Source of the DNA: Quercus robur
Taxonomy: Eukaryota; Streptophyta; Magnoliopsida; Fagales; Fagaceae
Reading direction: 5' to 3'
Assembly: GCF_932294415.1 (NCBI RefSeq)
Contig: NC_065544.1
Span: 22,667,351 to 22,731,350 of the forward strand
Length of the DNA stretch: 64,000 nucleotides
Both the position numbers and the translations under genes were made by a program. This document shows, one piece after another, positions 1 through 64,000 of this stretch; positions within the stretch are counted from its first letter, which is position 1, and each line of letters begins with the position of its first letter. The notes beneath the pieces are model-generated. The model ran no database searches, was not told the DNA's origin, and saw nothing but the letters and a program-made list of their open reading frames with translations.

Positions 1-427
1 ATGTTGTAACCATTTGTTATATTAATAAAAGTTATTGTTATTCTACTTCTTGTGTCTTGTTTATATATTTTAATAAGCATAAAAGCGCTGCTCGGCATAA
101 TAGTATAGCATTTGAATCAATAATGACTAAGACCAAAGTAATCCTTAATAAAAAGATGCCACGATAACTTTAAAGAGATTACTATTCAACATAACAATCC
201 GACCAGTGAAGAATGAGACTTATCTTAAAGTTAGCCGTGATGTGTGTTGAATGCTCGATAAGGTGTAGGAAGTACTTGTCCGAGGACATATTACCCCCCG
301 GGTGAATGGCCTCCTTAGGTTGACGATCATTAGGTTATTCCGCCATCTCCATGATACGCGAGCCTTAACCTTTTCCAGTATTTAAACCGAGAAATTTCTT
401 CATTCGGGCAGTTGATTTCCCAAGAAG

Positions 428-930
428 CCTGAGTCCGAGGACTTTGCAAAATCTGGGTTCTGTTCAAGACTTATGCGTTTTGTCTTATGTACTTGACTTT
501 TCTCTTAGGCTTGAATCCGAGACTTGTGTCCGTATTGGTACTTGGTTTTCCCTTTTTAACTTGAGTTCGAGGACCATGCAAGCCTTAGGTTCAGTTCGAG
601 ACTTGTGTCTACGTCAGTACTTGGTTTTCCCTTTTAGCTTGAGTCCGAGGACCATGCAAGCCTCAGGATCTGTCCAAGATCAATGTCCGCATCAGTGCTT
701 GGTTTTCCCTTTTAGCTTGAGTCCGAGGACCATGCAAGCCTTAGGTTCTGTCCGAGACCAATGTCTGCATCAGTACTTGGTTTTCCCTTTTAGCTTGAGT
801 CCGAGGACCATGCAAGCCTTAGGTTCTGTCCGAGACCAATGTCTGCATCAGTACTTGGTTTTCCCTTTTAGCTTGAGTCCGAGGACCATGCAAGCCTTAG
901 GTTCTGTCCAAGACTTTGAGTTCAGATCTT
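428..930 (-). repeat. 78-bp tandem repeat array (about 5 full and 2 degenerate units)
   Basis: Units starting TTGAGTCCGAGGACCATGCA occur at about 561, 639, 717, 795 and 873, an exact 78-bp period, with degenerate units near 428 and 511. The core TCCGAGGACCATGCAAG is shared with the 81-bp array at 2136-4730, so the two arrays have a common origin. The period is a multiple of three, which gives an open frame of 213 codons across it that I regard as spurious. Confidence 0.85.
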
Positions 931-2135
931 CCCTTTCATTGAGCATTTCCCGAGGTGCCAAACAGGGTGTCCCTAGGCCTTCACGCCAAGAACCCGCGGA
1001 TCAAGATACATTTCTGCAAACTCTGGCCACGCAGTACTTCTCTGACGCCCCAGGGATCGAGGCGCGCCTTCACGAGGCTTCTTGAGTCTCTAGACTGCAG
1101 TTGACGTTGGAAGTTGAGCCAAAGCCACTTTGTCTGTAGTGTTCCTTGGGACACCGCGTGAGTTGACTGCCATCATCTTGTCTTTTCAAATAAATAGGAG
1201 GGAGAGAGGGTTGCTTTATATATACACCCATCCTTTTATTTTTCTCTCGTATCACGCTCCCCATATCAGTAGCTCTCCTTTCTCGGCATAACATGTGGAA
1301 AGCGAGGGTTGGGAAGAAAGAACCTTCTCCGCCGCAGAAGCGCCGTGTCCTCATGAGGCTTATAACAGTAAGGTATGGGCACAGGAAGCACAAGTTCAGA
1401 AGAGTACTCCATCTCCACCGAGGGGGAACGGCGTCTCTCCCTCTTTTAGTCAAAATCCGAAGCAGGCTCTGTTCATGCCAGCACTTTGGTATGTCAGAAG
1501 AAAGATTCTCCTCCATCAGCGCCTCTGCTTAGCAGCAGGCGAATATTTAGAGAAAGCCCCTCAGTTTCCCACTCCCTGCATCTTTCCTTCAACGGTGCCA
1601 GGCTCAAGTTGGGTTTCTTTGGCTGCCTGAGTTATGGGCATGTAGGAGCGCGGGGGAAGAATAAGGTCTCGGAGCTGTAGCCAACCTTTCCTCCGACATA
1701 CCTCCTCGGCTTTCTCCAGCTTTCTTGTATTTTTCTTTTTCTTGCTTCTGTAGTAAGCTTTGACGTAGGCTGATTCCAGCTTTTCATTGTACTCTGTACT
1801 ATTTCTTCGTTGTAATAAAAATGGAAGTTGACTTACATGTTTTAAGCGTTGATCTATTGGGCAATACCACTTTGTGAACGAATGTGCTCTATGTATGCGT
1901 TGTTTTGAAAATATTTGTAACAAAGCTATTTTGAAGTATAATCTAACCAACTCTCAACTACCAGTACTATCAGGTATTACATCGATAATTTGTAATAAAT
2001 CGAACTTAGGAAACTGACCGAGATATCAGTTGTGTATTCTGTGATGAGCGCATGAATATCGTCCAAGGCTGATAATTTCTAAGCAATCCATCTGAGCAAT
2101 TGACTGGGACATAGGGGACTCCGATGACGCTTTCT
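931..2135 (-). other. non-coding spacer between the two tandem arrays, with TATA-like site
   Basis: No convincing coding region is present. Minus-strand open frames at 1070-1516 and 1561-1950 have no family signature that I recognise. A TATATATAAAG motif reads on the minus strand at about 1215-1225. It is followed downstream by a pyrimidine-rich tract, the arrangement expected of a promoter. It may be an internal promoter or part of a second, nested LTR. Confidence 0.35.
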
Positions 2136-4730
2136 TGTATTCGGTTTCCCCATAGGCTTCGGTCCGAGGACCATGCAAGGCCTTGGTTCTGTCCATTACT
2201 TATAAGATGTCCTCTTTGTACTTGGTTTCCCCACAGGCTTGGGTCCGAGGACCATGCAAGGCCTTGGTTCTGTCCATTACTTATAAGAGTTCTTCGTTGT
2301 ACTTGGTTTCCCCAGAGGCTTGGGTCCGAGGACCATGCAAGGCCTTGGTTCTGTCCATTACTTATAAGATGTCCTCTTTGTACTTGGTTTCCCCACAGGC
2401 TTGGGTCCGAGGACCATGCAAGGCCTTGGTTCTGTCCATTACTTATAAGATGTCTTCGTTGTACTTGGTTTCCCCAGAGGCTTGGGTCCGAGGACCATGC
2501 AAGGCCTTGGTTCTGTCCATTACTTATAAGATGTCCTCTTTGTACTTGGTTTCCCCACAGGCTTGGGTCCGAGGACCATGCAAGGCCTTGGTTCTGTCCA
2601 TTACTTATAAGAGTTCTTCGTTGTACTTGGTTTCCCCAGAGGCTTGGGTCCGAGGACCATGCAAGGCCTTGGTTCTGTCCATTACTTATAAGATGTCCTC
2701 TTTGTACTTGGTTTCCCCACAGGCTTGGGTCCGAGGACCATGCAAGGCCTTGGTTCTGTCCATTACTTATAAGAGTTCTTCTTTGTACTTGGTTTCCCCA
2801 GAGGCTTGGGTCCGAGGACCATGCAAGGCCTTGGTTCTGTCCATTACTTATAAGATGTCCTCTTTGTACTTGGTTTCCCCACAGGCTTGGGTCCGAGGAC
2901 CATGCAAGGCCTTGGTTCTGTCCATTACTTATAAGAGTTCTTCGTTGTACTTGGTTTCCCCAGAGGCTTGGGTCCGAGGACCATGCAAGGCCTTGGTTCT
3001 GTCCATTACTTTTAAGATGTCCTCTTTGTACTTGGTTTCCCCACAGGCTTGGGTCCGAGGACCATGCAAGGCCTTGGTTCTGTCCATTACTTATAAGAGT
3101 TCTTCGTTGTACTTGGTTTCCCCACAGGCTTGGGTCCGAGGACCATGCAAGGCCTTGGTTCTGTCCATTACTTTTAAGATGTCCTCTTTGTACTTGGTTT
3201 CCCCACAGGCTTGGGTCCGAGGACCATGCAAGGCCTTGGTTCTGTCCATTACTTATAAGAGTTCTTCGTTGTACTTGGTTTCCCCACAGGCTTGGGTCCG
3301 AGGACCATGCAAGGCCTTGGTTCTATCCATTACTTTTAAGATGTCCTCTTTGTACTTGGTTTCCCCACAGGCTTGGGTCCGAGGACCATGCAAGGCCTTG
3401 GTTCTGTCCATTACTTATAAGAGTTCTTCGTTGTACTTGGTTTCCCCACAGGCTTGGGTCCGAGGACCATGCAAGGCCTTGGTTCTGTCCATTACTTTTA
3501 AGATGTCCTCTTTGTACTTGGTTTCCCCACAGGCTTGGGTCCGAGGACCATGCAAGGCCTTGGTTCTGTCCATTACTTATAAGATGTCGTCGTTGTACTT
3601 GGTTTCCCCACAGGCTTGGGTCCGAGGACCATGCAAGGCCTTGGTTCTGTCCATTACTTATAAGAGTTCTTCGTTGTACTTGGTTTCCCCAGAGGCTTGG
3701 GTCCGAGGACCATGCAAGGCCTTGGTTCTGTCCATTACTTATAAGATGTCCTCTTTGTACTTGGTTTCCCCACAGGCTTGGGTCCGAGGACCATGCAAGG
3801 CCTTGGTTCTGTCCATTACTTATAAGAGTTCTTCGCTGTACTTGGTTTCCCCACAGGCTTGGGTCCGAGGACCATGCAAGGCCTTGGTTCTGTCCATTAC
3901 TTTTAAGATGTCCTCTTTGTACTTGGTTTCCCCACAGGCTTGGGTCCGAGGACCATGCAAGGCCTTGGTTCTGTCCATTACTTATAAGAGTTCTTCGTTG
4001 TACTTGGTTTCCCCACAGGCTTGGGTCCGAGGACCATGCAAGGCCTTGGTTCTGTCCATTACTTTTAAGATGTCCTCTTTGTACTTGGTTTCCCCAGAGG
4101 CTTGGGTCCGAGGACCATGCAAGGCCTTGGTTCTGTCCATTACTTATAAGAGTTCTTCGTTGTACTTGGTTTCCCCACAGGCTTGGGTCCGAGGACCATG
4201 CAAGGCCTTGGTTCTGTCCATTACTTTTAAGATGTCCTCTTTGTACTTGGTTTCCCCACAGGCTTGGGTCCGAGGACCATGCAAGGCCTTGGTTCTGTCC
4301 ATTACTTATAAGATGTCCTCTTTGTACTTGGTTTCCCCACAGGCTTGGGTCCGAGGACCATGCAAGGCCTTGGTTCTGTCCATTACTTATAAGAGTTCTT
4401 CGTTGTACTTGGTTTCCCCAGAGGCTTGGGTCCGAGGACCATGCAAGGCCTTGGTTCTGTCCATTACTTATAAGATGTCCTCTTTGTACTTGGTTTCCCC
4501 ACAGGCTTGGGTCCGAGGACCATGCAAGGCCTTGGTTCTGTCCATTACTTATAAGAGTTCTTCGCTGTACTTGGTTTCCCCACAGGCTTGGGTCCGAGGA
4601 CCATGCAAGGCCTTGGTTCTGTCCATTACTTTTAAGATGTCCTCTTTGTACTTGGTTTCCCCACAGGCTTGGGTCCGAGGACCATGCAAGGCCTTGGTTC
4701 TGTCCATTACTTATAAGAGTTCTTCGTTGT
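2136..4730 (-). repeat. 81-bp tandem repeat array, about 32 copies, with 162-bp higher-order pattern
   Basis: Every unit contains GGTCCGAGGACCATGCAAGG, then a CTTGGTTCTGTCC segment, a TTACTTATAAGA segment and a TACTTGGTTTCCCC segment. Two unit types alternate over much of the array: one has GATGTCCTCTTTG after the TATAAG and the other GAGTTCTTCGTTG, giving a 162-bp higher-order repeat. Smaller variants (CACAGG or AGAGG before the core, TTATAAG or TTTTAAG) also come in blocks, indicating repeated unequal exchange. 81 is divisible by three and the unit has no stop in two plus-strand frames, so 869- and 856-codon open frames run through the array; they carry no known domain. Confidence 0.95.
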
Positions 4731-4973
4731 TGATAGTCTTTTCTCTATACTGACTTATTCCTTGAAGGTCAGCCCCTAGACCAGAGAGGGAAGAGTTGGC
4801 TCGAGGCCGCAAGCCCCTAGAGCTGTCCACTCCGTTGGCAGTGCACGGCGCAGCTCCTAGCGGTGGCTCATGGCGGAGTAACAACCGTACGTCGCCGGGA
4901 ATGGGAAAAACCCGTGAGCCTCTGTTTGCTGGAGAGCTGACTCGTGCGCCACCCGTGCCAACGCGCAAGCCCT

Positions 4974-4991
4974 TTCCCACAGACGGCGCCA
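4974..4991 (-). other. retroelement primer-binding site
   Basis: On the minus strand the LTR ends in CCCTACA, then two bases, then TGGCGCCGTCTGTGGGAA. TGGCGCC-type sequences just inside the 5' LTR are the usual tRNA primer-binding sites of plant Ty3/gypsy elements. Position and orientation agree with the LTR call at 4994-5758. Confidence 0.7.
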
Positions 4992-4993
4992 AT

Positions 4994-5758
4994 TGTAGGG
5001 ACACAAAATCTTCAGCGGCCCATCAACGTTGTTGGGCTCGCGCAAGGATTATCCCTCACAATGATATTTGTAGAGAGTGGGCTTAACAAAAGGCCAGCGT
5101 TGGGTCGCGGGGCGGCATCTCGGGCCGGACTACAGGCATACCGACATGAGGAAGAGCTTCGGGCTGGATATTCAGGCCCTTCAATCTTGTATCTAGGAGG
5201 ATTTGGCTCCTCGGATATAATCCGAGGCGTGAGGGCGCTGTTCCCGGTCACCCATCGGTGGGATTTTAGGTGATGTCCGGCGTGTCTTATCCAGACCCTC
5301 ACTTTCATCAAGTCTTTCTCCAGAAGCCAGATGGGAGTCCCCCCTTTTTTTTTTGTCACATAACATTCTCTTTTATACTAGCCTACGTTAGTTGTCCTTC
5401 GTCCACGTGTAGGGTCGATCTTTCCGGGACAGATATCCGTCCCATCAGTCTAATCCCAAATTTGCTGTAGATGATCCATAAAGCCTAAAATCCCGGCTCT
5501 GTTAGGGGCAGTGTTATGTCAAGGAAGGGTATTAAGGACTATTTCCATGAGATATTTTCTGACCTCTCAAGCTCGCCTGTATCCCATTTTCATCAGTGGG
5601 GTTCTGGGCTTTCCGAGGACGGAGTGGTCCTCGGACGTGTCTTTGAGCCATATCGAGCTCACTACTTTCGGGCTTGGGACCTGGCCTCCTTTAGTTTGGG
5701 GGCCTGTGGATTCCCTATAAATGAGCGAGCCGGGCCCGTAGATTCTTGGGCCCTCACA
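4994..5758 (-). mobile_element. 5' LTR of the gypsy-type element
   Basis: The 765-bp segment begins TGTGAGGGCCC and ends CCCTACA on the minus strand, the TG...CA ends expected of an LTR. A TATA box (TATAAAAG, plus positions 5370-5377 reversed) sits mid-LTR as for a U3/R border, and GTCCGAGGAC-type motifs occur in U3. Low AT content compared with the flank after 5758 supports the outer edge. The second LTR lies outside the window, so the target duplication cannot be tested. Confidence 0.7.
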
Positions 5759-7987
5759 AATTATATTTAGAAACATTTATTGAAAAGATGATAAAACATT
5801 AAATATTGTTGATCACTATTTATATTTCCAATGAAAAGTTATGTTAAAATTTTTTTATTATAGTTTATTAACAATTTCTGATATAAGTTAACATGACTCT
5901 TCTTTTAAAAATGAATGTTAATTAAGTAACTCTGCTATATATTCGTTTGGCAACAAATTTTTGCTAACTTATTTCACTAATCAGTTTATTTTTGCTACTA
6001 TTTATGGATCCTATTACATTTTTTGGTCCTATTACATTTTTTGGTACTATTCATGGATTCTACTATATTATTTTAGCCAATTTTTACCCTTATCTACGGT
6101 ACTTTTAGTAAAAAATTTTCAATTCCAGTAAAATAAACGGATCCCAAACGGACCAATTTTTTTTACCACTTGTGTTCACTTTGAATTTGACAATTACCTA
6201 CGTTTAACTACAGTATTTTTAGCAAAAAAATTTTGATTTCAACAATTACTACCAATTTATAGGTCCTATTATATTTTTTGGTACTATTTATGAGTCTCAC
6301 TGTACTATTTTAGCCAATTTTTACCTTTAACTACAGTATTTTTAGCAAAAAAATTTCAATTTCAACAAAATAAGCGGATCCTAAACCGACCCTAATATAT
6401 ATTCAAAAAAATCTGCACCTTTTTGCTGAATAAAAAAGTCTGCACCTTGATCTTTCTGACGACTCTTCTTTTAAAAATGAATGTTACTCAAGTAACTCGG
6501 CTATCACCGTGATCTTTCTACCATAAAGTCCAATTATGAGTGTCTGAACTCTGATATCAAATCCAATATTTTTACGGTAAATCTAAAACTTTAATCCCAA
6601 TTTTTTTTACCCTTGCATTTATTTTGAATCGGAAAATTACTTACATTTAACAAAAGTATTTTCAGCAAAAAAATTTTAATTTCAACAATATAAACGGATC
6701 TCAAACAAACCTTAATACATATTTAAAAAAATATACACTTTTTTTTTTTTTTGCTGAATAAAAAAGTCTGCATCTTGATCTTCCTGATGACTCTTCTTTA
6801 AAAAATGAATGTTACTCTAGTAACTCGGCTATCACCTTGATCTTTCTACCACAAAGTCCATTTATGAGTCTCTGAACTCTGATATTAAATCTAATATTTT
6901 TACAGCAAATCTAAAACTTTAACCCCAATTTTTTTTACCCCTTGCATTCACTTTGAATCTGACAATTACTTACGTTTTTTTATCATGAAATCTGACAACT
7001 TACGTAACAACACATGCGACCAAATAAAGTATTTAATTTTAACCTTTTGCAGAATCAAAATCAAAGAACAATCCCAACACCCATCACCTCTTATCCAATT
7101 TGCCATTATATCCCATTATCACATAATCCAAACTTTCTGTACCTCGTGTCTTTTTATGTAACCCTGTACATCTCAAAGCAAAAAGCAAAGAATTCATAAA
7201 CAACAAAACAAAAACGAAAGGCCTGCTTTAATAATAAGATTCAATTCATCACCAAAAAAAAAAAAAAAAAAAAGAAGATTCAATTCATGTGGTAAATAAA
7301 ATGGTTTATATATATATATATATATATATCGCATGCATGCTTTTCATGTGACTAATAAATAAAAAGATGAAAAAACATTTTGCAGTTATGGTACAGAGTA
7401 CAGACCGACGTATTTATCAATGAACACATGGATGATATTGGAGGAAGGGTTTCTGTACGCACGTGTCCAGGGTGGGCCATGGAGTAGCTACTTTAACACA
7501 TTGACACGTGCGAAAATGAAGCTTATCCGACAATGCACGGGACTTAGAACATTATTTTGAGAGGCCTCGGAGTTTAGGACCAGAGCCTGTCGCCGTGTAC
7601 GTGTGCCGACGCTGTCTCTTTCAACAACCTGAAACAATTTTTTTTTTCTTTTATTTTAAGCTCGAGAGCTACTATATAAATCAATTGGTTTCTTAAACTG
7701 ATAATAAATAGTATAATTATTTGATATAGACTCTATAAGTTAAAATTATATAATTTTCTTTTAGATATTTTAAATTTATTTGGTGAGTACAATACTGCAA
7801 ATTACAACTATAGTTTACGGGTTAACAATATAGGCAATTCATAAGTATAGTGTAATTATTAGAATTTTCAATTAAATTTAAATGTATAGTTGAATTGAAT
7901 AAATTTATATTAATCCATATTTAATATGCAGTAGCTAAATAGTGGCTGAAGAAGTTGAACACCAACTTTCTTTTTAGAGAAACACTC
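5759..7987. other. AT-rich gene-free region with degenerate MITE-like repeats
   Basis: No gene is seen. The segment 5941-6154 has ends ATTCGTTTGG and CCAAACGGACC and looks like a small TIR element; its internal sequence reappears at about 6160-6400. Two direct copies of a repeat of roughly 190-330 bp start at about 6463 and 6797, recognisable by GTAACTCGGCTATCACC. Simple repeats include an A-run at 7253-7273 and (TA)n at about 7309-7330. Confidence 0.6.
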
Positions 7988-7990
7988 TTA

Positions 7991-8216
7991 AAACTTGTTT
8001 GGATACTGTTTATTGCTAAAAACTGAAAACGTTGTAGTAAAATAATTTTTAAATGTGAGAATAGTGTCGTGGAATCCAATTTATAATTTTGTTAAAATTT
8101 ATACTTATGGGTCCCGTAAACTTTGAAACTTTATTAAAATTTATACTTACAGGTCCCGTAAACAATGCACTAGACCAAAAAAAAGCAGACATGCATTCTG
8201 CTATCCAAACCTAGCC
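7991..8216. mobile_element. Tourist-like MITE (PIF/Harbinger type)
   Basis: A 226-bp segment is bounded by TTA at 7988-7990 and 8217-8219. Its ends are related inverted repeats: TTGTTTGGATAC at the left and GCTATCCAAACC at the right. A 3-bp TTA target duplication and a GTTTGGATA terminus are typical of Tourist-type MITEs. It has no coding capacity. The MITE inside the ABCG pseudogene (53907-54203) has similar ends. Confidence 0.65.
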
Positions 8217-8248
<32 letters not shown>

Positions 8249-9999
8249 TTTTCACAATAATTGAGACAGTAAGTGGACAATTTGCTCAACAGTATCAGTT
8301 AATATTTAATACAAACTTTTTATTTTGGCTAGTAATTTGAGAGCAAAAAGAAGAGATAGAGTACCATGCCTATAAACAAAAGTTCAAAAAAAAAGTGAAT
8401 ATATGACAAGTTGGCTCAATGCCACTTTAGAACCTCACCCTTTTTTATTTGTCAAAGGTTAGAAGTAGGACCTTCACCATATATATATATATTATAAGAA
8501 TATATGAAGAGAATGTTCTTCTAAAAAAGAAGGAAGAGAATGTAGTGTACGTACTGTTTGTACACAAGAACACAGCAACAAAAATGCTTAACAAGGGCAA
8601 TCACAACAGTTTGAGAAAATTGGCTAACATGACAATCACAACAATTGCGTGGAGATTTTGGAATTTTTTTATCTTTTTCATGTTGCCATGTTTGATGAAT
8701 AAATTGAAACTCTACTGTGACCCTGAAAAGATTTATGAAACCGAAAAAGAAAAAGGCGTAAGAATTAAAGCACACTAAAATAATACGTCAAAGTTCAAAC
8801 CATGTAAAAGTAGGTCACGTGTGGCTCTATTCACACAGTCGGCACCGGCCCACATTCCCCACTAGTTTGCCTGTGAATTACACATGTAGACTATGTAGTA
8901 GCCCAATGAAAAGGATAATTTAGTATTAAAATATAGAGGTAGTGTCTGATTTTATATGTGACAATTAAATCTCTTTCGCTTAATAAAAGGGTACAATACC
9001 TTGGAAAAAATATACCCTATATTGGGTATGTATATGTTTTCTCTCTCACAACTGGTGGGTTTTATTGAGGAGTGAGACTCACCAATTGTGAGAGAGGAGA
9101 AGCATTATCTGATGTGGGTGTACTTTCTCAATATCTTGAGGTTGGAAGTTATTAACAGAATTGTTATAATTAATGACTAAAGTTGGCCTCAATTATGGTT
9201 TATAGATCATTCATGCATGCTGATATTGAAAATTGAAAATCCAAAGCCAATGGCTTCATGTTGTAGTGCCCTATGAATTCTTAGAGAGTGGTTTAATGAG
9301 AGAAGGTTTATGTGTGAAAGTAAGTGTGCTAGAAAATGATAGAATAGCATACATGTCAATTGTTATATTATCAAATTCCGACAAAAACAAATAAAACAGA
9401 CACAAAACTAAAGCATAATAAGTTAGATATCACTCAAAACCATGGGTTACCTAACCTTCACATGTATTATAGGAAACACACCTATATAGGTCTTCACATG
9501 TATTATAGAAAACACACAAAGATTATACTTGTACTTGTCAAAAAAATGTCAATCATACAAATCTTTTCATAATTTGTGTTTATAAAAATCCCTTCTATTT
9601 TGTACATAATTTCTGTTTTTTTTTAATTAATTAATTTTTTTTATTTCACTGTTTGGTTTATTTGTGATATTTTTGCAGGAAGTGTTTTTTTTTTTTTAAT
9701 TAATATCTTTCTTACTTATCTAATTTTTTTTTCCATAATTTATTGAAATGATACTTTTTTTTTTTAATAACAAACAAAAAAAAGGTCAATTTCGAGTGCC
9801 TTGCATTCAAAGTTTCAAACCAAAGCCAATCTCTAATTACCCATTGCCCAAACCCCGCTTGTAGTGTCTCAACTTGTTAACCACGAGCTACACCCGTGAA
9901 AGCTAGTCTTCTCCAAGATTTTCTTCAAACCAGAGTCTGCCTAGGCAATCCACTCCCTCCCCCTGTCAACAAGAGCAGATGGTTACCCTCAACATGGCC
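8217..9999. other. AT-rich gene-free region
   Basis: It holds a (TA)n run at about 8219-8240 and scattered homopolymers. A 17-bp inverted repeat with one mismatch lies at 9041-9057 and 9080-9096 (CTCTCTCACAAYTGGTG), and a roughly 38-bp direct repeat at about 9456-9520 (CTTCACATGTATTATAG). Open frames at 8449-8778 and 9360-9572 have no recognisable features. Confidence 0.55.
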
Positions 10000-10245
10000 A
10001 CCGTGTTTGATGAAATATGGTACCCGAGGAATCAAGTCCTGTATTAAGATAGAAAAATTGACATATTGAAATCAATCAGGCAAGTCCACCATAAAATTTT
10101 AAGTTTCAAAGTTCTCTTCTTAAGTTGTTGCTTTCGTTGGGTCAAGAGAGATGACAATTCGACTGCTCATGTAGCTGCAAAGCTTTCTCTAAGTTATAAA
10201 GTGTCTTTTTGTTTCAATAAGAACAATCTACCAAATTCTTCTTAA
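10000..10245 (+). pseudogene. LINE C-terminal / RNase H relic
   Basis: One frame reads from 10000 to a stop at 10243-10245, with a single internal stop at about 10048. It contains FDEIWYPRNQVL near the start, which resembles the zf-RVT/linker part of plant LINEs, and RWVKRDDNSTAHVAAKLSL near the end, which matches the C-terminal part of the RNase H-like domain (HVAAKL). The end also resembles 20013-20393 closely. The start of the RNase H domain is missing, so this is an internally deleted relic. Confidence 0.6.
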
Positions 10246-11551
10246 TAAGAGAATAATACTAAATCACTTAATTCACAAGTGCATTAGCATTGGAGGTGTA
10301 GAAACCTTTTGATTGCTATTTTACCAACCAATACATTAAAAGAGGGCTTTACTCAGATATGGGTACTTAAAATTTTTTTGCCAATTGTGGACAGTAAGGT
10401 TGTACATATACAATCCTATGGTTTATGGGTTATAAAAATAAAAACACATATTTTAATAGAGTGAGAGAGGAAAAGAAGGAAGAGAGAGATGGGAGAGAAG
10501 AGAAATAATTGATTTATTTATATTATTTTAATTAGTTATATGTAAAAATAAAAATTGAGATTTTGAGTGAGTTGTAGAATAAGATAATAAAATAAATAAA
10601 GTAGGTTTTTTTTTTTTTTTTAGAAAGAATAAAATAGGTTTTGAATATATATATTAGACACTTTTTTTTTTTTTTTGAGAATGATATTAGACACTTTTTT
10701 ACATCATCAAATACTAGTGTTTTAATAATATTAATATTAACAATACAATAAATGAATTAGGGTCAATTATCACTTTATGGATCCAGTATTACTCCTATTT
10801 TAAGTTTTTAACATTTATGAGAAAATTACTTCTATTATTTCTCTAGATTATTATTATTATTATTATTTTAAATTCCCCCAAGCTTTTAAAATTTTTTTTT
10901 TTTATACCTCAATCTCTAGATTCTTCCTACCCCAAAAGCTAAAGGCCACTACCACCATACGTTTTTTTTGCTGAATTAAAAAAGAGTCTTTGGGGTTGGC
11001 TCATCTACCTCACATTATGTAACAACAACAAATAATATTACGTGTATTATATGAATTTTGTACCTCATATTATATGACAACAATAAATAATATCACGTGT
11101 ATCATATGAATTTTGTTGAGACTATCATTCGTACAGCTTCTTTTTTTAATGCAAAATAAAATAATTTTACGTGTATCATATGAATTTTGTTGGGACTATC
11201 TTTCGTACAGCTCCTTTTTTTAATGCAAAATAAAAATGCTTGCTATCATGCCACACCATACCTCGGTTTATGCATTGGTGCTTCATTATTGTTCCCCTAT
11301 ATATATAATACAATTTCAAAAAAAAAGGTGACGTAAGAATCACAAAAGCCTGCGGTGTGGCCCCTAAGGTGGCTCACAGGTAGAGTTTAGGGAACACAGC
11401 TTCTTCATCTTCAGGACTCAGGACTCAGGAGTAAAGAAGAGTTGAGGCCCCTAGGGAGGAATCAGTAGTTTTCTGTGTACTATTTTTTAAATCCACTAGC
11501 CCATCCATCATGCGTGACTATATTAATTCATTTTATAATCCACTTCCCTCG
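10246..11551. other. AT-rich gene-free region with 74-bp tandem duplication
   Basis: No gene is seen. Two copies of a 74-bp unit (CGTGTATCATATGAATTTTG and following bases) lie at about 11096-11169 and 11170-11240, with a partial third copy near 11041. Homopolymer T and A tracts are frequent. Confidence 0.6.
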
Positions 11552-11766
11552 AACTTTGTACCCCCTAACCCTTTAGCTTATGTCATCACTTATCAACTCT
11601 ATCTTGGGCCCCACACTCCTCCTACTCTTGGCCCCTCCAATTATGCACCTTCTTCCACGATATTCAAATTCAATACTTAAATCTTATTACCCTAATTTAA
11701 AATAATAATAAAAAAACATAAACCCTATCTCCTATAAAATAAATAAAATACATTTAACACATCTAA
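11552..11766. repeat. 215-bp direct repeat, left copy
   Basis: This 215-bp stretch, from AACTTTGTACCCC to ACACATCTAA, is repeated at 13130-13344 with no difference that I can find by eye. The two copies abut the left and right ends of the TIR element at 11767-13129. Confidence 0.9.
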
Positions 11767-13129
11767 GAGCATCAGCAGTGGAGCTTCTAAATGCCAAATG
11801 TTAGGAACATTTGGCATTTAAGCCCCAAAACTACTCAACAATGGAAAGGCTATATGCCATATGCCAATTCCAAATTTGGGATTTAGCTACAGTACCATCT
11901 CAAATATAAGATGGTACTGTAGCTGAATGTTATAAAAAAAAACAATTTTTTAATACTCTCATTTCTCTCTCCTCTCTCATTTAACCCGGGAATTTCTCTC
12001 TCCTCTTTCGTTATTTCTCTTTCTTTTCTCTCTCTTCCTCCTCTCATTCTGCTCTCTACTCCATCTCAGATCAGTTTGTTTCCATATAAAAAAAAAAAAA
12101 AATCTCAGATCAGTTTGTTTCCATATAAAAAAAAAAAATCTCAGATCAGTTTGTCTCAGATCAGTCTGCTATAAATTCCGATGGGTTTGTTATGGATTCC
12201 TTCCTCACTCTTTCTCTCATCTCACATCTCTCTTTCTCGTTCAAGGCTTGCACTATAGCTGGGTTTGGTTCGTGGTCACGGCATGGAGATCGGTGGATCG
12301 GTGTATCGGTGAATCATGGGTCAGGTGGTGGCGTGGGTTTGGATCGGTGTATCGGTGAATCATGCATGGGTCAGGTGGTGGCGTGGGTTTGGATCGGTGT
12401 GAGGGCTGGGTTTGGATCGGCGTGAGGGCTGAGTTTGGATCGGTGTGAGGGCTGGGTTTGCTGGTGATTTGTTTTGAATGGGTTTGCTAGTGGTGGCTCC
12501 GATGGGTTTGAATCGGAGCTCTAATGGCTCCGATATTGATTTTTTTTTTTTAATGGGTTGATCGTTGGGTTTGATGGTTTTTTTTTTTTAATGTAGTTTT
12601 GGTTTTGGTTTGATGGTGGTGGCGATTTGTTTTGAATGGGTTTGCTAGTGGTGGCTCCGATGGGTTTGAATCGGAGCTCTAATGGCTCCGATATTGATTT
12701 TTTTTTTTTTAATGGGTTGATCGTTGGGCTTGATGGTTTTTTTTTTTAATGTAGTTTTGGTTTTGGTTTGATGGTGGTGGCGCTGCTTTGGGGTGGTGGC
12801 GCTGTTTGATGGTGGTTTAATTTGGTTTTGGTTTGACGGTGGTTGAACGGTGGTGGTGTTAAGCCCATGAGAGACCTTGCCGGTTGTTTTTTTTTTTTTT
12901 TCTTATCCGTTCTTGTGCCAGAGGTTGAGGGACAGAGATGAAAAGGAAAAGAGAGAGAGAGAGAGAGAAATAGTAAAAAAATAATAAAAAAGAATATTTA
13001 AATAAACTGAGAAAAGAAATAGAGTTTTGGGATGTTGGGTGTATTGAAAAATTGTATGGTATAATTGATAAAGTAGCTTTTTGGGATGATAAAATAGGAT
13101 AGGATGGCATTTCCAACTGTGGATGCTCT
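11767..13129. mobile_element. 1.36-kb non-autonomous TIR element
   Basis: The left end reads GAGCATCAGCAGTGGAGC and the reverse complement of the right end reads AGAGCATCCACAGTTGG, an imperfect terminal inverted repeat of a kind common in plant DNA transposons. Inside are a perfect 16-bp inverted repeat (11885-11900 and 11909-11924, AGCTACAGTACCATCT), a second small hairpin near 11793-11820, G-rich imperfect repeats at 12270-12460, and a 158-bp tandem duplication (12466-12623 and 12624-12781). No transposase is recognisable; open frames at 12192-12425 (+) and 12859-13116 (-) look accidental. The superfamily is uncertain because the flanks are 215-bp repeats rather than a short target duplication. 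Confidence 0.65.
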
Positions 13130-13344
13130 AACTTTGTACCCCCTAACCCTTTAGCTTATGTCATCACTTATCAACTCTATCTTGGGCCCCACACTCCTCC
13201 TACTCTTGGCCCCTCCAATTATGCACCTTCTTCCACGATATTCAAATTCAATACTTAAATCTTATTACCCTAATTTAAAATAATAATAAAAAAACATAAA
13301 CCCTATCTCCTATAAAATAAATAAAATACATTTAACACATCTAA
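13130..13344. repeat. 215-bp direct repeat, right copy
   Basis: This appears identical to 11552-11766. It starts directly at the right end of the TIR element, and sequence beyond 13344 (TATATGAGC) differs from that beyond 11766. Confidence 0.9.
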
Positions 13345-15360
13345 TATATGAGCTAATGCTAATTGGTGTTAAATTACCGTTTGTCCTAAAAATTTAAACT
13401 ATTACTGAAACATTAAAAATAAAGATTGAATTTAAGATTTTTTACTCTGATACTATATTAAATTATCAATTTTCTTAAAAAATAATTAAAATATGATAAA
13501 TTTAATCATTTAAATATTACTTTTAACGCTTTTAAAAAAAAATATTACTTTTAACAATCAGTTTTATAAATATTCAAAACTGATCAATTTAATTTCTAAA
13601 CTTGACTTAAACTTTAAATTATTATATTATTCATTTTTCTCTTCTTATCTGTACTAACTAAGAACTAAATCGTTCAATTTTTTTAATAAAAAAATTGGAC
13701 TTTTACCCAAAAATTAAATTAAAAAAAAGGGCTATAGCTACCGTATAGCTTCAAAAAGAAGTTACGCTGAACTGCACCGTGTCTCTCACTTTGTCTCTGC
13801 AGTCTGCACCCTTTCGTACGTAGTTACCTCTCTATCATCAACTAGGCGACAAACAAATCAATGGTACTGTGTGACATATAATATATTACGTAAAAAAAAA
13901 AAAAAAAACTTCCTAATTAAACTCAAGTGCATAGTAATTATATTTTTAAAAAATTAACAGTATTTGTGTTTTGTTGGATAATATAATTAGATATTTTAAT
14001 TTTAATTGAAGAACTATAGTGTGTACCTAAATTTTAAAAAGCTTTTGTTAAAGGGTATAATTATGCACTTGATAAAAGGAGCTTCAAAAGGATCTCAAAT
14101 GCATTGAAAAATAATAAAATCTAATAAAAAATAAAATTTTAATTAGGAGTGGCTCAATTGCCTATAAAATATGGCTACTTGTACTATAAAATTCTAAATA
14201 AACACATGGGAACACTCATTAAAAAGATTCACATTTAGCCATTAACAAATGCCAGTATTATAAATTTTAAGTTTTAATACAATTTGTTTATGTAGCAAGT
14301 TGTAAATGGTAAAATAAAAGTGATAAAGTCTATGTGGATCCACAACTCACCACATGAACATGTTATAACAAAAAAATATGTTAAAATTTGTAATCCTAGC
14401 ATTATTGGCATGTATTTGGGTTTAGTGCAAAGGCAATAGTTAGAGCTATCATACAATTACCACGTTAATTATAAATCCTAAAAGTTAGTGTCAGTATGGA
14501 ATGGATTGAAATTTTAAGTTTATTTGTAATTGGGAAATGCTAACAACTGCACTTAGGGCACTGATTAAGAATCCAATTAAAGAAAGTTTTTATAGGAAAA
14601 GAAAAAAAATTAATATTTTGACAACTTTTTTCATTTCCCATAAAAGTGATGTCAAAACTTTTCTAAAATGGATTGTTAATGAATGCCATAAGAATACTCG
14701 TTAACATGACTCTTTGTAATTTTAGTTTGTTTTTACTATTATTTATGAGTTTTTTTGTATTTTTTATACTATTTATGAGTTTTATTATATTATCAACCTT
14801 TTTTTTTTTGCACTTTTAGTAAAAAAATTTAGCTAAGTTTTTAATTTATTTTTTTATATTATTAACTTTTACAGGTCACTCACCTTAATTGCATCAATCC
14901 TGTGTTTATAATAGGATTTTACTAACAATAATAAGCTAATTTTAGAAAAAACTTATCAAAAATTGAAAAAATTTTGACAATAAAACTTTTTTAATAATGT
15001 ATTTGTTAACTCACCCTTTATAATAATCAATTTAGGTCAAATCAGAAAGTGTGTTTATTTCAAAAAAAATAAATAAATATAAAATAAGTAAGCAAGATCA
15101 GTGATTCAGATCTTCATGGATAACTCACATCTTAATCAATACAGTCTGCCGCAACGAGTCGATAGACTCTAAAATCAAAACTGTTACAATACTGTTCAAA
15201 GTCATAATAAGGTCACATCATCAAATTGCTCAAAAACCCCCCCACTCACTTGACTATTCTTGTAGAGTACTAAGTACTACTCACTACGTAGCCTAGAAAC
15301 AGAACCATACAGCCTGGCATCCCATCCCATACATTAATTTTTTAGCACCAATAAAAAATT
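13345..15360. other. AT-rich intergenic region upstream of the EXORDIUM-like gene
   Basis: No gene or clear transposon is seen. AT-rich segments near 14700-14870 resemble the MITE-like sequence at 5941-6400. The open frame at 14274-14456 (-) has no recognisable feature. Confidence 0.5.
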
Positions 15361-15362
15361 CC

Positions 15363-15368
15363 CACGTG
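15363..15368 (+). promoter_or_regulatory. G-box (CACGTG) upstream of the EXORDIUM-like gene
   Basis: A palindromic CACGTG lies about 76 bp upstream of the TATA box. G-boxes bind plant bHLH and bZIP factors, and E-box/G-box elements are also used by BES1-type brassinosteroid regulators. EXORDIUM genes are known to be brassinosteroid-responsive, so the site is a reasonable control element; the link is inference. Confidence 0.45.
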
Positions 15369-15438
15369 TACACTCCTTTGACATTGACACCTCTTCGTCT
15401 CAACAGCTGTCCCCCTTACTCATCTCCAAAAACCCTCA

Positions 15439-15447
15439 CTATAAATA
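15439..15447 (+). promoter_or_regulatory. TATA box of the EXORDIUM-like gene
   Basis: CTATAAATA stands 80 bp before the ATG at 15527, which would place transcription start near 15470 and leave a 5' leader of about 55 bases. A CTT-rich stretch (15488-15502) lies in the leader. Confidence 0.7.
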
Positions 15448-15526
15448 CCCCACTTCCTCTCTTTCCTTTCACAGACACTAGAAACCACTTCTTCTTCTTC
15501 TTGTTAAAATCTTTTTAACCTTCACA

Positions 15527-16444
15527 ATGGGTTCTTATTACCACTTTGCCATTCTCTTTCTTTTATGCTGTTCCATTACCGTAGCTCCCACTGGTGCTAG
15601 AAAGCTCACGGCTCTCGTTGAACAACAGCCGTTGATTCTCAAGTATCACAACGGTGCTCTTCTGAAGGGCAACATCACCGTTAATTTGATCTGGTACGGC
15701 CAGTTCACTCCAATCCAGCGGTCCATAATCGTCGATTTCATCCAATCCCTCAACTCTCCTCGGGCCTCACTTCCCTCAGTGTCCACGTGGTGGAAAACCA
15801 CTGACAAGTACAAGGGGGGTTCTTCTGCGCTCGTCGTAGGGAAGCAAATCCTCCACGAAGCTTATACCTTGGGCAAGTCACTCAAAACAAGGCACTTGTT
15901 GGCTTTGTCTAACAAAGTTAACGGACTGAACTCGATTAACGTTGTTTTGACGGCTAAGGATGTCGCCGTCGATGGGTTTTGTATGAGCAGGTGTGGGACC
16001 CACGGGTCGACTCGGGTGAGTCAGGGGAAGAGGGTGACTCGTTCTGCTTACGTTTGGGTTGGTAACTCGGAGACTCAGTGTCCGGGTCAATGCGCTTGGC
16101 CCTTTCACCAGCCCATTTACGGCCCACAAACCCCGCCGTTAGTTTCGCCTAACGGAGACGTCGGAGTCGACGGAATGATCATCAACTTGGCTACCGTTTT
16201 GGCTGGCACCGTCACGAATCCGTTTAATAACGGATATTTCCAGGGCCCGGCAACGGCGCCGTTAGAGGCTGTTTCGGCTTGCACAGGGATATTCGGGTCG
16301 GGTGCGTACCCGGGTGATCCGGGTCGGGTGTTGGTGGAAAAGACAACCGGGGCGAGTTACAATGCGAACGGAGTGAATGGGAGGAAGTACTTGCTGCCAG
16401 CTATGTGGGACCCGAAAACCTCGGCGTGTAAGACGCTCGTGTAA
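15527..16444 (+). CDS. EXORDIUM/PHI-1-like secreted protein, single exon, 305 aa
   Basis: The protein belongs to the plant EXORDIUM / phosphate-induced-1 family (Pfam PF04674), apoplastic proteins linked to cell expansion and brassinosteroid- or carbon-dependent growth. An N-terminal signal peptide (about residues 1-25, hydrophobic AILFLLCC core) is followed by the family domain, with LKYHNGALL at 38-46, VNLIWYGQF at 52-60, STWWKTT at 86-92, FCMSRCGTHG at 151-160, the QCPGQCAWPF segment at 184-193, a DGMIINLATVLAG stretch from 215, and a YLLPAMWDP segment near the C-terminus. Six cysteines of the mature protein (152, 156, 185, 189, 252, 301) suit disulfides, and NIT at 49-51 is a possible glycosylation site. 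Length and lack of introns are normal for the family. The ATG gives the signal peptide directly; TATA box and G-box lie upstream. It looks intact. The biochemical activity of the family is not established. Confidence 0.93.
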   Translation: MGSYYHFAILFLLCCSITVAPTGARKLTALVEQQPLILKYHNGALLKGNITVNLIWYGQFTPIQRSIIVDFIQSLNSPRASLPSVSTWWKTTDKYKGGSSALVVGKQILHEAYTLGKSLKTRHLLALSNKVNGLNSINVVLTAKDVAVDGFCMSRCGTHGSTRVSQGKRVTRSAYVWVGNSETQCPGQCAWPFHQPIYGPQTPPLVSPNGDVGVDGMIINLATVLAGTVTNPFNNGYFQGPATAPLEAVSACTGIFGSGAYPGDPGRVLVEKTTGASYNANGVNGRKYLLPAMWDPKTSACKTLV

Positions 16445-16710
16445 AATACTAGGAACAAAGGTCGTGTGGCGATGACGTGGCAGCATACGTGGTGAAGATA
16501 TGTGTACGTAGTATGTAGATATGGATGGATGGATGGATGGAAATGGCAGAGAGTTTAGGGGTGGGTCTGTGACTGTGTTGTTCTGTTATGATGATGATGA
16601 TGGTGATGACGATGATGGGGTTATGGGGACTATATGGTTTGGATGATATTTTGTATACACTTGTTTGTCGTCTTGCGTGACTTTGTAAATTATATTTCAA
16701 AAGAAAGTTG
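16445..16710 (+). other. probable 3' untranslated region of the EXORDIUM-like gene
   Basis: The segment follows the TAA stop and holds a (ATGG)n tract at about 16520-16540 and an ATG-rich trinucleotide tract at 16588-16618. Base composition turns AT-rich after about 16690, where transcription probably ends. No clear AATAAA precedes that point, so the end is approximate. Confidence 0.4.
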
Positions 16711-18380
16711 CCCAAAAAAAAAGTTATGGAGAATGGGAATATATAATAAATATTCTAAATTTTGAAAAACTTTATTAAGTTTATTGGGAAATTAGGATTA
16801 AGCTAATTATCTTCCTTAATAATTTGATGATTATAATGATGGTAAAAGAATTTTGTTGGGTGGTAATTAATATAATATCGTTGAGTTCATATTGAACTTA
16901 AGCGTAATAAGTTAAGTGTCTATTAATATATGGGTCATGTTAACGAATTAATAATTCAGTTTAAGAAAGTTTTGATATCACTTTTGTAAAAAATAAAAAA
17001 AATTATCAAAATATTTTTTTTTTTTTCTCATAAAATTTTTTTTTAACTAGATTTTTAATCTCGTTAACATTTATCTTAATATATTATATTAACTAGTTAA
17101 TGAGTATTCAAGGTGGTTATATTCCCAAACAAATTTGAAATTTTGAACCTTCACTGCGGAAACAGCGAAAGATATCGTTCTCAACGCTTACAAAACTTGA
17201 ACACAGTTGAACAAACAACATTTGAACTACAAATTACAGATATTGGTTTAACTAATCTCGGCAAGATTTAGTTTGTGTTTGGTATTGGATTATAAGTTTG
17301 GTTTTATTTTTGCTTTATTTTATCATTTTATGTACTCTTGCATGTTCACATTTTAGACTATTTTGTCTTAATTTTATTCTAAATTGCCTACTTTTTAACC
17401 TTTTTTTTTTTTTTTTTTTTAAATTAGCATTTAACCTTTTGTCTCATAAATTACCGACAATTTTTGAAGATATTTTACCTTAACTAACAAGTTTAGCAAA
17501 TTAACTTTTAATTTTTTATCCCATATTATGCAAATAAATCACGGCACTTTTTAAACGAACTTTTAAGTTAACTAACCTGATTAAGTTCTGCAAAAAAGCT
17601 ACAAGCAATTTTGAAAGGAACTTCTACGTTAACCCGATCAAGCCTGTAAGGGCCTTTTTTGTGGGTGTTTGGGAACTTTGATGACGAGAAATAAAGGGGT
17701 GGTGATCATTGCCCATCAAGAGATTAATTTAGTGCGTATCTAATGGGTTTATAAAAATCGAAAGAAGAAAGGAAAAGGATGGTCATCAATGATGCTTGCT
17801 GGGTCCCTGGGAGACCAAAGTGGTAGGGTCAGGTAAACGAGGACGTCTTCAATGGACTTTGAAATGATAGAAAAAAAATCTTATACGGCTATTTAGGCTA
17901 CTTCTGTGGGTTTGGTAAATTGTGGGGCCTAAACCAGAGCTCAATCATGCTATGAAGATAAGATTAACTTAACTATTTGTGGACAATTCCTAAGAAAAAA
18001 CAAAGTCTTTAATTATTTGGACAAAACGAATAGAAGAAGGGACCTGATTCTTTTCGTGGGAGGGCTTTCGGCTACAAATGAAATTGTATTGTATTGAATT
18101 TTATTTTGCACCTTACCAACCCGTGAAGGTATCTCCTTTCCTTCGTCAAATAACGAGACTATGGCATCATTTTCCTTTGCACAACACATGATGCATGAGG
18201 GGAACAAACCTATCAATTATAAATTATTTATGAATGATATAATACCTAGCCGAAGGTTGCCTTGTGTTATGTTAAAGATTAATAGAGCGAAATTTTAAAG
18301 TTTATGTATTTTTGGTTCAAATTAAAATAAAATAGAGAGAGAATTACAAATATACCTCTCAATGTAGCTTTTGTCCTATC
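16711..18380. other. AT-rich gene-free region
   Basis: No gene or classifiable transposon is seen. Open frames at 17298-17483 (+) and 18013-18216 (-) are low-complexity or featureless. A T-run lies at 17401-17420. Confidence 0.5.
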
Positions 18381-18945
18381 TAGGGGTATTAAGCTTGTAA
18401 ATAAAGTAATAAACCAAGCATTTTATGAACCATTTGAGTTCAGTTTGGAAATTTGCTTGTTTATACTTTATATTCATTTGTTTCCCTAAGTTAAGACTCG
18501 ATTATTAAACAAGTCAACTTCAAACAAAAGAATTTGTTTGTGAACAAACTCATGAAAACTAGACTCGATTAATTATATATAATATTATGTTATATATATA
18601 CTTGTTTAAAAATATACTTATTATATAGACTTGAGATTGGATTTTATAAGTTTATAAATAGGTTCATATGATATCAAATTATTATTTATAGTTTATTAAT
18701 AATATAAACATTTCATTTGTAGTAAAAATTCATTGATTTGTTTTCTTGGTTCCACTTCATATGAAAAATGAATAAGTTAATTAAGAAGTTTATGAACAAG
18801 CTCTAGCTTATTTGACAATAAAATGAACCAAGCTTGAATATGTAATCGTGTTTTGTTATAAGCTCGAGCTTGACTCATAATCAAAATAAAATTAAATGAA
18901 TATAAACTTTTAATACTCTATTGGCTTGGTTTGTTTATAGCCCTA
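18381..18945. mobile_element. possible TIR element
   Basis: The left end reads TAGGGGTATTAAGC followed by AAACCAAGC about 30 bases further on; the reverse complement of the right end reads TAGGGCTATAAACAAACCAAGC. The shared order suggests imperfect terminal inverted repeats around a 565-bp AT-rich body. No target duplication was recognised. Confidence 0.4.
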
Positions 18946-20012
18946 ATCTTATCATCATTAATAATTAGTACACAAATTTTCAATTATTATATTTGACTCA
19001 CCAAAATTGGTTTAAAATGAACTCGGTAGAACTTCGTCCAAATTAACAATTTTGCATTTTGTGATCACACTTTCAAGTACAATTTACACTTTTAACATTG
19101 AAGTACAACTTACCTTCCTGATGTTTAGTTTTATCATAATTTAGTCTTAAAAATAATTTTTTCAATTTCTATATTTTGAACCCCATAATCTATATATATC
19201 TTAAAGAATTAAATATATTAATTGAAAGTTTGTGAACTAAATTGTGATAAGTTCAAATTAGCACTTTGGAAAAAGTTTTTTTCAAAACCAATTTGAAGAA
19301 ATCCATTATGTGATGATTCAGAAAACCATTTATGTATATTAATTTACATGACTTGTGAAGTTGATCATGTGATTCATTTAAATGATTGAATTCTTGCATA
19401 ATGGGTTAGAGGTAAACTTTGTCCCTATCAAAATGTCTTTCATATGCACTTGGGATAGCATATTCTCTTGACTTATTTAGTTTAAAAAAATTGCTTAAAT
19501 ATATAATGATATTTAGAAGGGAGGTTTATAAAAAGCTGCACCTTTATATATGAAATCAAACTAGGTAAATAACAAAAATTCACAAAAAATTTACAACATT
19601 TCGTATATGAAGTGGCTAAGTGCATTTCACAACATTAGCTTAAAGTACAACTCACAGCAATTTCATAACATAAGCCCACCATATTCTGCAATTTAAATTT
19701 AAATTTTTATTTTGTTATGATCCATAAGTGAAGTGGTAAATTGATTTAGAACTAATGTGAAATTGTTGTTGTGATGCTAGAATGATTTATTCAAATAAAC
19801 TTAGAATAAGAGAGGCCTGTTTAATATTAAATGTATAGTTATGCACCAATGTATATATACCATGATACTTACGTACTTGATTATCAAAAAAAAAAAAAAG
19901 ATATTTATGTACTTATGTACCCATTCATTCAGGACACTTTTATGTACTAGTTGCTTTCTTTTACTATTCTTATCTACTTGTAACTTGATTTTGTGTATCT
20001 CTTTCTATATTA
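18946..20012. other. AT-rich gene-free region
   Basis: No gene, RNA gene or clear repeat boundary is seen. An A-run lies at 19886-19900. Confidence 0.5.
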
Positions 20013-20440
20013 GAGTGTGAATCATTTGGAAGAAGTCCTCCTATTGTAGCTGAAGCCAATGCAATATTGTGGGCTGCCCAGCTAGCAATCCAAGAAAGAT
20101 GGTCACATATCATTATTGAAGGAGATGCAAAGCGATGTTTTGACCCCCTATCCTCTAAAGATGTTATTCCAGACTTGTCTATTGTTAATTTAGTTTGTAG
20201 TATTTTAAATCTTAAAGTAGATTTTGTTCGGTGTTGTTTTTGTTGGGTTAGAAGGGAGAGTAATTCTGCAGCTCATGTCACTGCAAAATTATCTCTTGCT
20301 TTTAGTGAGTCCTTTTGTTTTAATAAGGATAATCTCCCTAGAGTTGTCCACTCTGCCTGTTTGGGAGATTATCTCTCTGCATTTTCAGTTTAAATAAAAA
20401 TTGAATTTATCAAAAAAAAAAAAAAAAAAAAAAAAAAAAC
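20013..20440 (+). pseudogene. 5'-truncated LINE 3' end: RNase H-like domain plus poly(A) tail
   Basis: An open frame runs to a stop at 20391-20393 and encodes the RNase H-like domain (RVT_3 type) at the C-terminus of many plant LINE polyproteins: EANAILWAAQLA at the start, then IIIEGDAK and NSAAHVTAKLSLA. Stop and poly(A) (about 20411-20440) are separated by only some 17 bases. The missing upstream reverse transcriptase and the A-tail are the signature of 5'-truncated target-primed insertion. There is no genuine ATG: the frame is open upstream of the first possible start. It is closely related to 10000-10245. Confidence 0.75.
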
Positions 20441-21161
20441 AATGAATAAAAATATAACTTCCTTCTTTGGAGCAATTACACTTTACCCCATAAATTATAT
20501 CTCATAATACACATACACATCTAAACTATCCGAATACGCACTTACTCCCCCCTCCCCCCCCCACCCAAAAAAAAAAAAAAAAAAAAAAAAACTATGAGAA
20601 TACCCAACTTCCTATGGGATGCGGGTACTTATGACTTCCGCTCTTGATGAGTTAAACTCCAAATTCAATTAGCACAGACTTTATCAGTTAAACTAACTTT
20701 AGATAAAATGTAATTTCCCCTTCTTCTTTCTTACCATCTCTCTTTCACATATTCTCTTTTATGTAATTTCTAATTGACCATAAACAAAACCTATTTTGGA
20801 TTGCTTTAAAAAAAAAAAGAGATTGTTATTATAAGATTAACTTTAGTGATTATTCACTTACATTTTAGTTTTCTGTATTCACCCATCATTTTTATCAGTG
20901 AACATTTATTTATAGCAATCCAATAAACAACTCATTGTTTTGGAGAAGTCAATTTAAAGTTATCGATAAGATACATACTTTAGAAAAGAGAATGTATTTT
21001 ATACGCGAGGTCCACCTCTCAATGAGACAGATGTCCCATATGTCGGGCACATAAAAGATTTTTCCCTTCAATAGCTTATTAGTGTTAAACTTGCAAGTAC
21101 AGCCGAGGATATTAGTATAACTATTTTCTTTGGATTGCTTGTCTTAAAAAAATAAACAAGA
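20441..21161. other. AT-rich gene-free region
   Basis: It holds a C-rich run at about 20547-20566 next to an A-run (20569-20590). Nothing else is recognised. Confidence 0.45.
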
Positions 21162-21170
21162 CAAAATTAA
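21162..21170. repeat. 9-bp target-site duplication, left copy (CAAAATTAA)
   Basis: CAAAATTAA stands immediately left of the fold-back element and recurs at 22153-22161 immediately right of it. A 9-bp duplication is typical of Mutator-superfamily insertions. Confidence 0.8.
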
Positions 21171-22152
21171 GGAGAAAATAGCTAACTAGCACTAAAAGAC
21201 TAACTATTTAGTTAGTAGTTAAGGTTTCAAAACTAATTTGTTTTCTAGCATCTCGAGTATTTTAAACTCGATTTTGGCCAATAAATCGACCATCAGACGC
21301 TCGATTTCTATGCTCTGATTACTGCCGACGTGGCAAACTTTGCCACATGGGAACACAGAAATCGAGTCTCTAAGACTCGATTTCTAAGTGTTGTACATAC
21401 AACTTAGTGAGGAACCACAACGTCAGGCAAGAAACCACAACGTCAGGCAAGAAAGCAGAGAAAAAAAAAAAAAAAAAAAAAAAAAAAAACAAGAAATAGA
21501 AAGAGAGATCGGCGAGACCCAGGCGCCGCGCGCGGCCTGGGTCTCGCCTCTCGCGAGCCCAGGCAGCGCGAGCCCAGGCGCCGCGGTGCCTGGGTCTCGC
21601 CTGGGCTCGCGAGACCCAGGCCGCGCGCGGCGCCTGGGTCTCGCCTGGGTTCGCGAGACCCAGGCCGCAGATCGGCGAGCCCAGGCGAGACCCAGGCGCC
21701 GCGCTGCCTGGGCTCGCGAGACCCAGGCGCCGCGCTGCCTGGGCTCGCGAGAGGCGAGACCCAGGCCGCGCGCGGCGCCTGGGTCTCGCCGATCTGCGGC
21801 CTGGGTCTCGCCGATCTCTCTTTCTATTTCTTGTTTTTTTTTTTTTTTTTTTTTTTTTTTTTCTCTGCTTTCTTGCCTGACGTTGTGGTTTCTTGCCTGA
21901 CGTTGTGGTTCCTCACTAAGTTGTACGTACAACACTTAGAAATCGAGTCTTAGAGACTCGATTTCTGTGTTCCCATGTGGCAAAGTTTGCCACGTCGGCA
22001 GTAATCAGAGCATAGAAATCGAGCGTCTGATGGTCGATTTATTGGCCAAAATCGAGTTTAAAATACTCGAGATGCTAGAAAACAAATTAGTTTTGAAACC
22101 TTAACTACTAACTAAATAGTTAGTCTTTTAGTGCTAGTTAGCTATTTTCTCC
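21171..22152. mobile_element. 982-bp fold-back (Mutator-like) element with near-perfect long inverted arms
   Basis: The two ends (GGAGAAAATAGCTAACTAGC and its reverse complement) continue as inverted arms of about 365 bp that differ at only a few positions by eye, for example CATACAAC against GTACAAC near the middle of the arms. Both arms carry AATCGAGTCT-type motifs, a doubled CACAACGTCAGGCAAGAAA, a run of about 30 A (left) or T (right), and ATAGAAAGAGAGATCGGCGA. The core between them is very GC-rich and made of many direct and inverted copies of CGAGACCCAGGC. The mirror-image 170-codon open frames at 21388-21900 (+) and 21423-21935 (-) are products of the palindrome, not genes. No transposase is present. 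Transcription through it would give a long hairpin RNA. Confidence 0.88.
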
Positions 22153-22161
22153 CAAAATTAA
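22153..22161. repeat. 9-bp target-site duplication, right copy (CAAAATTAA)
   Basis: It matches 21162-21170 exactly and abuts the right end of the fold-back element. Confidence 0.8.
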
Positions 22162-22779
22162 GCTGAGCCTTAAAAAAAAAAAAAAAAAAAAAAAAAGAAA
22201 GCAAAATTCACAAATTTGTTCCCAGCCTCCTATTAAATTAGAACCAGTTAAGTTTAGAAAAAAAAAATCTAAACCAAACCCAGCAGAATTTATTGCTCTG
22301 CTCAGATTTGACGGGTCCGAATGGGCATCATGCCTAATTTTTGGAGAATGCAGTAGTAGGTGTTGGTTGGTAGGGATGTCAGAGGTAGGATGAAGGACAT
22401 TCATGAATGGATTCATTTGCTGAGATATTTCGCCAGAATAGTAAAAAAAACAAGGATACATTTAGATGTGCTTTGTAAAATGAAGAGACTAGATAATTCT
22501 CAGGTATAAACTTTACACATGCAAATAGCTAATTTAACTCGACCAGAACGTGCATTTTAAAGCTTTGACCTTGTCTAGATTTTTTTTTGAGAGTAAACGG
22601 CAGGATCTTGTCTAGATTTTAAATTTTCTATTAGACCAATAATTTGATTCGAGAGATTGGGTCTGGAAAAAATTTCTTGCCTTGTTATTTAGTAAATCCA
22701 ATCTTATTAAATTTTTTTTTTTTTTTTTTGACTAAGCCATTTTTTTTTTTGAATTTATAAAAATGATATCCAATCATTT
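22162..22779. other. AT-rich gene-free region
   Basis: No gene is seen. The minus-strand open frame at 22138-22461 overlaps the end of the fold-back element and has no recognisable feature. Confidence 0.45.
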
Positions 22780-22890
22780 GGGTCTGTTTGGTAGTGGAGT
22801 TTAAGTAATATTATTTGTAATTTTTTAAAATACATGTGGATGAAAAAATATATAAAAATATGAATTTGAGCTTGCCAACCAAACATGCTC
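22780..22890. mobile_element. short MITE, about 111 bp
   Basis: The left end GGGTCTGTTTGGTAGTGG and the reverse complement of the right end GAGCATGTTTGGTTGGC are related inverted repeats with the common TGTTTGGT motif. It resembles the MITE at 52647-52784. The target duplication is unclear. Confidence 0.5.
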
Positions 22891-24062
22891 TAATTTGTCT
22901 ATTCCATTCTTAACTCATAAAACACTTTAAAAACTTAATAGATTAGTTGTATGTTGAATAGAATTTAAGAAATTCGAGTCTACAACACGTTCTTTTAAGT
23001 CTATTAAACCCATCAAAGTAGGTAAACTTAAAAGGACTATGTTCTCTTCTTCTCTTTTGTTTTGTTTTATTTATTTTTTTTATTTTTTTTTTTGAATAAG
23101 AACAAATATTATTGAAGAGAAGAATGAAGACCCAGGGGGACTAACCCATCAGCATCTAGAAAGTTAATAGGCTTTATTTAAGAATTTCAGTCACAGCCAA
23201 CAGCTTGGACACCCCATGAATGAATGTGAATTTGTCTCTACATTATCACACTAATTTTGAGAATACACATCTTATTTTTGGTTTGCGTGTGTTTTTGTAT
23301 TTGAGTCTATTGAGATTAACCAAAAATATTTTACACAAAATAAGGGAATGCATTGGTGTAAAGCCATCAATTTGAGGCCAATTTTGCACAAACTAATCTC
23401 TCCCAACCCGTCATCCTTTTTACTTGATAGATGGATTGCAAAAAATCAGATGGTGGTGTAGAAAATGTTACTTAGCTTCAAGAGGAGGAAAGCCAAGGAT
23501 GGATTAATGCTACAGGTGTGTACTTAACTCACTGATCTGCCAAAATTAACTCAATTCAATCAAACCACCAAGTTGGATTGGTTTTTAAGGGTTGGTGAGT
23601 TGGGTTGAATTGTTAAATATTTTTTTACTGTGAATTGAGTTGGATGTAGTTTCACAATTTGCCTAACCCAACCCGACCCACCTATATTTAAAATATATAT
23701 TATTTGATATTATTATTTACTCTTTTGTTTATCAATTGAGTTGTCATAGAACTATATAATATCCTACTACCTATAAAATAATAAAACTAGTTCATATTTA
23801 TTTTGTTTCTCAACTAAGTTGACATAGAACTATTTGATATCTTACTAATCAAATGAAAAGTTATTTGGTTGTTGTTAAATTTTATTTATTTATTTGTGTT
23901 GGTTTGATGCACTACCAATATAAATTTTTTATTATTTGTATTGGTTTAAACTTTGAAACACTAAACCTGTCCAAAAAAAAAAAAAAAAAACCTTTGAAAC
24001 TCTAATAAAATAGTTTGTGTTGGATTGGTGCAATGCTCAGGTTTATTAAGTTATAACTTTGT
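22891..24062. other. AT-rich gene-free region
   Basis: No gene is seen. Imperfect GGGTTGGGTT / AACCCAACCC-type repeats at about 23560-23690 and 24110-24290 suggest one more unclassified repeat element in this stretch. Confidence 0.4.
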
Positions 24063-26418
24063 TTTTATTTGTGTTGATGATGTACTAATGCTCAATTAAA
24101 AAAAAGGTCCAACTCATGGGTCCAACTTGATCCTGGTGGATTGGACCCTAATTTTTTTCAAAAAAAAGGTCCAACTTATGGATCTAACTTGATCTTGGTG
24201 GATCGAGCCCTTGTGATGGGTTGAATTTTTTTCAACCCAATTATGGTTAAAAAAAACCCATCAACTTAAACCCATTCACACCCCTAATTAATACCTATAA
24301 AGCTAGATTTGCAAAAGACATATGATAGAATCAACTTGAGCTTCTTAAAGTGCATAACAATTTTGGTTTCAATGAAAAATATTTGAGGTAGATAGTGGAG
24401 TGTGATTCTCCAGTGTCATTTGTTGTGTGTTTATCAATGGAGGTATGTCTAGGCACTTTATGGCTAGTAGAGGGCAGAGGCAAGGGAATCCACTATCCCT
24501 TTACACCTTCATTTTATGCCAGGAAGTGTTATCTAAATAGGTCGATAAGAAATTTACAGAAAGAATAATCATTGGTGTGAAGACCAGTATTGTTGGACCA
24601 ACTATTACACGTCATGTATGCTGATGACCTTGTGTTATTCTAAATAGCCAAAAGAAGTGAAGCTATTGCCATCAATGAATGCTTGATAAATAGTTAAAAT
24701 ACTGCAAGTGGTCCGGTCAGCTCTTAAACAAGAACAAATCTGGAGTAACCTTCCATGAGACCACCCAACAGTTATCCGATAGAACCATAAAGCATGTGTT
24801 GCAAACTTCAAAAGGATGCCATCTATCTTTGGACACCTCTGTTCCTCACAAAAGCAACCACAAGGGATTTCAAATTCCTACAGGAGAGATTACAAGCTAA
24901 ATCAAAGGGTTGGAGATACAAGTTTGTAAGAGCCTAGATGCTCTGACAAGGAGGTTTTTGTTGAACCCACAAAATCCTAGTAGTAATATGGCATGGAAAG
25001 CTCGAGACAATCTGTGCTAAACTGCTAACCCAAAAAAAAGGGAGGGCTTGGGTTCAAGAAGAGAAAGGAATTCAACGTAGCATCGATTGCCAATCTATCT
25101 TGGTTGGTTGCATCTAAAAGGGATAGTCTATGTATGAAATTCTTAATGCTTCTCTAATCTGGATATTGAGAAGGTAAAGAATTTAGTGGTAAGAGGTGCT
25201 TGCTTTCTAGTAGGGGATGTGACTTCTATTAATGGGTGAATTTATAGAATTTTAAATTAGTTAGAGAATTTTAAAACGAAGCCTAGAGATGAATCAACCC
25301 CAATGAATCTTTTGATGGTGTTCAGCCTTATTAAACCTTCCTTACATTGTTAGAAGAGAGACATGCTGACAGAATAATTTGATGATTAATCTGTCCAGGC
25401 CATTACAAAAAAATCTCATTCCCCTAAGACCTAAATCCAATAGGCTAATACGGACTAAGTACCTTAAAGGTCATTCTTCTGTCAAATCTGCCTATAGAGT
25501 GAGTCAAAGCTCATACTGGGTATTCCAACACCTCAAATTTGCCTTGGCAAAGATTGTGGAGGATTAAGGTCCATGAGAGAGTCAAAATGTTACTTTGGAG
25601 GATTGACAACCTACAACAGAGTTTGGAGATAGTTAATACAGGTTGTGTGAGGAAGTTCTTGAATTGCCCTGTGGCAAACGCAATCTGGTTTGGCTGCTGG
25701 AGTCCCAGAAGTCAGAACTGACAAATTGAATGTACCCAACAATACAGGCATAGTGAAGTTGATCTTAGATCCTCTAATCCAGTCCATGTTTTCTAGCCAT
25801 AAATTCCAAGGAGGTGGCAGAGGTATGTACCTTGCAAATGACTCTAACAGTGGATTCTATTTGTAAATTGCAACCTTCAAGCAAGGTTATTCTTAAAGCT
25901 CATATCTGCAATATTGAAAACAGAATTAAGGAGTACGTGCTGGCCTTGGAACAATCTAAGGAATTACTTTTTAACAAGGAATCCTCTTGGAAGACTTCTT
26001 CTGTTGTTGTAGTAAAATTTAATGTTGATGCGGTTGTATTAAAGGATTTCACTATCCTAGCTGTGGTGGCCTGAGATGGAGATGGAGAGGTGATTGAAGC
26101 TTGGGCTAAAGTATATGAGATTTGTGAATCTGTGCAGGCTAAAGCAGCTACAATTCTCTGGGCTTTACAGCTTGCTAAGTCAGAAAATCTACAGAGTATT
26201 GAAGTGAAGGGTGATACAAAAAATTTGTGTTGATGTTCTTAAAGACAGTTGCTTTCATGTTGCCCGACCTATCCTAACTCTGATTAGTGATCTTAGCATA
26301 TCTTTTGCATTTGTAAATTTAGTTGGGATAGGAGAGAAGTTAACACAACAGCTCATAGTTTAGCTAAATTTAATTTGCTGCTGCTCATACCAAAAAACAA
26401 AAGGCTTTTTTTTTATAA
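24063..26418 (+). pseudogene. decayed LINE polyprotein (RT, zf-RVT, RNase H), copy 1
   Basis: From about 24290 the sequence reads, through many stops and frameshifts, as the C-terminal half of a plant LINE polyprotein. GQRQGNPLSLYTFILCQEVL (about 24470-24530) is the reverse-transcriptase segment before the catalytic motif, and MYADDLVLF is read with the YADD codons at 24617-24628. KGHSSVKSAYRV near 25470-25505 is a zf-RVT-like segment. The RNase H-like domain follows at about 26000-26380 (VKFNVDAVV, QAKAATILWALQLA, EVKGDTKN). The start, including any endonuclease, is missing. The same region recurs at 29606-32068. The end runs into an assembly gap. Confidence 0.75.
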
Positions 26419-26442
26419 CNNNNNNNNNNNNNNNNNNNNNNN
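26419..26442. other. assembly gap (24 N)
   Basis: Twenty-four N bases stand between the end of LINE copy 1 and a UTR-like sequence. The true gap size is unknown. Confidence 0.99.
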
Positions 26443-27150
26443 TTTTGTGCTAACTTTTGTGCTCTCTCTCTCTCTCCTCTTTGTCTTAGGTCCTATTGTT
26501 CCCCCTTTCTCTCTTTCAGAAAATTAGGGTTCGTTTTCTTCTTCTTCTTCTTCTTCTTCTTCTATTTCTTATTTTTTGAGATTTTCTATCAAAATCGCAT
26601 AAATTTCCACGTCAGCATTTATTTATTTATTTTTCTATTTTTTAAATTTCGTTTTTTTAATTTTTTTTTCTATTTTTTAAATTTCGTTTTTTTTTTTTTT
26701 AAATTTTAATTTTTTTTTTCAGTCTTTTATGCGACTCACTCATTCACTCTCTCTAACCTATACGCATTCTTAAAACTTGAAACCCTAACTTTTGTGCTCT
26801 CTCTCTCTCTCCGCTTTGTCTTAGGTCCTGCCGTTTTCCCTTTCTCTCTTTATTCCTCAAACCTCTCCCTTACAAGCCATCCCCATTCGCTCAGTTTAAA
26901 GCTTTATCCTAGCTTGCTTTGCTTGCTCTTTGCTGATTTTGGCGTATTTTCAGGTAATCTATACGATTTCACATTGGATTTGAAATTTTCTACATTTTTT
27001 CATTAAAAAAATATACAGATTGCATCAGATGGTTGAATTAGAACTTTGTTTCAGAAAATTAGGGTTCGTTTTCTTCTTCTTCTTCTTCTTCTTCTTCTTC
27101 TTCTATTTCTTATTTTTTGAGATTTTCAATCAAAATCGCATAAAGTTGAT
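26443..27150. repeat. duplicated UTR-like segments next to the gap
   Basis: The motif CTTTTGTGCTCTCTCTCT followed by TTGTCTTAGGTCCT occurs at about 26453 and 26788. The motif AGAAAATTAGGGTTCGTTTT followed by a (TTC)n microsatellite and a TTTTTTGAGATTTTC stretch occurs at about 26517-26606 and 27051-27142. The segments look like a 5' untranslated leader with a splice-like CAG/GTAATC at about 26951, but no coding region follows. Possible explanations are local duplication, a captured gene leader or misassembly at the gap. Confidence 0.55.
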
Positions 27151-27199
27151 TTTCTTTTCATTATCAAACCTAGGGTTCAATTCGATTAATTAGCAATCG

Positions 27200-27330
27200 A
27201 TTAATGCAAAAAGACTGATTGCACAATTTTTATTGAACATTGAAGCAATTTGTCATTCGAAGTAATTTGTTGATTGATTGAACATTATGCAATCAGTCTT
27301 TTTGCATTAATAAGACAAATTACTTCGAAT
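27200..27330. repeat. interleaved perfect inverted repeats (24 bp and 16 bp)
   Basis: A 24-bp segment at 27200-27223 (starting ATTAATGCAAAAAGACTG) is perfectly inverted at 27288-27311. A second pair, 27255-27270 and 27315-27330 (ATTCGAAGTAATTTGT and complement), is also perfect. The pairs are interleaved, not nested. Two further imperfect copies of the first motif lie near 27340 and 27427 in direct orientation. Confidence 0.8.
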
Positions 27331-28697
27331 GAAAATTATTAATGTAGAAAGACTGATTGCATAATGTTTAATATGGAATCATTCTATGTCATCGATTAAT
27401 ATGGAATCATTGATTCAATGAAAATTATTAATGCAGAAAGACTGATTGCACAATTTTTATGAACATTTTCTATCAAATGTAAAATAGCATATATAGCCAC
27501 CAAACACTCTACAGCTGACATGAAAAACAAACCAACGTAAGACAATATACTAAGGCTGAAATTCAGTGCCACCAAAATTAAGCCTTTAATAGAATGGAAT
27601 GGAAAGCTCTGTTTGTATAGAGGATAGAATGAAGGAAATGAAGGTCATATTACTTGAAATTGATTTACTTAATATTGGGTTTCTTCCTTTTAAGACTTGT
27701 ATGAGCTTTATTTTAGAATTGCTTGAATTAGTGTAGGATATCTATGGCTGTCAATACATGAGGTGAAATTAGCCTAATAGGCAGTTTGCTTAGCTACAGG
27801 CTATTTGATTAGCATGGGCTTTAGGAGATGATGACTAAAAGAAATTGACCATTAACCCAGATTTTTGGGTGCAAATTGGTTACATATGCATAGCAAAAAC
27901 AAAACTAACGAATGTGTGTTAGAAAGGTGACTGTCATAGTAAAACAAGCATATATGTGTGTTAAATGTATTCATTTTAAAATATAATGTTATAGTGGCAA
28001 TATAAGCCATGCATTACAAGGTTTGTCACATTTTACACTTAGAAAAAGTAATGCAGCAAAATGGTTGAAATCATGACGAATCCAATCAGATTTTAAATTT
28101 ATTAAGAGATTAGTAAGGACTCTACAGATGTTCACAAATTCAATGGCCCACCACTACAACCAATGGATCAAATAGATAATTAGATTGCTAGGATAATATT
28201 GATGCTACATCTTGTGCTACACTATCTATAGAGGTTTGCTATTTCAGGTTTTGCAGCTGAATCTAGGCATGTACATTCATTCGTTTTACAAGTTTTCGAA
28301 AATAACTATTAGTATGTGTAAGTACAAGTATGGTGGAAGATATGAAGCATTCATTTTTAACAATTTTTTTTCTTTCTATTTCTTCTATATTATTTTCGTG
28401 AATAAAAGGCAGTAGAACAAATTAAGTTTATATACGCTACACAAATCTGTTTGAGAAATTTTGGCTCTTTCTTTGTATTCAATATTTGAAGTTAGGGTAT
28501 GTAGATTAGTAGATACATAGTTTAGTGATCTAGGGAGGTGGATGAAAATTGTGACTAAGATACTTGGAAGATTCTTCCAAACATTGTGCTTTCAACCGGG
28601 GTGAGTAATTGGTTGCCATACATAGAGTTGAACTTGGAAATTGGTGCTGAAATATGTTCGAAGAACTTCATCTTTGAGACTTATTTAAGTTTTTATG
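27331..28697. other. gene-free region
   Basis: No coding region or repeat boundary is recognised. Open frames at 28212-28415 and 28586-28828 have no family features. Confidence 0.45.
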
Positions 28698-29418
28698 CTA
28701 TGAAGCACGGACGCGGCACCGGAGGTGCCGCACCCACGTCAGACGCGGCGGGACGCGGCGACGTGCAAGGGACGCCGTTGCCCACGCGTCCGACTGCGTC
28801 ATGCCACGTGGCGTTTCAGATTTTTTAGCCGACTCGCGCCGAATCGCGCCGACGCGGCGTTGAATCGCGCCGACGCGGCTCCGACTCGGGCCGATTCGCG
28901 CTGAATCGGGCCGACTCGGGCCGTATCGGCAGATATCGATCGAAACCGCCGAAACGGCCGATTCAGGCCGAAACGGCCGAAATTTAAAAAAAAAAAAAAA
29001 GCACAGAACGCACCGTCTCTCACTCTCACTCGTCTCTCACTCTCATTAGTTCTCTGCCTCTTTCTCATTCCGTCTCACTCGTCTCTCACTCTCTCTGTGT
29101 TCTGATCTCTGCCTCTGTCTCTGCTTGGCTGCTTGCTGTGACTCTGTTATTCAGCTCATTCTTTCTTTAGCTCTCTCTCACACATTCTTAACTCAGGTAT
29201 CAACACTATTGTCTATTGTCTATTGCTCTTAAATTTGGTATATGTTTGTATAATGTGAAAAAGTATACTTAGCAATATATTAAAAATATAAATAAAAATA
29301 TTTTTAATAATTTTTTAATTACCGAGTCCCGCCGCACCCGCACCCACCTTTTTCAAAAATTGCCGAGTCCCGCACCCGCACCCGCATCCGAGTCCTGAAA
29401 CGCACCCGTGCTACATAG
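28698..29418. mobile_element. TIR element with GC-rich core
   Basis: The left end CTATGAAGCACGGACGCG and the reverse complement of the right end CTATGTAGCACGGGTGCG form an imperfect terminal inverted repeat. From about 28706 to 28980 the sequence is a CpG-rich island of imperfect GACGCGGCG / ACTCGGGCCG / GCCGAAACGG repeats, quite unlike the surroundings. A CT-rich leader-like stretch and an AT-rich stretch follow, then CCGAGTCC and GCACCCGCACCC repeats at the right end. No transposase is seen and the superfamily is uncertain (Mutator-like is possible). Confidence 0.6.
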
Positions 29419-29605
29419 GTGTTAATAGAAAAATTGATTATCTGAGAGGGTCGCAAAAGGGGTGTTATTTTTGGTAAGTAAAGTGTATGTTTCCTTCATT
29501 ACTATTTTACATATTTGTTTTATGCTTATTATAAAGCTTTCCTTTCCCACCAGTTATTTTGAGGTTGGTAGTTGGTCAAGTGTACTATTCTTTTTCATAG
29601 TCTAA

Positions 29606-32068
29606 GTTTTTATTTGTGTTAATGTTCTACTAATGCTCAATTAAAAAAAAGGTCCAACTCATGGGTCCAACTTGATTTGGTGGATTGGACCCTTGTGATG
29701 GGTTGAATTTTTTTTTTAAAAAAAGTCCAACTCATGGGTCCAACTTGATCTTGGTGGATCGAGCCTTTGCGATGAGTTGAATTTTTTTCAACCCAATTAT
29801 GGTTAAAAAAACCCGTCAACTTGACCCATTCACACCCCTAATTAATACCTATAAAGCTAGATTTGCAAAAGACATATGATAGAATCAACTTGAGCTTCTT
29901 AAAGTGCTTAACAATTTTGGTTTCAATGAAAAATTTGTGAAGTAGATAATGGAGTGTGATTCTCCAGTGTCATTTGTTGTGTGTTTATCAATGGAGGTTT
30001 GTCTAGGCACTTTATGGCTAGTAGAGGGCAGAGGCAAGGGAATCCACTATCCCTTTACACCATTTTATGCCAGGAAGTGTTATCTAAATAGGTCGATAAG
30101 AAATTTACAGAAAGAATAATCATTGGTGTGAAGACTGTGAAGACCAGTATTGTTGGACCAACTATTACACGTCATGTATGCTGATGACCTTGTGTTACTC
30201 TAAATAGCCAAAAGAAGTGAAGCTATTGCCATCAATGAATGCTTGATAAATAGTTAAATACTGCAAGTGGTCCGGTCAACTCTTAAACAAGAACAAATCT
30301 GGAGTAACCTTCCATGAGACCACCCAACAGTTATCCGATAGAACCATAAAGCATGTGTTGCAAATGAAGCAACTTCAAAAGGATGCCATCTATCTTTGGA
30401 CACCTCTGTTCCTCACTAAAGCAACCACAAGGGATTTCAAATTCCTACAGGAGAGATTACAAGCTAAATCGAAGGGTTGGAAGAACAAGTTTGTGAGAGC
30501 CTAGATGCTCTGACAAGGAGGTTTTTGTTGAACCCACAAAATCCTAGTAGATATATGGCATGGAAAGCTTAAGACAATCTGTGCTAACCCCAAAAAAAGG
30601 GAGGGCTTGGGTTCAAGAAGAGCAAGGAATTCAACGTAGCATCGATTGCCAATCTATCTTGGTTGGTTGCATCTAAAAGGGATAGTCTATGTATGAAATT
30701 CTTAATGCTTCTCTAATCTGGATATTGAGAAGGTAAAGAATTTAGTGATAAAAGGGGCTTGCTATCTGGTAGGGGACGTGACTTCTATTAATGTGTGAAT
30801 TTATAGAATTTTAAATTGGTTAAAGAATTTTAAACCGAAGCCTAGAGATGAATCAACCCCAATGAATCTTTTGATGGTGTTCAGCCTTATTAAACCTTCC
30901 TTACATTGTTAGAAGAGAGACATGCTGACAGAATAATTTGATGATGAATCTGTCCAGGCCATTACAAAAAAATCTCATTCCCCTAAGACCTAAATCCAAT
31001 AGGCTAATACGGACTAAGTACCTTAAAGGTCATTCTTCTGTCAAATCTGCCTATAGAGTGAGTCAAAGCTCATACTGGGTATTCCAACACCTCAAATTTG
31101 CTTTGGCAAAGATTGTGGAGGAATGAGGATTAAGGTCCATGAGACAGTCAAAATGTTACTTTGGAGGATTGACAACCTACAACAGAGTTTGGAGATAGTT
31201 AATACAGGTTGTGTGAGGAAGTTCTTGAATTGCCCTGTGGCAAACGCAATCTGGTCTGGCTGCTGGAGTCTCAGAAGTCAGAACTGACAAATTGAATGTA
31301 CCCAACAATACAGGCATAGTGAAGTTGATCTTAAATCCTCTAATCCAGTCCATGTTTTCTAGCCATCATTCCAAGGAGGTGGCAGAGGTATGTACCTTGC
31401 AAATGACTCTAGCAGTGGATTCTATTTGTAACCTTTAAGCAAGGTTATTCATGAAGTTGGACATGTTAATCTTAAAGCCCATATCTGCAATATTGAAAAC
31501 AGAATTAAGGGGTACGTGCTGGCCTTAGAACAATCTAAGGAATTACTGTTTAACAAGGAATCGTCTTGGAAGACTTCCTCTGTTGTTGTAGTAAAATTTA
31601 ATGTTGATGCGGTTGTATTAAAGGATTTCACTATCCTAGCTGTGGTGGCTTGAGATGGAGATGGAGAGGTGATTGAAGCTTGGGCTAAAGTATATGAGAT
31701 TTGTGAATCTGTGCAGGCTAAAGTAGCTACAATTCTCTGGGCTTTACAGCTTGCTAAGTCAGAAAATCTAGAGAGTATTGAAGTGAAGGGTGATACAAAA
31801 AATTGTGTTGATGTTCTTAAAGACAGTTGCTTTCATGTTGCCTGACCTATCCTAACTCTGATTAGTGATGCGGTGGATCTTAGCACATCTTTTGCAATTT
31901 GTAAAATTTAGTTGGGATAGGAGAGAAGTTAACACAACAGCTCATAGTTTAGCTAAATTTAATTTGCTGCTGCTCATAAGTCTTCTTTTTTGCTGTAATA
32001 AGTGTATTCTTCATACTGAAGTTCTGGATCCTTGCATGAAGGATACTGCTGCTGTTTCTCTTTTATGA
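29606..32068 (+). pseudogene. decayed LINE polyprotein (RT, zf-RVT, RNase H), copy 2
   Basis: This repeats 24063-26418 in the same orientation with scattered substitutions and small indels, for example an extra GACTGTGAA near 30136 and an extra TGAAG near 30364. The YADD codons lie at 30177-30188. Unlike copy 1 it continues past AATTTGCTGCTGCTCATA to a stop at 32066-32068, which gives the end of the RNase H-like domain (WDRREVNTTAHSLAKFNLL). It carries the same kinds of stops and frameshifts as copy 1, so it was already dead when duplicated or the copies are allelic. No poly(A) tail was found. Confidence 0.75.
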
Positions 32069-32664
32069 AATCTCGGTTTTTAGCAAAATAATAATTATCG
32101 ACGGAACCTTGCAGTCATAATCTATAGCTTGTAATCAAGTCAAAGAAATTTTGAAGCCGACAAAAAAGTATGATCTCCCTATTGTAAAGAAACTGGAAAA
32201 TACAATGGCGAAGAAATTTACGTAGGAAACCTAGGAAAATCTAATAAAACCAGGTAAAAGCAGGCCACAGAGATTTTAAACTTTGTAGAATTCTTTGATA
32301 ACATTCTGCCAAGATAGGATTATTCAGAACCTTTTATACATGGGGGTCAAAAATCTGTATACACAACCATGCTGGATGCCAAGTAGCAAAACAAGGTACA
32401 GGCTATCCATATAATTACATAATTAACACAAAAGTCGAACATTATTTTGATAGCAAGCTTGAATCCTAGTACATGCAGCTTAGATATATATAGGAATCAT
32501 CATTTAATTTGTTTATCCTCAGATTTGTTGACTTTGATTGCAGTGAAGGCTTCGCTTCATCTTTCAGACCATTACTGACACACCAATATATATGTATATA
32601 TATTAAGAGATAGAGAGAATGAGACCTCAAAACAGAAACAGAGCAAAGCCTCCTATAATCCAAT
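32069..32664. other. region downstream of the DAHP synthase gene, including its 3' UTR
   Basis: The 3' UTR of the minus-strand DAHP synthase gene begins at 32664 and probably ends within this segment; the exact end is not visible. A TA-rich tract lies at 32586-32605. No other gene is seen. Confidence 0.45.
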
Positions 32665-36829
<4,165 letters not shown>

Positions 36830-36867
36830 TTTTGAGAAGCAGAGAGACAGAGTAGATCTTTGAAAGC

Positions 36868-36896
36868 GGGTGTATATACTATACACTACATATATG
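36868..36896 (-). promoter_or_regulatory. TATA-like sequences upstream of the DAHP synthase gene
   Basis: On the minus strand TATATG (near 36890) and TATATAC (near 36877) precede the ATG by about 45-65 bases. Either could be the TATA box, with a short CT-rich leader to the start codon. The exact site is uncertain. Confidence 0.35.
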
Positions 36897-36904
36897 CGTG
36901 TCAA

Positions 36905-39591
36905 TGACTGAAGAAATCAATCAATATTCAATATTATTATATGGCATACTGTATACAGAGCAGAGTTTTTTTTTTTTTTTTTTTTTTTTTGGGAGGGGGG
37001 GGGGGGGATAGATCATAGATTACTATGAATTTTTTTATTTTTTATTTTATATATATATATATATATATATTTATAGAGTTACAACTAAGGTACTTATGGT
37101 AAATCACATTACTTGTTTACAATCCTACTAAAAGATTCCAATCGGTTTAAAATTGTTGAGTCGAAATTTTTTTTAAAACATAAACTAACTATTGACTCGG
37201 TAATTTTAAAAAGATTGAAGTCTTATAGTGAGATGGTGGACAAGTAATGTGGTCTACCATAAAGATCTTTTAATTTCTCTAACCTATGGTGTTCGCTTCT
37301 AACGATTATGCTCTTTATCATCTAATAAAAACAACAGTTGGTCATTGGTGTAGGCAAAGATTGAAGCCTAAATATTTTATTCAATAATTTGAGACTTTAC
37401 TGGTTGAGTTAATTGGAACTCGCGTATAATAAGCTTAAAAGTTGTGGGAAATGAAATGAAAATAATAATTTTATAATAATATTATTTCCTTCTCTTATTT
37501 ACCAGTATTAAATTTTTAATGGAGGTGTAATTATAATATCATTTTTTATCTTAAAGGATAGATATTTCTAGACTAGATTTTTTTTTTTTTGAAATAAATT
37601 GAGATAAAGTCATAGATTTTCAATCCAAATTAAAGTACGAATCAACCGCTCAATAGTTTTATTTTTTAATTAGTGACTAAATAAAATAAACGAGAGAAAT
37701 CGCATTCCTTTCGAGCAAAAGAAAGCGGCCCTTCCTAATTCTAAATTTGAAATTATTATTTCTTTATCTTTAGGTGAATTTAAAATTGTTCAAATTGTAT
37801 TATTTTCAATTATTAACCATGCGTTTCTTTGTTTGGAAGTTTGAGTTGAAGGAAATTGAATGAGTAGGAAGGAATACGTGTTCCTCACTATTGCTTCAAA
37901 ATCTCAAATTTTCATTGCCAAAAATTAGGAGGAATTAGAGAGAATGAAATGAAATTTAATAAAATTTTTACAAAAACTCTCAAAAAACCCATATATATAT
38001 TCAGAAATTTATTTTTAAATAAGGATTTAATAGTAATATTATTATAAAATGATTTCATTCATTTTCCTCTATATTACTCCCAAATAAGGTTACTTACATT
38101 ATGTTCATTTTCTTCTAAAAGAAATACATTATATTCATTTTCATTCATTTATTTTAAAATATTCAAATAAGATTACTTAATTTCATTTCATTCTTTTTCT
38201 GCTCTATTCTTTTTACTTACTTAAATACATTTCATTATGTTTCTTTGATAATTGATATTAACTTTTTTTTTTTTTTTTTTTTTATATTTATAAATTTCTA
38301 TGTTTACTTTATATTAATAGTTTTTTTTTTTAAAAAAAATTCAATCATCTTTGATTTTTACGTTTTCTTTCTTTCTTTTTTCTTTTTTCTTTTTAAAATT
38401 TTTTTTATAGGTTTTGTTTATATCAACTTCTTTATTTATTTATTTATTTTTATGTTTTCATTATATAGACCCACAGTTGGGAAACTAATTTCGTATAAAA
38501 GATAAAATTTTATCATGTAAGTCAAGTCTTTATGAGATAAAATGGTATGATATATATACAAGTGGCTTTGCTCGGTTTTACTTAAAAAATTTATATTTTA
38601 CTCCTACAAATTATTAATTAAAAAATAAGGACTTATATTGACCACAGAATCCTACTACAAATTTTTTTTTTCTTCGTATTGATTTCAAAATGTCTCCCCC
38701 AAAAATAAAGGATAAAAAAAAAAGAAAAAAAAAAAGGCCAATCGAGCTCACTACATCAAAAATCAAATAGAGCGAAATTTTACAAATAAAACAAAATGCC
38801 AAAACCTGGGCAGAGCATTAAACAGCCGAAAACATAAAACAAAGAAGAGGCCCAAGGCTCAATTTCAACTGTTCACCCACTTCACATGTTTACCTTCAGC
38901 GGTTCAACCCTTAATCACGTTTTTTTACATATTCTTTGTTGGTTTTTATTTATTTATTTACCTTTTCTTTGATAATAATGTAATGTATTACACATGCATA
39001 AATGAAATAATGTTTTTTTTTTTTTTTTCCTTATTAGCATGAACTATTAGAATTGTATTTGGAATTTTGAAAGTAAGGATCAAAGTTTAATAAATTTGAA
39101 TAAAATTGTTATTAGTTAACATAAAGTTATTTTATATGAATATAAAAAAGTGCGAGATCTTTTAGAAGTTTTTCTTTGTGATTTGCCTTATACAATATTT
39201 GGGTGCTTAGGAGCTTGCTTCAATTTTTGCAATAGTAGGGCATGATTGTTTCAAAAAAATTCATATTTATAAATTTCATAATCAATTAATTATTTTTTGA
39301 AATAAAGTATATTGTTTCTCTAAAATATATTTTGTCAGTTTAAATAGAAATTTTTCTAACATTAGTAAAACAAATCCAATCAATAGTCAAAAAGCACTTC
39401 TAGGACATTTTATTTTTATAAATATGAACTAAGATGATTGAGCTTTGAAGCATTCAACAATGTTGTGGGAAAGTCATATATTCCAATTGATTTCTTTCGA
39501 TATATTCAAGTTCTCCCCCCTTGGGAATAAAAGGCTCCTCTCTTTAAAATACTTAAATTCAAGATATAAGAAAAGTGTTAGAAAGGGCGGA
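36905..39591. other. AT-rich gene-free region with long homopolymers
   Basis: A run of about 25 T at 36966-36990 is followed by a G-rich run to about 37007, and (TA)n lies at 37051-37070. Poly-T-rich open frames at 38245-38505 (+) and 38614-38802 (-) are low-complexity and not credible genes. No transposon ends were recognised. Confidence 0.55.
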
Positions 39592-40277
39592 GTTGTGCTG
39601 AAGGTGGGCCCCCCAAAATTCTGAAAATTTTTAAATTATATATATAATTATTTTAATATTTTCAAATTTTAGTCTATAAAAATAAGAGTTGGCCCCCCCA
39701 AATATTTGAATTAGTCTAATAATGCTCTTAAAAAAAATAATTGGTCTAATATTTATAGAGATATAACTTTATTTTCGCAATTCTATTTTTTATTGTAAAA
39801 TGTGCTCTTATATCTATTAAATATTTGATAAAGTTTGGCATCAAACATATTTAAATTTATCTTTTTTAATCCGTTATGTGGCGATTAACAAGTCATCGAC
39901 TCATTAAAAAAATCTTATCACTAAAACTACACATGAAATATGTCTTTAGTTGACACATAATAGGTTAGAGCAAGATAGTTTTAAATATGTTTGGAAACTA
40001 ACTTATTTTAATGTCTTTAGTTGCATGTTTTTGAAATTTTCATTCGTTCAATTGAAAGATTTTTTACTTTAATATAAAATTTGATAATTTGTATTTAAAA
40101 TGAAACTTTTTAAGAATTTCACTATGAATATGGAAAAAATGAATTTTATTTTATAAAGATCGTTATCAAACATAACTTTGATTGAAAATACTTTTTTTTT
40201 TTTTTTGGGTGAGTGTATATATATATAACTTATCAAATAAAAAAGCATGTATATATGTGTATATATTATTAAAAAAA

Positions 40278-40320
<43 letters not shown>

Positions 40321-40392
40321 GAGAGTTGTCTTGATAATATATTAGTGCCGCAACTTGGCTCCCCCAAACAAAAATTCCTGGCTTCGCCCCTG
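39592..40392. mobile_element. hAT-like non-autonomous element with 8-bp target duplication
   Basis: AGTGTTAG occurs at 39584-39591 and 40393-40400, flanking the element exactly. The right end reversed reads CAGGGGCGAAGCC, and the left end AAAGGGCGGAG is a diverged partner; CAGGGGCGGAGCC-type ends and 8-bp duplications are typical of plant hAT elements. C-runs (GGGCCCCCC, GGCCCCCCC) lie near the left end and (TA)n near 40286-40312. There is no transposase. Confidence 0.75.
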
Positions 40393-40700
40393 AGTGTTAG
40401 CACATATGTTAGTCTAGTCCAGTGGACTTAGGCCCAGTGTATAGTACTTGTACTTCACACATATTGTACTTATATAAGATTTAGTGATACACAAACAGAA
40501 TATGCATCAATATACAAATTATTCTTAGTCTCTCTCTTTTTATATTCTTAACATAGTTTAACTTCCTCTTGTTAGAAACAAGACTGTTCAATGGACACGC
40601 ATTCAAAATACTTACTAGACTCAAAAACAAAAATAGAATTGGACACTGTATCATACTAATAGAATATAGAAAGTTTATATTGGATAGTCTTGGCTAATTT

Positions 40701-42188
40701 GGGGTGAGTTTGGTTCAGCTTTTTGAAAAAGTGCATAATGAAAAAGTGGAGTTTTCAAAAAGTGCATAATGAAAAAGTGCTTTTTCAAAAAGCTGAGTGT
40801 TTGGTAAAAGCTGTTAAAAAGTGCTTTTTAAAAAAGCTGATTGTTTGGCTAACACTTATAAAAGTGGTAGTTTGAAAGATAAATTACCAAAAAGGACAAT
40901 GTATATAAGAGAGTTTATTTCATACTTAAATCAATATTGTGAAATTATTTTTTTTCTTACCAATATTAGCTAATAATAACCTACCACTTAAGATTTATTG
41001 TGAAAGTATTGTGATAATTTATACTGATTTTAAATTTTTTTTTTTTGAAAGCATACTGATTTTAATTTGAATGTACTATTATAATTATTTTTTTCAATTT
41101 CTAAACAAATTATTTTTTTCTCACCAATATTAACTAATAATAACATACCACTTAAGATTTATTGTGAAAATATTGTAAAAATATTGTAACAATATTTCTC
41201 AATTTTAATTTTTTACTCTTTATTTTATGTTTCCCTTATTTTATTTTATTTTTTTATCCATATTTTCTTCTTCTTTTTTCCCTTTTTTTTCTCATCCACA
41301 CACATACCCTTCATTTTTTTTTTCTTTATTTTCTTTTTTCCTCCCTTTCCCTGCCACTTCCTCCACACACGTGCCCCTACCTTTTTTTTTCTTTATTTCC
41401 TTACTTTTCCTTTCCACTTTACACTCCACACCACTCCAGAATGTTCCACTTTGTTCAAACCCCTCTCTCATTCCTCAAGCCAGCTCAACGTTCTCTGCAT
41501 CTCTTTTTTTTTTTTTTTGACACTTCGAAGCTAATGATGATGATGAAGAAGATGAAGATGATGATGATGATGAAGTCTCTGCATCTCTGCATCTCTTTTT
41601 TCGTCCTTTTTCTTTATTTCCTTATTTTGTCTTTCCTTCTTTATTCTTTTTTTTTTCACACTCCAGAGAAGAAGAAGATGATGATGATGATGATGAAGAT
41701 GAAGATGATTGAAACATAAGGATTTTGGGATTTTGGGTTTTTTTTTCTATGGATTTTGGATTGATTTTGAGTTGGGTTTGGGATGGGTTTTCCAATGGGA
41801 TTTGAGTTGATTTTAAGTTGTTTTTGTGTTGATTTTGAGTTATTTTTGGTTTGATTTTGTTGATTCTGTGTTCGGAATATGAAAGGTTGAAATGGGTTTT
41901 GTTGATTGTGGGGATAGACCGGTGCAGAGGAAGACGAAGAGGAAGAACTAAGTGATGGGTATTTCGGTATTTTTAATATTGCAACGGTAATAATGCAAAA
42001 CGTGCTATGCGCGTTTTGATTTATGGACCCCTGAGGGTCCATAAATCTTCCGCGTTTTCTCTTCAGTTTTTATAAAAGTTCAAAACGCAGCTTTTATAAA
42101 AAAGCTGCGTTTTGAGCTTACCAAACGCGCAAGTTGGTTAAGCTTTTTTGAAAACGCCCTTTTTGGGCTCAAAAAGTGGAACCAAACG
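40701..42188. mobile_element. 1.49-kb non-autonomous TIR/fold-back element
   Basis: The left end GTTTGGTTCAGCTTTTTGA and the reverse complement of the right end GTTTGGTTCCACTTTTTGA are inverted repeats of 19 bp with two mismatches. The right part holds two strong hairpins: GATTTATGGACCC (42018-42030) with its complement at 42035-42047, and CAAAACGCAGCTTTT (42081-42095) with its complement at 42100-42114. ATG/AAG-rich trinucleotide tracts lie at 41532-41580 and 41660-41710. Open frames in it are low-complexity. Flanks GGCTAATTT and GGCTATTGG match only partly, so the target duplication is doubtful. Confidence 0.6.
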
Positions 42189-43636
42189 GGCTATTGGTCT
42201 CAACAGCGTTCTAGATGATCGACAACGACAAATTCCCCTTCCAAGGAATAATTTGCATCAAAAGAAGTCCTCTCTTGCATCATGTTGAAGATTTCGTCTA
42301 GCAAGTTCTTCATCGCATTTGGATCAAATTTATCTACATAGTTTTCACTTTTCAACCTTCAAATCTTTCATTTCTATGAGTCTTCAAAGTCAAAGAAGAT
42401 ATCGGAATCCAATTGCTTTCTAGCAGTCTTAGGATCATACCATGGTTCAGGAAAGCCATAATAAGGGAAGTCTCCTCTTTCCTTAATAACTTTCTATTGA
42501 GGGTCAAGGTGCATGACTTCATTGGTACAACAAAGTCATAACGAAACCTATTGGTCTTAGCTGAGGCTCAATCTCTAGCTCTTTGCTCTTTTTTCGAGAG
42601 GTTTTCATGTGGCCTTATGATCCAATTCTAAAAGGAGGGGCTATCAATGGATAATTAGGAAATTCTAAGACCCATTGATCCTTCTTTCCCAAGCCCATTT
42701 TCAAGAAAGTAATGCATTATCTTCATCATTCATGGTGGCCACACAACACAAGTGTTATTGTAGGGGATCATAATACATCCTCTTGAAAAGTGTTCATCCA
42801 AGCTCATTCCAAAAGGCTTTATCAATCCTTTCCATCCCAAAGTCCTTACCTTCTCTTTCATTCATTCACGTGAACTTTAGGCTCTTTTCAAAGAGCTCAA
42901 TTACTCATGATTAAGCTACTAAATCCAAGAATAGTGCATTCTTTGAAAGAAAGCATGTCTATTCTAGATTTAGCACTTGATTAAAATTTTCAACATAACC
43001 AACTCTTTGGACCTTTTCTACCTAGGTCTTTCAAAGTTGCCAAACTTCCTCTCTCTTTGAGACCTCTAGGTGGCCATAAACGGAAGAGTAAGATAGATCT
43101 TCATATGAATTAGATTGTTGTTTCTTTCTAGAATGTTTTCCTGTAACCTTGTTTTCCAACCCAAAGTTAGTCCACCACTTAGAACCCATTCTTTGAACTT
43201 CAAAGCATTCTTCAAATTCCCAAATTTTGAAAATCTTGCCAATGCTAATTTCTATTTTAGCCTCAACTAGGAAACACAAAGAAGGCTTGAGTTCCATGGC
43301 AATATTTTTATCATTATGAAACTATAAATGGGTTGCTTAATTCTGTATAGTTCCAACGCAAGAGTTTCATGTTGACTAAGTTGTGAGACAATTTTCCTAA
43401 ATCTCTCATTGTGAGATGAACCAATAAAGTGACTTTAAGTCTAAGATGTAAGTGTCCTCCAATCAATCTATAACTTGTCATTCATCTTCCTTAAGTAAAT
43501 CACTACCCAATAATACATCCTCTAGGACCCTCATTGAAGTCGTGGCATCTCTTGATTCTTTTCACTTCTTCCAGCATATCAATTCTTCATTTTTGTTTAT
43601 TTCTATTTCCAACATCACAATAACATGGATACATAT
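42189..43636 (-). other. unidentified, possibly decayed coding sequence on the minus strand
   Basis: An 88-codon frame at 43297-43031 begins MELKPSLCFLVEAKI and contains SKWWTNFGLENKV. Further short coding-like segments follow in shifting frames down to about 42204, including FPEPWYDPKTARKQL and NLLDEIFNMMQERTSFDAN. The lower AT content, amphipathic composition and broken frames suggest an old retroelement or other mobile coding sequence, but I recognise no family and assign no function. Confidence 0.3.
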
Positions 43637-44922
43637 TGTTGAGGTTCAAATGTAATAAGGAGTTAGGCCCTTAAAAAAAGGGAGAGGCCCAACCCGTGGA
43701 GATAGGAAAAAAGGGCTTGGTCCTTAGAAATGATGAAAAGGGGGAGCCCTGCCCATGGAAAGAAAATAATAAGCTTTGGGCCTTAGGTAAAAAAGGAGGA
43801 CCGAAGAAAGCTTGGGCTAGGGACTTAAGTAAAGGGTGACATCCAAGGAAGCCCAAAAAGGGAGCAAGCGGGAGCTGGGCTAGAATTGCACAGGATCTAC
43901 CAACCCCCAGGGGAGGGATCCTCGAGAAAAGATTGGCAAAGGGGATCCCTGACATGGATAGCTCAGAATGGCATGCTCATGATAAAAGGAGGGCACGAAA
44001 GACAAAGGGTGTCCTATTGAAATTAGATGCCCACGACCAAGGAAAGAATGATGGGGACAATTGGTGATTTCGAGACCAGCATCTAATGAAGGAACCTAGG
44101 ATCTCGAGCAAAGAAGAAAAGGTGAACTAAGAAGGAAGGTGGTCAGGAGCCTTTCCGGCTACACAATCAGCAGGAAGGGATCTGCCCCATTTTGAGAAAA
44201 GAAACAAGTCATGAGAGGTCAACATCAAAGCCTCAGATTTTTGAGATGTCTTTTTTAAGGCCTTGGGGGAAAAAAAAAGAAGAAACCTTAACCTTGGAGA
44301 AGCATTCGGACAGAGAAGGGATCTCCCATAAAAGGAAGTCAACAAGGGAGCTTTAGGTTATCAAAACCCAGAAAAATGAAATAAGAAGATAAATGGTAAA
44401 GGAGTAGCCACCAAAGTTTTCAGACGTAACATTAGTTCTAGCACCCAGAAGACAAAAGGGAGGAATTGTTGGTGTCAAGAAGCATTCAAGTGGCATTATA
44501 AAAGGGGCAAAGCACCAACCAAGAAGGGCATTTTCAACAAGAAACAGTCACCATACTAGAAAGAGAGCTGTGAGTTGAAAATAGAGTGAAGAGTGAGGTA
44601 CTGTAAGGGATCCTAAAGTAAATACTTAAAGATATATTTGGATTCAAAGGGATTCAAATTTCACAAGTCTTGGAATCCCAAAGAGAGCTATTTGTACTCA
44701 AATACTTGATGGTCTTGATATGATGAAGCATAACCTCACTCTATTTTGAGTATCCTTGACTTTTTTTTTTTTTTTTCCTACTTGCACTCTTTTAGCTCAT
44801 TTGCTATTCCTCACTTATTCAATCAACCAATATATATATATATATATATATATATGTTTGAGTATATTTGTGTTGTAGAGTTCATGTCTTGTGCAAAGAT
44901 TGGTTCGTAAAATGGCCCAACA
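43637..44922 (+). mobile_element. possible LTR (solo or 5') of an unclassified retroelement
   Basis: The segment starts TGTTGAGG and ends GGCCCAACA, so its ends are TGTTG...CAACA. A TATA box (TATAAAAG, 44497-44504) lies two-thirds along, as expected for a U3/R border, and composition is less AT-rich than the surroundings. The long (TA)n at about 44830-44854 lies in the U5-like part. No target duplication, primer site or second LTR was found, so the boundaries are tentative. Confidence 0.4.
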
Positions 44923-45612
44923 AAGCCGCAGTGAGTCAAGCTTAGTCCACTAACCATCAACACCATCCTTTGGAGGCCCAAGATCACCCTAGACCATTGG
45001 GCCTGGGCACTGTCCCAAGCAGGAACCCACGCATATCTTGCTCAATGTTCTGATTTTTCACCTGATTTAGTGACCTTATGTTCCGAGGCATGTATTCTTT
45101 CCTATTGTAGTTCGTTAGTTTCCACAACTAGTCTGTGTCCAGCTTCGGGGTGCTCTTCATTTCTGTTACTTGTTTAAGAGTCTTTCTTGTATTCAAACTC
45201 GCTACTATTGAATCAGCCTACTTCTCTTTCCACAAATCTCTCCATCATTGCCAAGCCTATTAGGTACCGCTGTAAGCTTGAATATTGAGGTAGCGAGGCT
45301 GAGGTCCCAAAAAGACCAACTACCTGATTATAATACAAACTGAATGGCCATAGTCCATAGACTCCATACCACCTTAAGCAGTCAGTTAGACCTACTTTCT
45401 TGAAAATATGATGGAATAAAGAGAGTCATGCAACAGTAACTGGGCTATAGCTAGAACTAGAATTTCCACTGGATGAAACTTGAAACTTGAAAGTACAAAA
45501 TTTAGGAAGAGTAAGAGAGGATCAGCTTGATGTTTTGAAGTATTATTTACTAATTTTACAATGATGAATGGAAAAACCCCTGCTAGACATTGCGATATTC
45601 ACCTTCTGTCCC
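44923..45612. other. gene-free region right of the possible LTR
   Basis: Composition resembles the preceding LTR-like segment (for example GGGCCTGGGCACTGTCCC at 45000-45017), so it may be retroelement internal sequence, but no primer site or coding frame is recognised. Confidence 0.35.
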
Positions 45613-45900
45613 AAATTGTTAGATTGAACATAACAAGCGGAAAGACAAAATTGAAAACAAATTAAAGTTAAAAGGATTAAAAAATTGTTGGATTGAACGT
45701 AACAGGCGGAAAGACAAAATTGAAAACAAATTAAAGTTAAAAGGATTAAAAAATTGTTGGATTGAACGTAACAAGCGGAAAGACAAAATTGAAAACAAAT
45801 TAAAGTTAGAAGGATTAGAAAATTGTTGGATTGAACATAACAAGCGAAAAGACATAATTGAAAAAAAATTACAGTTAAAAGGATTGAAATAAATATATAA
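45613..45900. repeat. 69-bp tandem repeat, about four copies
   Basis: Units containing AATTGTTGGATTGAACGTAA and CGGAAAGACAAAATTGAAAA repeat with a 69-bp period. The last copies are more diverged. The period is a multiple of three, which explains the 103-codon minus-strand open frame at 45619-45930; that frame has no family features. Confidence 0.85.
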
Positions 45901-46823
45901 ATAAAACATATAAGACTGAATTGAAAACAATATATAATTTATTCAATTTTTAAAATTGTTGGGCCGGCCTGAAATGGAACCCATTTGATTCAATTCGTCA
46001 GTGTCAACCAGCAATCCTAATGTGTATTTGTGAACTTTGAAAAAGCCTAATGCGTATTTATGAACACTTCATAATCAACACTCTCCCACAGAGAACAGAG
46101 AACTCAACATTGGTCACAACTATATTTTCATCTACCATTTAAACATGGGCATTGGTGTCCTAATTCTAGATGTCCTAATTCTAGATATCATAGTTGTCAA
46201 AACGTGAATTGTATCGTGAATCAATTATTTATTTATTTTTTTTGTATCGTGTATAATATCATAAGATATAAAAATACCTAATTAAATTTGTAAAAAAAAA
46301 TTATAGATATACACTGGTTGTTATACATAACGTCTCCCAACATTTAAATGCAACGAAAATTACAAACCTACGCTTCCGGTTTCTGCATAAATAATCAATT
46401 TACTAGGCAGGATAACAATAGCAGCAACTAATTTTTTATACCCTTCCTCCAATTTCTCTTAAACTCTATGCAAACTCACCATATTCTGTGAGTTCCAAAA
46501 CCAGGTCATATCACATCCTTAATTTCATGTAATGGGATATGAGCAGCAAGAAATAGCTAGCCAAACCAAACAAGCTAGCAGTAGCAAAACCTGCAATGGA
46601 AGCTTCCCTGGGAAATTCCAAACAGTAATATATATATATAACATAGGAAGCATAGCAGGCGCAAACATTAAATCTATACTGTTTTCAATGAACTGAACAA
46701 AATCCTCAAATCTCAAACAATTAACCACATCAGCCTAAGTAGCACAAATCTCTCTTACATCTATCCAACATTATCCATGAGATGACATATGGAAGCATAT
46801 CTGTCTCAAACAAAGATGAATTT
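45901..46823. other. region downstream of the PABN-like gene, including its 3' UTR
   Basis: The minus-strand gene ends at 46824, and its 3' UTR extends leftwards into this segment for an unknown distance. No other gene is recognised; the minus-strand open frame at 46525-46728 is featureless and probably UTR. Confidence 0.4.
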
Positions 46824-49800
46824 TCAGAAGTATGGACTGTAACGCATTGGCATTCTGAATCTTGGAACCTTCCTGCATCATAAATATTTTTGATGATTTA
46901 CTCAAAAGATTTCAGGGAGTGCAGTCAAATACCAAATCTAGGAAAACATAGGGAGCTGGAGAAAACGACCAAGAGGAGGCAATCGTCAAGAAGCATACCC
47001 ATATCCATAAGGGGAGAATACAAAGGGAGCAGGTATAAAGGGGCTTCTGGATCGCATATTGGGGTTGGGTCGACGAGCACGATGTGGTTTCATCCCAGGT
47101 ACATTGGTCCGTTTAGCAGTCACCTGCAAACACATTAAAAAGGTTCACATGGTTGAAAAAATAAATAGAGTATGGAACTTGCACCTGTAAAGGTTAAAAA
47201 TCAAACACAAATCAGAACTGAAGCTCCAAAATCAGAATAATAATAACAGAGACCCTAAGGTAGTGCACCACCCATTTGTGTATAATGGTGATATTTTGTT
47301 GTAATTTAGACCGTTCATTAGGATAAGCATCTCTTTACTAGAAAAATAGTTATTTTTATTTTTCTAGAAAAATAACTTTTGAGTGAAAATTATCCTAATC
47401 CTTATTTGTACTTAAGAAATTTAACAGAAAAAGAGTTATTTTTTGATGGGGCAGATGGAAAACTGCTGCTTTCACCTTTAATTGACGTCCATGTAGTTGA
47501 GATTCATTCAGCTGGAGAGCCAATTCAACAGCCTCTACTTCAAGGAACTCCACATAAGCATAACCCTTTGGTTGGCCATACTTGTCAGTCCGAATAGTGA
47601 CTCTGTTCACTGTACCACATGTCTGGAAATGCTGTTGTACTTCTTCAGGAGTACATGAATAATCCACCTGCAAACCCAGTTTGAGCCCAAAAGAACAATT
47701 TTGAAAAAGAACCAAGCAAAGAAAACAGAACAATCAAATAATAAGCCTAATAGATCAATTTAGTGTTACAACTTACCTACAAGACAAACAGTGAAAACCA
47801 CCTGTTACTAGTACAACCAACTACTTAACTCATTTGAGCAGAAAAACTACTTTAACTCTCCATTACATCAGATAAACTTCCTCCTCTCACAAGAATGGGT
47901 GGAGGATGAGATTGTGGATTCAAAACCCAGTTTTGTGCACGTGACTAACTAATAATAATAATAATAAAGATGCATTAATCTGATTCAGAAAATGTCCAAT
48001 TCTGATGGGGTTTGAGAGATACCCTGTCCAATTCCCACCATCCCCCTCCCCTATTTGTCTAGAAAAAAGCTAAGAGAATAAAATAAAATTTACAATTCTG
48101 GCTTACAGGGTTCATGCAGCCAGAGTGGTCTGGCTCTCAAATTGAGGTAACAAGCATGTTCTTTACCAGCGTTACTTTTAAAATAAGACGTAAATGGTTA
48201 TAATTAAGCCTCAATCCCACCCCTCCATCGATGTCCTTAGCACTTTTTGCTTGATTCACTTGGATGAGTTTCCCACACCAATTTTCTATGAAATTGATTT
48301 AGGCTGAAAATTAGACATAGCATATGTATAAAACAAACAACATACATTGTCACCAAATAGGCCGTTCTTAGGAAACCTTAGATTTTCCACCAAAATATAA
48401 AAGATAGACAAAGATAGCTACTACCATATCAAAGGAAGAAAAGCAAAATTGGGGAATCTTGATCACAATTAACATTTAATGTTTTGGGTTAATTGAACAT
48501 TTTACCTAAATATTTAAAGCTACAATGGGCCTAAAGTTTCTCATAGAATTTCTGATAACAGTTACGTCAGATGATGACGAACAAAATCTAATATAGAATT
48601 CCCATGCCAAAACTACATGCACATGATTTGTAAGGTCTCTGGACAAAACTTTAATGTAAACATTTGTTCCCTCAAAAAAGCATGTAAAATCTAAAAGTAT
48701 TTTGAGCCAAAAATTAATACAACTTTGAAGGTTCAAGCCTCAAGGTCCTTGACACCAAGATAATGTGCTCAAAATAATGCCAAAATATATAAGCTAACTG
48801 CCCATGGAACTTCTAGAAATCAACAGGATAATTATTGACTGTTTGACATATATTAACTTTTTTTTGCTTTCATGTTTGATATATATCAACTTTTTTTTTT
48901 GATAGGTTGTTTGATATATATCAACTTGTTTGGTTATTTTAGTGATCTTCTTTTCAGTAGTAAAAAGAAAAGCAAATAATAAAATTGGAAAGATATAGAG
49001 ATCCCCATTCCAAGTGAGGGGGAAAAAAAAGGAGATCCAAGACCCCTCACCATCGATAGCAAAACACTTAAACATTCCTCGAGCAATATTCACCACCAAA
49101 AGCAGCAGCTGGCTTTGCAAATAAGACAGATATACCCAAGCCTACTCCTTAATCTTCAAGGCACATTACACCTCACAGCTGCTTGAGTCTGGGTTAGGAA
49201 TCTTGAACAATATCTGTTCCTCTGACCATCCCAGCCCAAGTAGCAGTGTTTACAGCAACAAAAGTGATTATAATCCAGTGCTTTTTTAAAAAAAAAAAAA
49301 AAAAATATTTATCTCCTCCTTTCCAAATGGCAATTGGTGAGATGCTTCTTTCACATTGTTTTTTTTTTCTTCTCTTTCCCTCCTTTTCATTACTTTTATC
49401 TTCTCAAATTTTACTTTCGGGAACCTTCAATTTTTTATTTTTTTTTTCATAAAAATTTTAACAACACTCATTATTGTTTTTTTCTCCTGCATTCCTATAT
49501 TTCTTTTTTGTTCTCATTCTTTTTTCCCCCCTTTTCTCTTTCTGTTGAATTTCATTAATTATTTTCTTTTCCTAGCCCAGCTGTATTTCATCAGAAATAC
49601 TTCGAACCCCAGCACCAGTTAATCAGAAAACTTGAAGAATGAAGCCTGACCTGCGATTTTAGTCAAACACAAAGTCAAAGCAAGATACTGAAACTTAGAA
49701 AATCCTAAGCGCACGTTCACACGCATATCTCAACTCAGAATAATCAACAAGAACATGAAAAATCATGCCCATCTAGTCAAATGGATTAAGTTCACTAAAT

Positions 49801-52305
49801 ATAGTGCGATTTCAGAACTCTTCAAGGATCGGAGTAGCTAAATAACTCTAAATTGATGGTTTTCTTAGCAGCCAAATACAACTGCACAAGCATGGAAAAC
49901 ACAAACAACATGAGAAGGCCAGTCTAGGATCTCAATCAAACTCACAAGATGACCATAATAACCAAAACAAAAAGGAACAATTACAAGAAACTCCAGGGTT
50001 GAAGCGCAAGTCCTTTCTTGAGGGGACAACAACCAATGGATAAGTTGTTATCCAAGTTGAGGGAATGAAAAAAGGTAGAGGAAGACCAAAAATCACATTG
50101 GTAGAAGTAATAAAAAAGACACGTCAATTAAGTGAGTAACGGAGAATACGACTTTAGATAGAGAAAAATGGAGGCAAAGAGTACATATGGCCAACCCTAA
50201 CTAATATATTAAGGATCCATAGATGACTAAAAAATTTTGGGACTAAGGTTTTGTTTGTTTTTGTTGTTGTTAATAAGTTGTGATCCAATAGCAAGAATCA
50301 TTGGAACCAAAACCAGACATTTAAGAAAGGATTACTAACGCTGTTCAGATTCTGTACATCTAAAACAATTGACGAATTCGCTAATCCCCTATGGCATTTA
50401 AAAATTTTCAAAATATTGTTCAATTTTACCGTTTCAATCCAACATTTTAGGGCCTGTTTGATACCTGTTAATAGGAACAGTAAGAGGGATGAAGAGGGGA
50501 AGGGAAAGGGAAAGGAGTGCATCTATTCCTCCTATTGTTTGGTTGAAAAGGGGAGGATTGGAAGGAGAGACATAACCTTGTAGTCAAAATGTCAATTATG
50601 TTGGGCATGATAACAAATAGAGCATGTTTCTGGTTTTTGTTTCCAGTTAAGGACAAACAGAACCACTGAAAACATGTTTTATTTTTCTTCTTGCTCTCTA
50701 TAACAATTTTCAAAATTTGATTTCTAAACGCATATACAAATAGGCCTTACTCTCCTTTTACCATGTTTATATGGAAGTTGAATGTTAAAGTAGAATCAAG
50801 AATAAAACATTTAGATATTATTCCCTTACTCTTATAAACTTACTCAAGCACAATTCCATGCAAAGTGTAAGCATGTAGTGCACAACCTATTACAAAATAA
50901 GAGTACCAGCATATTCCGAAAAGGTTAATCTAGCTGCATTCGGTGTTTGAGCAGGAACTCTACCTGGCTTTAAATTTAAATTATTACCTACGTCAAACTT
51001 TGAAAAACTTCCATTTTAGTTCCAGCAATATACTTTCTTAATGTATAGTCCTATTTTTTATTAACTTAAATTTTCTAATATGAAGAATAGTTTTTCTTTT
51101 CAGGATTCCATTTTTATGCTACTTGGAAGGAACTCAATGCTACAAAGCCAAACAACACATCATATAATAAAAAGGGTACTTACATTGCCAACAAACACTG
51201 ATCGAGAATCCACTTCCTCTCGATTTGCCTGTGATGCAGCTGCACTAGCAGGATCTAATTGCACAAGGATATATTAAAAAACATATATTTTTTTTTATTA
51301 AAAAAAAAGGGGAGGAGGAAGAACAAAAAAAGCAAGAAACGTACAGAGATATGTGTGAATGTAGTCATCATCATCATTAATATAAAGTGATACACCCATC
51401 CATGTACACCAATGAACTCAATGCCTCTATCTCAACTGGCATTTTCTCCCCTTATAAGTTATAGCCTTATAGGTGGAGGGATGCATGTGTAACTTACCAT
51501 TAAAACTAAATAGCCATCCTTTTTTTTTTCCTCTCTAAAATGAGGTGTTAAACTTCTTAAGCTTATCCACAAAATATTTTTTTTCATTAAACACAAAAAA
51601 ATTCCCCTAACATTATGACCAAATACACTACACTTTTACGGGGTTTAGCAGATGTAATTGCAGCAACATATCGCTCAAGCAAAAGGCACTCGCCATAGCA
51701 CATCTCTTAAAGGTGTTGCTCTATATATTTCATTTTTTGGATAAAAGAATTAGCTCAGATAATGAAAATTGATAAAAATAAGGATTTTGGGACTCCAAAA
51801 GGCTATCATCCTCAGAACCCATGATTCAAATTGAAACCATTACACCAATCTGAGGTATATGCTCCGACCCATATAATGATACTACTTCAATCTTTAACAT
51901 TTTTCTTATATTTGTAATAAATTTCAGTAAAAATTATAATCTGTGACATTGTGAAATTAAACCCAAAAAAAAAAAAAAAAAAAAAATACAAACGAAGAGA
52001 AAACCTTGAGCAGAACCCATCTGGGATTCGACCTTGGCTTGCATCTCACGCAGTGCAGCCGCTTCATCCTCCATTTCCTTCAACCGTTTCTTCATGTCAT
52101 CCACATCCACTCCCTCCTGCTTTTACCATTTTTTTTTTTGTTTTCACAATTAGGGTTTCGATTTAAAAAAAAAAAAAAAAAAAAAATTGAAGCTAAAGGG
52201 TATGAATGAATCGAATAAAAGAAAAGGAAAGAAAAGCATTACCGCTTCATTGGTGTTGTTGGTGTTTTCTGTGTTAACCATGTCTAGATCCTCGTACTCC
52301 TCCAT
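46824..52305 (-). CDS. nuclear poly(A)-binding protein, PABN/PABPN1-like, six exons, 203 aa
   Basis: The protein binds growing poly(A) tails in the nucleus and stimulates poly(A) polymerase. Exons: 52305-52243, 52116-52005, 51254-51184, 47667-47476, 47123-46999 and 46872-46824. All introns are GT-AG, phases are consistent, and the total is 612 bases with a TGA stop. Domains in order: acidic N-terminus (1-21), predicted coiled coil (about 22-55, [19 protein letters not shown]), one RRM with RNP2 VFVGNV at 78-83 and RNP1 KGYAYVEF at 116-123, then an Arg/Pro-rich tail ([22 protein letters not shown]) ending RYSPYF. This architecture, with a single RRM, is that of PABN proteins, not cytoplasmic four-RRM PABPs. 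Length is near the usual 215-230. Intron 3 is 3.5 kb and holds a LINE relic. A GA microsatellite lies just upstream of the ATG. The gene looks intact. Confidence 0.94.
50061..50204 (+). pseudogene. LINE/reverse-transcriptase-type coding relic inside PABN intron 3
   Basis: Read on the plus strand, antisense to the host gene, the segment gives [17 protein letters not shown], then after a frameshift [16 protein letters not shown] and a stop. GRGRPK...TLDR.KWR..V is a recurrent C-terminal pattern in plant LINE-related proteins, from general family knowledge. It is short, frameshifted and has internal stops. Confidence 0.5.

Positions 52306-52306
<1 letters not shown>

Positions 52307-52334
<28 letters not shown>
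52307..52334. repeat. (CT)n microsatellite in the PABN 5' leader
   Basis: About 14 CT units lie within two bases of the start codon on the template side, giving a GA-rich leader in the transcript. GAGA-type leaders are frequent in plant genes; a regulatory role here is only possible. Confidence 0.85.
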
Positions 52335-52337
<3 letters not shown>

Positions 52338-53803
52338 AATGGGAAAAAAATAGAGAGTATACTCGCAGGGCTCTTCCAAATCTTATACTGCTTGCTTGAC
52401 ACTTGCATGCCACGTGCCAAGTATGCTTCCCGGTCTTAAACTCTTAATGATGAAATAGACTCTCTATTTCAAATGAAAATGAGAGGATCTTGTTCCACCA
52501 ATCCCACTCATACATTTGAGACACAATTTTTACATGCTATCAAATCCTTGATATGTGCTGTTGGTGTTGCTTCCCATTCTAATTTCTTTCAAATTCTTTC
52601 ACATGTGCAATGTTTTTTTTTTTTTTTTTTTTTAATAAGTAAAATTGGGCTTATTTGGTAAAAGAGTTTGAGTAGTGTTGTTTGTAATTTTTTGAAATAG
52701 GCGGATGTAAAAATATGTAGAAATGTGTGTAATATTGTTTAATAATTGAAAATAAATATTTAAAATGCTCTACCAAACGGGCCCATAAAAATTTTATTAA
52801 AAAAAACACAGCCCAGTACGTAAGAAATGTGCAAAGCTTGTATTCAATAACAAGTTAATAATAACATGTTACTAATAACATAGCTACTGATAATTATCTT
52901 TTTTGTTATAAAATGTTTTTAGTTGAAAATGTGTTATTTTTCAGTATCTGGTTGCATTTTTGAAGATCTTAAAAAAAAAAAAAAAAAAATTTAGGTGGTT
53001 GGTGAAAGCCAGCTCAATCCACCACCATGCACTATCCACCAAATCAACACCCCCATCCACCATTAGTGTAACCATAGGCATAAATTAGCGAAATATAGTT
53101 GCGATCATTGCAAATGCAACCACGAATTGCCATCTCTCAGCTACAATGACCACTACTTGTCTATGACAGTAGGCCACTAATCCCTATATGCTAGAAAAAG
53201 AGAAGACAGGACCATTTGACTTTTAGCACCTCTTCTTTTTTTTTTTTTTTTTTTCAATCAATCCAAATAAGATAAAATTCGACTAGATATTAAACATAAG
53301 ATAAGTAAGTGGATAATATACTCCGACAGCATCTAGGATTTCACAAACAATGTGATATCTCACATGTGGGAGGGGTTCATGCGAGCCAAAGAATAAATGA
53401 ATTACGTAAAACGTTTTACAACTGTTACACCCATTTTCCGATCAACAGAAAAATGTTTTCAAATTTGACCAAGTTTTTACAGCGGAACAAATACTAAAAA
53501 GTGAAAAGTGCTTAATATGTTTTCTAAAAAGCATTTTATAACATGATAAACATAGCCTGCGTCAACTTCTCCATCATAAATTTCTGGTAGAAAGTTTAAG
53601 AAAACCTATACCATTACCAATCAAACTAGTCTTATTTCTTTCGATAAATAAGCAGAACTTCACATAGATTGTTTTCTAGTAGAATCCATTATGCTAAAAG
53701 TTAAAAAACCTGTACTACATCATCTCTCATTTTAATGGTGTAGAAGAAGCAGTCACTGTAACCTGTGTATTTTGCTAGGGAGACATTGAAATAAACGCCT
53801 TAG
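52335..53803. other. intergenic region between the PABN gene and the ABCG pseudogene
   Basis: It contains the upstream region of the PABN gene, the MITE at 52647-52784, T- and A-runs near 52613-52633, 52970-52989 and 53233-53254, and otherwise nothing recognisable. Confidence 0.5.
52647..52784. mobile_element. short MITE, about 138 bp
   Basis: The left end GGGCTTATTTGGTAAAAGAG and the reverse complement of the right end GGGCCCGTTTGGTAGAGC are imperfect inverted repeats. The body is similar to the MITE at 22780-22890 (AGTRTTRTTTGTAATTTTTT). No coding capacity. Confidence 0.55.
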
Positions 53804-53906
53804 TCATAGGCTTGACTTTTTCATTAGCCTTGAATCCTTGATGATTCCCAAAAACATAAGTAGATAAATAACCATCCCTAGCAAGATAGCAAGATTGACC
53901 CACTTA

Positions 53907-54203
53907 TTTGTGCATTTGGATCTACGTTTGCGGCGTTTGCATTTTCTTATTTGCGTATTTTTCACTTTTTTTTTTTTTAAATTTTTTTTTTCAGCCGCAG
54001 TTGTTGACCCTTCTGGAGCCAACATTGGCATCAGTGGCACTCTTCGTATATTGTTTATTACTATTTATACATTATCTATCAGAAAAAAAATATTAAAAAT
54101 GAATTTTATTATACTATTCACACATTTAAAAATTATTTTGCTACTATATTTTTAGTTTTCAATTTTCAATTTCAGCAAAAATATGTTGTATCTAAATAGA
54201 CCC
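53907..54203. mobile_element. Tourist-like MITE inserted in the last ABCG exon
   Basis: A 297-bp segment lies between TTA at 53904-53906 and TTA at 54204-54206. Its ends, GTGCATTTGGATCTACG and the reversed right end GGTCTATTTAGATACAAC, are imperfect inverted repeats similar to the MITE at 7991-8216. Ignoring the insert and one TTA puts the flanking ABCG residues GYSK and WVNLAILLG back in register, so this is a clean insertion into a coding exon. Confidence 0.75.
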
Positions 54204-56437
54204 TTAGAATAACCCATTTCAGCTTGCCACAAAACTCTCAAAATTACTTATCCAGTGATGATGGGTGGCCCTCCAGCTTGGTCATTGGAAAATACTGCTC
54301 CTTCGAACTCGTTCTTGAACATTCCTTGGAAAGCATACTTATGAAAAGCAATCTCATGTAATGGGTATTTAAACACTGGTTTAGGAAGATCATCTGGCAA
54401 TCTGAAGAAGCCACCAACTAAAATCATTAGCGCTTGAATTCCAGCGCCAGTTATTATGCCCATTAGATAATTGGGCACAATACTTGCAACGATCATCATT
54501 AGGCTCTCAACCAACAGCATACAAGCAAATACCACTAGAAAAAAGTACAAAGAGTATTCAGGTCCTTCACGTAGTCCAGGGAGGTAATAAGCAATTGCTC
54601 CAGGAAAAACTGCAACCAGTATCAAGTATGGCACAGCAGAGATTGTGTTGCTAATAACAAATGCAACAGCAACATAATGCCCATTTAATCTTTCTCGTTC
54701 AAATACTTTCATGTCCTCCACAAAAGAGGGAAATCCACCAATGGCATTGAACGTTAGGAATGAAGCTACAAATGAAAGCAATTCACCTCTAGCCTGAAAC
54801 AACCAAAATTACAATGTTCAATTTTAAATCCAACCATGTCATACTATGTTAAGTTGCCAATTATCCCAAAAACTTAAGTTGTAATTAGGAAATTATAAAT
54901 TTAATCATCTAATGTGACATGCAAGAATGAAATCAACTTATACTTAATTCTATTCTTGCTTGTCTGAATAGTATTATTTGTAATTTCTCTTGTGCCTGAA
55001 TTTTTTTAATACTCTCTTACCTGAATTGAAGCATATGTATGCCCAACATTGAAAAACACGAGACCAAGGCCTAGACCTATTGCGATATAAATTATTAGGC
55101 GCAACCAATAGTAGCCAAGATCACGATACATGTTCACACATGGCTTCTCCTGTCTCCAATTCTCCATATTCCTGGAAACAAAGAAAATTTCAGTCATCTA
55201 TTTTCCATTTCTAGCCATGTGTCCATCATCAATTTGTATGCCATATGATGAGAAAAATAACTTAAATTATTCAGTAAATTAGTTCCTCACCTGTTTACAT
55301 ATTTCAGCTAATTTTTTGTACCCTTCTGATGATTTATACGAACTTGGAAGTATCTCAATTGCTTTGTCTGTGGATATTGCTTTAGCTAAACCTTGTTCAA
55401 CGTCCTATATGAAAATTTGTACACTTCATAACGTTCACCTTTTATTTTTAAGTAACCAAAAAGGGACTTGAGCTCACAATTCGCAATGTCATCTCTAAGA
55501 AATATTTGGTTAAAATGCATATTTGGTCCTCAATTTTTATCTTTGTTTAAGTACCAAATATGCAATTTAACCAAAATTAAATATAAAAGGAGTGGGATAG
55601 TACTAGTAGGACTAATAAGGGTCTTCAAGGAAATTTCTTACCGGTTGGAAATCCCTGTTTATGGTTTTAAGGACGTGATCGGATGGGTTTTGGTGAATGG
55701 GACGGGAAACCACTTAGTGAAAAACTACATTGAATTGGAAGTAATTAGAGTAGTTAGTAACTTATTCCAACTCTAATATGATACAAAGAAATTAAGAAAA
55801 TTTTCAATTACTTACCTCAACTGCTGCAGAAGCAGGACCAAAATATACAGTTCTACCTGAAGACAGGAGACAGAGATTGTGGAAGAGCTGAAAGACTTCA
55901 CTACTGGGTTGATGAATTGATGCAATAATGGTCCTTCTAATCCCTTCTCTTAGACCTAAGCTTGCAATTCTGCTCATTACATAATATAATGCTGCACTAT
56001 CAATTCCACTTGTTGGTTCATTAAGGAAGAGAAGTTTGGGACGTGTTAAGAGCTCTATACAAATGCTAACTCTCCTCTTTTGCCCACCACTAATGCCTTG
56101 ACTCCCCACCCTCCAATTCTACTGTTCACTGCATCTTGCAAACCCATCTTTTTTACTGTCGTTTCTGCTCTCTCCTTCTCTGATTTTGACATGGAATCAG
56201 GTAATTGGAGCTGAGCTGAGTAATACACGGCTTCTCTAACAGTTAAAGTCATCACTAATGTATCATGTTGTGTTTCATATGCCTATGTTCAACAGAAGGC
56301 AAACAGGAAAATAGTTAGAATAATATTATGATCTTGTTGTGTTACAAAAAATGATTTAAGTTCAATTTTGAAAGCTTTTAGGAGAGAGAAAAAGAAAGAA
56401 AGAAAAAGACTTCAATGGATCTGCACACAACACAATT

Positions 56438-56631
56438 TTTTTTTTTAATACAAAATAAAAATTCTATTCTAACCTAATTTAAGTGAAGATATAAATTTTA
56501 CTTTAACTTAATCTAAGTAAATATGTGTGTAAAGCTCTCTTTTAAAGACTTAAACCCCTACTATTGCTCTCCACACCTCACAAACATTTATACTTGTGGA
56601 GTGACTATCGCGCCCAAAGTGAATGGTGGTT
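56438..56631 (-). mobile_element. tRNA-derived-type SINE with 14-bp target duplication
   Basis: A perfect 14-bp repeat (CACACAACACAATT on the plus strand) stands at 56424-56437 and 56632-56645. The element reads on the minus strand from AACCACCATTCAC, through a promoter-like 5' part (GGGCGCGATAGTCACTCC, GGGGTTTAAGTC resembling a B box), to TTTTGTATT and a short A-tail. The same sequence family recurs at about 63672-63822. It sits in an intron of the ABCG pseudogene in the same orientation. Confidence 0.8.
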
Positions 56632-56918
56632 CACACAACACAATTGACTTGACAATAGAGGTGTATTTTTTTGTGGGTACAGTTAATTCATTGAAAGATA
56701 ATACAATGATTTTTTATTTTATAGAATATTAATATTATTATTAGTTTTACTACTAAAATAAAATTTACAATTTCACCTAGTAATAAATGTGATTGATTTC
56801 ACTTTTAACATTTTAATAAAAGATATCTAAATAATTTTTTTATTATTATAAGTAAAACATGAGTTTGTAAAGTTGATAAAGTAAATTTTGTAACATCTAT
56901 AATAACCCTTCAACAACT

Positions 56919-58006
56919 TGTCGGAGCATTTTAATATTAAATAATTAAAATAAATAAATGTTATATTATAAATGTAAAGATGTGGGAGTGAATATAGAAG
57001 ATGAGAAATTAGTGAAAATATTTAATCTCACATTGAAAAGGAGAGAGACTATTTTATTCTTTTTAATTGTGGTGATTAATGGGCTAACATGAATTGTCTT
57101 AGATATTGGACTAGATATGTGTGCAAGGGGGAGGAGAAGGGTGGAGGTATCAAAAATGTAAATGAATCAGCCTCTTGGATTCTCCTACATGACAGCCCAT
57201 TCAGAGTAATTATCATATCCGTTGGTAAGTAAATAGTCCGAATTAATATTCCATTTTTATTATGGAAAATGAAGAGCCATTAACCCACTTAATGGACTAT
57301 CCGTTTGAGCCTTTTCATTCTTCAGAATCTCCTTATTACCATTAATTATGTAACTCCAGCCCATTAGATTAATGTTCAATTATTAATCTTGTAACACTCA
57401 CTACATCATAATAATGGACCTAATTAATCAGATTAATTTGGGTAGTAATTTCGTGAGCCACTTAATGGACTATCCATTTGGGCCTTTTCATTCTTTAGAA
57501 ACTCCTTATCACCATTAATTGTGTAACTCCAACCCATTAGATTAATGTTCAACAATTAATCTTGTAACACCCACTACATTATAATAATGGACTTAATTAA
57601 TTAGATTAATTTGGGAAGTAATTTCATGAGGTCCATTGAGCCTATAAATAGACTCATTCAGACTCAATCCAAGTTATTGCAATATACACTAAAAAAAAAA
57701 AAGAGGTTCTTGGCAAGGAAATGTATTCTTTCTAGTGGAACTTTGGGCTTGAACACTTTGTATAAAGGTTGTTCTAACCATACGACACTTGTTGGGCTGT
57801 TGTATTCTGGGAGATACAAGTCAGAGACGGTCTGCACCGGTTACAAAGTTTAGCCAACCAAGGACTTGAATTTCCTTAAAGAGAGTGAGTGCTACGCCTC
57901 AATTCAAATAGTGTTGTGTAATTTCTCTCTTTAAATTAATAAAATTTAGAAGTATTATTCAGTTTCTCTTTGTGTTATTTCCATTATCATTGTGTTTGCA
58001 CCAACA
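56919..58006 (+). mobile_element. 5' LTR of the Copia element
   Basis: The 1088-bp segment starts TGTCGGAGC (TGTTGGAGC in the 3' copy) and ends GCACCAACA, so the ancestral ends are TGTTGG...CCAACA. A TATA box (CTATAAATAG, about 57641-57650) marks the U3/R border. Two imperfect internal copies of TTAATGGACTATCCRTTTG (about 57291 and 57462) show an internal duplication. The expected TGGTATCAGAGC-type initiator-Met primer site is not present after the end; the sequence there is ATTTTAAGGAG. Confidence 0.75.
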
Positions 58007-58026
58007 ATTTTAAGGAGATTCAACAT

Positions 58027-58958
58027 ATGGAGCCTACACAAGAGAAACCAAATGAGCTTGTTGGAGATCTTAACAAGCCCTTTCGCTTTAAGGGAGCACA
58101 TTTCAAGAGGTGGAAAGGAAAGGTCCTCTTCTACTTGAGTCTTCTCAAAGTCGCCTACATCCTCACTGACAAGAATCCATCAAAGGTTTCTACCGATGAG
58201 ATGAGTGAGGAAAAATATAGTCTCCATCAAGAAAAAATAGATAAGTATACAAAAGATGAATATAATTGTCGCTCTTATCTTTTAAATTGTCTTGCCGATC
58301 ATTTCTATGATTATTACAATACAACTTACAATTCTGCCAAAAAAATTTGGAAAGCTTTATAAAGCAAGTAGGATACTGAGGAGGCTAATGCAAAGAAGTA
58401 TGTTGCTAGTAGATTTTTCCGTTACCAAATGGTGAATGGAACATTGATGGTGGATCAAGCACAAGACTTCCAAATGATTGTTGCAGAATTGAGATCCAAA
58501 GGCATAAAGATTGGAGACAATTTGGTGGTAGATGGCATAATCTTGGAGAGTTCCAAAAGACTTTGCAGCACAAACAAAAGGAGATATCTTTGGAGACTTT
58601 GATCACACGCTTCCGTGTGGAGGAAGAGGCTAGAGGACAAGATGCACTCATGACAAAAGAGAGCAATGGTAATTCCACCACAAAGGTAAACCTTATTTTA
58701 GCCAATAATAATATGCCCAAAAATCATTTTCCTAGAAATGGTCAATTGAAGCCTAAAAAGAGAGCCTTTAAAAATAATAATAGACCTCAAGGAAGGGGAA
58801 ACCCGAATAAAAATTACAATAAGAACCAAGGACGTCTTCACAAGATTAATTTAATAGATCCTATTTTGTCTGTGGCAAGAGTGGGCATATTGCTCGATTT
58901 CGCAAATTTTGGAAATGTGAATTTGTCCTGCAGGCTAACGTAACTGAAGAGCCTTTAG
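58027..58958 (+). pseudogene. Copia gag, frameshifted
   Basis: It begins [12 protein letters not shown] and continues with a gag (UBN2-type) segment: [17 protein letters not shown], then a stop at about 58360, then [16 protein letters not shown] in the same frame. A frameshift near 58550 leads to [16 protein letters not shown], and the basic [13 protein letters not shown] segment precedes a damaged zinc knuckle around 58862-58925. The natural start is the ATG at 58027, 21 bases inside the 5' LTR. Confidence 0.8.
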
Positions 58959-60380
58959 TGGCTATGATTATAGACATCAATATGGTGCAATATGTTGAAG
59001 GGTGGTGGGCAGATTCTAGTGCTAATAGGCATGTTTGCTATGACAAAATTTTGTTCAAGTTGTACACTCCTTTTGAAGAAGAAAAAACTGTTATACTTGG
59101 TGACTCAAGCAAAACCAAGGTTCTTGGGAGTGGTGAGGTTGAATTGAAATTCACTTCTAGACGTGTGCTAACATTGAAAGATGTACTTTACACTCCGTCC
59201 ATGAGGAAAAATTTGATGTCAAGTTTTTTGCTTAACAAGGCTAGCTTCAAGCAAACTATGGAATCTAATAATTATGTAATCACTAAAAAGGAATTATTTG
59301 TGGGCAAGGGTTATGCTTGTAATGAAATGTTTAAATTGAATGTTGAGAATAATAAAGCATATACCAGTTCAATTTATATGCTTTCTTCTATTAATTTTTG
59401 GCATGCTCATTTGTGTCATATAAATAGTAGATATGTGGGAATCATGAGTAGTTTAGGATTAATTCCATGACTGTCAAAAGATTTTGAAAAATGTGAAACT
59501 TGTAGTCAAGCTAAGATTACAAAAAGGTCTTATAAAAGTGTTGTAAGAAATACCGAATTGCTTGAGTTAATTCATTTCGATTTATATGAATTTGAGGGAA
59601 TTTTAACTCATGGGGGAAATAAATATATTATCACTTTTTTTGATATTTTCTCAAAATATACAACTATTTATTTGTTGAAAAATAAAAGTGATGCTTTTGA
59701 AAAATTTCAAGATTTTTTAAAAGGAGTTGAAAATCAAAAAGGTCTTATAAAAGTGTTGTAAGAAATACTGAATTACTTAAGTTAATTCATTCCTATTTAT
59801 GTGAATTTGAGGGAATTTTAACTCATGGGGGAAATAAATATATTATCACTTTTTTTGATGATTTCTCAAAATATACAATTATTTATTTGTTTGAAAAATA
59901 AAAGTGATGCTTTTGAAAAATTTCAAGATTTTTTAAAAAGAAGTTGAAAATCAATTTGGTAGAAATATAAAAAGAATAAGAAGTGATAGAGGCCGTGAGT
60001 ATGAATCAAGTGCATTCAACTCATTTGTTCAGTCTTTGGGAATTATCCATGAAACTACTGCACCATATTCACCTGCTTCTAATGGTGTGGTGAAAGAAAA
60101 AATAGAACTTTAATTGAGTTAACAAATGCCATGTTAATAGAATTTGGTGTACCTTTACATTTTTGGAGTTAAGCTATTTTAACTACATGTCATGTTTTGA
60201 ATATGGTGTCATATAAAAAGTCACACACCACACCTTTTGAGATGTGGAAAGGACATAAGCCAAATTTGGGATATTTGAGAGTATGAGGTTGTCTTGCTTA
60301 TGTAAGGCTTACTGACCCTAAAATACCTAAATTAGGTATAAGAGCTACTACTTGTACTTTTCTTGGTTATGCGATTAATA
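58959..60380 (+). pseudogene. Copia protease and integrase, broken, with internal tandem duplication
   Basis: [12 protein letters not shown] (about 59002) is the protease active-site region; the usual D-S/T-G is here D-S-S. A pre-integrase segment ([15 protein letters not shown]) ends at a stop at 59468-59470. The integrase core follows in changing frames: HGGNKYIITFFD, RSDRGREYESSAFNSF and SPASNGVV. Part of the core is duplicated in tandem (59522-59953). Further stops and shifts occur at about 60110, 60170 and 60285. Confidence 0.8.
59522..59953 (+). repeat. tandem duplication of about 215 bp within the integrase region
   Basis: The segments 59522-59736 and 59737-59953 are near-identical, each starting AAAAGGTCTTATAAAAGTG or nearly so and ending GTTGAAAATCAA. 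The second copy has two 1-bp insertions and several substitutions (for example GATGATTTC for GATATTTTC). The duplication repeats the HGGNKYIITFFD stretch. Confidence 0.9.
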
Positions 60381-60539
60381 GTGCAACCTATAGATTTTTT
60401 TGATCTTGAAAACAAAATAATTTTTGAATCTGGTAATGCAATTTTTCATGAAGAAAAATTTCTTTTTAAATTGAAAAATAGTGGGGGTGAAGAAAATATT
60501 TTGTCACAACCTAGTTCTTTTACTTCACATTTACAAAAT

Positions 60540-61574
60540 CAAGAAAATTTTGAAATGGAACCTAGAAGGAGTAAAAGAGCTAGAATTGAAAATGATTTTG
60601 GTCCTAATTATTATGTTTTTAACATTGAGGAAAATCTCCAAAATTTAAAAGAGGCTTTAACATCACCTGATGCTATATTTTGGAAAGAGACTGTAAATGA
60701 TGAAATAGAATCTCTAATTTCTAATAGAACTTAGAAATTAGTAGATCTTCCACTTGGTTGTAAATGGGTCCTTAGAAAAAAGTTGAAACCGGATGGACCA
60801 ATAGATAAGTTTAAAGCTAGACTTGTTGCAAAAGGCTTTAAACAAAAAGTTGATCTTGATTTCTTTTATACATTTTCTCTAGTAACAAGAATTACATCTA
60901 TTAAATTGTTAATTGCTATTGCTACAATTTTTGATTTGAAAATTCATCAAATGGATGTAAAAACTGCTTTTCTAAATGGGGACCTAGAGGAAGAGATTTA
61001 TATAGATCAACCCGAAGGCTTTGTAGAGCTTGGACAAGAAAGCAAGGTATGTAAGCTAACTAAATCCCTATATGGCTTAAAACAAGCACCTAAGCAGTGG
61101 CATGAAAAGTTTGATTCCTACATGATTGAGAATGGTTATAAATCAAATAAATATGATAAATGTATTTATTCTAAATCATGGAATGATTTACATGTTATTA
61201 TTAGCCTCTATGTGGATGATATGTTGATTTTTGGCTCAAATATGCATGTTATAAATGAGATAAAAAATATGCTTAAAAGCCATTTTGATATGAAAGATCT
61301 TGGTGAGACTAATTCTATTTTAGGCATGAAAATTACAAAAGCATGTGATGGAATATATCTTGATCAATCACATTATGTTGAGAAAATATTGAAAAGATAT
61401 AATTTTCATGATCACAAAAGTGTAGCTACTCCTTTTGATTCTAGTGTTCATTTATTTCCTGTGAATAATGATGATGAGATTTTTAATCAAAAGGATTATG
61501 CTAGTCTGCTAGTATCATTGGTAGTTTGCGTTATGCTATTGATTGTACTAAACTTGACATTGCATATGCAGTAG
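60540..61574 (+). pseudogene. Copia reverse transcriptase
   Basis: EALTSPDAIFWKETVNDEI opens the domain; a TAG at 60732-60734 replaces the tryptophan usual in this position. The frame then stays open from about 60735 to 61574 with all main motifs: KARLVAKGFKQ, DVKTAFLNGDL, QPEGFV, LYGLKQAPKQWHEKFD, and the catalytic YVDDM at about 61209-61223. A frameshift near 61507 ends the frame. It is the best preserved part of the element. Confidence 0.9.
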
Positions 61575-62158
61575 GAGTGCTAAGCAGATTTACTAGCAAG
61601 CCTAGTAAAGATTATTGGCTAGCTATTGAGCGAGTCATGAGATATTTAATTGGTATAAAAAACTATTGCTTATTTTATAAAAAGTAGCCTGCTGTGATTG
61701 AAGCTTTTAGTGATGCCGATTGGAATACTTTGTTAGGTGATTCTCTCTCTACCACTGGTTATATTTTTACCTTACGGTGCTATTTGTTGGAAATCTAAAA
61801 AACAAACAATAATTGCTAATTCAACAATGGAAGCTGAATTAATAGCAATAGCTTCAGCTAGTGAAGAGGTGAATTGGCTTAGAGATTTGTTATATGAAAT
61901 TCCACTTTGGGAAAAGCCAATTCCACCTATATTAATTCATTGTGATAGCACTACTGCAATTGGTAGAGTTAAAAACCGTTACTACAATGGTAAATCCAGA
62001 CCTATAAAAAGAAAGTACAGTACCGTTGAGTAGTGGCATCATAATTGTGGATTATATTAAATCTAATGATAATCTTGCAGATCCATTTACCAAGGCCTTG
62101 GCCAAAGATTGGGCCTGGAATACATCGAGGGGGTTGGGACTAAAGTCCATAGAATCAT
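61575..62158 (+). pseudogene. Copia RNase H, frameshifted
   Basis: The tail of the polyprotein is read in several frames: YAVGVLSRFTSKPS, then a stop at about 61686, AFSDADW, a frameshift near 61770, then CWKSKKQTIIANSTMEAELIA up to 62033. A further shift gives NLADPFTKALAKDW near 62070-62110. SDADW, KQ..I..ST.EAE and the ADPFTK tail are hallmarks of Copia RNase H. Confidence 0.85.
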
Positions 62159-62754
62159 GAGCCATGTATGAGGATACCCAACCCAAGGACCAAAGATCTT
62201 GAAAATTGGGTTCAATGGGAAAAACGAATCATACGATGGTCGTAAGAAATGCACTATTTATTTTTTTTAATTATTTATTTTGTAAATAATTTTTTATTAT
62301 TCATCCCTATGATGTAAGTTCATTTATATCGTAATGTGGAAAGGTTGAGTAAAAAACTCTTAATGAAATTTGTAACTCATATGAATGGGGTATCAGAATT
62401 ACGGAGCACCCTTGACAAAATTTCACCTATGTGAGTGTGGGGGTGGGGCCGCTCCCTATGAGATTTGGACTGAATCTCAAATACACTCATGAAACCGGGA
62501 TTAGCACACGGCCGTAAAGTGCTAGCTATAAAAGCTCATGTTAACACTTGGGTTGTTATGTGTAAGTAGTGACGCTTAATTTCCCTAAAGTAGTCCTAGT
62601 TCAAGTTGGAGACCACTACGACTCTGGAGTTGAGATCGTTGTTTTAGTAAGTGAAGTTTCAATGCAGAGCACACTTTCATGATGCATAGTGACCCGTCTT
62701 TGCCGATTAATCTCTCTTTAACTAAAAAATTTAATATTAAAATGAGTGGGAGAT

Positions 62755-63076
62755 TGTTGGAGCATTTTAATATTAAATAATTAAAATGAATAAATGTTAT
62801 AATATAAATGTAAAGATGTGTGAGTGAATATGGAAAATGAGGAGTTAGTGAAAATATTTAATCCCACATCGAAAAGGAGAGAGACTATTTTATTCTTTTT
62901 AATTATGGTGATTAATGGGCTAATATGAATTGTCTAAGATATTGGGCTAAATACGTGCGCAAGGGGGAGGTGAAGGGTGGAGATATCAAAAATGGAAATA
63001 ATTTGGGTTCTTGGTAAGGAATGGTGTTCTTTCTGGTGGAGTTCTCCTTAAAGAGAGCGAGTGTTGTGCCTTCAAA
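62755..63076 (+). mobile_element. 3' LTR of the Copia element, internally deleted
   Basis: It starts TGTTGGAGCATTTTAAT right after a polypurine tract and matches the first 240 or so bases of the 5' LTR. It then jumps to the AATTTGGG segment (5' LTR about 57607), jumps again to GTTCTTGG (about 57706), and ends near AGAGCGAGTG. About 430 and 90 bases are missing, including the TATA box, and the U5 end is lost. The boundary at 63076 is approximate. Confidence 0.75.
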
Positions 63077-63199
63077 GAGTACTACTAATGCAAGTTTTTA
63101 TATTATGTTCTTTCCATACCAATGTTCCATAAGCCAGGGCTTGTTTACAACCATTAATCAGAATCTCTCCTCTTTGCCTTATGTTTGAACCCAACCTCT

Positions 63200-63671
63200 C
63201 TGAAATATGAATAACACAAGTTATAGTTTCATTAAAACTCTATACCCCTTTGAAAAATTATATTTTTTAAGAAAAAATTTATTAAGCACAAGTTATTTTA
63301 CACAAAAATCATAATTGAAAGTCACTATTTTAGTTTTTTAGTTTTTTTAGTTTTTTGGTATGCACAACAAATTTAACCATTTTTTAAAGGCAAGAATACT
63401 ATTTTGGTTTATATTTTTTGGGGTTACAATCAATTAATTTTTACATTTTAGTAGCAGTTAATTTAGTTCTTGTTATCTTTAACTTACAATAAATTTGGAC
63501 TCTACCATTAACTCATTAATAGAAAACACCTAAGTAGTTAACCATTTTTGGCATGTCTAATGCTAATGTGTCTAAATTTTAATTCCCACATCAACACTTA
63601 TATGAAAAAAAAAAAAAAAAAAAAAACACATTTAAAAAAGGGTTTTTTTATTTTTTTTTATTTTAAAAATC
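63200..63671. other. AT-rich sequence, probably intron of the ABCG pseudogene
   Basis: It lies upstream (minus strand) of the exon at 63199-63120 and shows no coding features. An A-run at 63606-63625 and short poly-T tracts are present. Confidence 0.5.
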
Positions 63672-63822
63672 ACCATGTACTCTTGGTGCGGTGGTCACTC
63701 TACAAGTATAAATACTTGTGAGGTGTTGGGGGGGCAAGGGTCGGGATTCAAGTCTCCAAAATGAAGCTTCACACACATATACATTTAGATTAGGCTAGAG
63801 TAGAAATTCTATCTTGTATAAA
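63672..63822 (+). mobile_element. SINE copy, same family as 56438-56631
   Basis: The sequence TGCGGTGGTCACTCTACAAG, the GGTCGGGATTCAAGTCTCC box, CTTCACACACATATACATTT and the tail TTCTATCTTGTATAAAAA align in order with the SINE at 56438-56631, here on the plus strand. The box resembles the tRNA-type B box. The start is taken near ACCATG and is approximate; no target duplication was found. Confidence 0.7.
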
Positions 63823-64000
63823 AAAAAATGGTTTTTTTTAATACCCATTTTATCATTTTATTTATTTATTTTTTTCTCAAGCATGGATAGTAAAGTGGTT
63901 TGGTCAAGTACTAGCAAACAGTAAGGTTTTCAAACCCGGACCGTTCATTGAATTGTAAAAGGGAGAGGTTCAAGATTTTTGAGGTTGAACCGGGGTCGAA
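63823..64000. other. unclassified repeat-like sequence at the right edge
   Basis: After a T-rich stretch the window ends in a segment with TCAAACCCGGACCGTTCATT and GAGGTTGAACCGGGGTCGAA, less AT-rich than its flank and probably the start of another repeat. It cannot be classified from the visible part. Confidence 0.35.

Follow-up and report, generated by a model that had tools for sequence, protein, structure and literature searches.

A palindromic foldback Mutator-like element in the oak genome and its probable origin from lopsided relatives

The element and its surroundings

The window, that is, the whole stretch of 64,000 nucleotides of Quercus robur DNA that was analysed, contains a Phi_1 gene and, further downstream, five class-II DAHP synthase frames, an RRM frame, ABC transporter frames and a copia-type element (Table 1). 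Of 72 stop-to-stop frames with 90 or more codons, 66 were compared with Pfam, as were four shorter ones; this leaves aside five frames from the tandem repeats at 0.4-4.8 kb and a further one at 12859-13155. No DNA-transposon transposase was matched by any of the 66 long and four shorter frames. An 81-bp tandem repeat of about 32 copies, with long open frames on both strands, occupies positions 2135-4718, and 78-bp repeats that look related to it lie at 538-914. At 19989-20439 an RVT_3 (RNase-H-like) fragment precedes an A28 run and may represent a LINE 3' end. Inverted repeats are found at 27277-27372 (37 nt, 92%, loop of 22 nt) and, upstream of the DAHP synthase gene, at 37087-37269 (89 nt, 74%, spacer of 5 nt). 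A second GC- and CpG-rich patch (28706-29000) comprises degenerate GCCGACTCGC-like words, then a poly-A run and CT-rich sequence; its CpG observed/expected ratio is 1.85 over 290 bp from 28711, and no 9-bp inverted ends with a 5-10 bp duplication were found around it between 27.5 and 31.5 kb.

No inverted repeat of the window is longer than a near-perfect palindrome of 982 bp at 21171-22152 with the ends GGAGAAAATAGC; the runner-up outside it is 89 nt at 74%. A preliminary description had reported this palindrome, together with a run of about 30 A or T in each arm and a core crowded with repeated words, and all three readings hold, the runs being A29 on the left and T29 on the right and the word CGAGACCCAGGC occurring six times forward and five times reversed, with no occurrence outside the core. 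Its figure of about 365 bp for the almost identical arms is fair: an ungapped comparison of arm positions 1-354 gives a single difference, at position 227, and the match extends to 21570 on the left and 21731 on the right when a 22-bp extra copy on the right is allowed for, the arms then holding 822 of the 982 bases. A 27-nt word spanning this extra copy recurs centrally at 21653-21679, and the copy is perhaps a smaller step of the fold-back copying discussed below. The element is composed mostly of long inverted repeats, has internal sub-repeats and is able to fold back, as foldback elements do. Elsewhere in the window, 14-mers revealed no further copies, and BLAST gave only A/T-run matches among the 60 best matches listed. 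A protein-coding core was rejected, no Pfam family having been found in any of the six long frames that cross it.

Table 1. Features of the window, in positions counted from its first nucleotide
Feature	Position	Strand	Remarks
Phi_1 gene	15527-16444		
Left target-site duplication, CAAAATTAA	21162-21170	.	same as 22153-22161
Left arm, type A	21171-21570	+	400 bp; pairs with 21731-22152; type A by arm tree
Left half (A arm and core)	21171-21663	+	L018 1-448, 85.1% over 495 aligned columns
Tandem 20-bp unit, two copies	21413-21454	+	extra copy in both arms (alignment)
A29 run	21461-21489	+	
GC-rich core	21506-21818	.	78% GC, 51 CpG, zero TpA; direct and inverted copies of GCGAGACCCAGGC
Approximate fold-back point	21664-21674	.	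gap between the L018 alignments (query 1-493 and 505-982)
Right half	21675-22152	-	L018 439-1 inverted, 82.7% over 485 columns
Right arm	21731-22152	-	422 bp, with 22-bp extra copy; against left arm, one mismatch and 22-bp insertion
T29 run	21834-21862	-	
Right target-site duplication, CAAAATTAA	22153-22161	.	same as 21162-21170
Class-II DAHP synthase frames, five	32.7-36.9 kb		
RRM frame	47.4-47.7 kb		
ABC transporter frames	near 54-56 kb		
Copia-type element	about 58-61.6 kb		

A dispersed family with two types of arm

The search of the genome for further copies that the preliminary description had called for uncovered a large dispersed family. The element's own genome (785.7 Mb in 42 contigs) yielded 671 first-look candidates, and 40 were scored; 40 regions, fetched from the listed matches, came from the best-scoring candidates and form a non-random sample. 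Seven (L011, L030, L033, L034, L038, L045 and L046) showed no ends with a duplication and were excluded from later counts, so that the family comparison comprises 34 copies, that is, 33 relatives and the window copy.

The window copy is bordered flush on both sides by the 9-bp duplication CAAAATTAA, as had been described. Within the window, 9-mers match at the element's spacing at 3 of 63000 positions, the element itself being among these three, and at 28 other spacings at 1648 of 1763762, a higher rate to which tandem repeats presumably contribute at least in part; given these rates, this duplication alone is no proof of insertion. It is the relatives that settle the question. Flush duplications border 33 of the 40 fetched regions (25 exact ones of 9 bp, 4 exact ones of 10 bp and 4 of 9 bp with one mismatch, in a search that tolerated up to seven mismatches in 18 at the ends and one within the duplication), all 33 are distinct, and left and right flanks taken from different copies match in none of 1056 pairings, again with at most one mismatch.

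The exact 20-base end of the window copy occurs just at its own two ends, and the relatives carry GGAGAAAATAGG, GGGAAAAATAGG and similar ends. The outer arms have CpG observed/expected ratios of 0.62-1.38 across the 34 copies, among which the high arm CpG of the window copy is nothing special. An exact 12-base core word is present in 25 of the 34 copies, and the combination of Mutator-type ends with a palindromic GC core, previously regarded as unusual, is not so, since the GC core is common in the family and foldback Mutator-like elements (MULEs) have been published (available part of PMC4486113). Exact scans of viral and prokaryote contigs gave no matches, as expected for a plant element.

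Within a copy, the two arms diverge over their first 250 bp by 0.4-8.2% in 18 copies and by 14-35% in the other 16. The latter are lopsided, with an A arm and a B arm (A/B), and the former palindromic, with two A arms (A/A). In an IQ-TREE phylogeny of all 68 arms, built on 258 columns, the 16 B arms form one clade (100/100), whereas the other deep clade unites the A arms with the two arms of each palindrome; each lopsided copy therefore has one arm in each clade. The palindromes are split into a GGAG group of 11 copies, including the window copy, and a GGGAA group of 7, with lopsided copies between them. By unrooted change counts they need two changes on this tree, and the starred branches force two. 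A single palindrome clade is rejected at a cost of 58.1 log-likelihood units (p-AU 1.04e-43, a somewhat flattering value because the labels lopsided and palindromic, while based on arm distances, were fixed after a quick tree had been inspected). Over the 16 lopsided copies, A-arm and B-arm distances are correlated (r 0.478, with none of 9999 permutations as high), which argues that A/B pairs have largely been inherited together. Because the search query was itself A/A, B/B copies would escape this sample.

A probable route from lopsided to palindromic copies

The lopsided copy L018 is ordered as A arm, GC core up to position 448, middle and B arm. Aligned with it (Table 1), the window palindrome consists of the A arm plus GC core twice over, in opposite orientations, with neither middle nor B arm; the halves meet inside the core, and the exact fold-back point is uncertain because the core is repetitive. 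L018 is the best match for both halves of all 11 GGAG palindromes, none of which runs past position 448, where its core ends, and three words of the lopsided middle, present in 12, 7 and 10 of the 16 lopsided copies, occur in none of the 18 palindromes. The halves of the GGGAA group match less cleanly; the right halves of L016 and L017 align along entire lopsided copies at 72-74%, and the left half of L031 aligns over just 110 bp. The middle of L018 (element positions about 449-600, similar in L020 and L021) carries a repeated CT-rich unit with CTCTGATCTGAGC, possibly captured host sequence.

The core of L018 already holds words in both orientations (two and two), suggesting that the hairpins of such lopsided copies probably predate the palindrome. 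Since the palindrome is a doubled A arm plus core, and palindromes fall in two groups of the tree, the GC-rich hairpin core was probably the pivot of fold-back copying, a template switch inside the core hairpins being the simplest route that we infer. As a whole and with high confidence, the element is best explained as a non-autonomous foldback member of the Mutator superfamily, belonging to a dispersed family in which A/A copies were made from A/B copies by fold-back copying. The ancestral form would be A/B. During replication or post-excision repair, synthesis would copy the A arm, enter the hairpin-rich core, switch template there onto its own strand and copy back outward through the A arm, so that middle and B arm are replaced. 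The A/A product would possess two working A ends and could therefore be moved as a unit by a transposase supplied elsewhere. Conversion would have taken place at least twice, the arm sequences pointing to an A/B ancestor with two conversions to A/A, and one arm would later have been recopied onto the other in the lineage of the window copy. More tentatively, and at somewhat less than even odds, the GC core may act as a built-in fold-back switch that repeatedly turns a lopsided MULE into a perfect palindrome with two strong ends, in which case foldback transposons and long hairpin RNA loci would be generated recurrently from one parent family.

The opposite direction is improbable. In that scheme the A/A palindrome would be ancestral and the lopsided copies would have gained a B arm later through recombination, and neither the tree by itself nor its unrooted change counts can tell gain of the B arm from loss. 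However, the B arms form that single clade (100/100), their relationships track those of their A partners, and the lopsided copies carry middle words missing from the 18 palindromes.

To our knowledge, the origin of foldback palindromes has usually been guessed from finished elements. Among the papers listed by literature searches, most of them judged by title, none beyond that on Galileo dealt with an asymmetric-to-palindromic origin or a GC-rich foldback MULE. Here, a single genome contains both the probable parent, which runs from an A arm through the GC core and a middle to a B arm, and the palindromic product, in which A arm and core are followed by core and A arm; the tree has two separate conversions, and the fold-back route can thereby be tested copy by copy.

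The near-identity of the arms had been attributed either to youth or to homogenisation. Homogenisation is borne out by private variants, while youth is at most plausible. At alignment columns 12, 29 and 254, C12, G29 and T254 are present in both arms of the window copy, as is the extra 20-bp unit, and are found in none of the 10 other GGAG palindromes (C12, an end base, also occurs in the lopsided L026 and L029), which indicates that, in the lineage of the window copy, one arm was overwritten by a copy of the other. Such homogenisation looks episodic across the family. A copy's own two arms are the nearest pair in just 2 of the 34 copies, the arms of L008, L012 and L014 retain separate lineages, and within the first 250 columns the shared variants number 21, of which 12 always occur in both arms, 4 always in a single arm and 5 are mixed. 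Two arguments on age were also considered. A post-insertion CpG mutation as the source of the single arm mismatch was rejected, because at what is presumed to be the same site (column 242) a G stands in one arm of four copies (the window copy, L007, L008 and L012), so that the mismatch is a shared or recurrent variant. The argument from equal A29 and T29 runs is weakened, run lengths being equal in 3 of the 18 palindromes.

Superfamily, hairpin RNA and related elements

Plant MULEs are given a working definition of long terminal inverted repeats (TIRs) and flush duplications of 9-11 bp, with a rule of TIRs of at least 100 bp, at least 80% similarity and intact ends (available part of PMC3310237); elsewhere the duplication range is 8-11 bp (PMC6446971). 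The window copy has arms of 400 and 422 bp that differ by one mismatch and a 22-bp insertion, which agrees with the TIR rule, and its lopsided relatives, with arms 14-35% different, satisfy the rule only partly. Duplications are of 9 bp here and of 9 or 10 bp in 33 of the 40 relatives, and the dispersed copies have differing ones. Membership of the MULEs, judged from structure and copies, is thereby supported, as is the Mutator-type insertion first proposed, and the element is a non-autonomous foldback MULE, a known kind. It is very unlikely that the family is mobilised by a transposase of another superfamily, its likeness to Mutator then being confined to duplication and TIR length. No window frame given to Pfam matched a DNA-transposon transposase, and foldback-like TIRs are also present in Galileo, of the P superfamily (available part of PMC4168063), but the duplications of 9-10 bp fall within the MULE range (PMC6446971) and those of Galileo are of 7-8 bp.

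One strand of the element, folded as RNA, reaches -917.7 kcal/mol against -307.5 (sd 10.8) for 20 shuffles, 56 sd lower, so a transcript is predicted to form a long hairpin. A near-perfect stem of about 400 bp is expected to yield many small interfering RNAs (siRNAs); the mark of a microRNA gene is a single dominant small-RNA duplex cut from a short imperfect stem. Because of this stem, and because an Rfam search gave no family at gathering score, a proto-microRNA gene appears the less likely reading. Between 21000 and 22300 there are 21 sub-threshold Rfam matches, of which 19 are to miRNA families (best 45.6 bits against a cut-off of 79, E down to 4.9e-6), and in our view they mirror the shape of the hairpin. 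No TATA box was found in the element or within 300 bp of either flank on the inward-reading strand. A role as siRNA source is plausible by analogy, the available text of PMC12595863 giving siRNA output as an expectation for this class of element and 24-nt siRNAs from about 486 of 634 gene-near inverted repeats of Arabidopsis; the same source attributes a significant share of dicot MITE-derived miRNAs to Mutator MITEs, which counts against demoting the microRNA reading. In the fold-back account, RNA from the element would form a long duplex, a possible substrate for dicing into siRNAs that target the family, and every conversion would yield a long near-perfect hairpin able to start such silencing.

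A functional host small-RNA locus under selection, to which the stable predicted hairpin and the Arabidopsis counts would lend themselves, is very unlikely, a shade more so than a foreign transposase, since the element is one among many mobile copies, the nearest recognised exons are about 4.7 kb upstream and 10.5 kb downstream, and a gathering match in Rfam is absent. The chance of an assembly or library artefact is negligible: inverted chimeras are a known one, but many separate copies have duplications of their own.

Foldback MULEs are known from MuTAnT and from FARE1 (PMC4486113, in its available part, where FARE1 is cited). MuTAnT of Medicago truncatula resembles the present element by its description there, with near-identical long modular TIRs, a predicted hairpin and a place in the Mutator superfamily; unlike it, the first copy described is of 292 bp with 144-bp TIRs, its targets are TA microsatellites, and a history from A/B to A/A does not figure in that description. 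FARE1 of Arabidopsis, as cited there, has long palindromic repeats at both ends and is now placed among the MULEs. Tm1 Mutator/Foldback of root-knot nematodes (available part of PMC3169594) likewise has composite foldback-like TIRs and 9-bp duplications, but it lives in an animal host, its Phantom-type transposase is known and it carries a histone-hairpin motif. Galileo, of Drosophila, is an animal element of the P superfamily with 7-8 bp duplications, and is comparable in that its TIRs grow by absorbing internal sequence and changes pass between them, for which repair slippage and template switching have been proposed (available part of PMC4168063). Galileo, on that account, grows its TIRs, whereas the oak family would swap one type of end for the other at a GC-rich core.
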